From: Treponema sp.
GTDB lineage: Bacteria > Spirochaetota > Spirochaetia > Treponematales > Treponemataceae
Direction of reading: 5' to 3'
DNA length: 64,000 nucleotides
Assembly: GCA_012520945.1 (NCBI GenBank)
Contig: JAAYNH010000029.1
Location: 1-64,000 of the forward strand
Made by a program: the position numbers and the translations under genes
Shown here: positions 1 through 64,000 of the stretch, piece by piece
Layout: every line of letters starts with the position of its first letter
How positions within the stretch are numbered: the stretch's first letter is position 1
Notes under the pieces: model-generated
The model's database searches: none
Seen by the model: the letters and a program-made list of their open reading frames with translations, nothing else
What the model was told of the DNA's origin: nothing

Positions 1-71
1 AGCGAATCCCTAAAACTACAGTGAAGCGTGCATTGTAGCTCGTTACACAGTATTTGTGCAAGCACTAACGA

Positions 72-521
72 TTATGCATAGGTGGACGCCGCTTTTGTGG
101 CAAGTTGATCACACATTTCGTTATATTTAAATCCTGCATGACCTTTGACCCAAATCCACGACACATTTAATGAATTATTCAGTTCGTCTAAAAGCATCCA
201 TAAATCTTGGTTTTTTACAGGTTGTTTTCCGGCGGTACGCCAACCGTTTTTTTTCCAAGAAGTTATCCATGATGTAATGCCATTTTTAACATACTGACTA
301 TCAATATATACAGAAATAGGTCTGTTTTTTAGTGTATCGTCTGTGGCAATTATCTTTAATGAAGAAATGGCAGCTAATAATTCCATGCGATTATTTGTGG
401 TTAGTTTTTCTCCACCGCTTAACTGTATTTCTTTAGCGTCAACTAAAATAACTGCTCCCCAACCACCCGGACCGGGATTTCCTGAGCAAGCTCCGTCGGT
501 GTAAATTACAATATCTTCCAT
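72..521 (-). CDS. rnhA: Ribonuclease HI
   Basis: Cytoplasmic endonuclease that cuts the RNA strand of RNA-DNA hybrids (R-loops, primers). The 149-residue length is normal for bacterial RNase HI. The four catalytic acids and the histidine flap are visible: D9 in YTDGACSGNPGPGGW, E47 in NNRMELLAA, D74 in VYIDSQYV, H128 in VKGHAG and D138 in MCDQLAT. No hybrid-binding domain is attached. There is no Shine-Dalgarno sequence; a TATAGT hexamer at 529-534 ends 7 nt before the ATG, fitting leaderless initiation. It is divergent from groEL. Family assignment is secure. Confidence 0.96.
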   Translation of the reverse strand: MEDIVIYTDGACSGNPGPGGWGAVILVDAKEIQLSGGEKLTTNNRMELLAAISSLKIIATDDTLKNRPISVYIDSQYVKNGITSWITSWKKNGWRTAGKQPVKNQDLWMLLDELNNSLNVSWIWVKGHAGFKYNEMCDQLATKAASTYA

Positions 522-616
522 AAATCTAACTATATCATAAAATTATTTTCTGTTATAGCAAAGATTGATTGTAAAATATAAATATAGCAATTTTAATAAA
601 AAAAAATGAAACTTTA

Positions 617-645
617 TTGCCATTTTTTTAAAAAATTAGTATCTT
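617..645 (+). promoter_or_regulatory. Predicted sigma-70 promoter of groEL
   Basis: TTGCCA (617-622), 17 bp, TATCTT (640-645). The leader is about 35 nt and carries AGGAGA before the groEL ATG. No CIRCE inverted repeat (TTAGCACTC-N9-GAGTGCTAA) is present between rnhA and groEL, so HrcA control is not indicated here. Confidence 0.55.
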
Positions 646-685
646 TATAGTATCAATAAATAATTATTTTTTTTAGGAGATATAA

Positions 686-2323
<1,638 letters not shown>

Positions 2324-2344
2324 TTTTAAGCAGTAATATCTTGA

Positions 2345-2374
2345 AAACGGGTGTAAAAATACACCCGTTTTTTT
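2345..2374 (+). terminator. Rho-independent terminator of groEL
   Basis: Perfect 11-bp stem AAACGGGTGTA / TACACCCGTTT with an AAAA loop, followed by a T run. It begins 21 bp after the groEL stop. Confidence 0.9.
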
Positions 2375-2433
2375 ATTAAGAAGATTTTATAAAAATATAT
2401 TTATTGAAAAAATAAAGTTAAAGAAAGCAAATA

Positions 2434-3177
2434 TTAAAAATATATTCGCATACCTGCAGTAAGTCCGCTTAAGTCTTTTGAGTTTATGTGAGGCTCTTGT
2501 GCATTTAACCATGCACGATGTCCTACATAGACTTCATATCGATTTACAATAAAACCAAGAGTGTTATCAAATTCAACAAAAGTATCATCTTTCAAAAAAA
2601 CAAATCCAACACGTCCTCTAATAATTATGGGCTTTACAGGATATATTTCATAGTCTATGCCAAAAACGAAACCGTTTTGATTTTCTGCTAAAGCCCAGTG
2701 AATCCACTGCCAATATGTTGCCATACATATATATTTGAATTGAAATGTAGAAAATCTTAATCCAAGTCTTGAACCTAAAACTGCATTGTTAAGACTGAAA
2801 TTTTTGCTTAATGTGTAAATTTCAGCGTCCGGTCCAAAAAATTTATAAATATAAGCTTTAAATGAGGTTTGTACACCATATGAAATTTCTGTTTTTGTTG
2901 GAAAAGACATAAATAAAGCACCGGCATTAAAAACGCCACGATAGTTCTTAGCATTATATAATCCAGTTGCATTTGGGTTAAAACTAATATAATCCATATC
3001 TGTAGCATAAGGATAATCACCAAATTCGACACTTAAGTTGTTAATTGCCCATAAAACAGACCATATTTCAACAATCAGTTCAGTGAAGAAATCTCCATGA
3101 GTAGAAGAATGTGCTTTTACAGGTGAAAAAAAAGTAAATAATAAAACAATTACAATACATAAAGAAAGTTTTTTCAT
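2434..3177 (-). CDS. Exported beta-barrel-like protein of unknown function
   Basis: 247-residue protein starting with a clear signal peptide (MKKLSLCIVIVLLFTFFSPVKA). The mature part is rich in alternating aromatic and polar residues and ends in RIYF; a C-terminal aromatic is typical of outer-membrane barrels. The open frame extends 43 codons upstream, but GGAGA sits 5 nt before the ATG at 3177, which decides the start. It lies 31 bp downstream of the methyltransferase gene on the same strand and is probably co-transcribed. I recognise no specific family; the barrel assignment is inference from composition and C-terminus. Confidence 0.7.
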   Translation of the reverse strand: MKKLSLCIVIVLLFTFFSPVKAHSSTHGDFFTELIVEIWSVLWAINNLSVEFGDYPYATDMDYISFNPNATGLYNAKNYRGVFNAGALFMSFPTKTEISYGVQTSFKAYIYKFFGPDAEIYTLSKNFSLNNAVLGSRLGLRFSTFQFKYICMATYWQWIHWALAENQNGFVFGIDYEIYPVKPIIIRGRVGFVFLKDDTFVEFDNTLGFIVNRYEVYVGHRAWLNAQEPHINSKDLSGLTAGMRIYF

Positions 3178-3208
3178 AATTTTCTCCGAATAATGTAAAA
3201 CATGGCTT

Positions 3209-3952
3209 TTATTTGCGACAAACCAAAACCATTGTTTGCATTTTTTCATTATATGGCGAAAAATCAAAATCGCCGTAAATTTCGCAAGTTTTAAAACCGC
3301 ATCCAAGCAAAATACGTTTTAATTCAACTGCACTATAAAGACGTTGTACAAAAGTATGGTCAATTTTTTCACCTGTCTCTTTGTCAATTAAGACCCACCG
3401 TGATTTAAGACCTTCCCAAGCACCAACAACAGAAAATTCGGTTAAGACAAATTTACCCGCTCGTTCAAACCATTCTCCTTCAGTAAAATACCGAATGGCG
3501 GTTTCGCGCGAAACACATTCAAGAATAAACCATCCGTCGTCTTTTATGCTTGCAGCAATATTACGTAAAATTTTAATATCTTCTTCAATAGTGGCACAAT
3601 AACCGAACGAAGTATAAAGATTTACAGCAGCATCAAATTTAGTTTGGCTTTGAAAATTGCGTAAATCGGCTTGAATAAGATTTAAAGAAACTCCTTCTGC
3701 CTCTGCGGATTCTTGAGCTGCATCAAGAAGAGACTTCATCAAATCAACGCCTGTAACATCTAGTCCAAGCAAAGCTAATTCAACGGCAATTCGTCCGCAA
3801 CCACAAGCCGCATCTAAAACCTTACTTCCTTCAGACAGGCCGGCAATCATCTTTACGCTTTCAGCTACATCTGAAGCTTCTGCCCATCTTTGTGCATCGA
3901 ACATAATTGGACTGTAATTAGTCCAAAAAAATTCGTTTTCAAACCATTCCAT
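3209..3952 (-). CDS. Class I SAM-dependent methyltransferase
   Basis: 247-residue soluble methyltransferase with a Rossmann SAM-binding core: motif I VLDAACGCGR, the acidic residue ending strand 2 in VTGVDL, and a post-I/IV region FDAAVNLYTSFGY. The substrate is not evident; the NLYTSFGY region resembles small-molecule or generic Methyltransf_11/25 enzymes. The open frame begins three codons earlier (3961), but TATAAT (3960-3965) overlaps that ATG. The ATG at 3952 lies 7 nt after TATAAT with TTGAAA upstream, so I choose 3952 as a leaderless start. It is followed by the barrel-like gene on the same strand. Confidence 0.85.
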   Translation of the reverse strand: MEWFENEFFWTNYSPIMFDAQRWAEASDVAESVKMIAGLSEGSKVLDAACGCGRIAVELALLGLDVTGVDLMKSLLDAAQESAEAEGVSLNLIQADLRNFQSQTKFDAAVNLYTSFGYCATIEEDIKILRNIAASIKDDGWFILECVSRETAIRYFTEGEWFERAGKFVLTEFSVVGAWEGLKSRWVLIDKETGEKIDHTFVQRLYSAVELKRILLGCGFKTCEIYGDFDFSPYNEKMQTMVLVCRK

Positions 3953-3959
3953 AATATTC

Positions 3960-3987
3960 ATTATATCACATGATATGATAATTTCAA
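3960..3987 (-). promoter_or_regulatory. Promoter of the methyltransferase gene (leaderless type)
   Basis: Reading the minus strand: TTGAAA (3982-3987), 16 bp, TATAAT (3960-3965), then 7 nt to the ATG at 3952. The expected transcription start coincides with the start codon. Confidence 0.55.
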
Positions 3988-4103
3988 GCAGACTGATTTT
4001 TTAGTTTTTATTTTTTTGTAAAAACACAGTTTAAATAATGAATAAAAATGAATAAAAAAATCACTTTGATTATATTCAGAAAAAATGTTATACTAGCCTA
4101 AGA

Positions 4104-4382
4104 ATGAGTAAGTATATTGCTTCGCCTGCATTATCAAATGTGTTATTTCATAATGAAAAAGAAAACACGTTTCTTTTAGAATGGCTAAACGAAAACAATT
4201 TTTATCTCAGTTTTTTATCAACCAATTATGACAATGCAACTTACAGACGATCTAAAAAAGTAAAAAAGCGAACAGTAGAAGTTTTAGTTACAAACTATGA
4301 ACCTTTAAAAAAACAGGGAGAATTATTTAAAAGCCAAGATGAGATATATAGGAAACAAAGAGAATATCATTTCTCACATTGA
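4104..4382 (+). pseudogene. C-terminal relic of a Dam-like (D12 class) DNA adenine methylase
   Basis: The 92 codons match only the C-terminal quarter of Dam-type N6-adenine methylases: ALSNVLFHNEKENTFLLEW corresponds to the family's conserved SNVL-H-GK segment and TVEVLVTNYEP to the EVLITNY end motif. The SAM-binding (FxGxG) and DPPY motifs are absent. An in-frame stop at 4053-4055 leaves no room for the missing N-terminus. The 3' end overlaps the start of a second methylase fragment by 44 bp, suggesting an ancestral operon of two methylases from a restriction-modification locus. No nuclease gene is visible. It cannot be catalytic alone. Confidence 0.75.
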
Positions 4383-4746
4383 TGCAATTTGTGAAAAATA
4401 TGGAGTTACGGGAAATTCATTTTTTGATTTTTTTGCCGGTACTGCGAGTGTAGGAATATACTATAAAGAAAAAGGGTTGCAGATTTACTCTTCTGACATT
4501 ATGTATTTATCGTATTGCCTACAAAAAGCATATATAGAAAACAACGATAATCCCGAATTTGGAATTTTACTTGCAAATATACAACAAAAAAAAACGGAAA
4601 ACTTATTTCGAACGCCTTTGGAAATTGTTGTAGAATACTTAAATGACGTTCCTGATGTAGAAGGATTTATTTATACAAATTATTGTCCAACGCCGACAAT
4701 GCATCTGGAAAAACCACGAATGTATTTTATCGATGAAAAAATATAA
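4339..4746 (+). pseudogene. N-terminal relic of a second D12-class DNA adenine methylase
   Basis: 135 codons beginning with the characteristic MRYIGNKENIISHI and motif I FDFFAGTASVG, then the family-typical TNYCPTPT...RMYFIDE stretch. The frame stops at 4746 before any DPPY catalytic motif. Full family members are roughly 300-350 residues. Shifting one base in the A-rich tract near 4737-4750 opens about 30 further codons, but these do not resemble the rest of the methylase, so the truncation looks like a deletion rather than only a frameshift. The intact start and codon structure suggest recent decay. Confidence 0.75.
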
Positions 4747-4827
4747 AAAAACCGTTTTATTGGATGAAGAGCAATGCCTACTTCCGATAACCTCAAACAC
4801 CTCCCTTTTCATTGGTTCATTTTTCTC

Positions 4828-4856
4828 TTGCAAAATTCCATATGTTTAGCTATACT
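4828..4856 (+). promoter_or_regulatory. Promoter of the lipoprotein gene at 4881
   Basis: TTGCAA (4828-4833), 17 bp, TATACT (4851-4856), followed by a short leader with GGAG at 4871-4874. Confidence 0.55.
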
Positions 4857-4880
4857 GTTATTAGGATTTTGGAGATTAAT

Positions 4881-5435
4881 ATGAAGAAAATATTGTCTGT
4901 TTTAGTTGCAATTTTTTTGTTTTTTGGAATATTTACGAGTTGTGATTTGTTTGCTCAAATTGCAGAGACCACAAAAGATACATGGTATCGCTATGATTAT
5001 GAATATATTAATGCGGGTGTAACAACAGAATTATATGTATATATGTGTTACACAGATTCCGGATATATGAAAAATGTTGTTTCGGAAAATTATTCACATG
5101 GATTAAATATTGTTATTATTGCAAATCCTACGGATACTACAATGACAGGAAAGCTGGCTGCAGCATTAGCAAATAATAAATATATTTTTAAAAATTTTCC
5201 GAAAAATGAAGTACTTGAAATTGAAGGTGCAACAAAAGAAATTAAACTGAACGATGATATTTGGGGTGTAATTTATGTAGGGTTGAATAAAAAAATTGAG
5301 GAAGACCAAATTCCTGCATGTATTCATACGACAACTGCAAGGAATTGGACCCAAATTACAGATTTAGAATCAATCCAAGATGCTTTTTCTTGGAAGAATA
5401 TTGTAAAACAAATGCTTTGGGAATATTTGGAATAA
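4881..5435 (+). CDS. Predicted lipoprotein of unknown function
   Basis: 184 residues. The N-terminus MKKILSVLVAIFLFFGIFTSC is a lipoprotein signal peptide with the lipobox FTSC; the Cys would be lipidated after cleavage. The longest open frame starts 23 codons upstream, but GGAG is 6 nt before the ATG at 4881. The mature part is a small mixed alpha/beta domain (repeated LYVYM, LNIVIIAN, WGVIYVG strands) that I do not recognise. It has its own promoter and a terminator shared with uvrC. Confidence 0.75.
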   Translation: MKKILSVLVAIFLFFGIFTSCDLFAQIAETTKDTWYRYDYEYINAGVTTELYVYMCYTDSGYMKNVVSENYSHGLNIVIIANPTDTTMTGKLAAALANNKYIFKNFPKNEVLEIEGATKEIKLNDDIWGVIYVGLNKKIEEDQIPACIHTTTARNWTQITDLESIQDAFSWKNIVKQMLWEYLE

Positions 5436-5457
5436 AAATATTTTATTTTGTTTTTCG

Positions 5458-5487
5458 AAGCCTTTGCACATTTGTGTGAAGGCTTTT
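5458..5487. terminator. Bidirectional terminator between the lipoprotein gene and uvrC
   Basis: Stem AAGCCTT (5458-5464) / AAGGCTT (5479-5485), extended by GCACA/TGTGT with a mismatch. T-rich on the plus strand and A-rich on the other side; it separates two convergent genes. Confidence 0.7.
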
Positions 5488-5500
5488 AATTTTTGCTTAT

Positions 5501-7291
5501 CTAGTCATTATCTGAGTCAGCAACTAAATTTTGTGCTTTGTTTTTTGAAGTATTTTTGATTGTGTAGTTATGAGGATTTTTTTCCAAATTTTTGTCCAGC
5601 ACATCCAAGTTACGTAATTTTTGTTGTTGTTTTGTGGCAAATCTGTGTGTCTCATCGCGCACGCGTTGCAAAAGTCTTAAAGCATCACTGCGTCGAGGCA
5701 GAACCGCCGGCGTTGAGTTGCCGGGAAAGTAAATTTCTTCATTTTTTTCAGCCAAGCCAATTAGAGGAATATTTAAGTCTAATGATTCTAAAACGCCGGC
5801 AACAGCATTTACTTGACCAATGCCTCCGTCAACTAAAATTAAGTCCGGTAATTCTTCTCCTTCATTTAATAATCGTGTATAACGGCGGGCAGCTACTTCA
5901 CGCATTGAAGCAAAGTCGTCCACTTTACCGTCTGTGGTGCGTAATTTAAAATATCTGTAATTTTTTTTGTCAGGGTTGCCATTATAAAAACTTATTAAAG
6001 AAGCAACCGGATATTTTCCTTGTAAATGTGCAATATCAAATCCTTCAATACGCACCGGCAAATGTTCCATGCCAACAAATTTTTGAAGCTCCTTCATTGC
6101 AGGGAAGTCGCCACGTTCACGAACTCGTCTTGAAATATCTTCTTTGGCATTATGTTGTGCCATAATCGATGTGGCCACATATTTTGTAGAATCTGCACTT
6201 TGTTGAATTGATAAAGCATAGTTATTATCAGTGTTTTCAGAAGAGATTTTTTCATTTTCAAGTGAGTTTACAACAATAAAATCAGGATTTACTCCATACG
6301 TTTCTCTAAGCCATTTTTTTACATTTTCCAATCCATGACTGTGCGGAACGATGATTTTTGCAGGTATTGATTCTGAATTTTCATAAAATGCAGAAAAAAA
6401 CTGGCTGAGTAAATCTTCGTCATCATCAACGGAATGTGTGCGGTACAAATCTTTCATTACAAGTCGCCCGCCACGCATTTTTAATACAACAAATGATACT
6501 AATGTTCCTTCTGAAGCAACACCGATATAATCACGAGCGTCCGGATCAAAATCATTTACAGTGGTAACGGCATGTAATTCTTCAATTGCGATAATTCCGT
6601 CACGAATTCGGGCGGCTTTTTCATATTCGCGGTTTTTTGCACAAATTTCCATCTCTTTTTTTAGAATTTCTATTGTTTCTTGTGGATTTCCATCAAGAAA
6701 ATGACAAATTTCATCGATACTATCTATGTAGGACTTTTTGTCAATTTTATCACAGCAAGGAGCTTTGCATCTGCCAATGTGATAATACATACAAGGACTG
6801 TTGCGTTTGCGAAATTTTTTGCAATAACGTAAAGGATAGCGACGATATAAATATTCAATGAATGTGTCTAAGGCACCAGAGTTTGGGAATGGGCCAAAAT
6901 ATCGTGAGCCGTCTTGAACGATTCGTCGAGTTTTGAAAATGCGTGGATATTCTTCGTTGGTAATGCGCAACGCCGGATATGATTTATCATCTTTTAAGTT
7001 GATATTATATTTTGGGCTATGTTGTTTTATGAGTGTGTTTTCTAAAACAAATGCTTCATACTCAGTTGATACTACAATATATTCTATAGAAGTTGAATGT
7101 GAAATGAGTATGCGGGTTTTTATGTCTTTTTTGCCGGAAAAATAAGAAGAAAGACGATTTTTTAAGTTTTTGGCTTTACCTACGTATAAAATTTTGCCGT
7201 TTTCATCTTTCCAAAGATAAACTCCGGCAGACTGTGGTGCGTTAAGTGCTATGTCATGTAAATGTTTACGTATGGTTTTGTCGGTTTTCAT
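5501..7291 (-). CDS. uvrC: Excinuclease ABC subunit C
   Basis: Makes the dual incisions in nucleotide excision repair together with UvrA/UvrB. Order of domains: GIY-YIG nuclease (about 20-100, GVYLWKDENGKILYVGKAKN), a four-Cys region C157, C167, C175, C179 matching the Fe-S cysteines of E. coli UvrC, a UVR helix pair (about 206-241), and the RNase H-like nuclease with D419 (EGFDIAH), D488 (LVDGG) and H549 (ETHRFA). After H549 only 47 mostly polar residues follow, and the usual tandem helix-hairpin-helix domain is missing. There is no Shine-Dalgarno; CATAAT lies 6 nt before the ATG. The start codon is only 9 bp from that of the divergent LamG gene. Confidence 0.96.
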   Translation of the reverse strand: MKTDKTIRKHLHDIALNAPQSAGVYLWKDENGKILYVGKAKNLKNRLSSYFSGKKDIKTRILISHSTSIEYIVVSTEYEAFVLENTLIKQHSPKYNINLKDDKSYPALRITNEEYPRIFKTRRIVQDGSRYFGPFPNSGALDTFIEYLYRRYPLRYCKKFRKRNSPCMYYHIGRCKAPCCDKIDKKSYIDSIDEICHFLDGNPQETIEILKKEMEICAKNREYEKAARIRDGIIAIEELHAVTTVNDFDPDARDYIGVASEGTLVSFVVLKMRGGRLVMKDLYRTHSVDDDEDLLSQFFSAFYENSESIPAKIIVPHSHGLENVKKWLRETYGVNPDFIVVNSLENEKISSENTDNNYALSIQQSADSTKYVATSIMAQHNAKEDISRRVRERGDFPAMKELQKFVGMEHLPVRIEGFDIAHLQGKYPVASLISFYNGNPDKKNYRYFKLRTTDGKVDDFASMREVAARRYTRLLNEGEELPDLILVDGGIGQVNAVAGVLESLDLNIPLIGLAEKNEEIYFPGNSTPAVLPRRSDALRLLQRVRDETHRFATKQQQKLRNLDVLDKNLEKNPHNYTIKNTSKNKAQNLVADSDND

Positions 7292-7300
7292 GGGTGAATT

Positions 7301-8803
7301 ATGTTAAGAAAATATATTACTTTTACAAGTACAATCTTTCTCCTTTTGTTTTTTTGTGGAAATGTGTTTTCTAAAGAAAACGCTATTTCAATTGGTGGCA
7401 AAAACGGATGGTCAAAGTTTTCTTATGAAAAAGGCATTACTTTAGGCATCGGTCGTTTTGGTTACACTTGTGTAGAGCTTGCCACAGATGAACGTCGTGT
7501 AACAAGAGACACAGATTTGCTTTTGCCTTTTGAAGATAATGCACTACAAGATAAAAGCGAAAACTATAACGTTGTTTCTTCTTCTCTATTATACACCGAA
7601 AACGCTAAAATGGGCAAAAGGGCAGCACTTGCACGTGGAATGGATGGCGGTATGCGTCTGCACGGCAAAAGCGGAACGTTGTTTGGCACAGAAGGAAGAG
7701 CCGGTTCTTTTACAATAGAATTTTGGCTTTTTCCTGCATTATGTGAAAATGGTGAAATTGTTTTTTCATGGCGATCATCTAAGAAAATAGGTTCATCTCC
7801 GGTTTTACAATTAATCACGGCAAGTTTTTCTTCCAATCGTATGCAGTGGCGTTTTTCGAATGTATTCTTTGCAATAGATTTTAGCACAACAGACATTGTG
7901 CTTACAAGTCATAATACGGTTTTACCTGAACAATGGGCTCATCATGTTTTAACTTATGATGAAGCAAGCGGTTTGCTGGAATATAAAATTGACGGACGCG
8001 TTGAAGCGTTAAAATTTGTAACTAAAAATGGTCAGGAAGCATCTGAAGTTTTAGATGCAGAAATAGGTGCAGGAGGCGATATTGAAATTGCTCCGTTCTT
8101 TACGGGTTGTATTGATGATTTTAGAATTCTTAGGAGTGCAACAAGCTATGATAAAAAATATTATACATATAATGTTTCCGGTGGCCGTTTTGAAAGTGAG
8201 CCGTTAATGACAACAGGCACCGGTTCTATTATGACAAGTATTAGTACAGTTGTTCAACAACCTGCACAAACTGATGTGCAGTTTTATGTTAGAGCCGGCG
8301 AAAATATGTTTGATTGGACAAGCGATTATCCTGTTTGGAAACCGGTAAAAAACGGTGAAAAAATTGCCGGCATTCAAGGACGTTACTTTCAAGTTGCTGC
8401 AGATTTGTATACAGATGGATTAGGTTTAAGCACCCCAAAAATTACTGAAATAATTTTGCATTATCAGGAAAATCGTCCGCCGGTTCCGCCTTATGCAATT
8501 TTTGCAACAGCATATGAGGGTGCCGTTGAATTGAATTGGTCACAATCAGCAGACGGTAGAGCTTGTGGCTATTATGTTTATTATGGAGAGACACCGGGCG
8601 AATATTTGGGTAGCGTTGCCGTTGAAGGATATTCCCCAATAGATGTGAAAAAAAATGTTTCAACACGAATTAGTGGTTTGGAAAACGGAAGGATATATTA
8701 TTTTGCAGTAGCGGCATATGGCGACGAAAGTGGTGATATTGTCGGAGCACTTTCGCGTGAAGTTTATGCACGACCAACAAGAGGACTTTACAATGAGCGA
8801 TGA
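7301..8803 (+). CDS. Exported LamG/concanavalin-like and FN3 domain protein
   Basis: 500 residues with an N-terminal signal peptide (LFFCGNVFS, cleavage near 24-25). Residues about 105-270 look like a LamG/concanavalin A-like jelly roll (GSFTIEFWLFP, EQWAHHVLTYD, GCIDDFRILRS). Residues about 405-490 form a fibronectin type III domain (PPVPPYAIFATAYEGAVELNW to NGRIYYFAVAAYGDESG). The likely role is binding a carbohydrate or protein ligand in the periplasm or at the surface; no catalytic motif is seen. The 3' end overlaps the next TPR gene by 11 bp, suggesting translational coupling. The start codon overlaps the putative -10 of uvrC. Confidence 0.8.
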   Translation: MLRKYITFTSTIFLLLFFCGNVFSKENAISIGGKNGWSKFSYEKGITLGIGRFGYTCVELATDERRVTRDTDLLLPFEDNALQDKSENYNVVSSSLLYTENAKMGKRAALARGMDGGMRLHGKSGTLFGTEGRAGSFTIEFWLFPALCENGEIVFSWRSSKKIGSSPVLQLITASFSSNRMQWRFSNVFFAIDFSTTDIVLTSHNTVLPEQWAHHVLTYDEASGLLEYKIDGRVEALKFVTKNGQEASEVLDAEIGAGGDIEIAPFFTGCIDDFRILRSATSYDKKYYTYNVSGGRFESEPLMTTGTGSIMTSISTVVQQPAQTDVQFYVRAGENMFDWTSDYPVWKPVKNGEKIAGIQGRYFQVAADLYTDGLGLSTPKITEIILHYQENRPPVPPYAIFATAYEGAVELNWSQSADGRACGYYVYYGETPGEYLGSVAVEGYSPIDVKKNVSTRISGLENGRIYYFAVAAYGDESGDIVGALSREVYARPTRGLYNER

Positions 8804-11774
8804 AAAAAATTATACGATGAACAGAGCCAATGCGGCAGTTCTTTCACGTGATTTTGTTTTAGCGGCAAGGCTTTATAAGAGCATTCTTAAAAAAGCGCCG
8901 GATAATATTGAAGCTTTGACGCAGTTGGCATCTTGTTATGTTCGTGCGGGAGACGATAAAAAAGCATTACAAGTTTGTTTGGAAATTTTGAAAAAAGAAC
9001 CGAATAATTTTTCTGTGATGAATAATCTTGGAGGAATTTATCGTCGACTTGGTATGTACATAGAAAGTATTGCTATTTTGGAACGTGCATTAGCTATGGG
9101 AAAAAATGCAAATACAATTTATTACAACATGGGGCATACGTATAAAATGATGGGAGAGTATGCTGATGCAGAAGAATGTTTTCTCACCGTGATTGAGGAA
9201 AATCCGAAAGATGTTTTGGCATATAATCACTTAGGTAGCATACAGGCTTTACGTGGAGAAAATAATAAAGCAATTCAAACTTATGCACGAGGTTTACAAA
9301 TTGATCCGAATCATCCTATTTTGCATTTTAATATTGCACTAAGTTATGAAGCCATTGGTAAACTTACAGATGCTCGTCTCTCATATGAAAATGCTTTACG
9401 TTCAAGACCGGGTTGGATTGAAGCAATGGGTAAATATGCAGATTTGCTTTCAAGACTTAAACTTTATGATGAAGCACGTGAAGTATTGATGCAAGCGTTG
9501 CAAATTGAAGAAGATAATGTGGACATTCAAAACACATTAGGTAAGTTGAATTTAAAATTAAATGATTTAGAAGAAGCGGAAAAATATTTTAATAGTGTAC
9601 TTAAAAAGATTGCGAAAAACTTTGTAGCACTTTGGGGGCTTTCTGCAGTTTATGAGCGTCAAGGAAAAAATAAAGATGCAGCAGATATTTTGGAACGGTT
9701 GGAAAAAATTGATTCTGAAAATTTAGACATTCAATTGCTTTATGCAAAAGTTTTAATGCACTTAAATAGATTGCGTGAAGCTGCCGAAAAAATAAAAAAT
9801 GTACGCGACAGTGCTCCAAAAAATTTAGAAGCGTTAAACTTACTTGGACAATTATTCATATTAAAAAATGAAACAAGACGTTTGCAAGATTGTTTTAGAA
9901 AGATTTCTTCAATTGATCCGGATTATATTCAGCATTATTTAGATTGTGGTGAAACACATTATGAAATGAAAAATTATGATGAAGCAAAAAGTTGTGTAAA
10001 AAAATATATTTCTCGCGATGAAAAAGATTCATATGCATTTAAATTGCTTGGAAAAATTTATGAAGCTATGAAACAATATTTAAAAGCATTACATGCATAT
10101 CAAAAAGGATTAAAGTTAAATCCGAATGATTCGGAATTAATTAATGGTGTAGCACGTTTAATTAAATATGAAGGAATAGAAGAAGAAAAAGAAAAACCTA
10201 TAGATGAGTCCGTAGCAGAAAGTTTAGCTGCAGAAGAAAATTTTGATTTGCTTGAAGAAGAAAAATCGATTCTTGATAAATTTAATGAACTTGAAGAAGA
10301 ACCTTTAACTTTCGAAATTCAAGAAGAAGAAATTCCGTTTGACGAAATGCCTCAAGATGAAAATGTGCCACCTTTGGAAGAAGTTACGGAAGATGGAACA
10401 CCACTTGATTTTTCAAATATCGATGATGATGATATGGAAAATTTTGATCCGTTTATGAATCGAAGAAAACAAAGTCCAATAGAAGAAGAGCAAGATGAAG
10501 TTGAAGTTGAGTCAGACATCGATCCGTTGGATTTTAGTGATGATGATTTTATAGATTTGTTGCCGGAAAAAGATGAAAGTGAGTTACAAAAAGAACAATT
10601 AAAACCGGAACCATTTAAACCATTTGAACAACCTTCGTACGATACAACAAGTGAACCTGAAAAAAAAGAAACAAAGCCGGAATTTGCAAAACCGAAAGTT
10701 AATGAGCCGGAAACTAATGTGCCGGCAACAACGGAACCTGAAGTTGAACAGAAAACCGAAGATGATTTGTTTGGTGATTTAACTCAAAGCATGGCACAAG
10801 ATTTAGATACAGACGAATTAGATACACAGGAAATGCAACCGGAAAAGAAAACGGAAGATAATTTGTTTGATGATTTAACTCAAAGTATGCCACAAGATTT
10901 AGATACGGATGAATTAAATACAGATGAATTAGATACAGAAGAAAAACAACCGGTGCCGGAAAGTAAAGTAGATGAAAAAGAAAATTTTGATAATTTGTTT
11001 GATTCATTAACAGATGTTTCAGAGGAAGCTCCTGATGAAATTATTGATGAAAAAGACGATGATGAAACAGTGAATGTTATTGAAGAACAAAAAGAAGAAA
11101 TGGAAAAACCATTACCGAATATTTATATAAATGTGAAACAACCTTTGACGGAAAAAGAACCTGAAAAAGAGGAAGAAAATATTATTGCACTTGATGAAGA
11201 AGTTGAAAACGATGATGTTTCAGTGAAGGGAAAAACAGAAATTGATGGGGCAACAATAGATGAAGATGTTTTTTCTGATATTGAGGATATAGATTCGTTA
11301 TTTGAAGATGATGAACCCGGTGATATTAATGATGAATGGCTGAAACAAGATGTGAAAAATTTTAGTGATGATTTGGAAAAATATTTTGCAATGTTAAAAC
11401 AAAAACTTAAAGAAGCCGGTGTGAGTAATTTTTTTCCGGAGATGACGGAAACGATTGATATGTTATATTTTGCTAGTACTAAACTTAAAAAGGAAGTGCG
11501 TGAACAATTGTTGAATAGCGGTTTTTGTCGTCGTCTTGGATACATGGTTGAGCGTTTAATTGGTATTCCGGGGCTTTTAGCAGCAGCAACGGCAATTAAC
11601 GAAACAGGTTATGCGGACACAATTATAGATGAATACGGTCAAGCTTTCACCAATTATGAAAAAATAAAAGATGAATTCTTAAATTTATTTTCACAATCGG
11701 AAATTATTGCAGAGTTGAAAACTAGACTTATAGCAGTTAATGGTCGTTGGGTAGAATTACTAAGTGTGAAATAA
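8793..11774 (+). CDS. Large TPR protein with acidic low-complexity linker
   Basis: 993 residues. Residues 1 to about 460 form an array of tetratricopeptide repeats (for example NNLGGIYRRLGMYIESIAILERAL, shown here in part). Residues about 470-870 are a highly acidic, Pro/Glu-rich, probably disordered linker containing a 32-residue tandem repeat (LTQSM-QDLDTDEL). The last 120 residues are a compact helical domain. No signal peptide or membrane segment is seen, so it is probably a cytoplasmic scaffold. The open frame begins 25 codons earlier, but GAGG precedes the ATG at 8793, which overlaps the LamG gene stop. Function unknown; architecture resembles the protein at 46674-49898. Confidence 0.85.
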   Translation: MSDEKNYTMNRANAAVLSRDFVLAARLYKSILKKAPDNIEALTQLASCYVRAGDDKKALQVCLEILKKEPNNFSVMNNLGGIYRRLGMYIESIAILERALAMGKNANTIYYNMGHTYKMMGEYADAEECFLTVIEENPKDVLAYNHLGSIQALRGENNKAIQTYARGLQIDPNHPILHFNIALSYEAIGKLTDARLSYENALRSRPGWIEAMGKYADLLSRLKLYDEAREVLMQALQIEEDNVDIQNTLGKLNLKLNDLEEAEKYFNSVLKKIAKNFVALWGLSAVYERQGKNKDAADILERLEKIDSENLDIQLLYAKVLMHLNRLREAAEKIKNVRDSAPKNLEALNLLGQLFILKNETRRLQDCFRKISSIDPDYIQHYLDCGETHYEMKNYDEAKSCVKKYISRDEKDSYAFKLLGKIYEAMKQYLKALHAYQKGLKLNPNDSELINGVARLIKYEGIEEEKEKPIDESVAESLAAEENFDLLEEEKSILDKFNELEEEPLTFEIQEEEIPFDEMPQDENVPPLEEVTEDGTPLDFSNIDDDDMENFDPFMNRRKQSPIEEEQDEVEVESDIDPLDFSDDDFIDLLPEKDESELQKEQLKPEPFKPFEQPSYDTTSEPEKKETKPEFAKPKVNEPETNVPATTEPEVEQKTEDDLFGDLTQSMAQDLDTDELDTQEMQPEKKTEDNLFDDLTQSMPQDLDTDELNTDELDTEEKQPVPESKVDEKENFDNLFDSLTDVSEEAPDEIIDEKDDDETVNVIEEQKEEMEKPLPNIYINVKQPLTEKEPEKEEENIIALDEEVENDDVSVKGKTEIDGATIDEDVFSDIEDIDSLFEDDEPGDINDEWLKQDVKNFSDDLEKYFAMLKQKLKEAGVSNFFPEMTETIDMLYFASTKLKKEVREQLLNSGFCRRLGYMVERLIGIPGLLAAATAINETGYADTIIDEYGQAFTNYEKIKDEFLNLFSQSEIIAELKTRLIAVNGRWVELLSVK
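10752..10943 (+). repeat. 96-bp tandem repeat inside the TPR gene
   Basis: Two in-frame copies (10752-10847 and 10848-10943) encode K-TED-LF-DLTQSM-QDLDTDEL. A nested DELDT/DELNT duplication follows the second copy. Differences are scattered substitutions. Confidence 0.75.
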
Positions 11775-11776
11775 GT

Positions 11777-11805
11777 ATGACAAGATTATAAAACTATGAT
11801 ATTAT
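11777..11805 (+). promoter_or_regulatory. Promoter of the M24 peptidase gene (leaderless type)
   Basis: ATGACA (11777-11782), 17 bp, TATTAT (11800-11805), then 9 nt to the ATG at 11815. No Shine-Dalgarno sequence lies between. Confidence 0.45.
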
Positions 11806-11814
11806 GTTCATCAT

Positions 11815-12963
11815 ATGAACGATACAAATATTTTAGAATATCAAAATAACATGGTAGTAAATCATGCGGGTATTCTTACTGATTGGTTAAAAGAAAATAA
11901 TGTTGCTTCCGCTGTATTTATAAATGATGAAAATAATAGAAGTCAACATGGAGCATATCTTTATGGATTACCTCAAGATTCAATTTTAGTTGCGACGGCA
12001 AAAGGGCAATTTGCTGTTTGTGTTTGGGATGAAAACTATGCAAAAAAAATAGGCTTATCCGTAGCTGTGCCATATACAATGTTTGATAGAGATAAAATAA
12101 AAGCAGTTGCGGGTATGCTAAAAATGCTCAAGGTTAGTGCAAAGTCAAAAGTAGAATTACCACCAATAACAAGCTATCCTGATTTTTTAAAATTTGTAGA
12201 TGCACTGAGTCAATACAATGTTTTATGTCGTGAAAAAGGTGCACATGAATTTGTAAGTCAATGTAGGCAAATAAAAGATAGTTTTGAAATTTCCGCACAC
12301 AAAATGGCAGCAAAAATTACAAATATAATAATTGATAAAATAGAAAATGATTTAGTTAAAGGGAAAATCAAAACTGAAATAGATGTTGCATTATTAATAG
12401 AAAAAGAATTGCGTAAAAATGATGCAGAAAGCACAAGTTTTGATACTTTGGTGGCGGGACCTGAACGTAGTTGTGAAATTCATGCTTTCCCGCCATATAC
12501 AAAAAATGAATTTCCTGCAGAAGGGCTTTCAATTATAGATTTTGGTGTAAAGTATTACGGTTATTGTAGTGACGTAACTTTAACAATTGCAAAAGGGAAG
12601 TTGACTGCCGCTCAAGAAAAGCAATTAAATTTAGTTCAAAAGGCATATGATGTAGGTTTGAAATATTATACACAAGGCGTAAGTGTACGAACTGCTGCTA
12701 TGAAAGTAGATGAAGTTTTTGCTAAAGCTAAACGCAAAATGCCTCATTCTTTAGGACACGGTATAGGACTGGATATTCATGAGATGCCTTTTGTCCGTGC
12801 TAATGCTCCACTGGAAGATATTTTTGAGCCTGGAATGATTGTTACGTTAGAGCCGGGATTGTATGATGAAAAAATCGGTGGATGCCGATTAGAAAATGAT
12901 GTACTAATTACAGAAAAAGGTAATGAGGTTTTGACGAATTCGCGCATAATTCGGTTGCCTTAA
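11815..12963 (+). CDS. M24 family metallopeptidase (Xaa-Pro aminopeptidase/dipeptidase type)
   Basis: 382-residue cytoplasmic aminopeptidase or dipeptidase of the creatinase/prolidase fold, likely removing N-terminal residues ahead of proline. The N-terminal creatinase-like domain covers about 1-150 and the pita-bread catalytic domain 160-382. All five dinuclear metal ligands are present: D242 (IIDFG), D253 (CSDVT), H315 (GHGIGLDIHE), E346 (TLEPG) and E360 (RLENDV). Exact substrate preference cannot be read. The 3' end overlaps convergent murJ by 4 bp. Confidence 0.92.
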   Translation: MNDTNILEYQNNMVVNHAGILTDWLKENNVASAVFINDENNRSQHGAYLYGLPQDSILVATAKGQFAVCVWDENYAKKIGLSVAVPYTMFDRDKIKAVAGMLKMLKVSAKSKVELPPITSYPDFLKFVDALSQYNVLCREKGAHEFVSQCRQIKDSFEISAHKMAAKITNIIIDKIENDLVKGKIKTEIDVALLIEKELRKNDAESTSFDTLVAGPERSCEIHAFPPYTKNEFPAEGLSIIDFGVKYYGYCSDVTLTIAKGKLTAAQEKQLNLVQKAYDVGLKYYTQGVSVRTAAMKVDEVFAKAKRKMPHSLGHGIGLDIHEMPFVRANAPLEDIFEPGMIVTLEPGLYDEKIGGCRLENDVLITEKGNEVLTNSRIIRLP

Positions 12964-14612
12964 TTTTTGCCGGAGATTTTTCTTTTCAGTTTTGAAATAA
13001 TGGAAAAAATAATATCGTCTCTTGTTAGTGTTAAAAATATAATGCCGAGTGTGGCAAAAATTATGACTGCAATTGTAAGTGGCACACCTTGAGAAATAAA
13101 GCGGTTATGCCCTGCAAACCAACTGAGTAAGAATGGTCGCAAAAAATATACAGGCACACAAGCAATCAAACTAAAAATTATCATTTTTATGCTATATATA
13201 ACGGAAGATTTAACTACTTTAAAAACTTCTATTGTGCCTGTTTTTTTCATAAAAGCAAAAAGTGCCACCGTGTTTGCAAAACTTGCCGCACTTAAAGCAA
13301 ATGCAATTCCTGTGCCTGAAAAACTTCCGACTAACGCTGATGCTAAAATAATATTTACTGCAAATCCAATGATGCCTGCAAGAGTCGGAAGTTTTGTGTT
13401 GCCTTGTGCATAAAATGCAGGTGCTACAATTCTGTTTAAAGCAATAAAAAACAATCCTGCAATGTGCCAAATAAAAACAGCTAAAGTTGAGGCAACACTT
13501 TCATCTGTGAATCGGTTAGTTTTATAAATAAGGATGATGAGGTTTTCGCCGTAACAAAAAGAAAAGAATGTTACAGGAATTGTTATTAATGCAATAATTT
13601 TAATTGCTTGGATTAACATTTTGTTAAAACTTGACCAATTTTTTTTGGCTGCTAAACCTGATAAATCCGGTAAAATAACCGTCCCAATACTTACGGCGAA
13701 AATGCCTAAAATTAATTCTTGCAGTCTTAATGAATATTGCAAACTTGACACAACGCCTACACCGGCTCGTCCCGCTAATGCAGTGGAAACAACATCGTTC
13801 AGTTGATAACAAGCCATACCGATTATTGTGGGACCGATTAAAGCTAAAACGCGTTTTGTACCTTTGTTTGTAAATGCATTTTTTAAGCTTGTGAATTTGA
13901 TTTTCCAGCCTTGTTTTAAAACAAAAGGTAATTGGAATATAGCTTGAATTGAACCACCCACCGTTACACCAATTGCCATGGCACGAGCAGGATTTGCACA
14001 AAATGGCATAAGTACATACGTTCCGATAATTACACAAAGATTAAATAATATGGGAGTAAATCCCGAAGGAGAAAAAATTTTGTGTCCGTTTAAAATGCCT
14101 TGAAAAAAAGCTGCAAGAGAAACAAATAATAAATACGGGAACATTATTTTAGTGAGCAAATTCATTTCCGTTAATGTTTCAACGGCATCACTGTTTGCAA
14201 AAAGTTTTACAATCCATGGTGAAAAAAGCATACCCAAAGAAACAAAACAGGTAACAAGAAAACTAACTAAGGTAAAAGATGAGTTCAAAAAATCTTGTGT
14301 GGAATTTTGTTTTTCTGTTTTGTCTACAATGATATTTTCGCTTTCCAAATATTTTTTGAACGTGGGCACGAAGGCAACTGAAATTGAGTTTTCTGCAAAA
14401 AGTCGTCTGAATAAATTTGGAATCATAAATGCAATGCCAAAAGCATCTGCTAAATTTGAAGTGCCTAAAAAAGCGGCCTTTGTCATTTCACGAGCAAGTC
14501 CGAGAATGCGCGAAATTAGTGTTAAAAAAGATAGAGAAATTCCAGATTTTATAAGTGAAGATTTTTTTTGTAAAACACGTTTGTCTTGTAAAATTTTGTC
14601 ATTTTCTTGCAT
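12960..14612 (-). CDS. murJ: Lipid II flippase MurJ (MviN)
   Basis: 550-residue polytopic inner-membrane protein of the MOP superfamily that flips lipid II for peptidoglycan synthesis. The family signature is clear near the N-terminus: TLISRILGLAREM, GTSNLADAFGIAFMIPNLFRRLFAE and the SVAFVPTF motif. About 14 hydrophobic segments follow. The 32-residue charged N-terminal tail before the first helix is short and unremarkable. No Shine-Dalgarno; TACAAT (14621-14626) lies 8 nt before the ATG with TTGAGT 17 bp upstream, fitting a leaderless transcript. Divergent from the adenylate cyclase gene, with overlapping promoters. Confidence 0.96.
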   Translation of the reverse strand: MQENDKILQDKRVLQKKSSLIKSGISLSFLTLISRILGLAREMTKAAFLGTSNLADAFGIAFMIPNLFRRLFAENSISVAFVPTFKKYLESENIIVDKTEKQNSTQDFLNSSFTLVSFLVTCFVSLGMLFSPWIVKLFANSDAVETLTEMNLLTKIMFPYLLFVSLAAFFQGILNGHKIFSPSGFTPILFNLCVIIGTYVLMPFCANPARAMAIGVTVGGSIQAIFQLPFVLKQGWKIKFTSLKNAFTNKGTKRVLALIGPTIIGMACYQLNDVVSTALAGRAGVGVVSSLQYSLRLQELILGIFAVSIGTVILPDLSGLAAKKNWSSFNKMLIQAIKIIALITIPVTFFSFCYGENLIILIYKTNRFTDESVASTLAVFIWHIAGLFFIALNRIVAPAFYAQGNTKLPTLAGIIGFAVNIILASALVGSFSGTGIAFALSAASFANTVALFAFMKKTGTIEVFKVVKSSVIYSIKMIIFSLIACVPVYFLRPFLLSWFAGHNRFISQGVPLTIAVIIFATLGIIFLTLTRDDIIFSIISKLKRKISGKN

Positions 14613-14620
14613 AATTATTC

Positions 14621-14649
14621 ATTGTAATACTGTTGCAGAAAAAACTCAA
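14621..14649 (-). promoter_or_regulatory. Promoter of murJ (leaderless type)
   Basis: Minus strand: TTGAGT (14644-14649), 17 bp, TACAAT (14621-14626), 8 nt to the murJ ATG. On the plus strand the same region holds TTGCAG (14633-14638), 17 bp, TAATAT (14656-14661), a candidate promoter for the divergent cyclase gene, so the two may compete. Confidence 0.5.
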
Positions 14650-14689
14650 TCATTGTAATATAAGATACAGTATATTTTGGAGATTTTCC

Positions 14690-16375
14690 ATGATTAGAAT
14701 GGCTAAGGTAGGGAATACACGAATAGTTCCAATTGGTACAAAAATTTTGGTGGTTTTTATTTGTTTGCTTTTGCTTTCAAATTTTGCTACAAATTTTATT
14801 AATATACAGATGAATAAAAGACAAACTATTCAATTAACAAATGAAGTTTTAGTTAATCGTCTTAAAGATATTTATTCTAATGCTGTGAATCAATTTGAAA
14901 TATACAAATTTTCGCAAGATGAAAAAAGTGCTATTGACTCTTTAATTGCTACATCAAAGAGAGATTTTAAATATGAAAATTCGTTAGCGTTGGGTGTAAA
15001 ATTTGACGGATCGATTTTTTTTGTGGCAACTGAAAATGAGTACCTTTCAAAGATGCAAGAATTTTCTGACGCAGATGCCCTGCAAAGTTTGAAAACGGAT
15101 TTTGAAAATGGCACTGAAGAAGGTTCTTTACGTTTTAAAACAAAAAAAGGCGAATATCTTTCCGTATATAAATATCATTCTGATTGGAAAGCTTTTTTAA
15201 TTTGTGGAGAATTAATTAGCGACACAACAAAAGAATCTCACAAAGTATTTTTATTGATTTCTATAATTATTATCGTTGTGACATTTGCATTTATGACTGT
15301 GGGAATTTTTATGTTTCGCCATATTTTGCAGTATATCGCTCAAATGACAGAGAGTCTTTACAGTATGCAAGCTTCTCAACGTATGGATTTAATTGATTTA
15401 TCCGGTGCTCCGAATGACGATGTCACATATTTAGGAACATCATTTAATGCACTTTCTGCAACGATAAATAATTTGCTTCATATTTTTCAAAAGTTTGCAA
15501 CAAAGGACGTGGTTGACAAAGCATACAGTGAACGCATAATTAATCTGGAAGGAACGCAAAAAGAATTAACCGTATTATTTTCGGATATTCGCGGTTTTAC
15601 ATATATGACAGAAGTTTTAGGAAATGATATTATTAATTTGCTTAATATTCATTATGACAAAGCAATTCGCAGTGTTCATGAACAAAACGGGATTATCGGT
15701 TCAATTATTGGAGATGCGGTTTTGGCTGTTTTTGGAGCCATTGATTCTATGCAAAATAAATCCGTTGAGGCTGTACGCAGTGCGTGGAATATTATCAAGG
15801 TGACTGAAGAGTTGCGCGAAAAGATGATTGAACGCCGTCAGGAAATAGAACAAAAAAGAAAATTAACAGAGCAAGAGGAAAAAGTATACAAAGCTGTTTT
15901 GCTTGAGGTTGGTGTGGGAATTGACGGCGGTACGGTTTTTTATGGAAATATTGGTTCATCGGAACGCATGACAAATACTGTAATTGGTGATAATGTTAAT
16001 TCATCGGCACGATTGGAAGGTTTGACACGAATTTATTCGTTGCCTGTAATTGTTTCTGAATATGTAAAAAATGAAGTTGAAGAAGTGACTAGTCAATATC
16101 AGTTTTTTGAAATTGATATGGTGCAAGTTAAAGGCAAGACGGAAGGAGTACGTATTTTCTTTCCTATAGATGTCACGGAAAGTGATGAAGAAACAATTTC
16201 AAAATATGAAAAATTTGAGATTGCACTAAAAGCATATTATGAAGGTGATTGGACAAAAGCACGTAGATTGTTTAATGCAACGAAAATGACTGTGGCAAAT
16301 GTATTTTTGGAACGCATGGGCAATAAAAAAGCACCTGAAGATTGGAGTGGTATATGGACAATGACAACAAAATAA
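14690..16375 (+). CDS. Membrane-anchored class III adenylate/guanylate cyclase
   Basis: 561 residues. TM1 (about 17-37), a periplasmic sensor of about 145 residues, TM2 (about 185-209), a HAMP-like linker, then a class III cyclase domain (about 288-480). Catalytic residues are complete: metal Asp D299 (LFSDIRGF) and D342 (IIGDAVLAVFG), transition-state N437 and R441 (GDNVNSSARLEG). A charged helical insertion (about 370-400, rich in E/K/R/Q) interrupts the domain between the second Asp and the GVGIDGG strand. Product is probably cAMP, but purine specificity is inference. GGAG 8 nt before the ATG at 14690 fixes the start, 19 codons inside the longer frame. It overlaps the next gene. Confidence 0.93.
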   Translation: MIRMAKVGNTRIVPIGTKILVVFICLLLLSNFATNFINIQMNKRQTIQLTNEVLVNRLKDIYSNAVNQFEIYKFSQDEKSAIDSLIATSKRDFKYENSLALGVKFDGSIFFVATENEYLSKMQEFSDADALQSLKTDFENGTEEGSLRFKTKKGEYLSVYKYHSDWKAFLICGELISDTTKESHKVFLLISIIIIVVTFAFMTVGIFMFRHILQYIAQMTESLYSMQASQRMDLIDLSGAPNDDVTYLGTSFNALSATINNLLHIFQKFATKDVVDKAYSERIINLEGTQKELTVLFSDIRGFTYMTEVLGNDIINLLNIHYDKAIRSVHEQNGIIGSIIGDAVLAVFGAIDSMQNKSVEAVRSAWNIIKVTEELREKMIERRQEIEQKRKLTEQEEKVYKAVLLEVGVGIDGGTVFYGNIGSSERMTNTVIGDNVNSSARLEGLTRIYSLPVIVSEYVKNEVEEVTSQYQFFEIDMVQVKGKTEGVRIFFPIDVTESDEETISKYEKFEIALKAYYEGDWTKARRLFNATKMTVANVFLERMGNKKAPEDWSGIWTMTTK

Positions 16376-17676
16376 TTATTCAAAAACCGGAAGTTCGTTT
16401 GTTTTTACAAGAAGATGCTCGTGCTGTTATGCGTGAAAAGCCGATAGAATTTAACCTTGAACAAGAATTTGCAAAAACAAAAAAGAACAAAAGTTTATAT
16501 GTTTTGTGGTTAATGCTTGCTTGTTTTGCTGTTGTTGGATTAGCAACATATGGAATAACAAAATGGATTACTTGGCAAAATAAACAGATTGAAGTGTCCA
16601 TTGATGTTTTTGAAGATTTAAATTTAAAAAATCTTTTAAATATGGTAACGCGTACGGAAAATTCATTGAAAACCCTTAGTGCTGAAAAAGCTCGTTATGA
16701 AACAGAATTGAATTCTGAGTTAACGCAAGCGGAAATAAAAAGAGATTCCGATATTCATGCATTGGAATTTATGAAAATGACTAGAAGTGAAAGAAATGCT
16801 CAAATTGAAAAAACTAAAATAAAATATCAAAAAGAAATTGCACAAATTAACGGTAAATATTCTGCACAAATTAAAGAGTTGGAAAGTCAAATAGCAGATT
16901 ATCAAAGACAACTTAATGAGTTAAATAATAATGAGTTGCAAAAAGCACATGAGCAACAAGCGGCTATTGATTCACAAAGAAAAATTTTTGAATTTGAAAA
17001 ACAAAAACTTATTTCGGATTATGAAGCTCAAATTGTAAGTTATCAAAATCAATTGGAATCTTTACAGAAAAATACATACAGAGATCAAAAACGCCGAATA
17101 GATGAAATTTCAAAAAAATATGTTGCTCAAATTAATGCGTTGGATCCAAGTTTTGTAAATGATGAAAAAGGAAAAGCTATTATTGCAAATACAATGTTTG
17201 CAGAAAAAGCTAAATATGATATTAGCGGATATACGGAAGAAAATACACCGGAAGAATTATTGAGTGTCTTGCAAAGTGCAAAAGCTGATTATGATGACAT
17301 TGATTATTTAGCGGGAAAAATACTTGAAGTGCCACATGAAAATTCCGTGCCTCAATATATAAATTCTATGCGTCAATTAGCTTTGTCAGCCGGAAACAAA
17401 TTGACTTATGCGGCAGATTCTTATATTGTATATTTACTTACAAAAGTGAATCAACTGGAAGAGCAACTGGCAATGTTTGTACCTTCAGCAACTGCACCTC
17501 CTAAAGAAGAAACAATAGAAAATGCAACTTTAATCAATGAAGATGTGTCTAAAGATAATGCTGAACAGAAAGTTGCACCTGAATTTGAAAAAAATGACTT
17601 TGAAGAAATCGAACCGGAAAAAACAAAGTCAGATGTAACTGAAAATGTTGAGGCAGTTACGACGGACGTAAAATAA
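16354..17676 (+). CDS. Membrane-anchored coiled-coil protein
   Basis: 440 residues. A 48-residue cytoplasmic head, one membrane segment (YVLWLMLACFAVVGLATYGI, about 48-67), then a long coiled coil (about 95-250) full of Glu, Lys and Gln heptads, a helical domain (about 260-380) and an acidic C-terminal tail. The ATG at 16354 is preceded by GGAG and lies inside the 3' end of the cyclase gene (22-bp overlap), so the two are translationally coupled. It may be a structural or regulatory partner of the cyclase, but nothing in the sequence proves this. No named family recognised. Confidence 0.8.
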   Translation: MDNDNKIIIQKPEVRLFLQEDARAVMREKPIEFNLEQEFAKTKKNKSLYVLWLMLACFAVVGLATYGITKWITWQNKQIEVSIDVFEDLNLKNLLNMVTRTENSLKTLSAEKARYETELNSELTQAEIKRDSDIHALEFMKMTRSERNAQIEKTKIKYQKEIAQINGKYSAQIKELESQIADYQRQLNELNNNELQKAHEQQAAIDSQRKIFEFEKQKLISDYEAQIVSYQNQLESLQKNTYRDQKRRIDEISKKYVAQINALDPSFVNDEKGKAIIANTMFAEKAKYDISGYTEENTPEELLSVLQSAKADYDDIDYLAGKILEVPHENSVPQYINSMRQLALSAGNKLTYAADSYIVYLLTKVNQLEEQLAMFVPSATAPPKEETIENATLINEDVSKDNAEQKVAPEFEKNDFEEIEPEKTKSDVTENVEAVTTDVK

Positions 17677-17694
17677 ACAGTGTTGAAAGAACTG

Positions 17695-17723
17695 TTGATA
17701 TTACAAAAACTAAAAAATAATAT
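17695..17723 (+). promoter_or_regulatory. Promoter of the CoA-dehydratase activase-type gene
   Basis: TTGATA (17695-17700), 17 bp, TAATAT (17718-17723), 24 nt before the ATG at 17748. Confidence 0.45.
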
Positions 17724-17747
17724 ATTAAAACAAAGCGAGTATTTTTA

Positions 17748-20700
17748 ATGAGAGATAAAAGTTTTTATCCTGCCGGAGAGCCGGTAAGAATGGGAATAGA
17801 TGTTGGTTCAACTACAGTAAAAGTTGTAGTTTTGGACTTTGATGATGTAACTTTGTATAGCGAATACGAAAGACATAGAGCCGATATTCGTTCGACAATT
17901 ATTTCAGTTGTTGAACGAGCATTGGATGCTATTGAGCAAAAAACGCAAGGAAAAGAAAATCAACTTATTAGTGTAAAAGTTACCGGATCTGGTGGTTTAG
18001 CTGTTTCGCATTGGTTATCTGTTCCTTTTATTCAGGAAGTTGTTGCTTCTACAAATGCTGTTAAAAAAATCATTCCTCATACGGATGTTGTAATTGAGTT
18101 AGGTGGAGAAGACGCAAAAATTACGTATTTTACCGGTGGTATTGAACAACGCATGAACGGAACTTGTGCCGGTGGTACGGGAGCGTTTATTGACCAAATG
18201 GCGGCACTTTTGGAAACCGATGCATCGGGTTTGAATGAATTAGCAAAAGGTGCAACAACAATTTATCCGATTGCGGCTCGTTGTGGGGTTTTTGCCAAAA
18301 CAGATATACAACCGCTAATTAACGAAGGTGCTCGCCGTGAAGATATAGCGGCATCTATTTTTCAGGCTGTTGTTAGTCAAACAATTTCAGGCCTTGCTTG
18401 CGGAAAACCTATTCGTGGTAATGTTGCTTTTTTGGGTGGACCTCTTCATTTTTTAGATCAGCTACGCCATCGTTTTATTGAGACATTAAAACTGGAAGGA
18501 GACGCTATTATCGCTCCTGAAAATTCACAACTTTTTGTTGCAGCAGGTGCGGCTTTTTCTGCAGAAAAAACATATTCATGTGTAAATCCGGCAGAAGAGG
18601 CGACATTTGTTTCCGTTAAAGAATTGCGCGAAGATTTGACTACTTTAGTTGATGCTGAGATGACAGAAGTACAACGATTGGAGCCATTGTTTAAAAATGA
18701 AGAAGAATTAGAAGAATTTCGAAGCAGACATGGAAAGGAAAAAGCTCCAACAAGTGCATTTTCAAATGCGTCTGGACCGTTATATTTAGGATTGGATGCC
18801 GGCTCTACTACTACAAAAGCTGTTTTGATTGATAAAGAAGGCAAGATTTTGTGGCGTTTTTATGATGTAAATGCCGGAAATCCTGTTGATTTGGCTGTTC
18901 GTGTAATCAAAGATTTGTATAAAAAAATGCCTCCTGAAGCATATATTGCTCGTTCTGTTTCTACCGGTTATGGAGAGGCATTGTTTCAGGCTGCACTTGG
19001 AGTTGATGCAGGTGAAGTTGAGACAATTACACATTATCGTGCTGCAGACTTTTTTGTGCCTGGCGTTGAGTTTTTATTGGATATCGGCGGGCAGGATATG
19101 AAATGCTTGCGTATGAAAGACGGTGCAATCACAAGTATACAGTTAAATGAAGCTTGTTCTTCAGGTTGTGGCAGTTTCTTGGATAACTTTGCTCGTTCGT
19201 TGGGTATGGATGTGCAAACATTCAGTCAAAAAGCACTTTTGGCTGAACGTCCTGTAGATTTGGGTAGTCGTTGTACCGTTTTTATGAACAGTCGTGTAAA
19301 ACAAGCTCAAAAAGAAGGTGCCACAGTGGCCGATATTTCTGCCGGCCTTTCATATTCTGTAATAAAAAATGCATTGTTCAAAGTAATAAAGTTACGCAAA
19401 ACTTCCGACATTGGTGAAAAAGTTGTTGTTCAAGGTGGAACTTTTAATAACGATGCTGTTTTGCGTGCCTTTGAAAAAGTTGCCGGCGTCAATGTTTTTC
19501 GTCCTGACGTTGCCGGTCTCATGGGTGCGTATGGCGCGGCTTTGATTGCCCTAGATCAATGGATAGATTTGACAACACCGAAAAATCCGGACGATGTAAT
19601 TCCTGAAGTAAAGTCCGGTCTAGCTACTTTGGAACAGTTGGAAAACTTTAGTGTTTCCTTGGAGTTAAAAAGATGTGATAAATGTAATAATAAATGTCTT
19701 TTGACCATAAATACATTTCAAGCGGGTGAAAATTCTGTTGCCAGAAAGTTTATTACAGGAAATAGATGTGAACGTGGTAGTGAATTAGATAGTAAAGAAA
19801 AAATTGTCGATGCTAACAATGCCTCAAATTCATCGTCGACTCAAGATGTTGATAAAGAAGCCATGCCAAATTTATTTGCATGGAAATATAAAAGATTGTT
19901 TAATTATTACAAACCGTTGCCTAAAGAAAAAGCCAGGTTTGGAGATGTAGGTTTGCCACGAGTGTTAAATATGTATGAAAACTATCCGTTATGGTTTAAG
20001 TTTTTTACAACACTTGGCTTTCGTGTTCGTCTTTCGCCGCGTTCAAATCGTTCAATTTATGAACTTGGCTTGGAAACAATTCCTTCAGAAAGTGTATGTT
20101 ATCCCGGTAAAATCTCACATGGCCATATTGAAGCATTGTTAAATGAAGGATGCAATTTTATCTTTTATCCTTGTGCTCCGTACGAATTGAAAGAAGATGA
20201 AGATGCCGGTGATCATTATAACTGTCCAATTGTTACAAGCTATCCTGAAGTTTTGCGAAATAATATTGATCAATTGCGTCAAAATGATGAATTGAAATTT
20301 TTAAATCCATTTTTACCGATTTATGACAAAAAAAGATTAACTAAACGTCTCTATGAAGAGTTAAAAGATCATTTTGACATAACTTTTACGGAAGTTCAAA
20401 AAGCGGTAAATGCCGGTTGGAAAGAACAAGAAAAATTTCGCAAAGAAGTGAAGAAAAAGGGTGAAGAAGCTATTGAAACGATTATTCGTCATGGCGGTAG
20501 TGGCATCGTACTTTGTGGCCGCCCGTATCATTTGGATCCTGAAATTAATCATGGAATTCCGGAGTTAATAAATGGTCTTGGCTTGGCGGTTCTTACTGAA
20601 GACAGTGTTGCACATTTTGGTTCTGTTGAACGACCTCTTCGCATAATTGATCAGTGGACATATCACAATAGACTTTATAGGGCGGCAAGTTTTGTTTCCG

Positions 20701-22181
20701 AAATGCCTATCCTTGAATTAGTACAATTAACAAGCTTTGGTTGTGGTTTGGATGCTGTTACAGCTGATCAAGTTGAAGAAATTTTGGGTGCAAAAAATAA
20801 AATGTTTACGTTAATAAAAATCGACGAAGGCTCAAACCTTGGTGCAGTTCGTATTCGCATTCGTTCATTGATTGCAGCTGTAAAAGAACGCAAACGTAAT
20901 AAACGTGTTGTTGTAAAAAAATCCAGTGCATATCATAGACTAATTTTTACAAAAGAAATGAAAACAACACATACCATTATTGCACCGCAAATGTCACCTA
21001 TTCATTTTAGACTTGTACAAAAAGCGTTTCAAGCCGCCGGTTTTAATTTTGTGATTTTGCCGGATGTAGACTCTCAGGCTGTTGAAATAGGGTTGCAATA
21101 TGTAAATAACGATGCATGTTATCCGTCAATTTTAGTTGTCGGGCAAATGATTGAAGCCTTAAAGTCCGGCAAATATGATTTAGACCATGTGAGTTTATTG
21201 ATTACACAAACAGGTGGCGGATGTCGTGCTACAAACTATATCGGTTTTATTAGACGAGCACTTGCAGATGCAGGTTGGGGACATATTCCTGTTATTAGTT
21301 TGAATGCATTAGAATTGGAAACGAATCCGGGATTTAAAATAGGGCCATCACTTTTGCATCGTTCAATGATGGCACTTATGACGGGAGACGTTTTAATGCG
21401 AGTACTTTACAGAACGCGTCCGTATGAAGCAACGCCTGGAAGTGCAAATGCTTTGTATGAAAAATGGAATGGTCGTGCATTAAAACAACTGGAAAGTTTA
21501 TCCATAAGGAAATATCATAAACTCATAAAGGGGATTGTGCATGATTTTGATAAATTACCACTGTTACCAATAAAAAAACAGCGAGTGGGAGTTGTAGGTG
21601 AAATCTTAGTAAAATTTCATCCGACTGCAAATAACGATATTTTTAGTACAATTGAACGTGAAGGTGCAGAATGTGTTGTTCCTGATTTAGCAGATTTTCT
21701 TTTTTACACGTTCAGTACAGGAATATTTCGTCATGAAGAATTAGCTTTTCCAAAAAAGACAAAGCGTAAAGCAAAATTTTTAGTTTGGGCTTTGGAACTA
21801 TATCGAAATTTTATAAAAAGAACGTTGAAAAAAAGTCGACGATTCGAGCCTCCTTTGTCAATTTATGATTTGATGAAAGGCGTTGATGATATTGTTCAAC
21901 TTGGAAACATCACCGGAGAAGGTTGGTTTTTGACTGCAGAAATGGTCGAGTTGATTAAATCCGGAGTACCAACTATCGCTTGTGTTCAGCCGTTTGCTTG
22001 TTTACCGAACCACGTTACCGGAAAAGGCATGATAAAAGAATTGCGTCGTCGTTATCCTGAAGCGAATATTTCCGCCATTGATTATGACCCGGGTTCAAGT
22101 GAAGTAAACCAACTTAATCGACTTAAATTGCTTTTAGCAAATGCACCGATTGGAAAGCATCCTGACGAAAAACATCTTTAA
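17748..22181 (+). CDS. 2-hydroxyacyl-CoA dehydratase activase-type protein (double ASKHA, DUF2229, HgdB-like)
   Basis: 1477 residues, soluble. Two BadF/BadG/HgdC-type ASKHA ATPase domains in tandem (about 14-290 and 345-600), each beginning with a phosphate loop ([20 protein letters not shown]) and each holding the Cys pair that in HgdC bridges a [4Fe-4S] cluster between subunits: C140 and C179, then C470 (with C474) and C509. A Cys-rich linker ([11 protein letters not shown]), a DUF2229 domain (from about 740, [16 protein letters not shown]) and a dehydratase-subunit-like C-terminal part ([17 protein letters not shown]) follow. In characterised systems the activator injects an electron, with ATP hydrolysis, into a dehydratase. 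The substrate here is unknown and no partner subunit is adjacent. Confidence 0.88.
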
Positions 22182-22219
22182 TAGAAATGGGTTTTGTTTT
22201 GGGGTTTATTTGCGTGCTA

Positions 22220-22248
22220 TAGATTAAACTGTATTTTTTTGCTATAAT
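22220..22248 (+). promoter_or_regulatory. Promoter of lysS (extended -10, leaderless type)
   Basis: TAGATT (22220-22225), 17 bp, then TGCTATAAT with the -10 at 22243-22248, 8 nt before the ATG. The extended TGn motif compensates for the weak -35. Confidence 0.55.
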
Positions 22249-22256
22249 GACGGATT

Positions 22257-23867
22257 ATGAGTGGTAATCAAAAACTTTTTCACTGGGCAGATCAAACTGC
22301 TGAAAAAATTATTCGTGAACGTGGAGATTTAGACATTTATACGTGTGCTTCCGGAATTACTCCTTCAGGAACTGTGCATATTGGAAATTTCCGTGAAATT
22401 ATTTCTGTTGATTTAGTAGTTCGTGCTTTGCGTGATCGTGGCAAAAAAGTACGCTTCATATATTCATGGGACGATTATGATGTTTTTCGCAAAGTTCCAA
22501 TGAATATGCCTGAACAAGAAATATTGGAAAAACATTTACGCTTCCCGATTATGATGGTGCCTGACACAACAGGACGTGATTCTTCTTATGCACGTCATCA
22601 TGAAGTTGACGTTGAAAGTCAATTACCGCGTGTTGGCATAAATCCCGAATACTTGTATCAAGCACAAAGATATAGAAGTAATATGTATGCGGAAGGTATA
22701 AAAACTGCTTTACAAAATCGTGAAAAAATTAAAGATTGTTTGAACCGATACAGAGATGATGCTCATAAGATTCCTGATGATGAAGAATATTGGCCTACTG
22801 CGGGTTTTTGTTGTAAATGTAATAAAGATACAACTGAAATGTTAAGCTATGATGGTGAATATGGAATTGAATATAAGTGTATAAGTTGCGGACATACGGA
22901 AAAAGCAGATTTGCGTACATCAAAAGAAATAAAATTAGGTTGGCGCGTTGATTGGCCCATGCGATGGCAGTTTGAAAAGACAGTTTTTGAGCCGGCAGGA
23001 AAGGACCATCATAGTCAAGGCGGTTCGTTTGACACAGCACGTTTAGTTTCTGAAGAAATTTACAACTGGCCGGCACCTGTTACTTTCCGCTATGATTTTA
23101 TAGGTATAAAAGGATTGCCGGGTAAAATGTCTTCATCAAAGGGTGAAGTAATTTCTCTTCCTGATGTTTTAAATGTGTATACACCGGAAATTTGTAGATA
23201 TTTGTTTGCAGGTACACGTCCAAATACGGAATTTGCAATTAGTTTTGATTTGGACGTTATGAAAACTTATGAAGATTATGATAAAACTGAACGTATTGCA
23301 TGGGGCGTTGATAAGGCAAAAAATGAAGATGTTTATATAAAAGAAAGACGTATTTACGAATTGAGTCAAGTTGACGGTATGCCTTCAATGATGCCTTATC
23401 AAGTTGTGGGAGGTTTTCGTCACTTATGCAATATGCTTCAAACAAATTCCGGCGATATAGATGCAGTGATTGACACACTTGGAGATGTAAAACCTGAACA
23501 AGAAACTTCTTTTCGAACAAGATGTGCGTGTGCGTGGTATTGGATTACAGAATGTGCTCCTGAAGAATTTAGATTTGCATTAGTCAATCCGAAAAGTGAA
23601 GATTATAAAAAAGCGGATTTAACAGATGAACAAATATTGGCAATTAAAAAAATTGTTTCAGATGTTTTACCAAAAATGGATGATTTAGAAGAAAAACCTC
23701 TCAGTGAAGCGGTTTATGCTATTGCCGGCGAGTGTGAGATTGAGCCGAAAGTTTTGTTTAATGCCTTATATCAAGCGTTGATTGGAAAAGAACAAGGACC
23801 GAGACTTGCCGGTTTTATGAAAGTAATCGGCAAAAAACGTTTGCTAGCCATCTTGGGAAAATATTAA
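22257..23867 (+). CDS. lysS: Lysyl-tRNA synthetase, class I
   Basis: Charges tRNA-Lys. This is the archaeal-type class I enzyme known from spirochetes, not the usual bacterial class II enzyme. Length is 536 residues. Signature motifs: HIGN (41-44, TPSGTVHIGNFRE) and KMSSS (290-294, GKMSSSKGEV). Two Cys pairs (C186/C188 and C208/C211, ISCGH) look like a zinc ribbon inserted in the catalytic domain. The C-terminal helical anticodon-binding region follows. No Shine-Dalgarno; TATAAT lies 8 nt before the ATG. A strong terminator follows. Confidence 0.97.
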   Translation: MSGNQKLFHWADQTAEKIIRERGDLDIYTCASGITPSGTVHIGNFREIISVDLVVRALRDRGKKVRFIYSWDDYDVFRKVPMNMPEQEILEKHLRFPIMMVPDTTGRDSSYARHHEVDVESQLPRVGINPEYLYQAQRYRSNMYAEGIKTALQNREKIKDCLNRYRDDAHKIPDDEEYWPTAGFCCKCNKDTTEMLSYDGEYGIEYKCISCGHTEKADLRTSKEIKLGWRVDWPMRWQFEKTVFEPAGKDHHSQGGSFDTARLVSEEIYNWPAPVTFRYDFIGIKGLPGKMSSSKGEVISLPDVLNVYTPEICRYLFAGTRPNTEFAISFDLDVMKTYEDYDKTERIAWGVDKAKNEDVYIKERRIYELSQVDGMPSMMPYQVVGGFRHLCNMLQTNSGDIDAVIDTLGDVKPEQETSFRTRCACAWYWITECAPEEFRFALVNPKSEDYKKADLTDEQILAIKKIVSDVLPKMDDLEEKPLSEAVYAIAGECEIEPKVLFNALYQALIGKEQGPRLAGFMKVIGKKRLLAILGKY

Positions 23868-23901
23868 GAAAAAAAAGTTCTAAAATAATTTTTTTAATAG
23901 G

Positions 23902-23942
23902 AAAACCGGTTATTTATAATATGGAAGATAACCGGTTTTTTG
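23902..23942 (+). terminator. Terminator of lysS (bidirectional shape)
   Basis: Perfect 12-bp stem AAAACCGGTTAT (23902-23913) / ATAACCGGTTTT (23928-23939) with a 14-nt loop and T run. The A-run on the 5' side could also serve the convergent barrel gene. Confidence 0.88.
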
Positions 23943-23951
23943 TATAAAAAA

Positions 23952-24657
23952 TTAAAAACTAACCATATATGAAATTGTTGGTACAAAACCAACGCGGAAA
24001 GTTTTTGTTTCTTCAGTAGAATTTAAGTCAGTCAAGTCCCTTTCATAGCGGAAACCTATGGCCAAATTACCGGAGCCGGCACGCATTGATAATTCTGCAC
24101 CTACAGCCATTCCTAAAGCAAAAATATTAAAGTTCGATTCTTCTAGTGTTTTGGTTTCAGAGCTGTCTGTGATTGTTACATTATTACTGATTGTTGTTTC
24201 GATGTGAGAATCTGTTTTTATACCACCTACAATAAAGTTAAAAGTAGGACCGGCAAGAACATTAATTTTAAATTTTTTATTCAAAGGAATTTTATATTTT
24301 AACAAAAGAGGAACTTCAATTGAGTGAAAGGTAGATTTTTGAGTTGATGTTGTGGTTGAAAACACTCCGGTGTTTGTATTTGTGCTTTTATAACCATTGG
24401 CAAGATGAAAAAAAAACTTCTTGCTGAATAAAAAAAGTTTTTGAAAAACCAAGCTCAAAAGCCAATCCAAACTCTGTACCAAAAATTGTATTTGCATTAA
24501 GTTCTGTTGTTACAGTAATGCCTCCGGACGTGTTTGTTGTCTTGGATTCCACTGAGTTAAAGCTTGCCGCTCCAATTATACCTCCTGCAAATGATACAGA
24601 AAAAGCACTTGTTAATGCTGTAAAAATAGTTACAAAAATTATTATTGTTCGTTTCAT
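23952..24657 (-). pseudogene. Outer-membrane beta-barrel protein gene with a homopolymer frameshift
   Basis: Two overlapping minus-strand frames are halves of one barrel protein of about 235 residues. The first half starts at 24657 (GGAGG 5 nt upstream) with the signal peptide MKRTIIIFVTIFTALTSAFS and the strand FGTEFGLAFELGFSK. The second half contains FHSIEVPLLLKYKI, AGPTFNFIVGG and GNLAIGFRYERD and ends in SYMVSF, a barrel-type C-terminal Phe. The frame breaks in a run of nine T (coding strand; plus-strand A run at 24408-24416). Eight T would join the halves in frame. This may be phase variation, a true pseudogene or a sequencing error. As read, only the N-terminal part is made. Confidence 0.8.
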
Positions 24658-24761
24658 TTGAACCTCCAAAAATATTTTAATATACAAATGAAATTTTGTC
24701 TATTTGTTTTTCAAAAATGCACATTTTAACATAAACTAGTGTCAAAACAGAAATTTTGATA

Positions 24762-24767
24762 TATAAT
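24762..24767 (+). promoter_or_regulatory. -10 element of the giant exported protein gene
   Basis: TATAAT lies 2 nt before the first ATG (24770) but 8 nt before the second (24776). A weak -35-like GTGTCA is at 24739-24744. The spacing favours the second ATG as a leaderless start. Confidence 0.45.
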
Positions 24768-24775
24768 AGATGAAT

Positions 24776-27700
24776 ATGAATAAGATGGGGAAGTTTTTAT
24801 CTTTTATGAATATAGTTAAGTCTCAAAAAATTTTTTTTATTTGTATTTTTTTATTTTGTGTGAATTTCGTTTTTGGCGAAGATTTTACATGGATTTCAAC
24901 AGCAGTAGATTCGGACTGGACTAATGTAAATAACTGGACCGTGGAGGTGGCGGGTAATCCGACTGTGCCATTAAATTATCCGCAATTTGGAGATAGTGTT
25001 CATGTTACTAAACAAACGGAAGGCACAAATTATCCATTGTTAAACCAATATGCTTCTTTAGAAAGTTTGACAGTGGATCCTTTTGCATCAATTTCAGCAC
25101 AGACGACAGAATTTATTGTTGGTTCAATTAGTAATGAAGGCAGTATAATTATTGAATTGGGCAGTGAACTAAAATTTGCTTCTTATACCGGAATGGGCGT
25201 TCTTGAGCTAAATGATTCAATGTTAACGCTAAATTCAAATAATGATTCGATAATTGAAAATCTTAATAGTATAACAGAAAATACAATACAAATTGATTTA
25301 TTATATGAGTCGAATTTGACTTTTAATTCTATTTCTGCAGATAATTTAATTCTTAATGCCGGAAATGGTAGCATAGAAGTTTTATCGGCTACATATTCTA
25401 ATTCAAATTTATATGCTAGTGGTATGGTAACAGTTGTTGGTGGAAATAATATGCAAAATCTTGAAACTGTTGCAGGTTCAGGGAAACCAACAAATTTAAC
25501 TATTACCGATGATGCAACTGTGCAAAAAATAATAATTGGTGTCGATACAAAATTTTCAGTTGCAAACAATAGTACAATTAACTTAAACGGTAATTGGGTA
25601 GATAATAATACAAGTGGCGGATTTATTGCAAATGATTCAACTATAAATATTATTAACGATGTTACTGTTTCCGGAAAATCAACATTTCATAATGTTACAA
25701 TTTCGCCTGCAAATAAAATGATTGTTGCTTCCGGTAGTGCAATTGAAATTTCAAACACATTTACAAACAATGGTGATTTTATTATAAATGATGCAACTGT
25801 TACTTTTAATTTAGGTGTAGTAATTAATTCCGGCACAACCTTTTCTGCAACAAATTCTATTCTTAATTTTAACAATGATTTAACTTTGGCAAATAATGCG
25901 GCAACATTAGGTTCAAATAATAAATATAATTGTTTTGGAGATGTTACTGTTAATGCTAATGCAACTATTCCAGCAACAAATGATTTTATTTTAGAAAGTA
26001 ATTTTATTAGTTATTCAACAAATGTTGGTTCTTTATCTTTTTTATTTAACGGAAATTCAGATCAAGTTTTTGAATATCCTGCAGTTTATGTTGCAAGTGA
26101 TTTTAATGTTGATAAAAGTAACGGAACGTTTACTTGTACAAATGGATTAACTGTTCAAAGTACCGATGTAACGTTTAATGCAACTAAAATTATTTTTGGA
26201 GATAATACTTTTACATTTGCAGATAAATTAACATTGTCATGTGATGTTTTAGATACAACAGCACAAATAAATTTAACAACGATAGATTTTACATGTGCGA
26301 CAATTAATTTTTCAGGAGAGCTGTCTTGTGATGAAATTATTTTTAACGATTTAACAAATTTTAATACTAATGGAATTATTAATTGTGCAACAATAACTCT
26401 TGACGGACAAACAAATATTAAATCAACGAGTTTATCTTTTAAAAAAGATACGGTTTTTGGCGGAACATCTTCAAGTGTGTTAAATGTTGAAGGTCCTTTT
26501 GACATGACAACATATGAATTAAGTTTTGAAACTATTAGTGCAAATTTTTTAGCTTCAGAAATTTTTTGTAATGGTTTTTCAGTTGGTGACAGTGCAACAA
26601 TAAATTTTTCAGATGATGCAAGTATGACACAAAATATAACATCTGATTTTCAGGTTTTAACAAATGGACAAGTTAACGTAGGTTCAGGAAAATTTGTTTT
26701 AGGAAATTTAGCGGTTGCGAACGGCGGAAGTTTTGAACAAACGGGTGTTAATGGTGCACTGATAGAACAAAGTTTTGTGTCATTGCTTGCAAACGGAAGT
26801 GTTGTTTGGGATTCAACAAGTCAAGGCGGAACCTTGATTATCGGTGGTGATGTAACGGGAAGTGAAGCTGAAAATGTTTTTTTTAATTTGAAAAATGTTG
26901 CTTTATCGAACGATGCTATTTTAAGAGGTGTCTTTTATGATTTGATAATTCCTGCAAGCATAACATTAACGAATGGTAGTAAAATAACTGTACGAAGAAA
27001 CTTTACAATAGAAAAAACGGGAAAATATATTCATAATAATTTAGAAATAGTATTCGGTTCTCATTTGACAAATCCAAATTTTAAAAGTGCATTAACCGGA
27101 AATATTACTGATAATAATGTATTAAAAAATAATTTAGGCTCAGTAATTGTTAATGCAGGTTCAGTAGTAGGTGTAGAAAAAATATTTTCTTCGGAAATTT
27201 TAACGAATGATTTAACAGTAAATAATGATACAACTTTACATGTAACAAATTTTAATTTAACATGTGAAGGTGACGTTATTAATAATGGAACTTTGATTTT
27301 AGGAAACAGTATAATTTATTTTAAAAAAGATTTTAAGCTTTTAGAAAGTTCAAGTTTTACTTGTGGAACAAGTACATTACAATTTGATGGAACCGTAGAT
27401 CAAAATTTTTATGCCGGTGCGAAAAATATTTATAATTTAAATATTTATAAGGTAACAGGAAATTTTTTTGCAACTGAAAGTTTTACTGTGCTTAATGATT
27501 CTAATTTAAACTGTGCTACATTAACTTTTGGTGATAATGAAAGTGATGAATTTATTTTTGAAAAAGGAATTACTCACAATATTGATAATGCACAATTAAA
27601 TTTAGTTGGGTTAATGCAAACTAATAATGCAAACATAACTGTCAATAAAATAAATTTAACAGGAGATTCTGTTATTGACACAGGAAGTAATAATGGAAGT

Positions 27701-30700
27701 ATTTCAATTGCGTCAGTTGTCGGTAATAATAATAATCTGAAATTATGTTCAGGAAGTGATAACATAAATGTTTCTAGTGATGTTACAAGTATTAATATAT
27801 TAACAATAAATGATATAACATCAACCGGTAGAGCTATATTTTCCGGTAAGACTAATTTACAAGAATTAATTACTTTTGGCGCAACCTTCAGTATTTCATT
27901 TTTAGATGATGTAACAATTCAGAATGCTGTTGTTATGAATTGTCATAATTTAATATTAGGAAATTCAGAAAGTCAAAAATTTAATTTTAAAAATGGATTT
28001 ACTCAAAATGCAGTAAGTTCACAATTAGATTTAGTTGGGTTAATGCAAACTAATAATGCAAACATAACTGTCAATAAAATAAATTTAACAGGACACTCTG
28101 TTATTGACACAGGAAGTAATAATGGAAGTATTTCAATTGCGTCAGTTGACGGTAATAATAAAAATCTAAAATTATGTTCAGGAAGTGATGACATAAATAT
28201 TTCTAGTGATGTTACAAGTATTAATATATTAACATTAGAAGAAGATGAAATCACTTCAACGGGAAATATTTTATTTACAGGAAATTTAACGGCTACACAA
28301 ATAATAACGTTTCCACAAAATTATAAAATAACATTTTTAGCAAATGATAATAATTCAGGGATAGTAAATGTAACAGGAGATGCTATTACAGATTTTAAAA
28401 ATCTTGGAGGAATACAACTTGGAGATAATGAAAATGATATTTTTAATTTTACAAATGGAATTACACATTTAAATGATGACTTAATAATTGCAGGGACAAT
28501 TAATGTAGAAATAAACGATATTAATTTTTCAAAATGTGAATTAATAGAACATTCTGTAATTAATAATATTAATGGAAATTTTATTTTAGACGGGAAGTTA
28601 ACCGGAGATAAAAATCTATCAATTTCTTCTTTTATTAATCACATTAATGGAGATATTACTGTCTATAATTTAGAAATTAATTCAACGACCACAAATTTAA
28701 ATGGAAATATTGAAGTAAATAATTTAAATACTAACAGTAATGTCATTTTAATAAAAGATATCACTGTCTTAGCACAAGATTCAATTGAACTTTCTGTTGG
28801 TAAAAATATTAACGGTACTGTAGATAAGATGCAAGGATTAGAAGTTACGTATTTTGATTCTCTTGAATTTGGAACAGTTGGTTCGTCTGTTCAGTTAAAA
28901 TTTTTACGTATTAATTCAACATCAACGAAAGATTTAACATTACCACAAGTCGATGTTGATGATTTACAAATAATTGCATCCGGTAATGTTATTCAAAGTG
29001 GAGCATTGAAAGGTAAAAATCTTTTTGTTAAAACAAAAAATGATTTAGGAAAAAATATTATTTTAGAAAATGTTTTAAATGATTATGATAATTGTATTTT
29101 TGCAACACGTAACTTGAGTGACACACTAGATGTTGTAGCGATTATTTCATATGCAGATTTAGATGATGTAAATTTTAGCAATACAGCTTTTACAGAAGAA
29201 AATGCAGGAATAAGAACAAAAGGAAAAACAATTTTAAATTGTGGTTTAAAGACTTCCCCTGTAATTCAAGTTGGAAAAATTATAACAAATGACTTACTTC
29301 TTCTAGGTAAAGGTTCGTATAAATTAACAAACTTGGAAAATAATATTAAAAATTTTGCATCCGATGTTGAAAATGAAATTGAAATAGTGCATATAGGAAC
29401 AATGAATGTTTCTTCTTTACAAAACACAAGTGCACAATCTTACAGTGGTGTACTTTGTGCAAAAATTATTTTTGGAGATACTTCTTTAAGTTCATCAACA
29501 TTAAATTTGGAACAACCTATTCAAACATCTGTTTCAGATATAAGATTTAATAATAATATAACAGCAAACACAGATATTAATGTTGATGCAGAGAATAAAA
29601 TAATTTTTGCTCCTAATTTACAAATAAGCATTAATGGTAATGCAAACTTTATTGCAAAAACAATGGAAGCACTAAGTAATGTTACTTTTTCCATAACACA
29701 AAATGTTTTATTTAGTTGTGAAATTAATGTTACGAATGTTGAAAATGTTAGTGCGAATTTGATTCAGTTTGAAAAAAATAATAGTGCAGAAGAAATTAAT
29801 TTGCATGGTAATACTGAGCTTGTTAATTCTGTTATATTTACGGCAATAACAACAAATGTTCATGGTGATATTAAAGGTGAGTTATTGACTGTAAATAGTG
29901 ATTTGAATTTTATAACAAATGAAATTAATGTAGATTCAGTTTTAAATATGAAAAAAAATATTAATTCATATGTTATAGTAAATTTTAATAATGACATAAT
30001 TTTTGATTGTGATTCAGATGAACAAAAATTTATTACAAATTCTGATTTAATTTTTGGAGCATCATCTGATCAAACGATTACTATTAAAAATAATGCTAAG
30101 TTATTAATTGAATCAGTTAGTGAATTGGTTTCGCCAAAAATAATTTGGAAAGGAAAAACAAATTCTATTAATGATTTAACTGTAAATAACTACGGTTTAT
30201 TTATAACATATGAAGATGCAGATTTTGTTTTTTTAAATAATGCAAGTTTTAAGCAAATTGGAACGGGAGATGTTCAAGTTGCAGGAAGTTTTGAAACTAC
30301 ATATTCTTCAAGCGGACAAATAATTTTTGAAAATGATATTTATGTTTATGGTGATGGTGGCTCAGATTCAAAAATTATTTTTGGCGGTGGCACAGGACCA
30401 CTTGGCGAATATGCAGTAATATTTAATAAAAATGTTTTTGCAAACACAACTGATACTGATGGTAAGAAAAAAATAGTAATTGCTTCACCAACAAAAATTA
30501 ATAATAACTTTTCTATGTTTAAGGGAACTCTTTCTTTTTTAGATACTGCCACAGTTGTACCTTCATTAATTGTTGGTGAAGATTTAATTTTGCTTAATGG
30601 AGAAAGCTCTCTTATGTATGAAGATTCTGAAAGTTCTGTTTCAGATTTATATTCATATTTAAATACTCAAAGAAACGATGTTGTTGCAAAACCTTCTTTG

Positions 30701-33700
30701 CAAAATTTTCCAACAACACTTCCTGATGGTACTGTTATTGACCATGATAAATATTTTTCGTTTATAGATTTAATAACATTAAGCTCAAAAACAATTATTG
30801 TTGGAAAAAATTTTTATGCAAATGGAATAGATTTTTCTGCAGTTGCACCTTGGAAATTGCAAATACCTAACAATGATTTAGCATTATCTGCATTTGCAGA
30901 AGCATATAATTGTATTTTCAAAAATACTAATGTTATCTGTTCTGTACCTGGTGGTCATGCCTTTGTTGCTGCCGGCGAAAAATGTATTAACTCTGGAAAT
31001 AATTCCGGAATTAGTTTTATACAGACTACATTCAAGGACGATTTTGTTTACACAGTATATGATGATACAATTTATGTAGAGTTTACAAATAAAATTGAAA
31101 ATTCAAATAATGAAATTTCAAAAGCCCTATCGAATATTAAGTTTAACAATGGCGAAATTTCTTTTAGTGGTGCTTTTATTGATCCGGATTGTATTACTTC
31201 AACAGACGGAAAAGGAGATTTAGAAAATTTTTATTTGCGTACAAGCGGTTTTGCAAATGAAAGATGGAACACAGATGCAAACGGTTTGTCAGTGGGAGAT
31301 GTTTCATCTGAAACAAAGTCAACAGACAGAGGACGTCCCGGTGAAGTTGCTCAAACAAGAAATATTATTCCAAATGTCGAAATGCCAAAAGCGTTAAATA
31401 ATTTATATGAATGTTTACGCGATGAGTATAAAAATAGAGTTAAACATTACTTTGGAGAATCTTTGCGTTACACAAATGTATTGGATAAATGTTCTCCTGT
31501 TTTAGTAGAAGTTTTTTCAGGACAAGAGTTGCATTATACCCATGACGGAATTACCGAAACATCACAAAAAAAATATGATTCACATAATTTTATTGAATTG
31601 AGATATTCTGAAAAGGTTATAATTGGAAATGCAACTGATGCTATTTCAGAAAATATTCAAGAATCGAATTTCTTCGATGGGAATTCCACTTTTGGTGGTA
31701 AAATTTTAAATAATGAAAATGGTATATCTATTTTAAATTATTTACAAATTGAAAATGGAAAACTTTCAACAGGTTCAAAAATTTTCGGCCAAAACGTAAA
31801 CTCTCTTTATAGAACATTTTCTTTAGATGGGAAAATTGAAAATGAAATTTATCAGACAAAACGAATACGTTTTGGTATTGCTTCTTATGTTGATGGAACA
31901 ATTACTGTAAACGGTAAAACGTTTTATAAGTGGAATGGATATATTAATTCAAATGATTCTGTTTCTCCAAGTGGAAATGTTTTTCCAATTGCAAATGATA
32001 ATGTTAGAGATTCCAATGGAAATATATTAGATATTGCTTTACCTTCTGAATTATTAAATCATAAATTACCACAGTTAGTTTTAAATAATTCAATTAAGGC
32101 AGGTTTTGTTTATGGTTCTTGGGATTTAAGTGCTCCTGTTTTCTCAAAGTATCTTAATGCAGATAAATGGAGCGACATTGAAAATTGGAAAGACGTTGTC
32201 GCTCATGAAATTCTTGGCGTTGATACGGATGATGATACTCGCGTAAATATTTTAGAAATGCACTTTCATGATAATACTCCGACTTATACTAGCGATGATG
32301 TATTTCATTGGGTATCAAAACGCGGTTGGGTTTCAAAATTAGGCACTGATAAACAAGTTGCAAAAGATATATCCGGAGGCTCAAGAGCTTTTATAGATGA
32401 AGGAAATATTACTGAAGAAAATAAAACCAGTGGAGGTTTACGTTTTTCATCATTAGTAAATTCAGTTAGTGCATTTGCATATGCAAACAATACTGAAGGA
32501 TATGATTCTACAATAAAAAAATTTGATGAAACATATTTTTCTCAAACTGTATCAATTGATTCCTTTTTTGGAGAAACAACTTCTTCACCTGATTCTGATA
32601 GTTTGTATTTATCTCTTTCATTTTTATCTCAGGATAATAAATTATTCCCTTTGCAAAACTGTTTCGATTTAACTTATGATGATAGTCAAGGATTTATAAC
32701 AGATTTGGCGGGAAATAAAATGCTTAGTCAAACATTAAAATCTATTGACAGAACTCCGCCTAAGTTTTTGTTCACTCTTGCACCTGTTGATTCAAACAAA
32801 TTGCATCTTGTTTTTACAAAGCAATTAAGAACAAAACCGGAAGATTTAATTGAAATTCCAAATCAAATTGAACTTGTAAATAAAGATGGTAGTTTAGCAG
32901 ATGTTCAAATAGATGTATCTGTTCCTGCATTTGTCTTAAAAGATACAAAATATGGAACGGAATTAGTTTTAACTTTAACTGAAAATGTTCAGTTTAATGA
33001 TTTGCTTTCTTTGCGTGTTCGTGTGAAACAACCTCAAAACCAAACAGTTGACCCTTTTACAGGAAAGCAAGCGTATATTACAAAAATTGTTGATAATGGT
33101 GTTGAAGAAAACTACATGGTACACCACACGGCACACACGTTAAGTGATTTTGGCATTAATGTAATTAATGTTCTTCATGCATATGACGGACGCCTTGATG
33201 ATGAAAACGATGATAGTATTTTATCTTCTGTATCTAAGGATGGAGTAAATTTCATTCTTCGTGATTTTACGGGAAATGATTCTGTTCAAGGCAGAATGTT
33301 GACTGAAAAAGATATTACGGTTGTAACAACTGTAAATGAACAAGCCACAAAAAATATCATTATGCATATTGATAGTTTTGCAAAAAATAATGAACCTGAT
33401 GCAAGTGAAGTTTCTTCACGCTATAATGAAAACACAAACAGCAATTCGCGTGTTTGGCTTCCAACAGAATATAAGTCTTTTACAGAAAAAGCTCACAGCG
33501 GCTCAAAAACTTTGTTTCATGATATTGCTGAAGAACAAATGCAACGTTCATTTACAATTCCAAATGATCCGAATAATGTAAATTGTTTTAATTGGCCTAA
33601 AGGAAATGATGTTCAGTTTTTATTTGAATATGAAGATAAAATTGACCATGATGCAGATCCTTTAACAGAAGATGTTCCATTATATTTATTACGTCAAATA

Positions 33701-34066
33701 GATAAAAATGACGCAGATGAATCTCGCAACACAGAGTTTGATTTATGGTCATTTAAATTAGAAGATCTTTCTAGGCAACGTGGAGGAACAACAATTTTAA
33801 ATAATGTAATTAATGTTTCAAATGGTGAAGAAACAATTTTAGAAGTAGATATGCATATTAAAGGTAAACTTATAGTACAAGTTTTAACTCTAGATGGAAA
33901 TGTTGTTAAGATTTTAGAAAATAAAACCGTTGAAACCGGATTGCATTATTATAAATGGAATGGCACAAATAAAGCCGGAAGTCCGGTTTCGCGTGGCATT
34001 TATTTTATTAGAGTCGTTGGTCCGGGAATTGATGAAACAAGAAAAGTTTTGGCAATAAAAGACTAG
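24776..34066 (+). CDS. Giant exported beta-solenoid-like protein with FlgD-like C-terminal domain
   Basis: 3096 residues. An N-terminal signal segment (IFFICIFLFCVNFVFG) is followed by a motif WISTAVDSDWTNVNNWT common at the start of large surface proteins. Residues about 60-2050 are repetitive, Asn/Thr/Ser-rich short strands with very few charged or aromatic residues, as in right-handed beta-helix adhesins. One part carries units of about 143 residues with LxxGDNESDxFxFxxGIT. The remaining third is more globular and includes Ig-like segments (RTPPKFLFTLAPVD, followed by HLVFTKQL). The last 75 residues match the FlgD Ig-like fold (VVKILENKTVETGLHYYKWNG, shown in part). Likely surface-exposed or secreted; no catalytic motif or autotransporter barrel is visible. 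Confidence 0.85.
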   Translation: MNKMGKFLSFMNIVKSQKIFFICIFLFCVNFVFGEDFTWISTAVDSDWTNVNNWTVEVAGNPTVPLNYPQFGDSVHVTKQTEGTNYPLLNQYASLESLTVDPFASISAQTTEFIVGSISNEGSIIIELGSELKFASYTGMGVLELNDSMLTLNSNNDSIIENLNSITENTIQIDLLYESNLTFNSISADNLILNAGNGSIEVLSATYSNSNLYASGMVTVVGGNNMQNLETVAGSGKPTNLTITDDATVQKIIIGVDTKFSVANNSTINLNGNWVDNNTSGGFIANDSTINIINDVTVSGKSTFHNVTISPANKMIVASGSAIEISNTFTNNGDFIINDATVTFNLGVVINSGTTFSATNSILNFNNDLTLANNAATLGSNNKYNCFGDVTVNANATIPATNDFILESNFISYSTNVGSLSFLFNGNSDQVFEYPAVYVASDFNVDKSNGTFTCTNGLTVQSTDVTFNATKIIFGDNTFTFADKLTLSCDVLDTTAQINLTTIDFTCATINFSGELSCDEIIFNDLTNFNTNGIINCATITLDGQTNIKSTSLSFKKDTVFGGTSSSVLNVEGPFDMTTYELSFETISANFLASEIFCNGFSVGDSATINFSDDASMTQNITSDFQVLTNGQVNVGSGKFVLGNLAVANGGSFEQTGVNGALIEQSFVSLLANGSVVWDSTSQGGTLIIGGDVTGSEAENVFFNLKNVALSNDAILRGVFYDLIIPASITLTNGSKITVRRNFTIEKTGKYIHNNLEIVFGSHLTNPNFKSALTGNITDNNVLKNNLGSVIVNAGSVVGVEKIFSSEILTNDLTVNNDTTLHVTNFNLTCEGDVINNGTLILGNSIIYFKKDFKLLESSSFTCGTSTLQFDGTVDQNFYAGAKNIYNLNIYKVTGNFFATESFTVLNDSNLNCATLTFGDNESDEFIFEKGITHNIDNAQLNLVGLMQTNNANITVNKINLTGDSVIDTGSNNGSISIASVVGNNNNLKLCSGSDNINVSSDVTSINILTINDITSTGRAIFSGKTNLQELITFGATFSISFLDDVTIQNAVVMNCHNLILGNSESQKFNFKNGFTQNAVSSQLDLVGLMQTNNANITVNKINLTGHSVIDTGSNNGSISIASVDGNNKNLKLCSGSDDINISSDVTSINILTLEEDEITSTGNILFTGNLTATQIITFPQNYKITFLANDNNSGIVNVTGDAITDFKNLGGIQLGDNENDIFNFTNGITHLNDDLIIAGTINVEINDINFSKCELIEHSVINNINGNFILDGKLTGDKNLSISSFINHINGDITVYNLEINSTTTNLNGNIEVNNLNTNSNVILIKDITVLAQDSIELSVGKNINGTVDKMQGLEVTYFDSLEFGTVGSSVQLKFLRINSTSTKDLTLPQVDVDDLQIIASGNVIQSGALKGKNLFVKTKNDLGKNIILENVLNDYDNCIFATRNLSDTLDVVAIISYADLDDVNFSNTAFTEENAGIRTKGKTILNCGLKTSPVIQVGKIITNDLLLLGKGSYKLTNLENNIKNFASDVENEIEIVHIGTMNVSSLQNTSAQSYSGVLCAKIIFGDTSLSSSTLNLEQPIQTSVSDIRFNNNITANTDINVDAENKIIFAPNLQISINGNANFIAKTMEALSNVTFSITQNVLFSCEINVTNVENVSANLIQFEKNNSAEEINLHGNTELVNSVIFTAITTNVHGDIKGELLTVNSDLNFITNEINVDSVLNMKKNINSYVIVNFNNDIIFDCDSDEQKFITNSDLIFGASSDQTITIKNNAKLLIESVSELVSPKIIWKGKTNSINDLTVNNYGLFITYEDADFVFLNNASFKQIGTGDVQVAGSFETTYSSSGQIIFENDIYVYGDGGSDSKIIFGGGTGPLGEYAVIFNKNVFANTTDTDGKKKIVIASPTKINNNFSMFKGTLSFLDTATVVPSLIVGEDLILLNGESSLMYEDSESSVSDLYSYLNTQRNDVVAKPSLQNFPTTLPDGTVIDHDKYFSFIDLITLSSKTIIVGKNFYANGIDFSAVAPWKLQIPNNDLALSAFAEAYNCIFKNTNVICSVPGGHAFVAAGEKCINSGNNSGISFIQTTFKDDFVYTVYDDTIYVEFTNKIENSNNEISKALSNIKFNNGEISFSGAFIDPDCITSTDGKGDLENFYLRTSGFANERWNTDANGLSVGDVSSETKSTDRGRPGEVAQTRNIIPNVEMPKALNNLYECLRDEYKNRVKHYFGESLRYTNVLDKCSPVLVEVFSGQELHYTHDGITETSQKKYDSHNFIELRYSEKVIIGNATDAISENIQESNFFDGNSTFGGKILNNENGISILNYLQIENGKLSTGSKIFGQNVNSLYRTFSLDGKIENEIYQTKRIRFGIASYVDGTITVNGKTFYKWNGYINSNDSVSPSGNVFPIANDNVRDSNGNILDIALPSELLNHKLPQLVLNNSIKAGFVYGSWDLSAPVFSKYLNADKWSDIENWKDVVAHEILGVDTDDDTRVNILEMHFHDNTPTYTSDDVFHWVSKRGWVSKLGTDKQVAKDISGGSRAFIDEGNITEENKTSGGLRFSSLVNSVSAFAYANNTEGYDSTIKKFDETYFSQTVSIDSFFGETTSSPDSDSLYLSLSFLSQDNKLFPLQNCFDLTYDDSQGFITDLAGNKMLSQTLKSIDRTPPKFLFTLAPVDSNKLHLVFTKQLRTKPEDLIEIPNQIELVNKDGSLADVQIDVSVPAFVLKDTKYGTELVLTLTENVQFNDLLSLRVRVKQPQNQTVDPFTGKQAYITKIVDNGVEENYMVHHTAHTLSDFGINVINVLHAYDGRLDDENDDSILSSVSKDGVNFILRDFTGNDSVQGRMLTEKDITVVTTVNEQATKNIIMHIDSFAKNNEPDASEVSSRYNENTNSNSRVWLPTEYKSFTEKAHSGSKTLFHDIAEEQMQRSFTIPNDPNNVNCFNWPKGNDVQFLFEYEDKIDHDADPLTEDVPLYLLRQIDKNDADESRNTEFDLWSFKLEDLSRQRGGTTILNNVINVSNGEETILEVDMHIKGKLIVQVLTLDGNVVKILENKTVETGLHYYKWNGTNKAGSPVSRGIYFIRVVGPGIDETRKVLAIKD
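27592..27805 (+). repeat. Direct repeat, copy 1 (giant protein gene)
   Basis: 214 bp that recurs at 28021-28234 with about 8 mismatches. The offset is 429 bp = 143 codons, so the frame is kept. Flanking sequence of the same 143-codon unit is much more diverged. Confidence 0.95.
28021..28234 (+). repeat. Direct repeat, copy 2 (giant protein gene)
   Basis: Second copy of the 214-bp repeat at 27592-27805. It encodes LVGLMQTNNANITVNKINLT and the segment after it. Confidence 0.95.
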
Positions 34067-34086
34067 ATTTTAAACGAATTTCGTAG

Positions 34087-34092
34087 TAAAAT
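34087..34092 (+). promoter_or_regulatory. -10 element of the PilZ gene (leaderless type)
   Basis: TAAAAT 6 nt before the ATG at 34099; a weak TAGATT is 17 bp upstream (34064-34069). It sits 20 bp after the stop of the giant gene. Confidence 0.4.
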
Positions 34093-34098
34093 TAACTA

Positions 34099-34479
34099 AT
34101 GCTAGAAAATAGAAAACATATGCGCTACGAAGACGTAGCTCGCATAGAAGCACCTGATATTTGTATTTTCCCCGGCGTTCTTGTTGATGTTAGTGAGCAA
34201 GGTTGTAAAGTTCGTTTTTCTGTTCCTGTATCTGTTGATATGGACAATGATTACGAATTAAAATTATATCCTACACACAAAAGCTCTGTATGTTCTTTTG
34301 TTCTAATTGGACATCCCGTTTGGAATAAAACAACAACTACTTATTCTGAAATGGGATTTAAGATTTTACATTCTCCCGGAAAAAAACATTTTTTGGAATA
34401 CATATCAAATCTTGTAGCATATGAGAATGAAATTGAAGAAGAAAATATATCTTATAGTAGGCTATGTCTGTCAATATAG
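34099..34479 (+). CDS. PilZ domain protein (probable cyclic di-GMP receptor)
   Basis: 126 residues, a single PilZ domain. The two c-di-GMP binding motifs are visible: RxxxR as RKHMR (residues 5-9) and the D-x-S-x-x-G motif as DVSEQG in the first strands of the barrel. It would couple c-di-GMP levels to an unknown target. No other domain is attached. The 3' end overlaps the next gene by 16 bp, so the two are probably co-expressed. Confidence in the fold is good; the ligand is inferred from the motifs. Confidence 0.85.
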   Translation: MLENRKHMRYEDVARIEAPDICIFPGVLVDVSEQGCKVRFSVPVSVDMDNDYELKLYPTHKSSVCSFVLIGHPVWNKTTTTYSEMGFKILHSPGKKHFLEYISNLVAYENEIEEENISYSRLCLSI

Positions 34480-35444
34480 AAAAAACAACAGGTTCTGCAT
34501 ATCTCGCTTTTCCGGAAATGATTTCCGAGCTTGAAAAAGAGTTTTTAAATCGTAAAATATGTACAAAAGAACAATTTGAGAAACGTATTTTATATGGCGA
34601 ATTAATTTACTTTCCAACTCTAACAATGGATAAAGTTCCTTTTTGGTGTAAGTCTGCCATGTACGATTTATTTATTATGAAATTTGACTCCATTACAGAT
34701 GCAGTTCATGGACTTTGTGATATTCAGCGTAATTGGTCTCCTGCGTTTTTTACACATTTTAGACGCGGTATGCTTATTCAAGAAAAAATGCCTTATGTAA
34801 ATTTAAAAATTCGTTCATTTCCTTGTACAATTCCACAAAGTCCAATTGGTATGTATACTTTGCTTGATGAACATACAATTTTAGCTTCAGCAAAGACAAC
34901 GGATTTTTTACCTTCAGGCCATATTGAATTAGAAGAAGATCATGAAAATCCCCCAAGCCGTGCATATTTAAAATTACAAGAAGCACTCATTCGTATGCCT
35001 TATCTCTTTCCTGAACATGATATAGAATTACCAAAAAACGGAACAAAATGTCTAGACGTAGGTGCTAGTCCCGGTGGTTGGACATGGGTTTTGCGTCGTT
35101 TTTGCTGTAATATAACAAGTGTTGATCGTGCAGAATTATCTCCTCGTCTTATGGCAGACAGATATATTAATTTTATAAAGCATGATGTTTTTTCTTTAAC
35201 ACCAGAAGATTTGGGTGAGTTTGAATGGATTTTTTCGGATATAATTTGTTATCCTGAGCGATTGTATGAATGGGTTCAAATGTGGCGTAAATCAGAAAAA
35301 TTTAGCAAGATGATTTGCACGATTAAATTACAAGGTGAAGAAAATTGGGAAATAATTGAAAGATTTGCTGCCATTCCAAACAGTAGAGTATTGCATTTAA
35401 ATTATAATAAGCATGAATTTACTTTTTTTCACATTAATAAATAA
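34464..35444 (+). CDS. RlmM-like 2'-O-ribose RNA methyltransferase
   Basis: 326 residues. A Rossmann methyltransferase domain of the FtsJ/RrmJ type (about 160-326) follows an N-terminal region of about 150 residues. SAM motif I is CLDVGASPGGWTWVL. The catalytic K-D-K-E tetrad is K170 (PSRAYLKLQEA), D259 (FSDI), K288 (TIKLQGE) and E318 (NKHEFTFF). The PSRAYLKL motif and layout resemble RlmM, which methylates 23S rRNA C2498, but the target here is not proven. The start overlaps the PilZ gene by 16 bp; TATAGT (34453-34458) ends 5 nt before the ATG, so it may also be transcribed separately. Confidence 0.85.
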   Translation: MSVNIEKTTGSAYLAFPEMISELEKEFLNRKICTKEQFEKRILYGELIYFPTLTMDKVPFWCKSAMYDLFIMKFDSITDAVHGLCDIQRNWSPAFFTHFRRGMLIQEKMPYVNLKIRSFPCTIPQSPIGMYTLLDEHTILASAKTTDFLPSGHIELEEDHENPPSRAYLKLQEALIRMPYLFPEHDIELPKNGTKCLDVGASPGGWTWVLRRFCCNITSVDRAELSPRLMADRYINFIKHDVFSLTPEDLGEFEWIFSDIICYPERLYEWVQMWRKSEKFSKMICTIKLQGEENWEIIERFAAIPNSRVLHLNYNKHEFTFFHINK

Positions 35445-35447
35445 AAA

Positions 35448-35484
35448 AATGCACCTTTAATTAATAATCATTAAAAGTGCATTT
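35448..35484. terminator. Bidirectional terminator between convergent genes
   Basis: AATGCACCTTTAAT (35448-35461) pairs with ATTAAAAGTGCATT (35470-35483) with one mismatch. It is A-rich before and T-rich after, and serves both the RlmM-like gene and the lipoprotein gene. Confidence 0.75.
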
Positions 35485-35503
35485 GCATTAAGTAGTTTTA
35501 ATT

Positions 35504-36031
35504 CTATTTTTTAGGTAAAACAACCCTTCCATCCATAGAACGAACAAACCATTCAACATCGGCATCCTTTGGAACAATAATTTCCAAGTCTGCAGTATAT
35601 TCATAGTTTAAATTTGTATACATTGTATCAATTGCTAATTTACCATTTGTTAAGCGACATGGAGTGTGTGCACTTAAGGCATTTAAAAGACTTCTTGTTT
35701 TTTCTCTACTGTCAGTCCAAACCTTATAGCGAATAATAACTTTTGCATACATTGGTTCATCTTTTGAGTAAATAATTTTTTTAGTGCTTAAGTTAGCAGG
35801 ACGAGGAACATTTTTTTTTGCTTTGCAAATAATGTCACCTGAAGATGTAATTGCTTCAACAAAAAACAATTTTGTTGTCTGAAAATCAAATGAAACTTCT
35901 TTTGTAGCAGAATATTTATTCGCTTTGTTAAAAGGCCTTGCCTGTTTTTTTGTTGCACTTGCACATGAGATTAATGAAAACATTATCATTAGTATAGTTA
36001 TGATAAACAATAATGTTTTATTTTTATTCAT
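35504..36031 (-). CDS. Predicted lipoprotein of unknown function
   Basis: 175 residues. The signal peptide MNKNKTLLFIITILMIMFSL runs into the lipobox ISC. The mature part contains DGDV-like strands (YEYTADLEIIVPKDADVEWF) and ends in VVLPKK. The ATG at 36031 lies inside the last codons of the upstream cyclase gene (8-bp overlap), so it is translated by coupling and belongs to the same operon. This hints at a periplasmic accessory role for the cyclase sensor, which is inference only. No family recognised. Confidence 0.75.
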   Translation of the reverse strand: MNKNKTLLFIITILMIMFSLISCASATKKQARPFNKANKYSATKEVSFDFQTTKLFFVEAITSSGDIICKAKKNVPRPANLSTKKIIYSKDEPMYAKVIIRYKVWTDSREKTRSLLNALSAHTPCRLTNGKLAIDTMYTNLNYEYTADLEIIVPKDADVEWFVRSMDGRVVLPKK

Positions 36032-39000
36032 ATAATTCTTCAATAGCATATAGTTTCTCCTTTATCTTGTACTTATCGGAAATTATTTGAGAATCAAGCT
36101 CAGTATAAGTATAGCGCATATTTTCATTTTTCCATGTATTTTTTGCACTTTCACTAACAATTATCGGCTTATCAAATATTTTTGTCAAGGTTTCTATTGT
36201 TATTACAGTATCTATATCAGGTGAAACACTAATTTCATTCATGCGTTCATCATTTCCAACTGTTCCTAGAACAACAGTACCATAATGTAAACCTATTCCA
36301 ATTTTCAATATAGGTTTGTTTTCTTCTATTAATTCTTTGCGTAATTTAATCATTTCTTTATGCATTTCAATTGCACAAAGAGCTGCTTGTTCTCCATCTT
36401 TTGGAAACAAGGCAATGATTCCGTCACCAAGATATTTTTCAATAAATCCGAAATGGCTACGAATGATTGGAGCAACACGTGTTAAATATCTATTTAATAA
36501 ATCAAATGTATCTTTTGCAGAAATTGACTCAGAAATTTCGGTAAAGTTTCTAATATCTGTATTCATTAATGTCATGGAACGAGTTGTTTTTTCGCCTAGC
36601 TTCAAAGATGTAATGTCGGAAATTTCAAAAAACTGCAAAACTTCTTGAGGAACAAATCTATAACATGCATTTATTGTTTCAGTTAATTCATCGGTTATGT
36701 TGTTAATTTCTTCTTGTTGTTGAATGTGTTGTCTTGCCATGATAGCACTTTGGATTAATACAAAAACGATGAAACCATATGGCAAAAGCTCCGTCTTAAT
36801 TGCTACTTTAATTGCAGATAGATACATTATGTCATGTATGGAACATAGCAAAGTTACAAAAACGCTTACACTCATTAAAAGAGAAATGTGAGAACGATGA
36901 GTAAAACTTCTTTGTAATAGTTTTATAACAATCGTGATGGATGTAAGAACTAAATAAATTTGCCATGGACGTACCATGTAAGAGCGGATTCGTACCGGAA
37001 AGAAAATTCCAAAAACACTTAATATAATTCCTATAAGGATAAAAAATTTTGGTATATTTTTATATTTATCGGTAAACAAATCCGGATATAAACTTGTAAC
37101 AAATAGCACAAATAATAACGGACCAAAAAACAAAGCTTCATGTTCTAATAATACAAGTAAACTGAATGGAATATTTGGAAAATAAAAAGCAAGTAAAGAA
37201 AAACCTGAAGAAAGTATACGAAGTAAAATGGAAAAAGAAAATAATGATAAATATAAACTGGATTTATTGCTTTTTCTAAAGAAAAATAAAGATAGTTGAT
37301 AAAAAAAGATTATAAACAAAGCTCCAATAAATAAAAAACTTTGATAAAATGAACGGAAAAAGTCTTTTTGTAAAAGGGGTTTTTCTTTTAGTGTGACATC
37401 TTTCCAAATGCCTCCAATACGATAGTCTTTGTTTGAAACATGAAAAACAATTTCTAAAATACCATCTTTATCACTAAAAAAAGTTGGGCTTTCCATGCTT
37501 TTTTTTGGAACGGTTTTTTCCCAGTTTTCATTTGCTTCTCCAACTTTAGCAACGAGTTGTCCATTTACATACATATTAAAAGCCGTTAGAACTAAGTCAT
37601 ATAGAAAGATACCGTATTCTTTGTTTGGTTTTAGGTTTTCAACTTTAATTCGATACGTTGCAGAGCCTTGTCCTTTTTTTGCAATTTTCTTGTCTGTGCT
37701 TTTCAATTCATAGTTATTCCAAAAACTTGGTGTATAAACAATGCAATCGGCTTCTGTTTCCGGTTTACAACAAGGATCAATAAATTTTCCCCAGTAAAAT
37801 TCCCAAGGACCGTCAATATTAATTCCGCTGTTAATAGTTTCATTGTAGTTTTGTACGGAAAATGTTTGTGCTTTTAACGGCAAGTTTATAAAAAGACAAA
37901 GTAATAAGGAAATCCATGCAGTTAATGCAAGCGGTTGTTTTTTACCTTTAACATTAATATTACCTAAAGGCTGCACGGTATATTTACTTGATGTTTTTTG
38001 TGTAATTCTGTCTGAAGCACATTGTGATAAAACAACACTTTGATTAATTTGTATGGCTGTATTTTCTATGCGAGAAACAGTATTTACAGTGTCGGAAATT
38101 ACGGTATCATCTAAGCGATTTGGCTCACCAATTGTTCCTAAAATCATTTTCCCGTAATGTACTCCTGTTGTTGCAAAAAGCATATAATTAGAATCTTTTT
38201 TTGTTTTATTAAATTTGTCAACTCCATCTTTAATTGCTGAAGCAAAATTTAGTGCATCATCTGCACAATATGGAAACAATGCAATAAAACCCGATGAAAC
38301 AAATTTACTTATAAAACCATTGTGAGCTTTCGTTAAAGAAGCAATGCTTTTTAAAAATTCACTGATTATTGTGTAATGATTATCTAAAGGCATTTTTTGT
38401 TCACCACTTTGTATAATATGTAAATTGGTATATGTAATTGTCATTTCAGTTTCAACAAAGTCACCGGGATTAACGTCTATAACCGAATCTTTTTTTAATA
38501 TTTGCAAAAATTCTTTTGGCACATATCGTAAATAACTTTTGTTTAATTTTGAAAGATTTTTGTTTAGTTTAACAGCTTCAATATACATATTATTTTCATT
38601 TTTTGAAAGCAACAAAAATTGAAAAATTGAGAAAAACAACATTGAAAAAGGTAACATTGCAAAAGGTAAAATTCCTTTTTTGAAAACAAATAAAAGGTCA
38701 AATGCTAAACCTGTTCCTGTGATTATCATATTTATAAGGTGAGGATATGCGGCTTTATGTTTTTTAAAAACTAAATATGTTACTACAAAAACTACGTATA
38801 AGAGACATATAATAGTACAAAGTTGTAAAATAGGCACGCATTTGTTTGCAATCCGTATTGGTAATATTAAAGAAATAATACCTATGATAACGTTTAAGCT
38901 AATTACAAAATAACCTACTTTTGGAGCAATCATATTTTTTTTGAATTCTGCATTTAAAATTAAAATAAAAAGAGACGGCCCCATCCATAAAGAAATATAT

Positions 39001-39812
39001 TCAAGTTTTAACTGTAATCCGTATGGAATGTTAGGACATATTAATGTTAAAATACTAAAATTTGCAATTATGACACGAAGAGCTAAAACAGAACAAAACA
39101 AGCCTAGCCAAAGAGGTGATAAGTTTTTGCGATTTAAAAAGTATAAAATTATGTTGAAAAGTGCTAAAAAGATTAAAATGCCAAATATAAGAAAAAGAAT
39201 ACCTGCTTGTGTGGAATAAAAATGAAACAAGGTTTTTTCTTCTGCAATTAAAACAGAATCCCATAAACCTCCTTTTCTATGTGTACCATTTGCAACTTGA
39301 ATAACAATTTCTGCAACACCATTATCATCTGAAGAAAATTCTACATAACAGGGAATAGCTTGTGGTTTAGCAAGTCTATAATCTTCATTAACAATACCTG
39401 TTTCATGTAATTGTTTTCCGTTGACAAACCATTTAGATGAAGTTCCCGGACTTTCGCGTGTCATAAGTGCATATGGAAAATTCGGTTTTAAGTTAGCTAC
39501 AAGCAATCTGTAAGTTCCAATGCCAAAACTTGTTTTTTTGCCGTCAATTTCCGGTAAACGTTCTTTCCAATAATTTGGCACATATATGAAAGCATCAGGT
39601 TCCATTCGTTCAAAACTAAAAGAATTGAGTGTATATGCAGTTTGAATGTGGCGATTTAGATAGAGTTCCCAGTCGCCATTTAAGGAATAAACGTTTTGTT
39701 CAAGAACACTTGGGTCTTCAAAATAGGCTATACCTTTTACGACTTTAATACTAACACCGAATAGGGATGTAGATGATATTATGATTAAAATAAAACAAAA
39801 AATTTTTTTCAC
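36024..39812 (-). CDS. Tandem 7TMR-DISM adenylate cyclase with two complementary half-sites
   Basis: 1262 residues from a GTG start. First half: signal peptide (1-19), periplasmic jelly roll of the 7TMR-DISMED2 type (about 33-193), seven membrane segments (about 203-403), class III cyclase domain C1 (about 445-625). One extra membrane segment (about 628-648, WISLLLCLFINLPLKA) returns the chain outside. Second half: jelly roll (about 655-813), seven membrane segments (about 823-1026), cyclase domain C2 (about 1073-1262). C1 lacks both metal Asp (N463 in TYTNLHI, S507 in KFVSSGF) but has N577 and R581 (SDTVNTVSRIE). C2 has D1086 (NTDIRNF) and D1130 (YLGDGIIALFP) but D1201 and T1205 replace Asn and Arg. 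Together they make one composite site. TATAAT lies 9 nt before the GTG. Confidence 0.92.
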   Translation of the reverse strand: MKKIFCFILIIISSTSLFGVSIKVVKGIAYFEDPSVLEQNVYSLNGDWELYLNRHIQTAYTLNSFSFERMEPDAFIYVPNYWKERLPEIDGKKTSFGIGTYRLLVANLKPNFPYALMTRESPGTSSKWFVNGKQLHETGIVNEDYRLAKPQAIPCYVEFSSDDNGVAEIVIQVANGTHRKGGLWDSVLIAEEKTLFHFYSTQAGILFLIFGILIFLALFNIILYFLNRKNLSPLWLGLFCSVLALRVIIANFSILTLICPNIPYGLQLKLEYISLWMGPSLFILILNAEFKKNMIAPKVGYFVISLNVIIGIISLILPIRIANKCVPILQLCTIICLLYVVFVVTYLVFKKHKAAYPHLINMIITGTGLAFDLLFVFKKGILPFAMLPFSMLFFSIFQFLLLSKNENNMYIEAVKLNKNLSKLNKSYLRYVPKEFLQILKKDSVIDVNPGDFVETEMTITYTNLHIIQSGEQKMPLDNHYTIISEFLKSIASLTKAHNGFISKFVSSGFIALFPYCADDALNFASAIKDGVDKFNKTKKDSNYMLFATTGVHYGKMILGTIGEPNRLDDTVISDTVNTVSRIENTAIQINQSVVLSQCASDRITQKTSSKYTVQPLGNINVKGKKQPLALTAWISLLLCLFINLPLKAQTFSVQNYNETINSGINIDGPWEFYWGKFIDPCCKPETEADCIVYTPSFWNNYELKSTDKKIAKKGQGSATYRIKVENLKPNKEYGIFLYDLVLTAFNMYVNGQLVAKVGEANENWEKTVPKKSMESPTFFSDKDGILEIVFHVSNKDYRIGGIWKDVTLKEKPLLQKDFFRSFYQSFLFIGALFIIFFYQLSLFFFRKSNKSSLYLSLFSFSILLRILSSGFSLLAFYFPNIPFSLLVLLEHEALFFGPLLFVLFVTSLYPDLFTDKYKNIPKFFILIGIILSVFGIFFPVRIRSYMVRPWQIYLVLTSITIVIKLLQRSFTHRSHISLLMSVSVFVTLLCSIHDIMYLSAIKVAIKTELLPYGFIVFVLIQSAIMARQHIQQQEEINNITDELTETINACYRFVPQEVLQFFEISDITSLKLGEKTTRSMTLMNTDIRNFTEISESISAKDTFDLLNRYLTRVAPIIRSHFGFIEKYLGDGIIALFPKDGEQAALCAIEMHKEMIKLRKELIEENKPILKIGIGLHYGTVVLGTVGNDERMNEISVSPDIDTVITIETLTKIFDKPIIVSESAKNTWKNENMRYTYTELDSQIISDKYKIKEKLYAIEELYE

Positions 39813-39821
39813 AGTATATTC

Positions 39822-39851
39822 ATTATAACACATAAATATATATTATGTTAA
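39822..39851 (-). promoter_or_regulatory. Promoter of the tandem cyclase gene
   Basis: Minus strand: TTAACA (39846-39851), 18 bp, TATAAT (39822-39827), 9 nt to the GTG start. The -35 lies inside the first unit of a 12-bp tandem repeat. Confidence 0.55.
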
Positions 39852-39880
39852 AATAAATGTTAAAATAAATGTTAAAAAAA
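39845..39880. repeat. Three tandem 12-bp repeats at the cyclase promoter
   Basis: ATGTTAAAATAA twice exactly, then a third degenerate copy (39869-39880). On the coding strand this presents TTTTAACAT every 12 bp at and upstream of the -35 element. It may be an operator array or simple AT-rich slippage. Confidence 0.65.
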
Positions 39881-39904
39881 TGCAAAATTCTTATGAATAT
39901 TAAA

Positions 39905-39943
39905 GAAAATGGACAAAAGTTTCAAAAACTTCTGTCCATTTTA
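39905..39943 (-). terminator. Terminator of rny
   Basis: Long stem AAAATGGACA (39906-39915) / TGTCCATTTT (39933-39942), with inner AAGTTT / AAACTT. It follows the rny stop on the minus strand. Confidence 0.75.
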
Positions 39944-39961
39944 TGGTATTAAAAATAAAAT

Positions 39962-41494
39962 TTATCTAGCATATTCAACTATTCGTGTTTCGCGAATAAT
40001 TGTAATTTTTATGCGTCCCGGATATTTCAGGTCAGTTTCGATTTGCTTTGCAATTTTGCGAGCTAACTCCTTAACATCACTGTCCGGAATTTTGTCATTA
40101 TTAACTAAAACACGAAGTTCGCGTCCCGCTTGAATTGCATATGCTTTTTCTACACCGTTAAATCCTTCGGCAATTCCTTCAAGATTTTCCAGTCGTTTAA
40201 CATAGTTATCAATTGTTTCGCGACGTGCTCCCGGACGTGCTGCAGAAATTGCATCTGCAATTTGAACAATTACCGCTTCTATGCTTGTAGGCTCAATATC
40301 ATTATGGTGCGAACCGACAGCATTTATAACAACGGCATCTTCTCCCATTTTGCGAACCATATCCATACCTACTTCGGCATGGTTTTGGTCAGAATCGGTT
40401 TCCGCACCCTTTCCTATATCGTGGAGAACTGCAGCACGTTTTGCCAACGTTTTGTTAGCACCGATTTCTGCAGCAATCATTCCCGCAATAATGGCAACTT
40501 CCTTTGAATGACTGAGCACGTTTTGACCGTAGCTTGTGCGAAAATATAGACGTCCAAGTGCACGAACTCCGTCCTGACTCATGTTATGAATGCCCAAATC
40601 AAACAGAACTTTTTCACCTTCTTCATAAATTTTTTGCTGAATTTCACGAGTCACTTTTTGAACAACTTCTTCAATACGTGCCGGATGAATGCGACCGTCT
40701 GCAATAAGGCGTTCTAAGGCAACTTTTACAATTTCTTTGCGTACGGGATCAAAGCATGAAATAACAACAGCTTCCGGAGTATCATCAATGATAATATCAA
40801 CGCCTGTTAAGGTTTCCAAAGTACGAATATTGCGTCCTTCACGACCGATAATGCGACCTTTCATTTCATCAGACGGCAATGAAACCGTTGCAACTGAAAT
40901 GTCGCCGGTAACTTCAGTTGCCATGCGTTGTAAAGTCGTTACTAAAATGTCACGAGCTTTTTTTTCCGACGAAAGTTGAGCTTCTTGTTCTATCTTATTT
41001 AATAAAGCCTGTGCATCGTGGCGAGCTTCATTTTCAAGATTTTGAATAATAAGTTTTTTTGCTTCTTGTGAAGTCAACCCCGAAATTCTTTCCAACTCTT
41101 TGCGATAACGTTCTTCCTGTGTTGCCAGCTCCGATTCTTTTGTAACAATTTGTTGTTCACGTTTTACAAATTTTTGCTCAGTTTCATTTAAACCTTGTTC
41201 TTTTTTGTCCAAGGTTTCTTCTTTTTGAATTAAACGACGTTCTTGTCTTTGTAATTCGCCACGTCGTTCGCGATTCTCCCGCTCCTGTTGATTCCGCTCT
41301 TGAATAAGTCGGTCTTTCGCTTCTAATAAAATTTCTTTTTTTTGAGCTTCTGCTTCTTTAATAGCATCTTGCTTGATTCGTTCTGCTCTCTGCTCTGAAG
41401 CAGATAGTTGAAATCTGGCATATAGCCAGCGAATAGTCCATCCAAGAACAAGTCCAAGAATCGGAAGGCCAATGTATAATGCACTTTGCATCAT
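39962..41494 (-). CDS. rny: Ribonuclease Y
   Basis: 510-residue membrane-anchored endoribonuclease that initiates mRNA decay. N-terminal membrane helix (about 6-26), a long Glu/Arg/Gln coiled coil (about 35-185), a KH domain (GRIIGREGRNI at 213-223) and an HD domain with H358-D359 (AVLHDIGKG). Length and order are standard. AGGAGG stands just before two adjacent ATG codons; the second (41491) has the better spacing, so the protein may be 509 residues. It is monocistronic between its terminator and a divergent ankyrin gene. Confidence 0.97.
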   Translation of the reverse strand: MMQSALYIGLPILGLVLGWTIRWLYARFQLSASEQRAERIKQDAIKEAEAQKKEILLEAKDRLIQERNQQERENRERRGELQRQERRLIQKEETLDKKEQGLNETEQKFVKREQQIVTKESELATQEERYRKELERISGLTSQEAKKLIIQNLENEARHDAQALLNKIEQEAQLSSEKKARDILVTTLQRMATEVTGDISVATVSLPSDEMKGRIIGREGRNIRTLETLTGVDIIIDDTPEAVVISCFDPVRKEIVKVALERLIADGRIHPARIEEVVQKVTREIQQKIYEEGEKVLFDLGIHNMSQDGVRALGRLYFRTSYGQNVLSHSKEVAIIAGMIAAEIGANKTLAKRAAVLHDIGKGAETDSDQNHAEVGMDMVRKMGEDAVVINAVGSHHNDIEPTSIEAVIVQIADAISAARPGARRETIDNYVKRLENLEGIAEGFNGVEKAYAIQAGRELRVLVNNDKIPDSDVKELARKIAKQIETDLKYPGRIKITIIRETRIVEYAR

Positions 41495-41596
41495 TTCCTC
41501 CTGTTAACTTAGAAAAGTTCAAATTAAATATTTATAAAAAGTCGATATCTCTTCAAATTTTTAAAAACACCTACAATTAAAATATCACATAAATTA

Positions 41597-41625
41597 TGGA
41601 TTGTCAAACGATTTTATGATATAAT
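41597..41625 (+). promoter_or_regulatory. Promoter of the ankyrin lipoprotein gene
   Basis: Weak TGGATT (41597-41602), 17 bp, extended -10 TGATATAAT with TATAAT at 41620-41625. The leader is about 60 nt and ends in AGGAGA before the ATG. Confidence 0.5.
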
Positions 41626-41692
41626 TTGATGACAAATAATAGAAAAAAAACATCACTTTTATTAGGTTCTTAGGTTTAATTAGGAGACGTAA

Positions 41693-42307
41693 ATGAAAAA
41701 TCACCGTTATAAAATTATTAAATTATTGTTAGTTTTTACTATAATAATCATTTTTGCCTGTGAAGCTAAACAAAACATATATTTTTATGTGCCTGAAGCA
41801 AAAAATAATGTAAATGCTCAAAATAAAGACGGAAATACAGCTTTAATGTATGCGTGTCGTTTGTCATATGTTAAAGATGTGCAAGATTTGCTTATAAGAG
41901 GTGCCGATGTAAATTTAATTAGCAAAGAAGATACTACAGCTCTTGAGTATGCATGTGTGGGTGGAAATGCTAAAATTGTGGATATGATTGCAAAAGCCGG
42001 AGGAGATGTGAATCGTGTTAATTTCGGTGATATGACTCCTTTGATTTTATCAAGCATTTCTGATGATGCAAAAGTTGTACAAGTACTTTTAAATAATGGT
42101 GCAAAAGTTAATCATCAAGACATGAATGGAGACACTGCCTTAATTTATGCCGTTAGAAATCGTGCTTATAAAACTATAAAAACATTGTTAAAAAATGGAG
42201 CAATAATAGGCTTAAAAAATAATGACGGCGACACTGCCTTAGACATTGCTAAATGGCATAGGGAAGAAAAAATAGTTTCTATTTTTCAAGATTGGCAACG
42301 TAGATAA
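41693..42307 (+). CDS. Ankyrin-repeat lipoprotein
   Basis: 204 residues. A basic N-terminus and hydrophobic stretch end at C23 (IIFAC), a lipobox-like site, so the protein is probably anchored on the periplasmic face. Residues about 38-200 form five ankyrin repeats of 33 residues (DGNTALMYACRLSYVKDVQDLL, shown in part; then RGADVN, NNGAKVN, KNGAIIG). Ankyrin repeats bind proteins; the partner is unknown. AGGAGA lies 6 nt before the ATG. Convergent with the broken lipoprotein gene that follows. Confidence 0.85.
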   Translation: MKNHRYKIIKLLLVFTIIIIFACEAKQNIYFYVPEAKNNVNAQNKDGNTALMYACRLSYVKDVQDLLIRGADVNLISKEDTTALEYACVGGNAKIVDMIAKAGGDVNRVNFGDMTPLILSSISDDAKVVQVLLNNGAKVNHQDMNGDTALIYAVRNRAYKTIKTLLKNGAIIGLKNNDGDTALDIAKWHREEKIVSIFQDWQRR

Positions 42308-42322
42308 AATTATATCGGAACA

Positions 42323-43416
42323 TTAAAATGCATATCCAATTTTAATTGCAAAGAAAAAATATTTTTCGAAAGGAAATTTTTTATCAAAATCAAGTTTGTT
42401 TAAAATACTTATGCTTGTGTCGAAAATTAAATTTTCAAATGGAAAATAAATCATACCAAAATTAATTTTTTGGCTTATATAGTTTAAACTGCTTGTTTTA
42501 ATTGATAAAATCAACGGAAAGTGATAAATAGGTTGAAAATCAAAATAAATACGCACTTTATCTATCACATTTAAGTTTTTTGAGTAAAATCTAAAAGCAA
42601 GCCCTAGTTTTAAGTCGAACGTTGTTTGCAAAGCCGGTTCGGAGTCTATTAGATAAAATGACGGTATGAAATCAATCAATATACCTGTGTTATTAGAAAT
42701 TTTGCGTTCATATGTAAATGGTAAATCTACAGAATCATATTTAGTTTCATTAAAGTATCCTGTGTCTATGTTATAATAAAATCGGTTTGCTTTTTTGTCA
42801 AATTCTTCCAAGTCATTTATTGACAAACTTCTATTTGCAAAAAAAGCTAATGATGTAAGCTGAGTTATCTCTTGGTCGCTTTTATACATAGCTTTATCAA
42901 TAATTTCATAATTTGCATTTATTTGTGGATACGTATGCATAAAATATTGTTTAAATTCTTCATAGTTATAGGTAAAAAAACCGTAAGCTACAGGAAATGG
43001 TTTTTCATTAATTGAAGTATTTAAAAAAATACTACCTGCGTGTGAAACTTTTCCCGCTATAACTTCAGTATTATTTTCAGGCAGTTCAAAAGTGCAGAAT
43101 GCCTTACGATTTTCTTGTATTTTAAAAAGATTATATGTTCCAGGCTTTAGTTTTATCAAAAGGATTTGTGTTTTATCCGATGTTTTATAACTAACTGATT
43201 CAAGTTTGTTTTTTTATTTGTATTATTTGAAAATATATGCCATTCTATTCCAATATCCGTAGATTCTTTTTCAGTGTGCGTTATTTCAAATGCTAAATAA
43301 CCATAATCTGAAAAATCTTGTGCATTGGTAATTATATCATTAATATTATTTGTGACACAACCAAAACTAATAAAACATAAAATAATTGTTACTTGTAAAT
43401 AAAACTCTTTTCTTAT
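42323..43416 (-). pseudogene. Broken lipoprotein gene (no standard start, A7 frameshift)
   Basis: The 5' part reads RKEFYLQVTIILCFISFGC, a lipoprotein signal with lipobox, then about 50 residues in frame. At a run of seven A on the coding strand (plus-strand T run at 43209-43215) the frame is lost. One added A would join it to the following 278-codon frame, giving ESVSYKTSDKTQILLIKLKPG and a C-terminal barrel-like or strand-rich part ending in KIGYAF. No ATG, GTG or TTG exists between the upstream in-frame stop and the lipobox; the expected position holds ATA, 6 nt after TATAAT. Two independent lesions suggest decay; the 3' part alone has no signal peptide. Confidence 0.65.
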
Positions 43417-43433
43417 ATTAGTATTATACTATA

Positions 43434-43853
43434 TCATTTAGTTTTTTTAAAGCCATTAATGCAAATATTTGCAACATTATTTCCTGCATCATCATTAATA
43501 TTAATTATGTAATAATTTGTACTTCTACCTTCTTTTATGCATTGAGATTCAGCAATTAAAGTGTCTGTTTTTGCACTTCCTATAAAACTAATTTGTGCCG
43601 AAAGTGATACGGAAAAACCGTTTCTTCCATCCCCGTTACTTGCAACAGCAAAGCAAAAGTCCGCTAAAGTGAAAATGGCACCTCCCATTACGGCACCGAC
43701 AGCATTTTTATGTTGACGAGTAATTTTCATTTCACATTTTGCATAAGACGGTTTTGCATCCAAAATTTTAATTTGTGCACATTCTGTAGCAAAAATATCA
43801 TTTGCAAAACGATTTTTTATTTGTTCTAAATAGTCTAATGAAGATTTATCCAT
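43434..43853 (-). CDS. PaaI-type hotdog thioesterase
   Basis: 139 residues, a single hotdog domain. The family core is HKNAVGAVMGGAIFTLADF, corresponding to HxNxxGxxHGG with Met in place of the second His, followed by the long central helix. It probably hydrolyses an acyl- or aryl-CoA thioester in the cytoplasm; the substrate is unknown. No Shine-Dalgarno; TAATAT ends 5 nt before the ATG with TTGTCA 18 bp upstream. The downstream broken lipoprotein gene begins 17 bp after the stop. Confidence 0.88.
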   Translation of the reverse strand: MDKSSLDYLEQIKNRFANDIFATECAQIKILDAKPSYAKCEMKITRQHKNAVGAVMGGAIFTLADFCFAVASNGDGRNGFSVSLSAQISFIGSAKTDTLIAESQCIKEGRSTNYYIININDDAGNNVANICINGFKKTK

Positions 43854-43858
43854 AATTA

Positions 43859-43888
43859 TATATTAAAATTTTGTTTTCCTTTTGACAA
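43859..43888 (-). promoter_or_regulatory. Promoter of the thioesterase gene
   Basis: Minus strand: TTGTCA (43883-43888), 18 bp, TAATAT (43859-43864), 5 nt to the ATG. Its -35 overlaps the -35 of the divergent barrel-gene promoter. Confidence 0.45.
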
Positions 43889-43910
43889 GAGTATTGTATC
43901 GTGATATAAT
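43882..43910 (+). promoter_or_regulatory. Consensus sigma-70 promoter of the barrel protein gene
   Basis: TTGACA (43882-43887), exactly 17 bp, TATAAT (43905-43910): a perfect match at both hexamers, followed by a leader with GGAGG before the ATG at 43938. Strong expression is expected. Confidence 0.85.
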
Positions 43911-43937
43911 ATTTTTTATAAATATACGGAGGGTGCT

Positions 43938-44480
43938 ATGCAAGTTTTAAAAAAAATTATTGTAGCATTAGTATTGTGTTCTGTTGTGTCTGTTGTCGCA
44001 TTTGCTGAGCCGGATACATATAAGAACGCCACTGGAGTTTTCGGGCTAGGTTGGGCAGGCGGAACATCCGGCGACAGTGGAGGTGGCGGCGGTTTGCATT
44101 ATCAAAGATGGTTTACAAATCGTCTTGGTGGGCAAATTACCTTTGGTGGTTGGTATGAAACAGGTGCGTCCGGAGGAATTGCAAGTGTAGATTATTCTGC
44201 ATTGGCGGCATTTCAAGGAATTTTTCATAAATTCAATGCCAGCGATTATTTGGGTGGCGTTTTATACGGTTGGGTTATGGCTGGTCATCGTGGTTATACT
44301 AAAAGTGTTCAAGGGGATTTGGTTTTTTATCCGAATGTAGTTTTGGGTGTTGGATTAGGCTTGGAATTTGTTTTATATGAACATCTTTCATTCCCGCTTG
44401 AATTTGGTTATGCCGGTGAATTACCTAACAATATAGCTTTTGGTTTTTCTGCAGGTATGGGCATTCGTTATCGATTTTAA
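43938..44480 (+). CDS. Small outer-membrane beta-barrel protein
   Basis: 180 residues. Signal peptide MQVLKKIIVALVLCSVVSVV ending AFA. The mature part alternates glycine/aromatic strands (QRWFTNRLGGQITFGGWYE, YLGGVLYGWVMAGHRG, AFGFSAGMGIRYRF) and ends in Phe, consistent with an eight-stranded OmpA/OmpW-like barrel. A perfect consensus promoter and GGAGG suggest it is abundant. The specific ligand or function is unknown. Confidence 0.8.
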   Translation: MQVLKKIIVALVLCSVVSVVAFAEPDTYKNATGVFGLGWAGGTSGDSGGGGGLHYQRWFTNRLGGQITFGGWYETGASGGIASVDYSALAAFQGIFHKFNASDYLGGVLYGWVMAGHRGYTKSVQGDLVFYPNVVLGVGLGLEFVLYEHLSFPLEFGYAGELPNNIAFGFSAGMGIRYRF

Positions 44481-44494
44481 TATAAATTGATATG

Positions 44495-44547
44495 AAAAAA
44501 AGGCGTTCATTTTATTCATTTAAGAATATTATGAATGCCTTTTTTTA
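44495..44547. terminator. Bidirectional terminator between barrel gene and GH105 gene
   Basis: AAAAAAGGCGTTCAT (44496-44510) pairs with ATGAATGCCTTTTTT (44531-44545) with one G-T pair and a 20-nt loop. It serves two convergent genes. Confidence 0.85.
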
Positions 44548-44577
44548 TGTTATAGCAGTTATTATTAATTTTCTGCT

Positions 44578-45726
44578 TTATTTATTGTTTGCTATTTTCC
44601 ATTCTGTAAAAGCAAGTAAAAACGGTCCAACGCCTTTTGCATCATCTTTAACAATCGGTTCACTCATATAATATTCATATGAACCGTCACGGTTAGGTCT
44701 GTTTTCAGGCCCAAGACCTGCAACTAAACAAATACCACCAAGGCTCATTTTGCCTTTTTCGGTTACAAGATATTTTTCGCATGTACCTTCAAATGCTTTG
44801 CGAGCATTTTCTTTGAATCGTTCAGGTAAAATACCTGTACGTACGCCTTTATACATACAATATGCCATGATTGCAGTTCCACTTGTTTCCAGATAATTTT
44901 TTTCTTTCCCGCCAAGTGCCGGTAATTGATACCACATACCGCTTTTGTCTTGGTATTTTACCATGCTTTCCATTAATTCAAAGAAAATGTCTTTGAGTTT
45001 TTTCCAGTTTTCGCTTTCTTTGTCTGTAGCAATATTTAATGTGTCAAGTAAAGCCATTGAATACCAACCGATTGCACGAAGCCAATAATGAGGAGAAAGC
45101 CCTGTTTGTTTATCACACCAAAACATTGTTTTTGTTGAATCATAACAATGATAATACAAACCCGTTTCAGGATTACGCATAATATTGTAAACATTGAAAA
45201 ATTGATTGTAAATGTCATCAATATTTTTATTTTTGTTAAAATTGGCTTCGTATTCCATATAAAACGGTTGAGCCATATAAAGACCATCAAGCCAAATTTG
45301 GTTAGGATAAATTAATTTATGCCAAAAATTACCTTCTTTTGTACGCGGTTGACCTTTCACTTGTTCATAAATTGTATCAATGGCTTTACGGTATTTTTCT
45401 TTTTTTGTATATTCATATAGCCTAAAAAAGTTTTTTGCACCGTTAATTTCGTCTATATTCCACGTTTCAATTTTATAGTCTAGAATTGAACCGTCATCCT
45501 TTACACGATAATCTTCATAATAGTCAGCAAAGTCTAAATATTTAGTGATGCCAGTTGAGTCATAAATTTCCAAAATTGCCATTATCATACAGCCGTCAAT
45601 ATAATCCCAACCGGATTTTTTCCCTTCGCGTGCTTTTTCAATATTCCATGCAGGATATTCTGCGGTGCTTTTTGTTAACAATTCATCGATGTAATTTTCA
45701 ATAACCGATGCATCAATAGTATACAT
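44578..45726 (-). CDS. GH105 family unsaturated rhamnogalacturonyl hydrolase
   Basis: 382 residues, an (alpha/alpha)6 barrel. YteR/YesR-type enzymes remove the unsaturated galacturonyl residue that lyases leave on rhamnogalacturonan fragments. The family motif with the catalytic Asp is NQIWLDGLYMAQPFYMEY (D147). No signal peptide, so it acts on imported oligosaccharides in the cytoplasm. The open frame begins 10 codons earlier, but GGAGG stands 6 nt before the ATG at 45726. The leader holds a palindrome TTCATT-A-AATGAA (45752-45764), a possible operator. No lyase, transporter or regulator is next to it. Confidence 0.88.
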   Translation of the reverse strand: MYTIDASVIENYIDELLTKSTAEYPAWNIEKAREGKKSGWDYIDGCMIMAILEIYDSTGITKYLDFADYYEDYRVKDDGSILDYKIETWNIDEINGAKNFFRLYEYTKKEKYRKAIDTIYEQVKGQPRTKEGNFWHKLIYPNQIWLDGLYMAQPFYMEYEANFNKNKNIDDIYNQFFNVYNIMRNPETGLYYHCYDSTKTMFWCDKQTGLSPHYWLRAIGWYSMALLDTLNIATDKESENWKKLKDIFFELMESMVKYQDKSGMWYQLPALGGKEKNYLETSGTAIMAYCMYKGVRTGILPERFKENARKAFEGTCEKYLVTEKGKMSLGGICLVAGLGPENRPNRDGSYEYYMSEPIVKDDAKGVGPFLLAFTEWKIANNK

Positions 45727-45841
45727 AAATAAACCTCCTAAAAAAATAGCGTTCATTAAATGAAATTTTTACATATTAAGAATATTATCATAGATGGTTA
45801 TTTCTTTCAATGAGGAAACATTCTTTTTTGAAAAATTACAG

Positions 45842-46543
45842 TTATTTTAATGTAATAAAAGAGACTTTTCTTCCGTCAGGTGTATATGCTTTATTTGGAT
45901 TTTTTTTATCTGTAAAGGCTTGTGTTCCTTTGTAATAGTTGTAATAATGTACACCTTTTGATAGTGGAATTATAATTTCATAAACTCCAGGTGAGCTTTC
46001 CGTTAATTCATAGATAAAACTGTCCCAATTTGTAAAAGTTCCTGCTAAACGGACTGTTTCGCCTGTTTTATCATGATAGACAAAACGTACCTTATTTTCA
46101 CCTATGAGTTCGGTTTTTTCTTCTCCCATATTTTCGATGAGTACAGTTGAAAATCTTAAATTCGTTGCGGGATTAAAACTTGTCATTGTGTTGTTTGGAT
46201 CAAGTGTCCAAAGTCCGTCAATTATAAGCTTGTAAGAAACTGATGACAGTTTGCGTGGGACATCTAGTATATAGAAGAGAACTGAAGAAATAGGTTCATT
46301 TTCTGTATCATAAGTTACTAGTTTTTCAAAATGGTGTACTTTAGTAAAATCTTCAAAATCAAAAACAATTCCAACATAGCGAGCTTTTGAATCTGCAGTA
46401 AAAACTATATAATTATCTTTTACTTTTGGAGAGGAAACACATTTAATTGAATTTATAATTTCTTGTAAATCATATTCTTTTGTGGCAAATACAGAAAAAA
46501 TTGTATAAAATATAAATAATAAAAATAAAATAGCTTTTTTCAC
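45842..46543 (-). CDS. Exported protein with two CBM48/isoamylase-N-like domains
   Basis: 233 residues from a GTG start. Signal peptide KKAILFLLFIFYTIFSVFA. Two E-set domains of the glycogen-binding CBM48 type: the first ends in SYKLIIDGLWTLDPNN, the second is VRLAGTFTNWDSFIYELTES followed by PGVYEIIIPLSKGVHYYNYY. No catalytic domain is attached. The longest open frame starts 34 codons upstream in a non-signal context; the GTG immediately before the signal peptide is preferred. GATAAT lies 6 nt before it. The role may be binding an alpha-glucan or acting as a structural E-set protein; the ligand is unproven. Confidence 0.78.
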   Translation of the reverse strand: MKKAILFLLFIFYTIFSVFATKEYDLQEIINSIKCVSSPKVKDNYIVFTADSKARYVGIVFDFEDFTKVHHFEKLVTYDTENEPISSVLFYILDVPRKLSSVSYKLIIDGLWTLDPNNTMTSFNPATNLRFSTVLIENMGEEKTELIGENKVRFVYHDKTGETVRLAGTFTNWDSFIYELTESSPGVYEIIIPLSKGVHYYNYYKGTQAFTDKKNPNKAYTPDGRKVSFITLK

Positions 46544-46635
46544 TTTTAAATTATCGGAATAAACGGTATAATAATTACAGAAAAATATTTTTCTAACAAA
46601 GATTTTTAATTTTCCGATAATTGAAAATGATTGTA

Positions 46636-46665
46636 TTGAATTCAATCTTTATCTTGGAGTAAAAT
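46636..46665 (+). promoter_or_regulatory. Promoter of the acidic TPR membrane protein gene (leaderless type)
   Basis: TTGAAT (46636-46641), 18 bp, TAAAAT (46660-46665), 8 nt to the ATG at 46674. GGAG overlaps the upstream side of the -10 and would not be in the transcript. Confidence 0.5.
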
Positions 46666-46673
46666 AAAGCTAT

Positions 46674-49600
46674 ATGCCTGGTTTAAGTCAGCTAAAAAAA
46701 TTCACCGCCGATATGAGAGAAGTTGGTGATGAAGTTAACAAACGCACAGAACGTGGCGAACCAATAATTACTCTTTCCCTTCCTTCCGATGTACCTTTAG
46801 AAAATGATAGTGAGGATTTCATTTTTGGGTTACCAACTGAAGAAACTATGGCTATTACTTCTAAGGAAGCAAATATTGATGATGATTTGAAAAGCTTACA
46901 GTCTTCATCTGAAACCGCGGGGGAAATAGACCCCGATTTAGCTCGTCTTTTAGAACAGTATCCTTCTGAAACATCCACTGCTGAGAGTTTTGATTTTGAA
47001 ACATCCCTTTCCAAGGCCCCAAGCACTGAAGATTTTTCTTTGACAGATACGGACAGTGCGTATGATTTTTCGGACAATGTTGAAGAACTTGAAGAACTTG
47101 AAGAATTAGCAGAGGGTGAAGAAACAGATTCTTTGGAAGATATTTCTTCTGACTCATTTGAAATTCCTGCAGAAATTGTTATTGATAAAGATACTTCTGA
47201 TTTAGAAACAAAGTTGAACTTTGACGATTTTGAAAAAATTGAAGATTTTGATGTTAAAGATTTAACACCGGTAGAAGAATTTAATAGTAATAAGGAAGAA
47301 ATTTCTGAAGATATTTTAACAGAATTTTCTAAACTTGAACCGGAGTCTTTTGATTTGCCGGATAATTCCGTTTCTACAATGACAGATTCAGAATATGAGC
47401 CTCCTGCAGATCCGTTTGCCGGTACAGAAATGCCTATGTTTGATAATGAACAGGTAATTGAACTTGATGCAACGGATGAACAAGGCGAAATTGAGGATGC
47501 ACATGTTTTAGGTTTTGATATGCCGGATTTTGGTAGTGGCATTTCTGAATCTGAACAAAGCATATCCGGTGATGATTTTGCAGTACCTAATTTTGATGAC
47601 CAGGCTGCAGAATCAAGTTTTGAAACCGAGCCGTTTGTTGAAGCTGAAAGTTTGGATTCTCATTCAATGCCGATATTGTCCGGTAATGAGCAATTGGATT
47701 CCATTGATGATTCATTTTTTTCAAAAGTGCATTCGGATGTTAATTTTGATAACTTTGATACTACAGACGGTATGTTAGCCAGTGAAGCCGAATCTGAAGA
47801 AATGGACGAAGAATTTTCATTACCGGATCTTGATATATATGGAAAATCAGGTATAGCTTTTACCGGTTCAACTTCAGAAACTCCAGGTGAAGAAGGGCAT
47901 CGGGATAGTTTAACTGATGCTGAATATGAAGTATTCAAAAAGAATTTTGCTGAATATCCTTTGAATTTACGTATAGCAATTGAAGAAATAATCGTTAATG
48001 ATGAGTTTACAGAGGTTGCCGTTTTTGGTGTAATTGAAAAAATTCTAAAAAGAGTTTCAGCACGACAACTTTCAAGATATATAGAAAAATATTTGGATAT
48101 AGTCATAGACATTCCGAGAGATTTTGAGCGTCGCACCGTTGTACAATATGAAAATTACAAGCAATCTTTACAATATCAATTAAAAAATAGAATTATTCCA
48201 ACAATAATTGCAGGCGTTATTTTAATTAGTTTTGTTGTAGTTGTTAGTATTTTTGGTACAAAATTTGTTTATAAACCGATGGCTGCTGAAAAAGCCTACA
48301 AAGAAGGTTATGTCTCACTTGAAAATAATATGTATCAGCAAGCAGAAATAAAATTTGCTCAAGCGGTTAATTTAAAACCTAAGAAAAAATGGTTTTTTAA
48401 ATACGCACATGGATATAGAGAACATAAGCAGTATGATAGAGCACGCGAAAAATATGAATTACTTTTGAAATTGTTCAAGCAGGATAAAAATGCGGGGCTT
48501 GAATATGCGGATATGGAATTTCTTGATTTGGAAAATTATGCTCAAGCTGAAAATATTTTGAAGCGTAAAGTATTGGACTTTCATATTAATGATAAGGATG
48601 CCATTTTAAAATTGGGTGATGTATATTTGGAATGGGCAACGGAAAAAGATCCTTCAAAATATGAAGAGGCTTTGCATAAATATAATGAATTGATTGAAAT
48701 GTACGGTTCTACAAATTTATATATTTCCAGAAAAATGCGTTATTATATCCGCACAGATCAACTCAAAAAAGTTTTGCCGTTAAAACAATATTTTTATGCA
48801 AAGAAAAATAAGGATTTAACTTCTCAAGATTTGCTTGAATTAAGCGGTTATCTTATGGAAAAACTTTATGGACCGCTTTTATCAACGGAAGAATATTTGC
48901 GTCCGCAAATTGAAGATGTGCGTTTTCTGTTGGAAAGTGCCATTAAAGCGGATGTTTCCGTTCCTGAAGCACACTACAATATGGGTAAATATTTTGTTTA
49001 TACGGGAAACGTAGACGGAGCAATCTCGCGGTTCAATATTGCTCTTGATAGGTTTGATAAAGCTGAAACACGGCGGAAATCTCGCGTCTATAAACATATT
49101 GACACTTATAGACTTTTGGGTGAAATGAAAGTTGAAAAACAAGAGTTTATTTCTGCAGAAGAAGCCTATGGAAAAGGCATAGAGATGTTTGAGTATGAGA
49201 ATAAATATTCAAATCTTGCATCTGTGAGTAATGTGGGCAAGATGTATGCTAATTTAGGTGATATTGATTATTTTATTTCAGGGCATCTTGACGCATCATT
49301 GTATAATTATGAAAAAGCGTTAGAGTGTAAATATTCCGTTCCTCAAGTTTTTTATAAGATAGGATATATACATTATTACCATGAAAATTTTGATGATGCA
49401 CTGAAAGCTTTTTCGAAAACTGTTGATGAAAAAACAGAAGATACAAATGCACTTTTTGCCTTAGCAAATACATTTGCATTACGTGATAATCAAGCGGCGG
49501 CAAACGGTTGTTACAAACAACTTTTGGATATAGTGGAGTTGCAAAAAGCACAACACAGAGTTCTTATGCCACAAGTGCGTCATGACCAATACGAATTGGT

Positions 49601-49898
49601 GGATATGTATATGAAAACATCGAATAATCTAGGCGTAACTATGGTGAATTTATCATCAAGAACAGGTGATATAAGTAAAATTTCAAAAGCAATGGTTCAT
49701 TTTGCAGAAGCTAATCGTGCATATGATGCATTAACAAGAAATCAAGAAACGTTAGTTCGCCTTGAAGGTAGTAATTTAGCGGCACAAAATATAAAATATG
49801 TAACATCTTCACGTAGTGGTTTTAAACCTGCTTTATATACCGGAATTTCGCGAGTATTGAATGGTGAAAAAATATTAAAGCAGGATTTTGTAAAATGA
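46674..49898 (+). CDS. Large acidic TPR membrane protein
   Basis: 1074 residues. Residues 1 to about 410 are strongly acidic and low in complexity (Glu/Asp/Ser/Phe, DFD and EELEEL runs). A helical domain follows (about 415-500, EYPLNLRIAIEEIIVNDEF), then one membrane segment (about 507-530) and TPR repeats to the end (about 535-1000, such as AEKAYKEGYVSLENNMYQQA). Without a signal peptide the acidic half is predicted cytoplasmic and the TPR half periplasmic. The stop overlaps the next ATG by 4 bp (ATGA). Function unknown; the acidic plus TPR design parallels the protein at 8793-11774, in reversed order. Confidence 0.85.
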   Translation: MPGLSQLKKFTADMREVGDEVNKRTERGEPIITLSLPSDVPLENDSEDFIFGLPTEETMAITSKEANIDDDLKSLQSSSETAGEIDPDLARLLEQYPSETSTAESFDFETSLSKAPSTEDFSLTDTDSAYDFSDNVEELEELEELAEGEETDSLEDISSDSFEIPAEIVIDKDTSDLETKLNFDDFEKIEDFDVKDLTPVEEFNSNKEEISEDILTEFSKLEPESFDLPDNSVSTMTDSEYEPPADPFAGTEMPMFDNEQVIELDATDEQGEIEDAHVLGFDMPDFGSGISESEQSISGDDFAVPNFDDQAAESSFETEPFVEAESLDSHSMPILSGNEQLDSIDDSFFSKVHSDVNFDNFDTTDGMLASEAESEEMDEEFSLPDLDIYGKSGIAFTGSTSETPGEEGHRDSLTDAEYEVFKKNFAEYPLNLRIAIEEIIVNDEFTEVAVFGVIEKILKRVSARQLSRYIEKYLDIVIDIPRDFERRTVVQYENYKQSLQYQLKNRIIPTIIAGVILISFVVVVSIFGTKFVYKPMAAEKAYKEGYVSLENNMYQQAEIKFAQAVNLKPKKKWFFKYAHGYREHKQYDRAREKYELLLKLFKQDKNAGLEYADMEFLDLENYAQAENILKRKVLDFHINDKDAILKLGDVYLEWATEKDPSKYEEALHKYNELIEMYGSTNLYISRKMRYYIRTDQLKKVLPLKQYFYAKKNKDLTSQDLLELSGYLMEKLYGPLLSTEEYLRPQIEDVRFLLESAIKADVSVPEAHYNMGKYFVYTGNVDGAISRFNIALDRFDKAETRRKSRVYKHIDTYRLLGEMKVEKQEFISAEEAYGKGIEMFEYENKYSNLASVSNVGKMYANLGDIDYFISGHLDASLYNYEKALECKYSVPQVFYKIGYIHYYHENFDDALKAFSKTVDEKTEDTNALFALANTFALRDNQAAANGCYKQLLDIVELQKAQHRVLMPQVRHDQYELVDMYMKTSNNLGVTMVNLSSRTGDISKISKAMVHFAEANRAYDALTRNQETLVRLEGSNLAAQNIKYVTSSRSGFKPALYTGISRVLNGEKILKQDFVK

Positions 49899-50512
49899 AA
49901 AATCCCGGAATCATCGTTCGAAAATATGTAAATGATATTACTAAAGAAATTTTTCGTAAATCAATTCACATATGTACGGCACTTGTACCATTTGCACTTT
50001 CAATTGCTAAAATTCCGGTTTTGATTGCACTGGCAGCCGTTTTAATATTTTATACAATTAGTGAATTTTTGCGTCTAAAGGGCAAGCCTATTCCGTTTAT
50101 TTCTGCAGTGACACAAGCTGCATCACGTCGACGTGATGAAAATCATTTTGTTTTAGGTCCTGTTACGTTAGCACTTGGTGTTTTGATTACCGGAGCCATT
50201 TTCCCGTTAGAAATTGCATGTGTTGGAATTTATGCATTAGCATTTGGCGACGGCTTAGCAAGTTTAGTTGGAAAACTGTTCGGTTCCATTATTATTCCAT
50301 TTACAAAAGGTAAAACCGTTGCGGGAAGTTTAGCTTGTTTTGTAGCAATTTTTATTTCATCTTTTTTATGTACAAAAAATAGTCTTTTTGCATTAATAAT
50401 TGCATTAGTTGGAATGTTCATTGAGGTAATGCCGATAAAAGACTTTGATAATCTTTTAATTCCTATTTTACTTTCTTTTCTTTTGCAATTACTTTATTAT
50501 TTCCATAAATAA
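49895..50512 (+). CDS. Dolichol/phytol/diacylglycerol kinase-like (SEC59/VTE5 family) membrane protein
   Basis: 205 residues with about six membrane helices. Family motifs: EIFRKSIHI at the N-terminus, HFVLGPVTLALG, AFGDGLASLVGKLFG, KGKTVAGSLACF and IKDFDNLLIPI. Members are CTP-dependent lipid-alcohol kinases or related to phosphatidate cytidylyltransferases; the substrate may be diacylglycerol or a polyprenol. It is translationally coupled to the TPR gene upstream through an ATGA overlap. The 3' end overlaps the convergent membrane protein gene by 16 bp. Confidence 0.85.
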   Translation: MKNPGIIVRKYVNDITKEIFRKSIHICTALVPFALSIAKIPVLIALAAVLIFYTISEFLRLKGKPIPFISAVTQAASRRRDENHFVLGPVTLALGVLITGAIFPLEIACVGIYALAFGDGLASLVGKLFGSIIIPFTKGKTVAGSLACFVAIFISSFLCTKNSLFALIIALVGMFIEVMPIKDFDNLLIPILLSFLLQLLYYFHK

Positions 50513-51309
50513 TAATTGTGAATTTGTGAAAGATAAAGTTTTGTACCTACGGATAAAAATATCGTAGCGATAATAAAAATAAAAAGTGATTTTGCATATG
50601 ATAAAGAAAAAAAACCGAGCATTATGAAAACATAACCAACGGATATTAAAATATTTTCTTTTTTTTCAAGACCTTTCCAAAAAATCAAAAAACTAGTAAC
50701 TGTAAAAATAACAATAATGGAAGATATTCCTATAAAAATACCGGAAAAAGCAAAAGAAGGAATTCCGCATATATTTGTTTTAGTTAAATTCAAAGGAATA
50801 ATTTGTGCAAAAACTGTTCCTAGTGCCACAATAATAACAAAATTTGTTTCGGCAAGTAAAACTTGAGAGTCTTTATTAAAAAGCGAAGCACACAAAAAGC
50901 TGATAAGTAAAATTATTTGTCCTGCAAAAGCAATTTTTGCAACGGTGGCGTAAAAAACACTATAAGAAAGTGATAGTTGAAAAAGTGGTATGCAAAAACG
51001 CAAACCTGTAAAAAAAGTACCAAGCAAACTTGCATTGAAATAAATTGCTTCCGGAGAAGGAGTTTTTTCAAAAGCACGGTAAATGCCGTATAAAGTTATG
51101 ACACTATAAAGCAATAAAAGTAAATGCGATAATATGCTTGCTAGTTTTGTTTCTTTAAAGATAAAATGGAAAAAACCATGATCAAAACTAAATATATCGA
51201 TTTTACCTATAATTAAAAAAATTATAAAAGTTGTAACAAGGGCAAAAGTGATAGATGCCATTATTATCCATAATATTAAAAGTAATTTATTTCTAGAATT
51301 TAATGTCAT
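50497..51309 (-). CDS. Polytopic membrane protein of unknown function
   Basis: 271 residues with about eight hydrophobic helices and few charged residues. No motif recognised. The open frame begins five codons earlier (51324), but TATTAT (51316-51321) overlaps that region and lies 6 nt before the ATG at 51309, with TGTACA 17 bp upstream, so I choose the inner ATG as a leaderless start. Convergent overlap with the kinase-like gene. Confidence 0.75.
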   Translation of the reverse strand: MTLNSRNKLLLILWIIMASITFALVTTFIIFLIIGKIDIFSFDHGFFHFIFKETKLASILSHLLLLLYSVITLYGIYRAFEKTPSPEAIYFNASLLGTFFTGLRFCIPLFQLSLSYSVFYATVAKIAFAGQIILLISFLCASLFNKDSQVLLAETNFVIIVALGTVFAQIIPLNLTKTNICGIPSFAFSGIFIGISSIIVIFTVTSFLIFWKGLEKKENILISVGYVFIMLGFFSLSYAKSLFIFIIATIFLSVGTKLYLSQIHNYYLWK

Positions 51310-51315
51310 GGTTTT

Positions 51316-51344
51316 ATAATACATCTAAAAAACAATTGTGTACA
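51316..51344 (-). promoter_or_regulatory. Promoter of the membrane protein gene (leaderless type)
   Basis: Minus strand: TGTACA (51339-51344), 17 bp, TATTAT (51316-51321), 6 nt to the ATG at 51309. Confidence 0.45.
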
Positions 51345-51423
51345 GATGACAAAGTTACTAAAAATAAAATAAATATCAAGTCATTTCCTTTAATATCCGA
51401 TAATATTTAAGAGAGGATATAAT

Positions 51424-52128
51424 ATGAAAAGAATTTCTTTGTTTTGTATATTTTGTTTTATTGCAATGGTTGCAGTTTATGCAGGTGATGTTGCAGAATT
51501 TAAAGATATTGGTTTTTCAGAAGACGGTTCCGTTTATTTTTTTGCACAATATGGCGTAACAGATAAGGATTTTTTTTCTTATGCTGAGATTTATTCTGTT
51601 GATGTAAAAAATAATATGTATATCACAAATGGAGTTTTTAAAACATTGCCTTCAGAACAAACGGTTTGGACAAAAGGAAAAAATACTTTTGAAAAATTAT
51701 ATGAAAAAGGAAGTTATTTTTTTAATAAATATAAAACAGTGCCTACAAGTGTTGATAATATTTTATATATACGCGGTAGTGTTTCCGGTGTAGATGAAAA
51801 TGAAATTAGAGTAAAAGATTTTGAAAATTCTACAGTAGATAATCCTGTTTTTTATCATTTTCAATTGGTAAGTAATTTTGAAGGTTCCGGCATAAATACA
51901 AAAGGCTCATTTTTTGTGGGTGTTGAAAAAAAAGATAATAATGGCAAAATATTAGAACGTAAAGTTGTCGGAAATGCAAGCCGTAAGCGTTCAGGTGTTA
52001 GTAGCTATAAAATTGACAAAATTTTTACTGATAAAACAGGTAAAAATATGGTTATTGTCATTGAAAAACAAGTCATAGACCATACCGGTACGTCAATTAG
52101 ATACATGGTTGAAACTTTGAGTTTTTAA
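51424..52128 (+). CDS. Predicted secreted protein, DUF2259-like
   Basis: 234 residues. Signal peptide MKRISLFCIFCFIAMVAVYA followed by GDVAEFKDIGFSEDGSVYFF, the start typical of the DUF2259 predicted secreted proteins found in treponemes, as I recall the family. The rest is a strand-rich domain with FFAQYGVTDKDFFSYAEIY and a conserved ending IRYMVETLSF. GAGAGG precedes the ATG. Function unknown. It ends 2 bp from the convergent small gene. Confidence 0.75.
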   Translation: MKRISLFCIFCFIAMVAVYAGDVAEFKDIGFSEDGSVYFFAQYGVTDKDFFSYAEIYSVDVKNNMYITNGVFKTLPSEQTVWTKGKNTFEKLYEKGSYFFNKYKTVPTSVDNILYIRGSVSGVDENEIRVKDFENSTVDNPVFYHFQLVSNFEGSGINTKGSFFVGVEKKDNNGKILERKVVGNASRKRSGVSSYKIDKIFTDKTGKNMVIVIEKQVIDHTGTSIRYMVETLSF

Positions 52129-52130
52129 AT

Positions 52131-52529
52131 TCAATTGTTTTTAATTTGTTGAAAAAGCTGGAAGATAGTATTATTTTCTTCTTCCAGTTTTCTTATATAT
52201 ACAGTATTATTTATAAAAGTTTTATTTTGCCATAATGCTTCCAAATATAATTCCTCAGTTTTCTTTTCAATTTTATTCCAAATCTCATTTTCAATTATTT
52301 TTGTATCATGATTTATTATTTCATTAATCATAAATTGATAAAAAAGGTAAACACCTTTTGGAATAAAATGCATTTTTCCGCTACCAATATATTTTTTTTC
52401 TTCTATAATGATAGCTTTGTCCGAAGTTTTTTGTGCATCTTGCACAATTGTTTTACAAGAAAAAAGATGTTCATTAGGTAAAATAGCACATAAGTCTTGA
52501 AAAAGTGAAAGTGTCTTAATATTACTCAT
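52131..52529 (-). CDS. Small hypothetical protein
   Basis: 132 residues, mixed alpha/beta at first (IKTLSLFQDLCAILPNEHLF) and helical in the second half. No family recognised. The open frame begins 12 codons upstream with a hydrophobic stretch, but TAAAAT (52537-52542) ends 7 nt before the ATG at 52529 with TTGATT 17 bp further up, which makes MSNIKT the likely leaderless start and removes a spurious membrane segment. Confidence 0.6.
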   Translation of the reverse strand: MSNIKTLSLFQDLCAILPNEHLFSCKTIVQDAQKTSDKAIIIEEKKYIGSGKMHFIPKGVYLFYQFMINEIINHDTKIIENEIWNKIEKKTEELYLEALWQNKTFINNTVYIRKLEEENNTIFQLFQQIKNN

Positions 52530-52536
52530 ATAAAGT

Positions 52537-52565
52537 ATTTTACAAAAAAAATAAAAAAAAATCAA
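52537..52565 (-). promoter_or_regulatory. Promoter of the small hypothetical gene (leaderless type)
   Basis: Minus strand: TTGATT (52560-52565), 17 bp, TAAAAT (52537-52542), 7 nt to the ATG at 52529. Confidence 0.5.
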
Positions 52566-52626
52566 AAGCAGTATAAAAATCGACCATAATGAGAAAGATT
52601 TTTCAATATATTAAGGTGGAGGCAAT

Positions 52627-53673
52627 ATGAAAAAGATTTTTATTATGCAAATAGTATTTACACTGTTTTTGGTTTTGGCGGTGTGTTTTTCTGCAATTGG
52701 AATTTCTTGTAAGTTAACACCGGAAGGAATCACTGTTTTAACAGGTGATTATACTTCACCAAAATTGATTGAGCTTTCCGTAAATGAAAATCAAACATTA
52801 AATTTAGTTTTTTCAAAGGAAGTGAATTTGCGAAACTTATCAATTATTGATGGAGAAACAAAAGATATTGTTTTTTCAGAAGATAAGCTGCAAATTATAA
52901 CAGACGATAACTTAATGATAGATGTGATTTTTCAAGGAAAAACAGAATGTGGCAAAAGTTATAATTTGCTTGGAATTGCAGAAGATAAAAAGGGAAGTAG
53001 TTTATCTTTTGAGCTTGAGTTTTCAGGATTTAATGAAAATGTTTGTTCCCTTCTTTTCAGCGAAGTACGCACGGAATATTCTAAAGGTAAAATCGAATTT
53101 GTTGAATTTTTAGTAACAAATTCAGGAAATTTGGCTGGTATAGAATTTCTTTGTGCAAATGGCAAAAATGTTTTAGAATATGTTTTTCCATCATGTGAAG
53201 TTAATAAAGGAGAGTATATAGTTTTGCATTGTCGTTTATTGGAAGAAACTTGCATTGATGAAATAGGTGAAGATTTGAATGAATGCAAGGCAACGGACTC
53301 TTGCGACAATGCACGTGATTTTTGGATTAATAATCAAACAGCTTGTATAGGAAAAACGGATGTAATTTTGTTAAAAGAGAGAAAAGGTGGAAAAATTGTT
53401 GACGCCTTGCTATTTGCCGAGGAAGATAAAGATTGGAAAGCCGAAACTATGATGCAGGAATTTGCCGATTTAGCCTTTGCCGGCGGTGTTTGGCAAGGTG
53501 GCAGTGAAGTAACACATGCTTTTTGTAGCAAAGGCGTAACAACAACACGTACAATTTCGCGTATACGGTTTGATAATGTTGAAGAGGCAAACTGCCCGGA
53601 AAATTGGATTGTTACAAAAACTTCAGGAGCAACTCCCGGAAACGAAAATTGTACACAACCTTATGTTAATTGA
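52627..53673 (+). CDS. Lipoprotein with Ig-like and lamin-tail-like domains
   Basis: 348 residues. The signal segment ends in AIGISC (Cys near 28), a lipobox. Residues about 40-135 resemble the bacterial SbsA-type Ig-like domain (SPKLIELSVNENQTLNLVFS). Residues about 138-330 resemble a lamin-tail (LTD) domain (LLFSEVRTEYSKGKIEFVEF, GEYIVLH) with many cysteines. The probable location is the cell envelope; the ligand is unknown. GGTGGAGG precedes the ATG. The domain calls are by pattern and moderate in confidence. Confidence 0.7.
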   Translation: MKKIFIMQIVFTLFLVLAVCFSAIGISCKLTPEGITVLTGDYTSPKLIELSVNENQTLNLVFSKEVNLRNLSIIDGETKDIVFSEDKLQIITDDNLMIDVIFQGKTECGKSYNLLGIAEDKKGSSLSFELEFSGFNENVCSLLFSEVRTEYSKGKIEFVEFLVTNSGNLAGIEFLCANGKNVLEYVFPSCEVNKGEYIVLHCRLLEETCIDEIGEDLNECKATDSCDNARDFWINNQTACIGKTDVILLKERKGGKIVDALLFAEEDKDWKAETMMQEFADLAFAGGVWQGGSEVTHAFCSKGVTTTRTISRIRFDNVEEANCPENWIVTKTSGATPGNENCTQPYVN

Positions 53674-53698
53674 ATAAAAAAGGTAATTCTGCTATATT
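53670..53698 (+). promoter_or_regulatory. Promoter of the U32 protein gene (leaderless type)
   Basis: TTGAAT (53670-53675), 17 bp, TATATT (53693-53698), 6 nt to the ATG at 53705. The -35 overlaps the stop codon of the preceding lipoprotein gene. Confidence 0.55.
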
Positions 53699-53704
53699 TT
53701 TAAT

Positions 53705-56002
53705 ATGGTAGAATTACTCGCACCCGCAGGAAATGTGGAAGCTTTGGATGCTGCAATCGGAGAAGGTGCCGATGCGGTTTACATGGGATTGAAAAGTTTT
53801 AATGCAAGAATGCGTTCTTCAAATTTTGCTTGGAATCAATTTGAGGCAGCCGTTCAAGCTGTGCATAAACAAAAAAAAAAGATATTTGTTACAGTTAATA
53901 CTGTTACTGAAGAACGTGAGCTTGAGCGGCTATACAGATTTTTATTATATTTAGACAAAATCGGTCCGGACGGGATAATCGTACAGGATTTTGGAATTGT
54001 ACGCATGGCTCAAGAATTTTTCCCAAATTTGCGAATTCATGCATCAACGCAAATGAACTGTGCATCAAGTAGTGCAGTAAATTTAATGGGTAAAGAAGGC
54101 GTAAGTCGTGTTGTTTTAGCTCGTGAACTTGGTTTGCAAGAAATTAAAAATATTCGTGCACAAACAAATGTTGAGTTGGAAGTTTTTGTTCATGGTGCAT
54201 TGTGTGTCAGTGAGTCCGGTTTATGTCTTTTTTCAAGCTATCTTGGAGGAAAATCCGCAAACAGAGGTATGTGTACTCAAGCTTGTCGCCGTTTCTATGA
54301 AGCTCAAACTGATATGGGTATAAAAAAAGGATATTATTTTTCTCCATATGATTTGCAATTAATTGAAAAAATACCTGATTTAATTTCTGCGGGTGTTGAC
54401 TCATTTAAAATTGAAGGTCGTATGAAAAGTGCAGAATATGTTGGGAGCGTTACGGCGGCGTATCGTTATGTAATTGACCATTGGCAAGAAGATAAAAAAA
54501 GCGTAATTGCAACAGCTAAGCGTATGCTTTCTACGGACTTTGCACGAGCAAAAACTCTTTATTGGTATAATGCAACAAATGATAACGATTTTGATGCAAA
54601 TACTTTGTTAAATCCTGAGCAGACCGGTGGTACAGGTATTTATCTTGGTAAAATAGATAAGATTAAAACAGATTATGTTAAAACTGTATCACAAGGAAAT
54701 GAAGATGAATACAGATTTGATGAAGACGAAAAATTTTATCAAGAAGAAAATGTCGCTTCTAAAGTATCTTCTTCCGACGAAAAACGCATTTTTGCAAAAC
54801 TTGTAGGTGGCAATTATGAACCGGAAGTTGGAGACTCAATACGTTTGCATAAAAAAGACGATTCCGGTCGTGAAAGTCACAAAGTAAAATTTGTCAAAGA
54901 TGATTTTATTGATATTCCTAGTGGTTTTTCGCGTGGCGATGAAGTTTATCTATTGCAAACTAAATCCATGTCAAAACGGTATCCGAAAGTTTTACCTAAT
55001 GATTTAAGCAAATATCGTACACAAGTGGGTGCACAAATTTTGCCGATAATGGATTTAACTACTTTACCAAAAGATACTCTAAAATATTTTCCGGAAGGAA
55101 TATATATTCAAGTTTCATCTATAAAAGATTTTCATACCGTTTTGAGCGAACAACCTATTCGCATCATTTTAGAACTTAATACGGAAACTACAAAATATTT
55201 ATTTGAAGAAAGACAAAACATACCGGTTTCCAAAAAAACAATTTTTATTAGTTTGGACCCATTTTGCCCTCAAAATACAGAGGAACGTCTTGTAGAAAGT
55301 TTGAGTTTTCTTGTGGAAAATGATTTTTCAAATTTTGTTGTTAATAATCCTGCACACATTGGTATGCTGAAACATATTGAAAATAAAATCAATGTAAAAA
55401 AATTAAACATAATAGCCGGTCCGTATTTATATGCATTTAATCGATGGGCAGTTTCTTGGCTCGAAAATCAAAATATTGAAGCTTTTATTATGAATGCAGA
55501 AAATTCTCGTCAAAACCTTTTGGAAACATTTGAGCCAAAGTATAGAAAACAAGTTTTAATTCCTGTTTTAGCATGGCCGGCACTATTCAGAATGCGTTTT
55601 AAATTACCGGATTCATATGATTTCACATCTTTTGTGGACAAAGAGGGGTTAGAATTTACTGCATTATCAACTCCGGATGGTTCATATGTGATGCCATTTA
55701 AACCGTTTTCATTAATTGATAAAATTTCTGCGTTAAAAAAAGATGGTTTTTCACGGTTCTTGCTAGATTTTTCACGCATCCATATTCAAAAAGGAGAGTT
55801 AAAACAAATAATGCGTTCCCTTTATAAAGGGGAAGTTTTGCTAGATACAAGTCGTTTTAATTGGAAAGACGGTTTTTATAATCCTGAAAAAATTGAAGTG
55901 TGGAAAAGTGCAACCGAGCGCGGTTCAAATTTGCAAAAAACACATAATCGTAAAAATGACGGTAAAAATAAACGAAAGTTACAAAAAAAAGGCAGAAAGT
56001 GA
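53705..56002 (+). CDS. U32 family protein, RlhA-like (tRNA/rRNA hydroxylation type)
   Basis: 765 residues. The N-terminal U32 domain (MVELLAPAGNVEALDAAIGE, GADAVYMGL, HASTQMNC) carries the family signature FVHGALCVSESGLC with C167, C174, C190 and C194 (GGKSANRGMCTQACRR), likely an Fe-S or metal site. The C-terminal half is a DUF3656/long-U32 type extension, and the last 25 residues are very basic (KNDGKNKRKLQKKGRK). The long form resembles RlhA, needed for 23S rRNA C2501 hydroxylation, rather than a true peptidase; the target here is not shown. Confidence 0.88.
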   Translation: MVELLAPAGNVEALDAAIGEGADAVYMGLKSFNARMRSSNFAWNQFEAAVQAVHKQKKKIFVTVNTVTEERELERLYRFLLYLDKIGPDGIIVQDFGIVRMAQEFFPNLRIHASTQMNCASSSAVNLMGKEGVSRVVLARELGLQEIKNIRAQTNVELEVFVHGALCVSESGLCLFSSYLGGKSANRGMCTQACRRFYEAQTDMGIKKGYYFSPYDLQLIEKIPDLISAGVDSFKIEGRMKSAEYVGSVTAAYRYVIDHWQEDKKSVIATAKRMLSTDFARAKTLYWYNATNDNDFDANTLLNPEQTGGTGIYLGKIDKIKTDYVKTVSQGNEDEYRFDEDEKFYQEENVASKVSSSDEKRIFAKLVGGNYEPEVGDSIRLHKKDDSGRESHKVKFVKDDFIDIPSGFSRGDEVYLLQTKSMSKRYPKVLPNDLSKYRTQVGAQILPIMDLTTLPKDTLKYFPEGIYIQVSSIKDFHTVLSEQPIRIILELNTETTKYLFEERQNIPVSKKTIFISLDPFCPQNTEERLVESLSFLVENDFSNFVVNNPAHIGMLKHIENKINVKKLNIIAGPYLYAFNRWAVSWLENQNIEAFIMNAENSRQNLLETFEPKYRKQVLIPVLAWPALFRMRFKLPDSYDFTSFVDKEGLEFTALSTPDGSYVMPFKPFSLIDKISALKKDGFSRFLLDFSRIHIQKGELKQIMRSLYKGEVLLDTSRFNWKDGFYNPEKIEVWKSATERGSNLQKTHNRKNDGKNKRKLQKKGRK

Positions 56003-56051
56003 ATAGTAGATAATAGTATTGTAAAAATATATTGTTCATATTTAATGTATA

Positions 56052-56082
56052 TATTAAAAATAATCACTTTCTGCCCAAAGTG
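56052..56082 (-). terminator. Terminator of ssb
   Basis: Minus strand stem CACTTT / AAAGTG (56077-56082 and 56065-56070) with a GGGCAG loop, then a T-rich tract. Located between the convergent U32 gene and ssb. Confidence 0.6.
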
Positions 56083-56089
56083 GTACTAA

Positions 56090-56512
56090 TTAAAATGCAG
56101 GCACAGCTTCAATTCCCACTGTTTTTTCTGTTTTAGAAGCGTTGCTTTTTTTTGAATGTTCGATTTGTGTTTCTTTGTTTTTTGCAAAAATCGGTTTATA
56201 TTCTACATGTTCAGCAACTACAGTGACTTTAGAATAATTTTTGCCATCGGTTCCAACCCAACGATTTTGTTTAAGTCTACCAACAACTCTTACTCCGCGT
56301 CCCGGAGTGCAATTTTCCATAACAAGATCTGCCATTTTTCCCCATGTTTCAACATCAAAATATGAAACTTCTTCTCCATATCCATCGCCGGATTTGTAAT
56401 AACGATTTGTAGCCACTGAAAATGTTGCAACGTGTTTACCGTTCGGTGTAGTTTTTGAAACAGGATCGCGAACAACGTTTCCTTCCAACAAAAGTGAATT
56501 CAAGCTTTTCAT
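56090..56512 (-). CDS. ssb: Single-stranded DNA-binding protein
   Basis: 140 residues. An OB fold covers about 1-108 (LNSLLLEGNVVRDPVSKTTP, FSVATNR, VSYFDVETWGKMAD, GRGVRVVGRLKQNRW). A short Lys/Ser/Thr-rich linker follows. The C-terminal tip is VGIEAVPAF; the acidic DDDIPF-type tip used by many SSBs to recruit partners is not present, although the final Pro-x-Phe is kept. GGAGG 7 nt before the ATG fixes the start. Binds and protects ssDNA in replication and repair. Confidence 0.95.
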   Translation of the reverse strand: MKSLNSLLLEGNVVRDPVSKTTPNGKHVATFSVATNRYYKSGDGYGEEVSYFDVETWGKMADLVMENCTPGRGVRVVGRLKQNRWVGTDGKNYSKVTVVAEHVEYKPIFAKNKETQIEHSKKSNASKTEKTVGIEAVPAF

Positions 56513-56708
56513 AAAATAACCTCCATTTGCTTAGCACTTTTTTTCAAGTTCATTAAATATATGGTAGAAGTTATTCATTTTGGGTTCATTTTAATTAATT
56601 TTTTTGAAAAAAAGTGAAAAAGGGGCTTCTAGTATCATTCGTTTAATTTCGGATTAGATATAAGTGAAAAATTTGTTATTGCAAAATAGTTGAGTCGCTA
56701 GAGAAAAA

Positions 56709-58625
56709 TTAAAGATTTTTTACAAGTTTTACCATATAAAGCTGAACATACATGAGTAGCTGTTCTTGTTCTTTAATTTTTTGCATATTGGGAGTGTTGC
56801 ATAGAGTTTGAGCTAAGCTATAAACTCTTTCAGGTGTAAAATTTGAACCTTTTGAAGTGCGTAAAACGCGTCTTAAATAATCGCGAATGAGAGAATTTAC
56901 ATCTTCTGTTAAATCCATGCGAGCTCTTGGGTCAATTAATGGATTCCATTGATGTTCATAGGCAGAAAGCTCACGCTCAATTGTGCTATTTTCCGGAACT
57001 AAGTGTTGCTCAACTTTTTTTGCATTTTGCTTAAATTCATTTTTGCGTGAAACATCTTTAGCAGGAGATACAATATTGTCATCTTTTTCCGTTTCTTTAC
57101 TTTGTGTTTTTGACTTTTGCTGTGAATCTTTGGATTCTTTTTTATTTTTAGGCTTTTTCAAAAAAAGACGAACAATCCATGATATTAACGGAAGTGTATA
57201 CCAAAAGGGTAGCATAATTTTTGCATCGGTTAAAATCTCTTGACGCGAAAGCATTAAAAGTTCATTGTAAGGTTGTAATTTGCCGTTTGAAAATAAATTT
57301 AGATGCGAAACCGAAACCGTATTTGCAGAACGTGCTTCGTAGTGAACTAAAGATAAAAAATTAGATATTAGTAAAGAATATAAAACCGGAGCCGATGAAC
57401 GCACTATTTGTTCAAGTTTTTCATTAAATGCTTTTTGATCTTTCATAGCAGGTTCAGTTTCAAATCTTTTACACAAATTATACCATTCTTTTGTAAGAAT
57501 ATCTTTTACGACATCACGAGCATCATTACATAAGCGGGAAACTAACGGCAACACTTTATCTTTATATATAAAATATAAAGTATCGTTTTCAAGTTTAAAA
57601 ATTAGCATTGAAGGTAAATTATTTTTATCTAATGTTGTAGTTGCTGTATGTAAAAATTCATTTAAATCCTGTTCTGTATATTGGCCCAAAAGAGGAATGC
57701 CTTTTGAGTCGGTAAAACGAACAATTGCATCCTTATTAAAATAGTAAGGAGGTTTTTTCATTATTTGTTCTAAGTTTTTTAAAGCAGTTTCACGTTGCAA
57801 ATCTTTTTGAACTTTATTTCTGTAATAATTAATGCAAATTTCCGTAATGGAAACAGATTGCAAAAGGCATAAATCTTCAATAGTATGGTCTTTTACTTTT
57901 TGAAAATCTTGTCTGATAAAATAGCAAAGTTGGTTCCAATAATAAAATGAGTCTGTGCTTTTTTTTATTGAGTCAATAGTATCTGAAGGTTTAGTTGTAA
58001 CGCTAGTAAAAAAATTTTTTGCAGTTAGTTCTTTGCCAGGGTTGGCAATGCGAATTTTTTTAAGAAAATAATCATGAAATTCTTCTTTTCTAAGCATATA
58101 TCTGATTTTTGATATTGCTAAATCTAAAAGTGTATCCATTGAAACGGTTGAAGGCATTAACATTATTGGAAGAGCATGCGGAAAATTAATGCCAAAAAGC
58201 ATATTTTCATTTTCAAGTGGATTTGCTAAAAGCTCGACAAAAAACTCATTAGCATCTTTTTTTTGATAAACATCAGATGGAATGATTTTAGGTAAATCGC
58301 TTTCAATAGGAAAAGGAATAGAAATGTTATTTTCAATTTCTTTAAAACGAGCAGTATATAAATCTACAAAATAAGCAACAATAACAATGGCTTTTTTATC
58401 GGTATCCGGAAAAATAATAAATGCTTTGTGTTGTCTTTCAAGGCGAGAAATTTCTTTAGTTAATGCTTCGCATGCATTTGAAACGTATGGAACAAAGTCT
58501 GGATTTTCATTTAAATGATGCTGTGCATAACGGCGTATATATTCACAAAATTCTGCAAAATTAATTTGAGGAGTATTATGTTTTGTTGCAAAATGCCGTA
58601 GCAAAGAATATACTGTTGTTGCCAT
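56709..58625 (-). CDS. Conserved-looking hypothetical protein with one membrane segment
   Basis: 638 residues. An N-terminal helical region (LLRHFATKHNTPQINFAEFC), a long mixed domain, one hydrophobic segment (about 467-488, IMLPFWYTLPLISWIVRLFL), a charged Lys/Ser/Glu linker (about 490-545) and a C-terminal helical domain of about 90 residues. I recognise no family; it is probably lineage-specific. It is single-copy between ssb and alaS. TGCTATAAT ends 6 nt before the ATG with TTGTAA 17 bp upstream, a leaderless arrangement. Confidence 0.8.
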   Translation of the reverse strand: MATTVYSLLRHFATKHNTPQINFAEFCEYIRRYAQHHLNENPDFVPYVSNACEALTKEISRLERQHKAFIIFPDTDKKAIVIVAYFVDLYTARFKEIENNISIPFPIESDLPKIIPSDVYQKKDANEFFVELLANPLENENMLFGINFPHALPIMLMPSTVSMDTLLDLAISKIRYMLRKEEFHDYFLKKIRIANPGKELTAKNFFTSVTTKPSDTIDSIKKSTDSFYYWNQLCYFIRQDFQKVKDHTIEDLCLLQSVSITEICINYYRNKVQKDLQRETALKNLEQIMKKPPYYFNKDAIVRFTDSKGIPLLGQYTEQDLNEFLHTATTTLDKNNLPSMLIFKLENDTLYFIYKDKVLPLVSRLCNDARDVVKDILTKEWYNLCKRFETEPAMKDQKAFNEKLEQIVRSSAPVLYSLLISNFLSLVHYEARSANTVSVSHLNLFSNGKLQPYNELLMLSRQEILTDAKIMLPFWYTLPLISWIVRLFLKKPKNKKESKDSQQKSKTQSKETEKDDNIVSPAKDVSRKNEFKQNAKKVEQHLVPENSTIERELSAYEHQWNPLIDPRARMDLTEDVNSLIRDYLRRVLRTSKGSNFTPERVYSLAQTLCNTPNMQKIKEQEQLLMYVQLYMVKLVKNL

Positions 58626-58631
58626 AAAAAA

Positions 58632-58660
58632 ATTATAGCAGAAAATTGCAAATGTTACAA
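58632..58660 (-). promoter_or_regulatory. Promoter of the 638-aa hypothetical gene (extended -10, leaderless type)
   Basis: Minus strand: TTGTAA (58655-58660), 17 bp, TATAAT (58632-58637) preceded by TGC, 6 nt to the ATG at 58625. Confidence 0.55.
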
Positions 58661-58692
58661 TGATTTTTAGATTATAACAATGCTAGGTGTTA

Positions 58693-58721
58693 TTGAAAAG
58701 TTTACGAATATTTACTATAAT
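58693..58721 (+). promoter_or_regulatory. Promoter of alaS (leaderless type)
   Basis: TTGAAA (58693-58698), 17 bp, TATAAT (58716-58721), 8 nt to the ATG at 58730. No Shine-Dalgarno sequence fits in the gap. Confidence 0.65.
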
Positions 58722-58729
58722 TTTTTATT

Positions 58730-60529
58730 ATGACTGCTAATGAATTAAGAAGTAAATATATTGAATTTTTTAAAAGCAAACAACATGCAGAAATTTCCGG
58801 TAAATCTCTTATTCCGGACAATGACCCTACAGTTCTTTTTACGACTGCAGGAATGCATCCGCTTGTACCTTACCTTTTGGGAGAACCGCATCCGGCAGGA
58901 AATCGTTTGACTAATTATCAAAAATGTGTTCGTACGGGTGACATTGATGAGGTAGGAGATCCGAGTCATCTTACGTGTTTTGAAATGTTAGGTAACTGGA
59001 GCTTGGGGGATTATTTCAAAAAAGATTCCATTGCATATTCATATGAGTTTTTAACAAGTCCAAAGTGGTTGGATTTAGATCCTAAAATGCTTTCTGTTAC
59101 GGTTTTTGAAGGTGATGAAAATGCTCCGCGTGATGAAGAAAGTGCAAATTACTGGAAAGATATTGGTATGCCGGAAGATAAAATTGCTTATATGCCGGCC
59201 TCAGACAACTGGTGGGCTGCCGGTCCTACAGGTCCATGCGGTCCGGATACCGAAATTTTCTTTTGGGTTGGTGAAGGGTTGCCACCGGTCGGCTCAAATA
59301 AAAAAACGGACAGTGATAATTGGATGGAAATTTGGAACAATGTTTTTATGGAATATAATCGCATAGATGAAAAAACATTGGTAAAACTTCCAAAACAAAA
59401 TGTTGACACGGGTATGGGGTTAGAGCGTACAAATTGTATCTTGCAAGGAAAAACAAGTGTATATTTGACGGAGGTTTTTCAGCCGATTATTAAAACCATT
59501 GAAGAGCTTTCAAATTATACATATGGATTAGATGAAGAAAAAGATGTTAGTGTGAGAATTATTGCCGATCATAGTCGTTCAAGTGTATTTATTTTAGGCG
59601 ATCAAAAAGGCGTAAGTCCTTCAAATGTGGGTGCCGGTTATGTCCTGCGTCGTTTAATTCGCCGAGCAGTTCGCCATGGTATGAAATTGGGTATTGAACA
59701 AAATTTTTTGGCAAAAATTGCTATTTCCGTTGTGGATAATTTCAAAGATGCTTATCCTGAGTTGGAGCAAAATAAAGAAAAAATCTTTAAAGAACTTACT
59801 GCTGAAGAAGAAAAGTTCCGACAAACATTAAAAAAAGGTGAGGCGGAATTCCAAAAGCTTTTACCTAATTTAATGAAAAATCCAAAAAAAGAAATTTCCG
59901 GTAAGGTTGCATTCCGCTTGTATGACACTTTTGGTTTTCCTTTAGAATTGACCCAGGAATTGGGAGCAGAAAACGGTTTTACTGTTGACATTGAAGGTTT
60001 TAAAGAAGCAGAACGTAAGCATCAAGAGGCCTCTAAATCTTTAGATGCGGGAACAGCAAAAGGAGGCTTGGCTGAACAGTCCGACGTAACAAAAGCTTAT
60101 CATACTGCAACTCATTTATTACAGGAAGCCCTTGCTATTGTTTTGGGTGACCATGTTGAACAAAAAGGTTCAAATATTAACAATGAAAGATTGCGTTTTG
60201 ATTTTTTGCATCCTCAACCTATGACTAAAGAAGAAATTCAAAAAGTTGAAGATGTGGTCAATGAACAAATTAGACTTAAACTTCCGGTTACGATGGAAGT
60301 AATGGATCTGGAAGATGCAAAAAAATCCGGTGCTCGTGCAGTTTTTGGCGAAAAATACGACGCACAAGTGAAAGTATATACTATTGGAACAAAAGATAAT
60401 TGGTTTAGTAAAGAAGTTTGTGGTGGACCGCACGTTGAAAATACCGGTTCTATTGGTAAATTTAAAATAACTAAAGAGCAGTCGTCATCTGCAGGTGTAC
60501 GTCGCATCCGTGCAGTTGTTAGTAATTAA
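58730..60529 (+). CDS. alaS: Alanyl-tRNA synthetase, short form without C-Ala
   Basis: 599 residues. Class II catalytic core (LFTTAGMHPLVPYL, TCFEMLGNWSLGDYF, DTGMGLERTNCILQG), tRNA-recognition helices (VGAGYVLRRLIRRAVRHG) and the editing domain with its zinc ligands H458 and H462 (YHTATH), C564 and H568 (CGGPH). The frame ends right after the editing domain (SSSAGVRRIRAVVSN). The DHHA1/C-Ala domain of the usual 870-residue bacterial enzyme is absent, as I recall for T. pallidum. Followed by the SurA-like gene, nusB, a TPR gene and groES. Confidence 0.96.
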   Translation: MTANELRSKYIEFFKSKQHAEISGKSLIPDNDPTVLFTTAGMHPLVPYLLGEPHPAGNRLTNYQKCVRTGDIDEVGDPSHLTCFEMLGNWSLGDYFKKDSIAYSYEFLTSPKWLDLDPKMLSVTVFEGDENAPRDEESANYWKDIGMPEDKIAYMPASDNWWAAGPTGPCGPDTEIFFWVGEGLPPVGSNKKTDSDNWMEIWNNVFMEYNRIDEKTLVKLPKQNVDTGMGLERTNCILQGKTSVYLTEVFQPIIKTIEELSNYTYGLDEEKDVSVRIIADHSRSSVFILGDQKGVSPSNVGAGYVLRRLIRRAVRHGMKLGIEQNFLAKIAISVVDNFKDAYPELEQNKEKIFKELTAEEEKFRQTLKKGEAEFQKLLPNLMKNPKKEISGKVAFRLYDTFGFPLELTQELGAENGFTVDIEGFKEAERKHQEASKSLDAGTAKGGLAEQSDVTKAYHTATHLLQEALAIVLGDHVEQKGSNINNERLRFDFLHPQPMTKEEIQKVEDVVNEQIRLKLPVTMEVMDLEDAKKSGARAVFGEKYDAQVKVYTIGTKDNWFSKEVCGGPHVENTGSIGKFKITKEQSSSAGVRRIRAVVSN

Positions 60530-60541
60530 GGTAGTATTTTA

Positions 60542-60611
60542 TTACGGTTTGTTGTAACTTTGATTATGACAAACTGTTTATAAAACAGAAGCCATTCGGG
60601 TTAAACCGTAA
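60542..60611 (+). other. Predicted structured RNA leader before the SurA-like gene
   Basis: Closing helix TTACGGTTT (60542-60550) / AAACCGTAA (60603-60611), 9 bp perfect. Inside, GTTTGT (60547-60552) can pair with ACAAAC (60569-60574), and CTGTTT (60574-60579) with AAACAG (60583-60588). The first two helices share bases and exclude each other, so switching is possible. No known riboswitch class is recognised. The start codon follows 22 nt later. Confidence 0.35.
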
Positions 60612-60632
60612 AATATTTTTGGGGTTAATTTT

Positions 60633-61718
60633 ATGAAAAAAATAGTAATTTTTACAACATTATTTTTGATTATGGGAACAGCAGTTTTTGCTCAATCGGA
60701 TTTGCAACCTCTTGCAAATATTAAAGTTGGAGCTAAAGCAGAAACAATTACTTTGAAACAACTTAAAAATCGTGTAGAAGCATATCAAAAGCAAGCACAA
60801 GGTACAATTTTTACATTGGAACAAAGAAAAGAAATTTTGGATGCGATGATTGATGAAAAACTTGTTGTACAAACTGCAACAAAGGCCGGAATGTCTGTAA
60901 CGGATTCTCAAGCAAATGAATATTTTTTGCAATCATTGGCTCAGCAAGTAGGTCAACCGGTTACGGAGCAACAGTTTGCTACTCTTATTAAACAACAGAC
61001 GAATATGTCTTTGGACGAGTTTTTCAAAAAACAAGTTGGTATGAGTGTGGCTGAATATAAAGTGTTTATGAAAAATCAATTGCTTGCACAACAATATATT
61101 ATTTCTCAAAAACAAAATGAATTAGTTAATGTTGCTCCAACGGATGCTGAAGTTCGTGCATTTTATGAAATGAACAAAGCATCTTTTGTTTTGAGCGATA
61201 TGTTAAAATTGTTTTTAGTTGTTGTGCCTAAAATGGCAGATGCTAAAGCTGCAGAAAAAACGGCAACATCTTTGTTGAATGATTTAAAAACTAAAAAAAC
61301 AACTGAAGAAAAACTTAAAGCAAAAATGACAGACGAAAAGGCAGGGTTTCAAGCCGGCGATATTCTTGTAACAAAAAACGTTCAAGCGGCACAACAGCTT
61401 GGTATTGATTATAATGCGTTAATTACATTATTTACAAAAGATAAAGGATATTATTCGGATGTTACGGAAACCGATTCCGATTTTCAGTTTTACATGATTC
61501 GTGAAAAATATGACGCAAAAATGTTAGGTTTAAGCGATATTGTTCAACCTGATACAATTATTACGGTTTATGAGTATATTAAAACAAATCTTACAGAGCA
61601 AAAACAAGCTGAGTTTTTAGGAAAAGCGGCGGAAGAAATCACAAAAACTCTTCGTACACCTGCAAATTTCCAAATGGTAAAAACCGGAGCGGCATTAGAC
61701 AAACTTTTGGATTGGTAG
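60633..61718 (+). CDS. SurA/PrsA-like exported chaperone or peptidyl-prolyl isomerase (Tpn39b-like)
   Basis: 361 residues. Signal peptide MKKIVIFTTLFLIMGTAVFA. A SurA-type N-terminal helical chaperone domain (about 40-180, EQRKEILDAMIDEKLVVQTA) surrounds a divergent parvulin-like region (about 185-300). Its place between alaS and nusB matches what I recall of T. pallidum Tpn39b. Canonical parvulin catalytic residues are not obvious, so chaperone activity is more likely than isomerase activity. A possible structured leader lies upstream. It ends 6 bp before nusB, in an operon. Confidence 0.82.
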   Translation: MKKIVIFTTLFLIMGTAVFAQSDLQPLANIKVGAKAETITLKQLKNRVEAYQKQAQGTIFTLEQRKEILDAMIDEKLVVQTATKAGMSVTDSQANEYFLQSLAQQVGQPVTEQQFATLIKQQTNMSLDEFFKKQVGMSVAEYKVFMKNQLLAQQYIISQKQNELVNVAPTDAEVRAFYEMNKASFVLSDMLKLFLVVVPKMADAKAAEKTATSLLNDLKTKKTTEEKLKAKMTDEKAGFQAGDILVTKNVQAAQQLGIDYNALITLFTKDKGYYSDVTETDSDFQFYMIREKYDAKMLGLSDIVQPDTIITVYEYIKTNLTEQKQAEFLGKAAEEITKTLRTPANFQMVKTGAALDKLLDW

Positions 61719-61724
61719 GTTGAA

Positions 61725-62138
61725 GTGTCAAGAAGAAAAGGGCGCATTTTAGCTTTTCAGGCATTGTACAGTTATGATGTAGGCAATGTAAATCGAGAAA
61801 GCTTGATGAATTTTGATTGGGTTGAACAGAAGACCTTGAAAAAAATCGGTGAAGACGGAAAGATTTTTGCCCAATTGCTTGTTTCAGGCACAATTGAACA
61901 TTTGGATGAAATTGATGAAAAAATTAAAGCTAATATCGAGAAATGGGACTTTGAACGCATTAATAAAGTGGATTTAGCTTTGTTGCGAATGAGCGTATAT
62001 TCTTTAATGTATCAAAAAGATATGCATCCTTCAATAGTAATTGATGAAGCAATTGATATTTCAAAAGAGTTCGGAGTTGATGACGCATATAAGTTTATTA
62101 ATGCGGTTTTAGATAGTATTCGAAAATCTTTGCTATAA
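61725..62138 (+). CDS. nusB: Transcription antitermination factor NusB
   Basis: 137 residues, all-helical, normal length. Starts with SRRKGRILAFQALYSYD, the family N-terminus that binds boxA RNA, and ends with DEAIDISKEFGVDDAYKFIN followed by AVLD, the highly conserved C-terminal helix motif. Works with NusE (S10) in rRNA antitermination. The start is GTG, 6 bp after the preceding stop; no ATG is available in the conserved N-terminal region. Confidence 0.96.
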   Translation: MSRRKGRILAFQALYSYDVGNVNRESLMNFDWVEQKTLKKIGEDGKIFAQLLVSGTIEHLDEIDEKIKANIEKWDFERINKVDLALLRMSVYSLMYQKDMHPSIVIDEAIDISKEFGVDDAYKFINAVLDSIRKSLL

Positions 62139-62163
62139 TTTCTAGCTTTAAGTTGGAGGATTT

Positions 62164-63852
62164 ATGAAAAAAGTTTTTTTTGCAATTTTGTGCTTTTATA
62201 TTTTGTTTTGCTCAAGTTGCAAAATGAAAGCTTCAAATTCATCTTTTGACTTAAAATTAGAAACCGTAGATATTTTTCTAAAACAAAATAATTTTTCTCA
62301 AGCAAAAGACTATCTCAAAAAAAATAAAAGATATGCACGTACTGTTTTTGAACGACTTAGTTTTATACGTCGCTTTTATATTTTAGGCATGGATAATGAA
62401 GTTGAAAAAATGCTCAAAGCCACTCATAAAAAATTTCCTTTGGATGTAAATGTTGCCGCAGTTTATGCTAATCATTTAGCAAAAAAAGGGCATTATCTTG
62501 AAGCAGAAAAAGTTGCGTCTTTTTTGTGGGACACACCATATAAATCAATTCCGGCAGAAATTAATATTGTCTTAAATGAGGATAAAAAAGATATTTCTCT
62601 TGTTGATTCATACAAAATTGCAGGAAATTTTACAAAAAATGTTCAGTTTTTTATTAATGCTGCAAGTTTATGTGCTTTGCATGGAGAAATGGCAGAAGCC
62701 TTAGCTTTTCATCCAAATGTAATTTCTGCTTATGACAATAGTTTGTTTTGGGCAAAACTAAGTTATGATTCAGGCGACTGGATGAGATGTATTCATGATA
62801 TAAATGCCGGTGAGTTTTCTTTCGAAGGGGAAATGCTTAAAGCTGATGCTCTTGTTCATCTTGGTGAAATTGAAAAGGCGAGTGTAGTTTGGTCAAATTT
62901 AGTTAATAAAGACGAAAGACGAGATGCAAATTTACTTTTAAATGTTGCATTTAGTAATTATTTTGCAGAAAATCGTCTTGAAACTCAACGATATTTGACA
63001 CAATTAGTTGAGCAATTTCCTGATTTTGTAAATGGTTTGGTTTTCTACGGTAAATTTGCATATCAAAGTTCAAAAATAAAACAACCTGAAGATTTACTAA
63101 CTTTAGCCGTAAGAAAGTTAGGTTTTAGGTCCATAAAAATGCAAGAAATTGACTCCATGCCATTAATTCCTGTTAGTGATGCTTTACATAGAATGGATAA
63201 CTTTTTGGATAAATATGCCACTTCGGAAAATAAAGATAAAATTCAATATTATGAATTAATGGTTGAAAGACAAAAACTTCTCTGGCTTTATGAAAATAAG
63301 TATGAAAACAGTGAAAAAAACATTGATATGTGGTATTTGCTAGAAAAATGTACGGGTAATAATGAAATTTATCCTGAATATTTGGCAAAGTATGCAACAT
63401 GGTTGTTTATTTTTTCTCAACGATTTGAAGATGCACAAAATTTGTTAAATACGCATTTACAAAATAAATCTACAAAGGGCAATTTTGACACAATGTTGCT
63501 GTGGGAAAAAGAATACGAGGCTTTTTTACAGGGTAAATTGCATAAAAATTATGAAGCGGCTTTTGAGATTTATGAAAATCTTACTACAGATAAAATGAGT
63601 GTTCAAGCTTTACAGAATTATGCAAATATTTGTGAAGCAAAGTTTTTTTACGATAAAGCATTAAGATTATATGGAATGGCTCAAGAAAAAAGCAACGATT
63701 CTAAAGAAAAAAGTGATATACATTATAAAATTGCCAACGTGCAAATTGCAAAAGGTAGCTTTGATGATGCAATTTTGAGCCTAAATTATAGTATTAACTT
63801 AAATCCGGGAAATACTAAATCCAGGCTCATATTAAAAAAAATAAGTAAATGA
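62164..63852 (+). CDS. TPR lipoprotein
   Basis: 562 residues. A lipoprotein signal (MKKVFFAILCFYILF) leads to the lipobox CSSC. The mature protein is helical throughout with tetratricopeptide-like repeats (about 30-180 and 480-560, ANVQIAKGSFDDAILSLNYS). Likely a periplasmic scaffold anchored to a membrane. GGAGG 5 nt before the ATG. Downstream of nusB by 25 bp, same strand, probably one operon from alaS or the SurA-like gene onward. The stop is 1 bp from the stop of convergent groES. Confidence 0.82.
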   Translation: MKKVFFAILCFYILFCSSCKMKASNSSFDLKLETVDIFLKQNNFSQAKDYLKKNKRYARTVFERLSFIRRFYILGMDNEVEKMLKATHKKFPLDVNVAAVYANHLAKKGHYLEAEKVASFLWDTPYKSIPAEINIVLNEDKKDISLVDSYKIAGNFTKNVQFFINAASLCALHGEMAEALAFHPNVISAYDNSLFWAKLSYDSGDWMRCIHDINAGEFSFEGEMLKADALVHLGEIEKASVVWSNLVNKDERRDANLLLNVAFSNYFAENRLETQRYLTQLVEQFPDFVNGLVFYGKFAYQSSKIKQPEDLLTLAVRKLGFRSIKMQEIDSMPLIPVSDALHRMDNFLDKYATSENKDKIQYYELMVERQKLLWLYENKYENSEKNIDMWYLLEKCTGNNEIYPEYLAKYATWLFIFSQRFEDAQNLLNTHLQNKSTKGNFDTMLLWEKEYEAFLQGKLHKNYEAAFEIYENLTTDKMSVQALQNYANICEAKFFYDKALRLYGMAQEKSNDSKEKSDIHYKIANVQIAKGSFDDAILSLNYSINLNPGNTKSRLILKKISK

Positions 63853-63853
63853 T

Positions 63854-64000
63854 TTACTTTTCAATAACGGCAACTAAATCTTGTGCTTTCAAAATAAGCA
63901 TATCATCGCCGTCAATTTTAATTTTTGTGCCGGCGTATTTGTCATAAAGAACTTTTTCGCCAACTTTTACTTTGATTTTTTCCGTGTCATCTCCGATTGC
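63854..64000 (-). CDS. groS: Co-chaperonin GroES (3' end; continues beyond the window)
   Basis: The last 48 codons of GroES run off the window edge. The translated C-terminus includes [20 protein letters not shown] and ends [17 protein letters not shown], the typical GroES end. GroES caps GroEL rings. It is about 62 kb from groEL in this window and on the opposite strand, so the usual groESL operon is split. The promoter lies outside the window. Confidence 0.95.

Follow-up and report, generated by a model that had tools for sequence, protein, structure and literature searches.

The gene at positions 36024-39812 (minus strand) of the window, the 64,000-nucleotide stretch of Treponema sp. DNA that was analyzed (GCA_012520945.1, contig JAAYNH010000029.1, positions 1 to 64,000), joins two 7TMR-DISM receptor plus class III cyclase modules in a single 1262-codon frame. 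The first cyclase domain (C1) lacks both metal-binding Asp but keeps Lys, Thr, Asn and Arg, while the second (C2) keeps both Asp but lacks Asn and Arg. The product is therefore proposed, with reasonable but not full confidence, to be a pseudo-heterodimeric cAMP synthase in which the two halves together should build one working catalytic site, although the active site and the pairing of C1 with C2 in one chain are inferred in the absence of activity data. The same split was found in related spirochaetes, mostly as two separate genes.

Architecture of the fused gene and its catalytic residues

The major features were assigned as follows, with residues numbered from the GTG start (7 is added for numbering from the upstream ATG).

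36024-39812, minus strand: fused gene, two 7TMR-DISM/class III cyclase modules in one frame (GTG start; the frame extends to ATG 39833)
39822-39851, minus strand: promoter-like TTAACA-18-TATAAT just upstream of the GTG start
39240-39752, minus strand: module 1 periplasmic domain, predicted to be beta-rich, after the signal peptide
38532-39239, minus strand: module 1 seven-helix region, last helix running into a signalling helix
37914-38513, minus strand: cyclase domain C1, substrate half
38424-38426, minus strand: codon of N463 (metal Asp 1 position, lost)
38304-38306, minus strand: codon of K503 (purine-binding Lys, kept)
38292-38294, minus strand: codon of S507 (metal Asp 2 position, lost)
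38103-38105, minus strand: codon of T570 (second purine residue, class IIIb Thr, kept)
38082-38084, minus strand: codon of N577 (transition-state Asn, kept)
38070-38072, minus strand: codon of R581 (transition-state Arg, kept)
37869-37925, minus strand: fusion junction and internal signal-peptide-like helix (LTAWISLLLCLFINLPLKA)
37383-37868, minus strand: module 2 periplasmic domain, predicted to be beta-rich
36663-37382, minus strand: module 2 seven-helix region
36048-36644, minus strand: cyclase domain C2, metal half
36555-36557, minus strand: codon of D1086 (metal Asp 1, kept)
36423-36425, minus strand: codon of D1130 (metal Asp 2, kept)
36210-36212, minus strand: codon of D1201 (Asn position, lost)
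36198-36200, minus strand: codon of T1205 (Arg position, lost)

The longest frame starts at ATG 39833 (1269 aa), but the GTG at 39812 used in the original prediction was deemed the better start since it begins a signal peptide, (M)KKIFCFILIIISS, and since an 11/12 promoter match at 39851-39822 overlaps the upstream ATG. This match is one consensus match of 27 in the region, about as many as expected by chance. Pfam searches found two stretches of 7TMR-DISM_7TM (PF07695; 97 bits against a cut-off of 29, E 1.7e-27 for the whole protein) and two stretches of Guanylate_cyc (PF00211) over the cut-off. The periplasmic domains were beta-rich in the AF2 model, but no Pfam jelly-roll family reached its cut-off, the best being a weak match to Glyco_hydro_2_N in module 2 (E 0.027). 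The jelly-roll assignment of the original prediction is thus plausible but not proven.

The residues named in the original prediction were verified by alignment, namely, N463, S507, N577 and R581 in C1 and D1086, D1130, D1201 and T1205 in C2. In addition, K503 and T570 were located in C1 and K1126 and I1194 in C2, with I1194, D1201 and T1205 replacing Thr, Asn and Arg. A complete set of catalytic residues is present only as a composite, with D1086 and D1130 from C2 and K503, T570, N577 and R581 from C1. Displaced catalytic residues were rejected by profile alignment to solved cyclases. Profile searches of the PDB gave hits to CyaB, bPAC, CyaC and Cya2, and the profile of the substrate half matched C2 of AC9, AC5, AC2 and sAC and sGC beta, while that of the metal half matched C1 of AC5, AC8, AC9, VC1 and sAC and sGC alpha. 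The pattern is not due to chance, as all six residues survive although the nearest relatives are only about 38-41% identical, and as the split recurs in the family.

Recurrence and origin of the complementary split

Among 53 tandem or fused pairs in the family (Treponemataceae), 40 were complementary, 13 had both halves dead, and none had both intact. In contrast, all 19 stand-alone homologues and 22 of 22 cyclases sampled outside the family were intact. Reciprocal conservation was observed when the group (i) members of the substrate halves (A) and metal halves (B), which fall into groups (i) and (ii), were compared with the single-copy genes. The A(i) halves were 64% alike in the metal motifs and 83% in the substrate motif, the B(i) halves were 87% and 61% alike, and the singles were 78% and 75% alike, respectively. 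T/N/R were invariant in 22 of 22 A(i) and both Asp in 21 of 21 B(i). The Thr in place of the purine-binding Asp, which is characteristic of class IIIb, was found in 22 of 22 A(i), 14 of 14 A(ii) and 18 of 19 singles, with Ser in the other.

The 13 pairs that have lost both sites show that degenerate pairs are tolerated, and, together with the long branches for both window halves, they raise the possibility that the fused receptor is a pseudo-cyclase, on the way to or already at the loss of catalysis and serving as a binding or regulatory protein. This was considered unlikely since all six residues of the composite site are kept at about 40% overall identity to the nearest relatives and the kept motifs are the most conserved ones in the lineage. 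The genome also encodes cNMP-binding proteins.

Trees and AU tests indicated that the complementary split arose at least twice. Placing A(i) and A(ii) in one clade was rejected with p=1.1e-4 and placing B(i) and B(ii) in one clade with p=1.2e-55, and the same grouping was obtained in a receptor-only tree, although an ancient origin plus gene conversion between tandem copies is not excluded. Origin from a duplicated, presumably homodimeric enzyme, as originally predicted, is supported by the intact single-copy homologues and by the tandem gene pairs. However, complementation came before fusion; almost all pairs are two separate, usually overlapping genes. Only the window and one complete genome are fused, with different junctions, and the congener of the latter is unfused. 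No conserved gene neighborhood was found as a clue to the signal; of five neighboring window genes, only the ankyrin one had a match (one relative), and the flanking genes differ between relatives.

The fusion junction and the pairing of the halves

At the junction, no ribosome-binding site or Met-Lys start is left. The genome is a 119-contig assembly, and an artefact was considered in detail. One base fewer in the T5 run at 37890-37894 (minus strand) would give an ATG frame (MDFLITLSF...) overlapping the end of the first gene, so that the organism would have two overlapping genes with complementary halves. The relatives inspected keep a Met-Lys/Arg-type start, and three of these (L039, L123 and L130) keep a GGAG-type ribosome-binding site, whereas the window has none before that ATG and the N terminus would be acidic, which fits a deletion fusion. 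A second fused frame also exists in a single-contig genome. A sequencing error was judged unlikely, though it cannot be fully excluded without reads.

The junction also retains a hydrophobic core and an LKA-Q cleavage-like site, and the unfused relatives start their second gene with a signal peptide. The frame could thus encode a polyprotein in which the internal signal-peptide-like helix (after residue about 640) is cut by signal peptidase to give a two-chain heterodimer, as in the unfused relatives. This interpretation is possible but doubtful, as the positively charged n-region of the signal peptide is gone in the window and the segment follows a folded cytoplasmic domain.

Structure models disagreed on the packing of C1 and C2. 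The best PDB matches of the full-length AF2 model, which was of moderate confidence (pLDDT 68, pTM 0.58), were membrane AC9/AC8/AC5, with a TM-score on query of 0.27-0.32 against about 0.14 for a single cyclase domain. A second model without the membrane part of module 1 did not pack C1 against C2 (pTM 0.44; TM-score on AC9 only 0.20-0.22). The alignments used contained one row (L130) that was read through a stop to join an in-frame pair for alignment purposes only. The second model leaves room for a domain-swapped dimer in which C1 of one chain pairs with C2 of another. This was deemed improbable because the full-length model resembles membrane adenylyl cyclases in chain order and scores about twice the single-domain matches, and because mammalian cyclases pair within a chain.

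Taken together, the favored interpretation is a membrane receptor cyclase working as an intramolecular (pseudo-)heterodimer. Each module is inferred to sense a periplasmic signal through its beta-rich domain and seven-helix bundle, with long helices passing the movement to C1 and C2, which would pair head to tail. One interface site would be complete and should make cAMP from ATP, and the other would be dead. The original prediction of exactly one live site remains an inference. In this interpretation, the gene arose by tandem duplication of an intact single-copy, presumably homodimeric receptor cyclase, reciprocal loss of half-sites while the copies were still separate genes, and a late in-frame fusion.

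Comparison with known cyclases

In the mammalian transmembrane adenylyl cyclases (ADCY1-9; class IIIa), two membrane domains and two cyclase domains likewise alternate in one chain, with one complete and one degenerate interface site and an origin by duplication and fusion (PMC9552081). The window protein differs in being bacterial, in having 7TMR-DISM with periplasmic domains instead of 6TM, in the reversed order of the halves, and in a purine-site pair of Lys/Thr instead of Lys/Asp; its fusion is recent, and most relatives are unfused. Human soluble adenylyl cyclase (ADCY10), a class IIIb pseudo-heterodimer, appears to combine Lys/Thr, Asn and Arg from one domain with two Asp from the other, and both profiles matched it on the expected halves, but it is soluble, has the opposite order and lacks a 7TM receptor. 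The reversal of the mammalian order, noted in the original prediction, is not unprecedented, as in the alveolate guanylyl cyclases (Toxoplasma/Plasmodium ATPase-GC) the first domain gives the nucleotide and transition-state residues and the second gives both Asp (PMC6592433). Those enzymes are eukaryotic, form cGMP, and are linked to a P4-ATPase-like domain. In soluble guanylyl cyclase alpha/beta, a eukaryotic, cGMP-forming heme NO sensor, two genes give one active and one degenerate site, as in the unfused relatives.

The bacterial homodimeric receptor cyclases (Rv1625c/Cya; 7TMR-DISM singles) have two identical active sites and no division of labor, and the single-copy family members with one 7TM and an intact cyclase (DKDTNR) are the likely ancestral type. 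No bacterial pseudo-heterodimeric class III cyclase was found in the literature, among the open-access papers searched. It may tentatively be suggested, though it is less likely than not, that bacteria have repeated the evolutionary route to animal adenylyl cyclase at least twice within one family, with intact single enzymes, two-gene obligate heterodimers, single-chain pseudo-heterodimers (fused twice) and all-dead pseudo-cyclase pairs surviving as intermediates, and that the two halves act as an asymmetric receptor integrating two different periplasmic signals at one active site, with the dead site as a regulatory pocket.

Published accounts describe bacterial class III cyclases as homodimers and pseudo-heterodimers as the eukaryotic form, with homodimerization named as a fundamental bacterial/eukaryotic difference (PMC4821796), and place the duplication and fusion behind the mammalian cyclases in an early eukaryote (PMC9552081). 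Here, one bacterial family holds the whole series, with at least two independent origins of reciprocal degeneration and two fusions, which makes the order of steps (complementation before fusion), the role of the dead site, and the value of an asymmetric receptor directly testable in bacterial proteins.

The fused reading frame and its catalytic residues

The minus-strand frame 36024-39833 was found to be open for 1269 codons. The GTG start at 39812 chosen in the original prediction was deemed likelier than the upstream ATG because it opens a signal peptide and because an 11/12 promoter match overlaps that ATG, although promoter-like matches in the region were no more frequent than in shuffled sequence. 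Residue numbers follow the GTG start; 7 is added for the ATG numbering. The features noted in the window are as follows.

36024-39833, minus strand, open frame of the fused gene, with the likelier GTG start at 39812
39851-39822, minus strand, 11/12 promoter match overlapping the upstream ATG
35504-36049, minus strand, 181-amino-acid lipoprotein-like ORF overlapping the 3' end of the fused gene, with no Pfam match and no homologue beside related pairs
24770-34066, plus strand, 3098-amino-acid repetitive secreted-protein-like ORF
14633-17676, plus strand, another class III cyclase gene (match at 15536-16144)

Pfam gave two 7TMR-DISM_7TM and two Guanylate_cyc stretches in the fused frame. All eight catalytic positions named in the original prediction were confirmed, and the addition of K503 and T570 in the first cyclase domain (C1) and of K1126 and I1194 in the second (C2) completed a six-position pattern. 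In the order metal 1, purine Lys, metal 2, purine 2, Asn, and Arg, this pattern is N-K-S-T-N-R for C1 and D-K-D-I-D-T for C2. The AF2 model showed seven helices per module, the last continuous with a long helix towards the cyclase, while the periplasmic domains were beta-rich, although no Pfam family reached its cut-off for them.

To establish whether the residues had been aligned correctly, profiles of each half were compared with all PDB chains, and no shifted catalytic residue was found. Where natural heterodimers were matched, the halves sorted as predicted. The substrate-half profile hit C2 of AC9, AC5, and type II, C2 of sAC (residues 292-419), and sGC beta, while the metal-half profile hit C1 of AC8, AC5, AC9, VC1, and sAC (43-183) and, best of the two subunits, sGC alpha. 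The Lys/Thr purine pair is of the class IIIb type.

Conservation and history of the complementary pairs

Searches of 60 relatives, 274 genomes of the family, and 294 genomes of the order, with the DNA of the best places examined, gave 53 tandem or fused pairs after one adjacent cyclase of another kind was set aside. Of these, 40 are complementary, 13 have both sites dead, and none is intact in both halves, while the 19 stand-alone homologues all carry D-K-D-(T/S)-N-R. The 13 dead pairs have lost both the metal and the Asn/Arg sets and are candidate pseudo-cyclase receptor pairs. Most pairs are overlapping genes, typically by 4 bases. In the order-wide search, genomes outside the family showed one match each, and 22 of the best class III cyclases elsewhere in the order and phylum are intact. 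The family is inferred to be Treponemataceae, as one member genome has 2,843,201 bases, the length given for Treponema denticola ATCC 35405 (PMC4712552).

In lineage (i), to which the window belongs, Thr/Asn/Arg are invariant in 22 substrate (A) halves and both Asp are invariant in 21 metal (B) halves. Motif conservation was reciprocal, with 64% for the metal and 83% for the substrate motifs in A, 87% and 61%, respectively, in B, and 78% and 75%, respectively, in the single enzymes. This is the signature of one shared site under selection. In one pair the metal-half gene (locus L044, 3211-4557) is shortened at its 5' end to a 448-amino-acid open frame, and one in-frame TAG was reported, suggesting decay or a sequencing error.

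A 48-row IQ-TREE mixture-model tree placed A(i) and B(i) in one clade (100/100), whereas A(ii) and B(ii), the T. denticola-type pairs, fell with intact single-copy enzymes of another family (100/99). Forcing A(i) and A(ii) together, or B(i) and B(ii) together, was rejected (p = 1.1e-4 and 1.2e-55, respectively), and a tree from the receptor part alone agreed. It was deduced that the split arose at least twice, unless gene conversion between tandem copies has erased a single older origin. In both lineages the first gene usually lost the metals and the second lost Asn/Arg. A subclade of lineage (i) has the reverse gene order, with the metal half first as in mammals (complementary pairs at loci L091, L093, and L116), and all but one of the 13 dead pairs belong to this subclade, with the metal-half-derived gene first. 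In a T. denticola-sized genome, a third, apparently intact class III cyclase gene (locus L109, 6435-8999) lies 141 bases upstream of the complementary pair.

Only the window and one complete genome (G028) are fused. In the window, the junction has lost the tail of the first gene, the ribosome-binding site, and the Met-Lys/Arg start, while in G028 the start codon remains in frame and only the stop is gone, and its congener (G009) is unfused. These look like two independent fusions.

Proposed mechanism and comparison with known cyclases

It is well established that class III cyclases work at dimer interfaces. The Asp pair of C2 and the Lys/Thr/Asn/Arg of C1 can make exactly one complete site, while the other interface site lacks everything except a Lys on C2. 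The product should be cAMP, as judged from the Lys/Thr pair, and the genome encodes several cNMP-binding proteins. The best PDB matches of the full-length model (pLDDT 68, pTM 0.58) were membrane AC9, AC8, and AC5, at about twice the TM-score of single-domain hits, consistent with both cyclase domains superposing at once. However, the shorter model did not pack the two domains together, and we treat the interface as unproven. The internal signal-peptide-like helix would return the chain to the periplasm and fits the topology, whether or not it is cut. Since the two modules differ strongly (about 26% identity), two different signals could be integrated, although this is speculative.

The protein is inferred to work like mammalian adenylyl cyclases and most resembles soluble AC in its residue set. 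It is not a member of the mammalian class IIIa tmAC family, given its reversed order, its Lys/Thr pair, and its 7TMR-DISM. The reversed order is itself already known in Toxoplasma ATPase-GC (PMC6592433). Bacterial enzymes have been described as homodimers, in contrast to eukaryotic pseudo-heterodimers (PMC4821796), and the fusion has been placed in early eukaryotes (PMC9552081); no bacterial pseudo-heterodimer was found in the open-access literature searched. The original prediction, that C1 and C2 form one catalytic site and one dead site and that the protein evolved from a duplicated homodimeric enzyme, is supported in its core, with the single live site remaining an inference, and is widened by these data to a recurrent two-gene heterodimer system in the family, apparently fused on two occasions.
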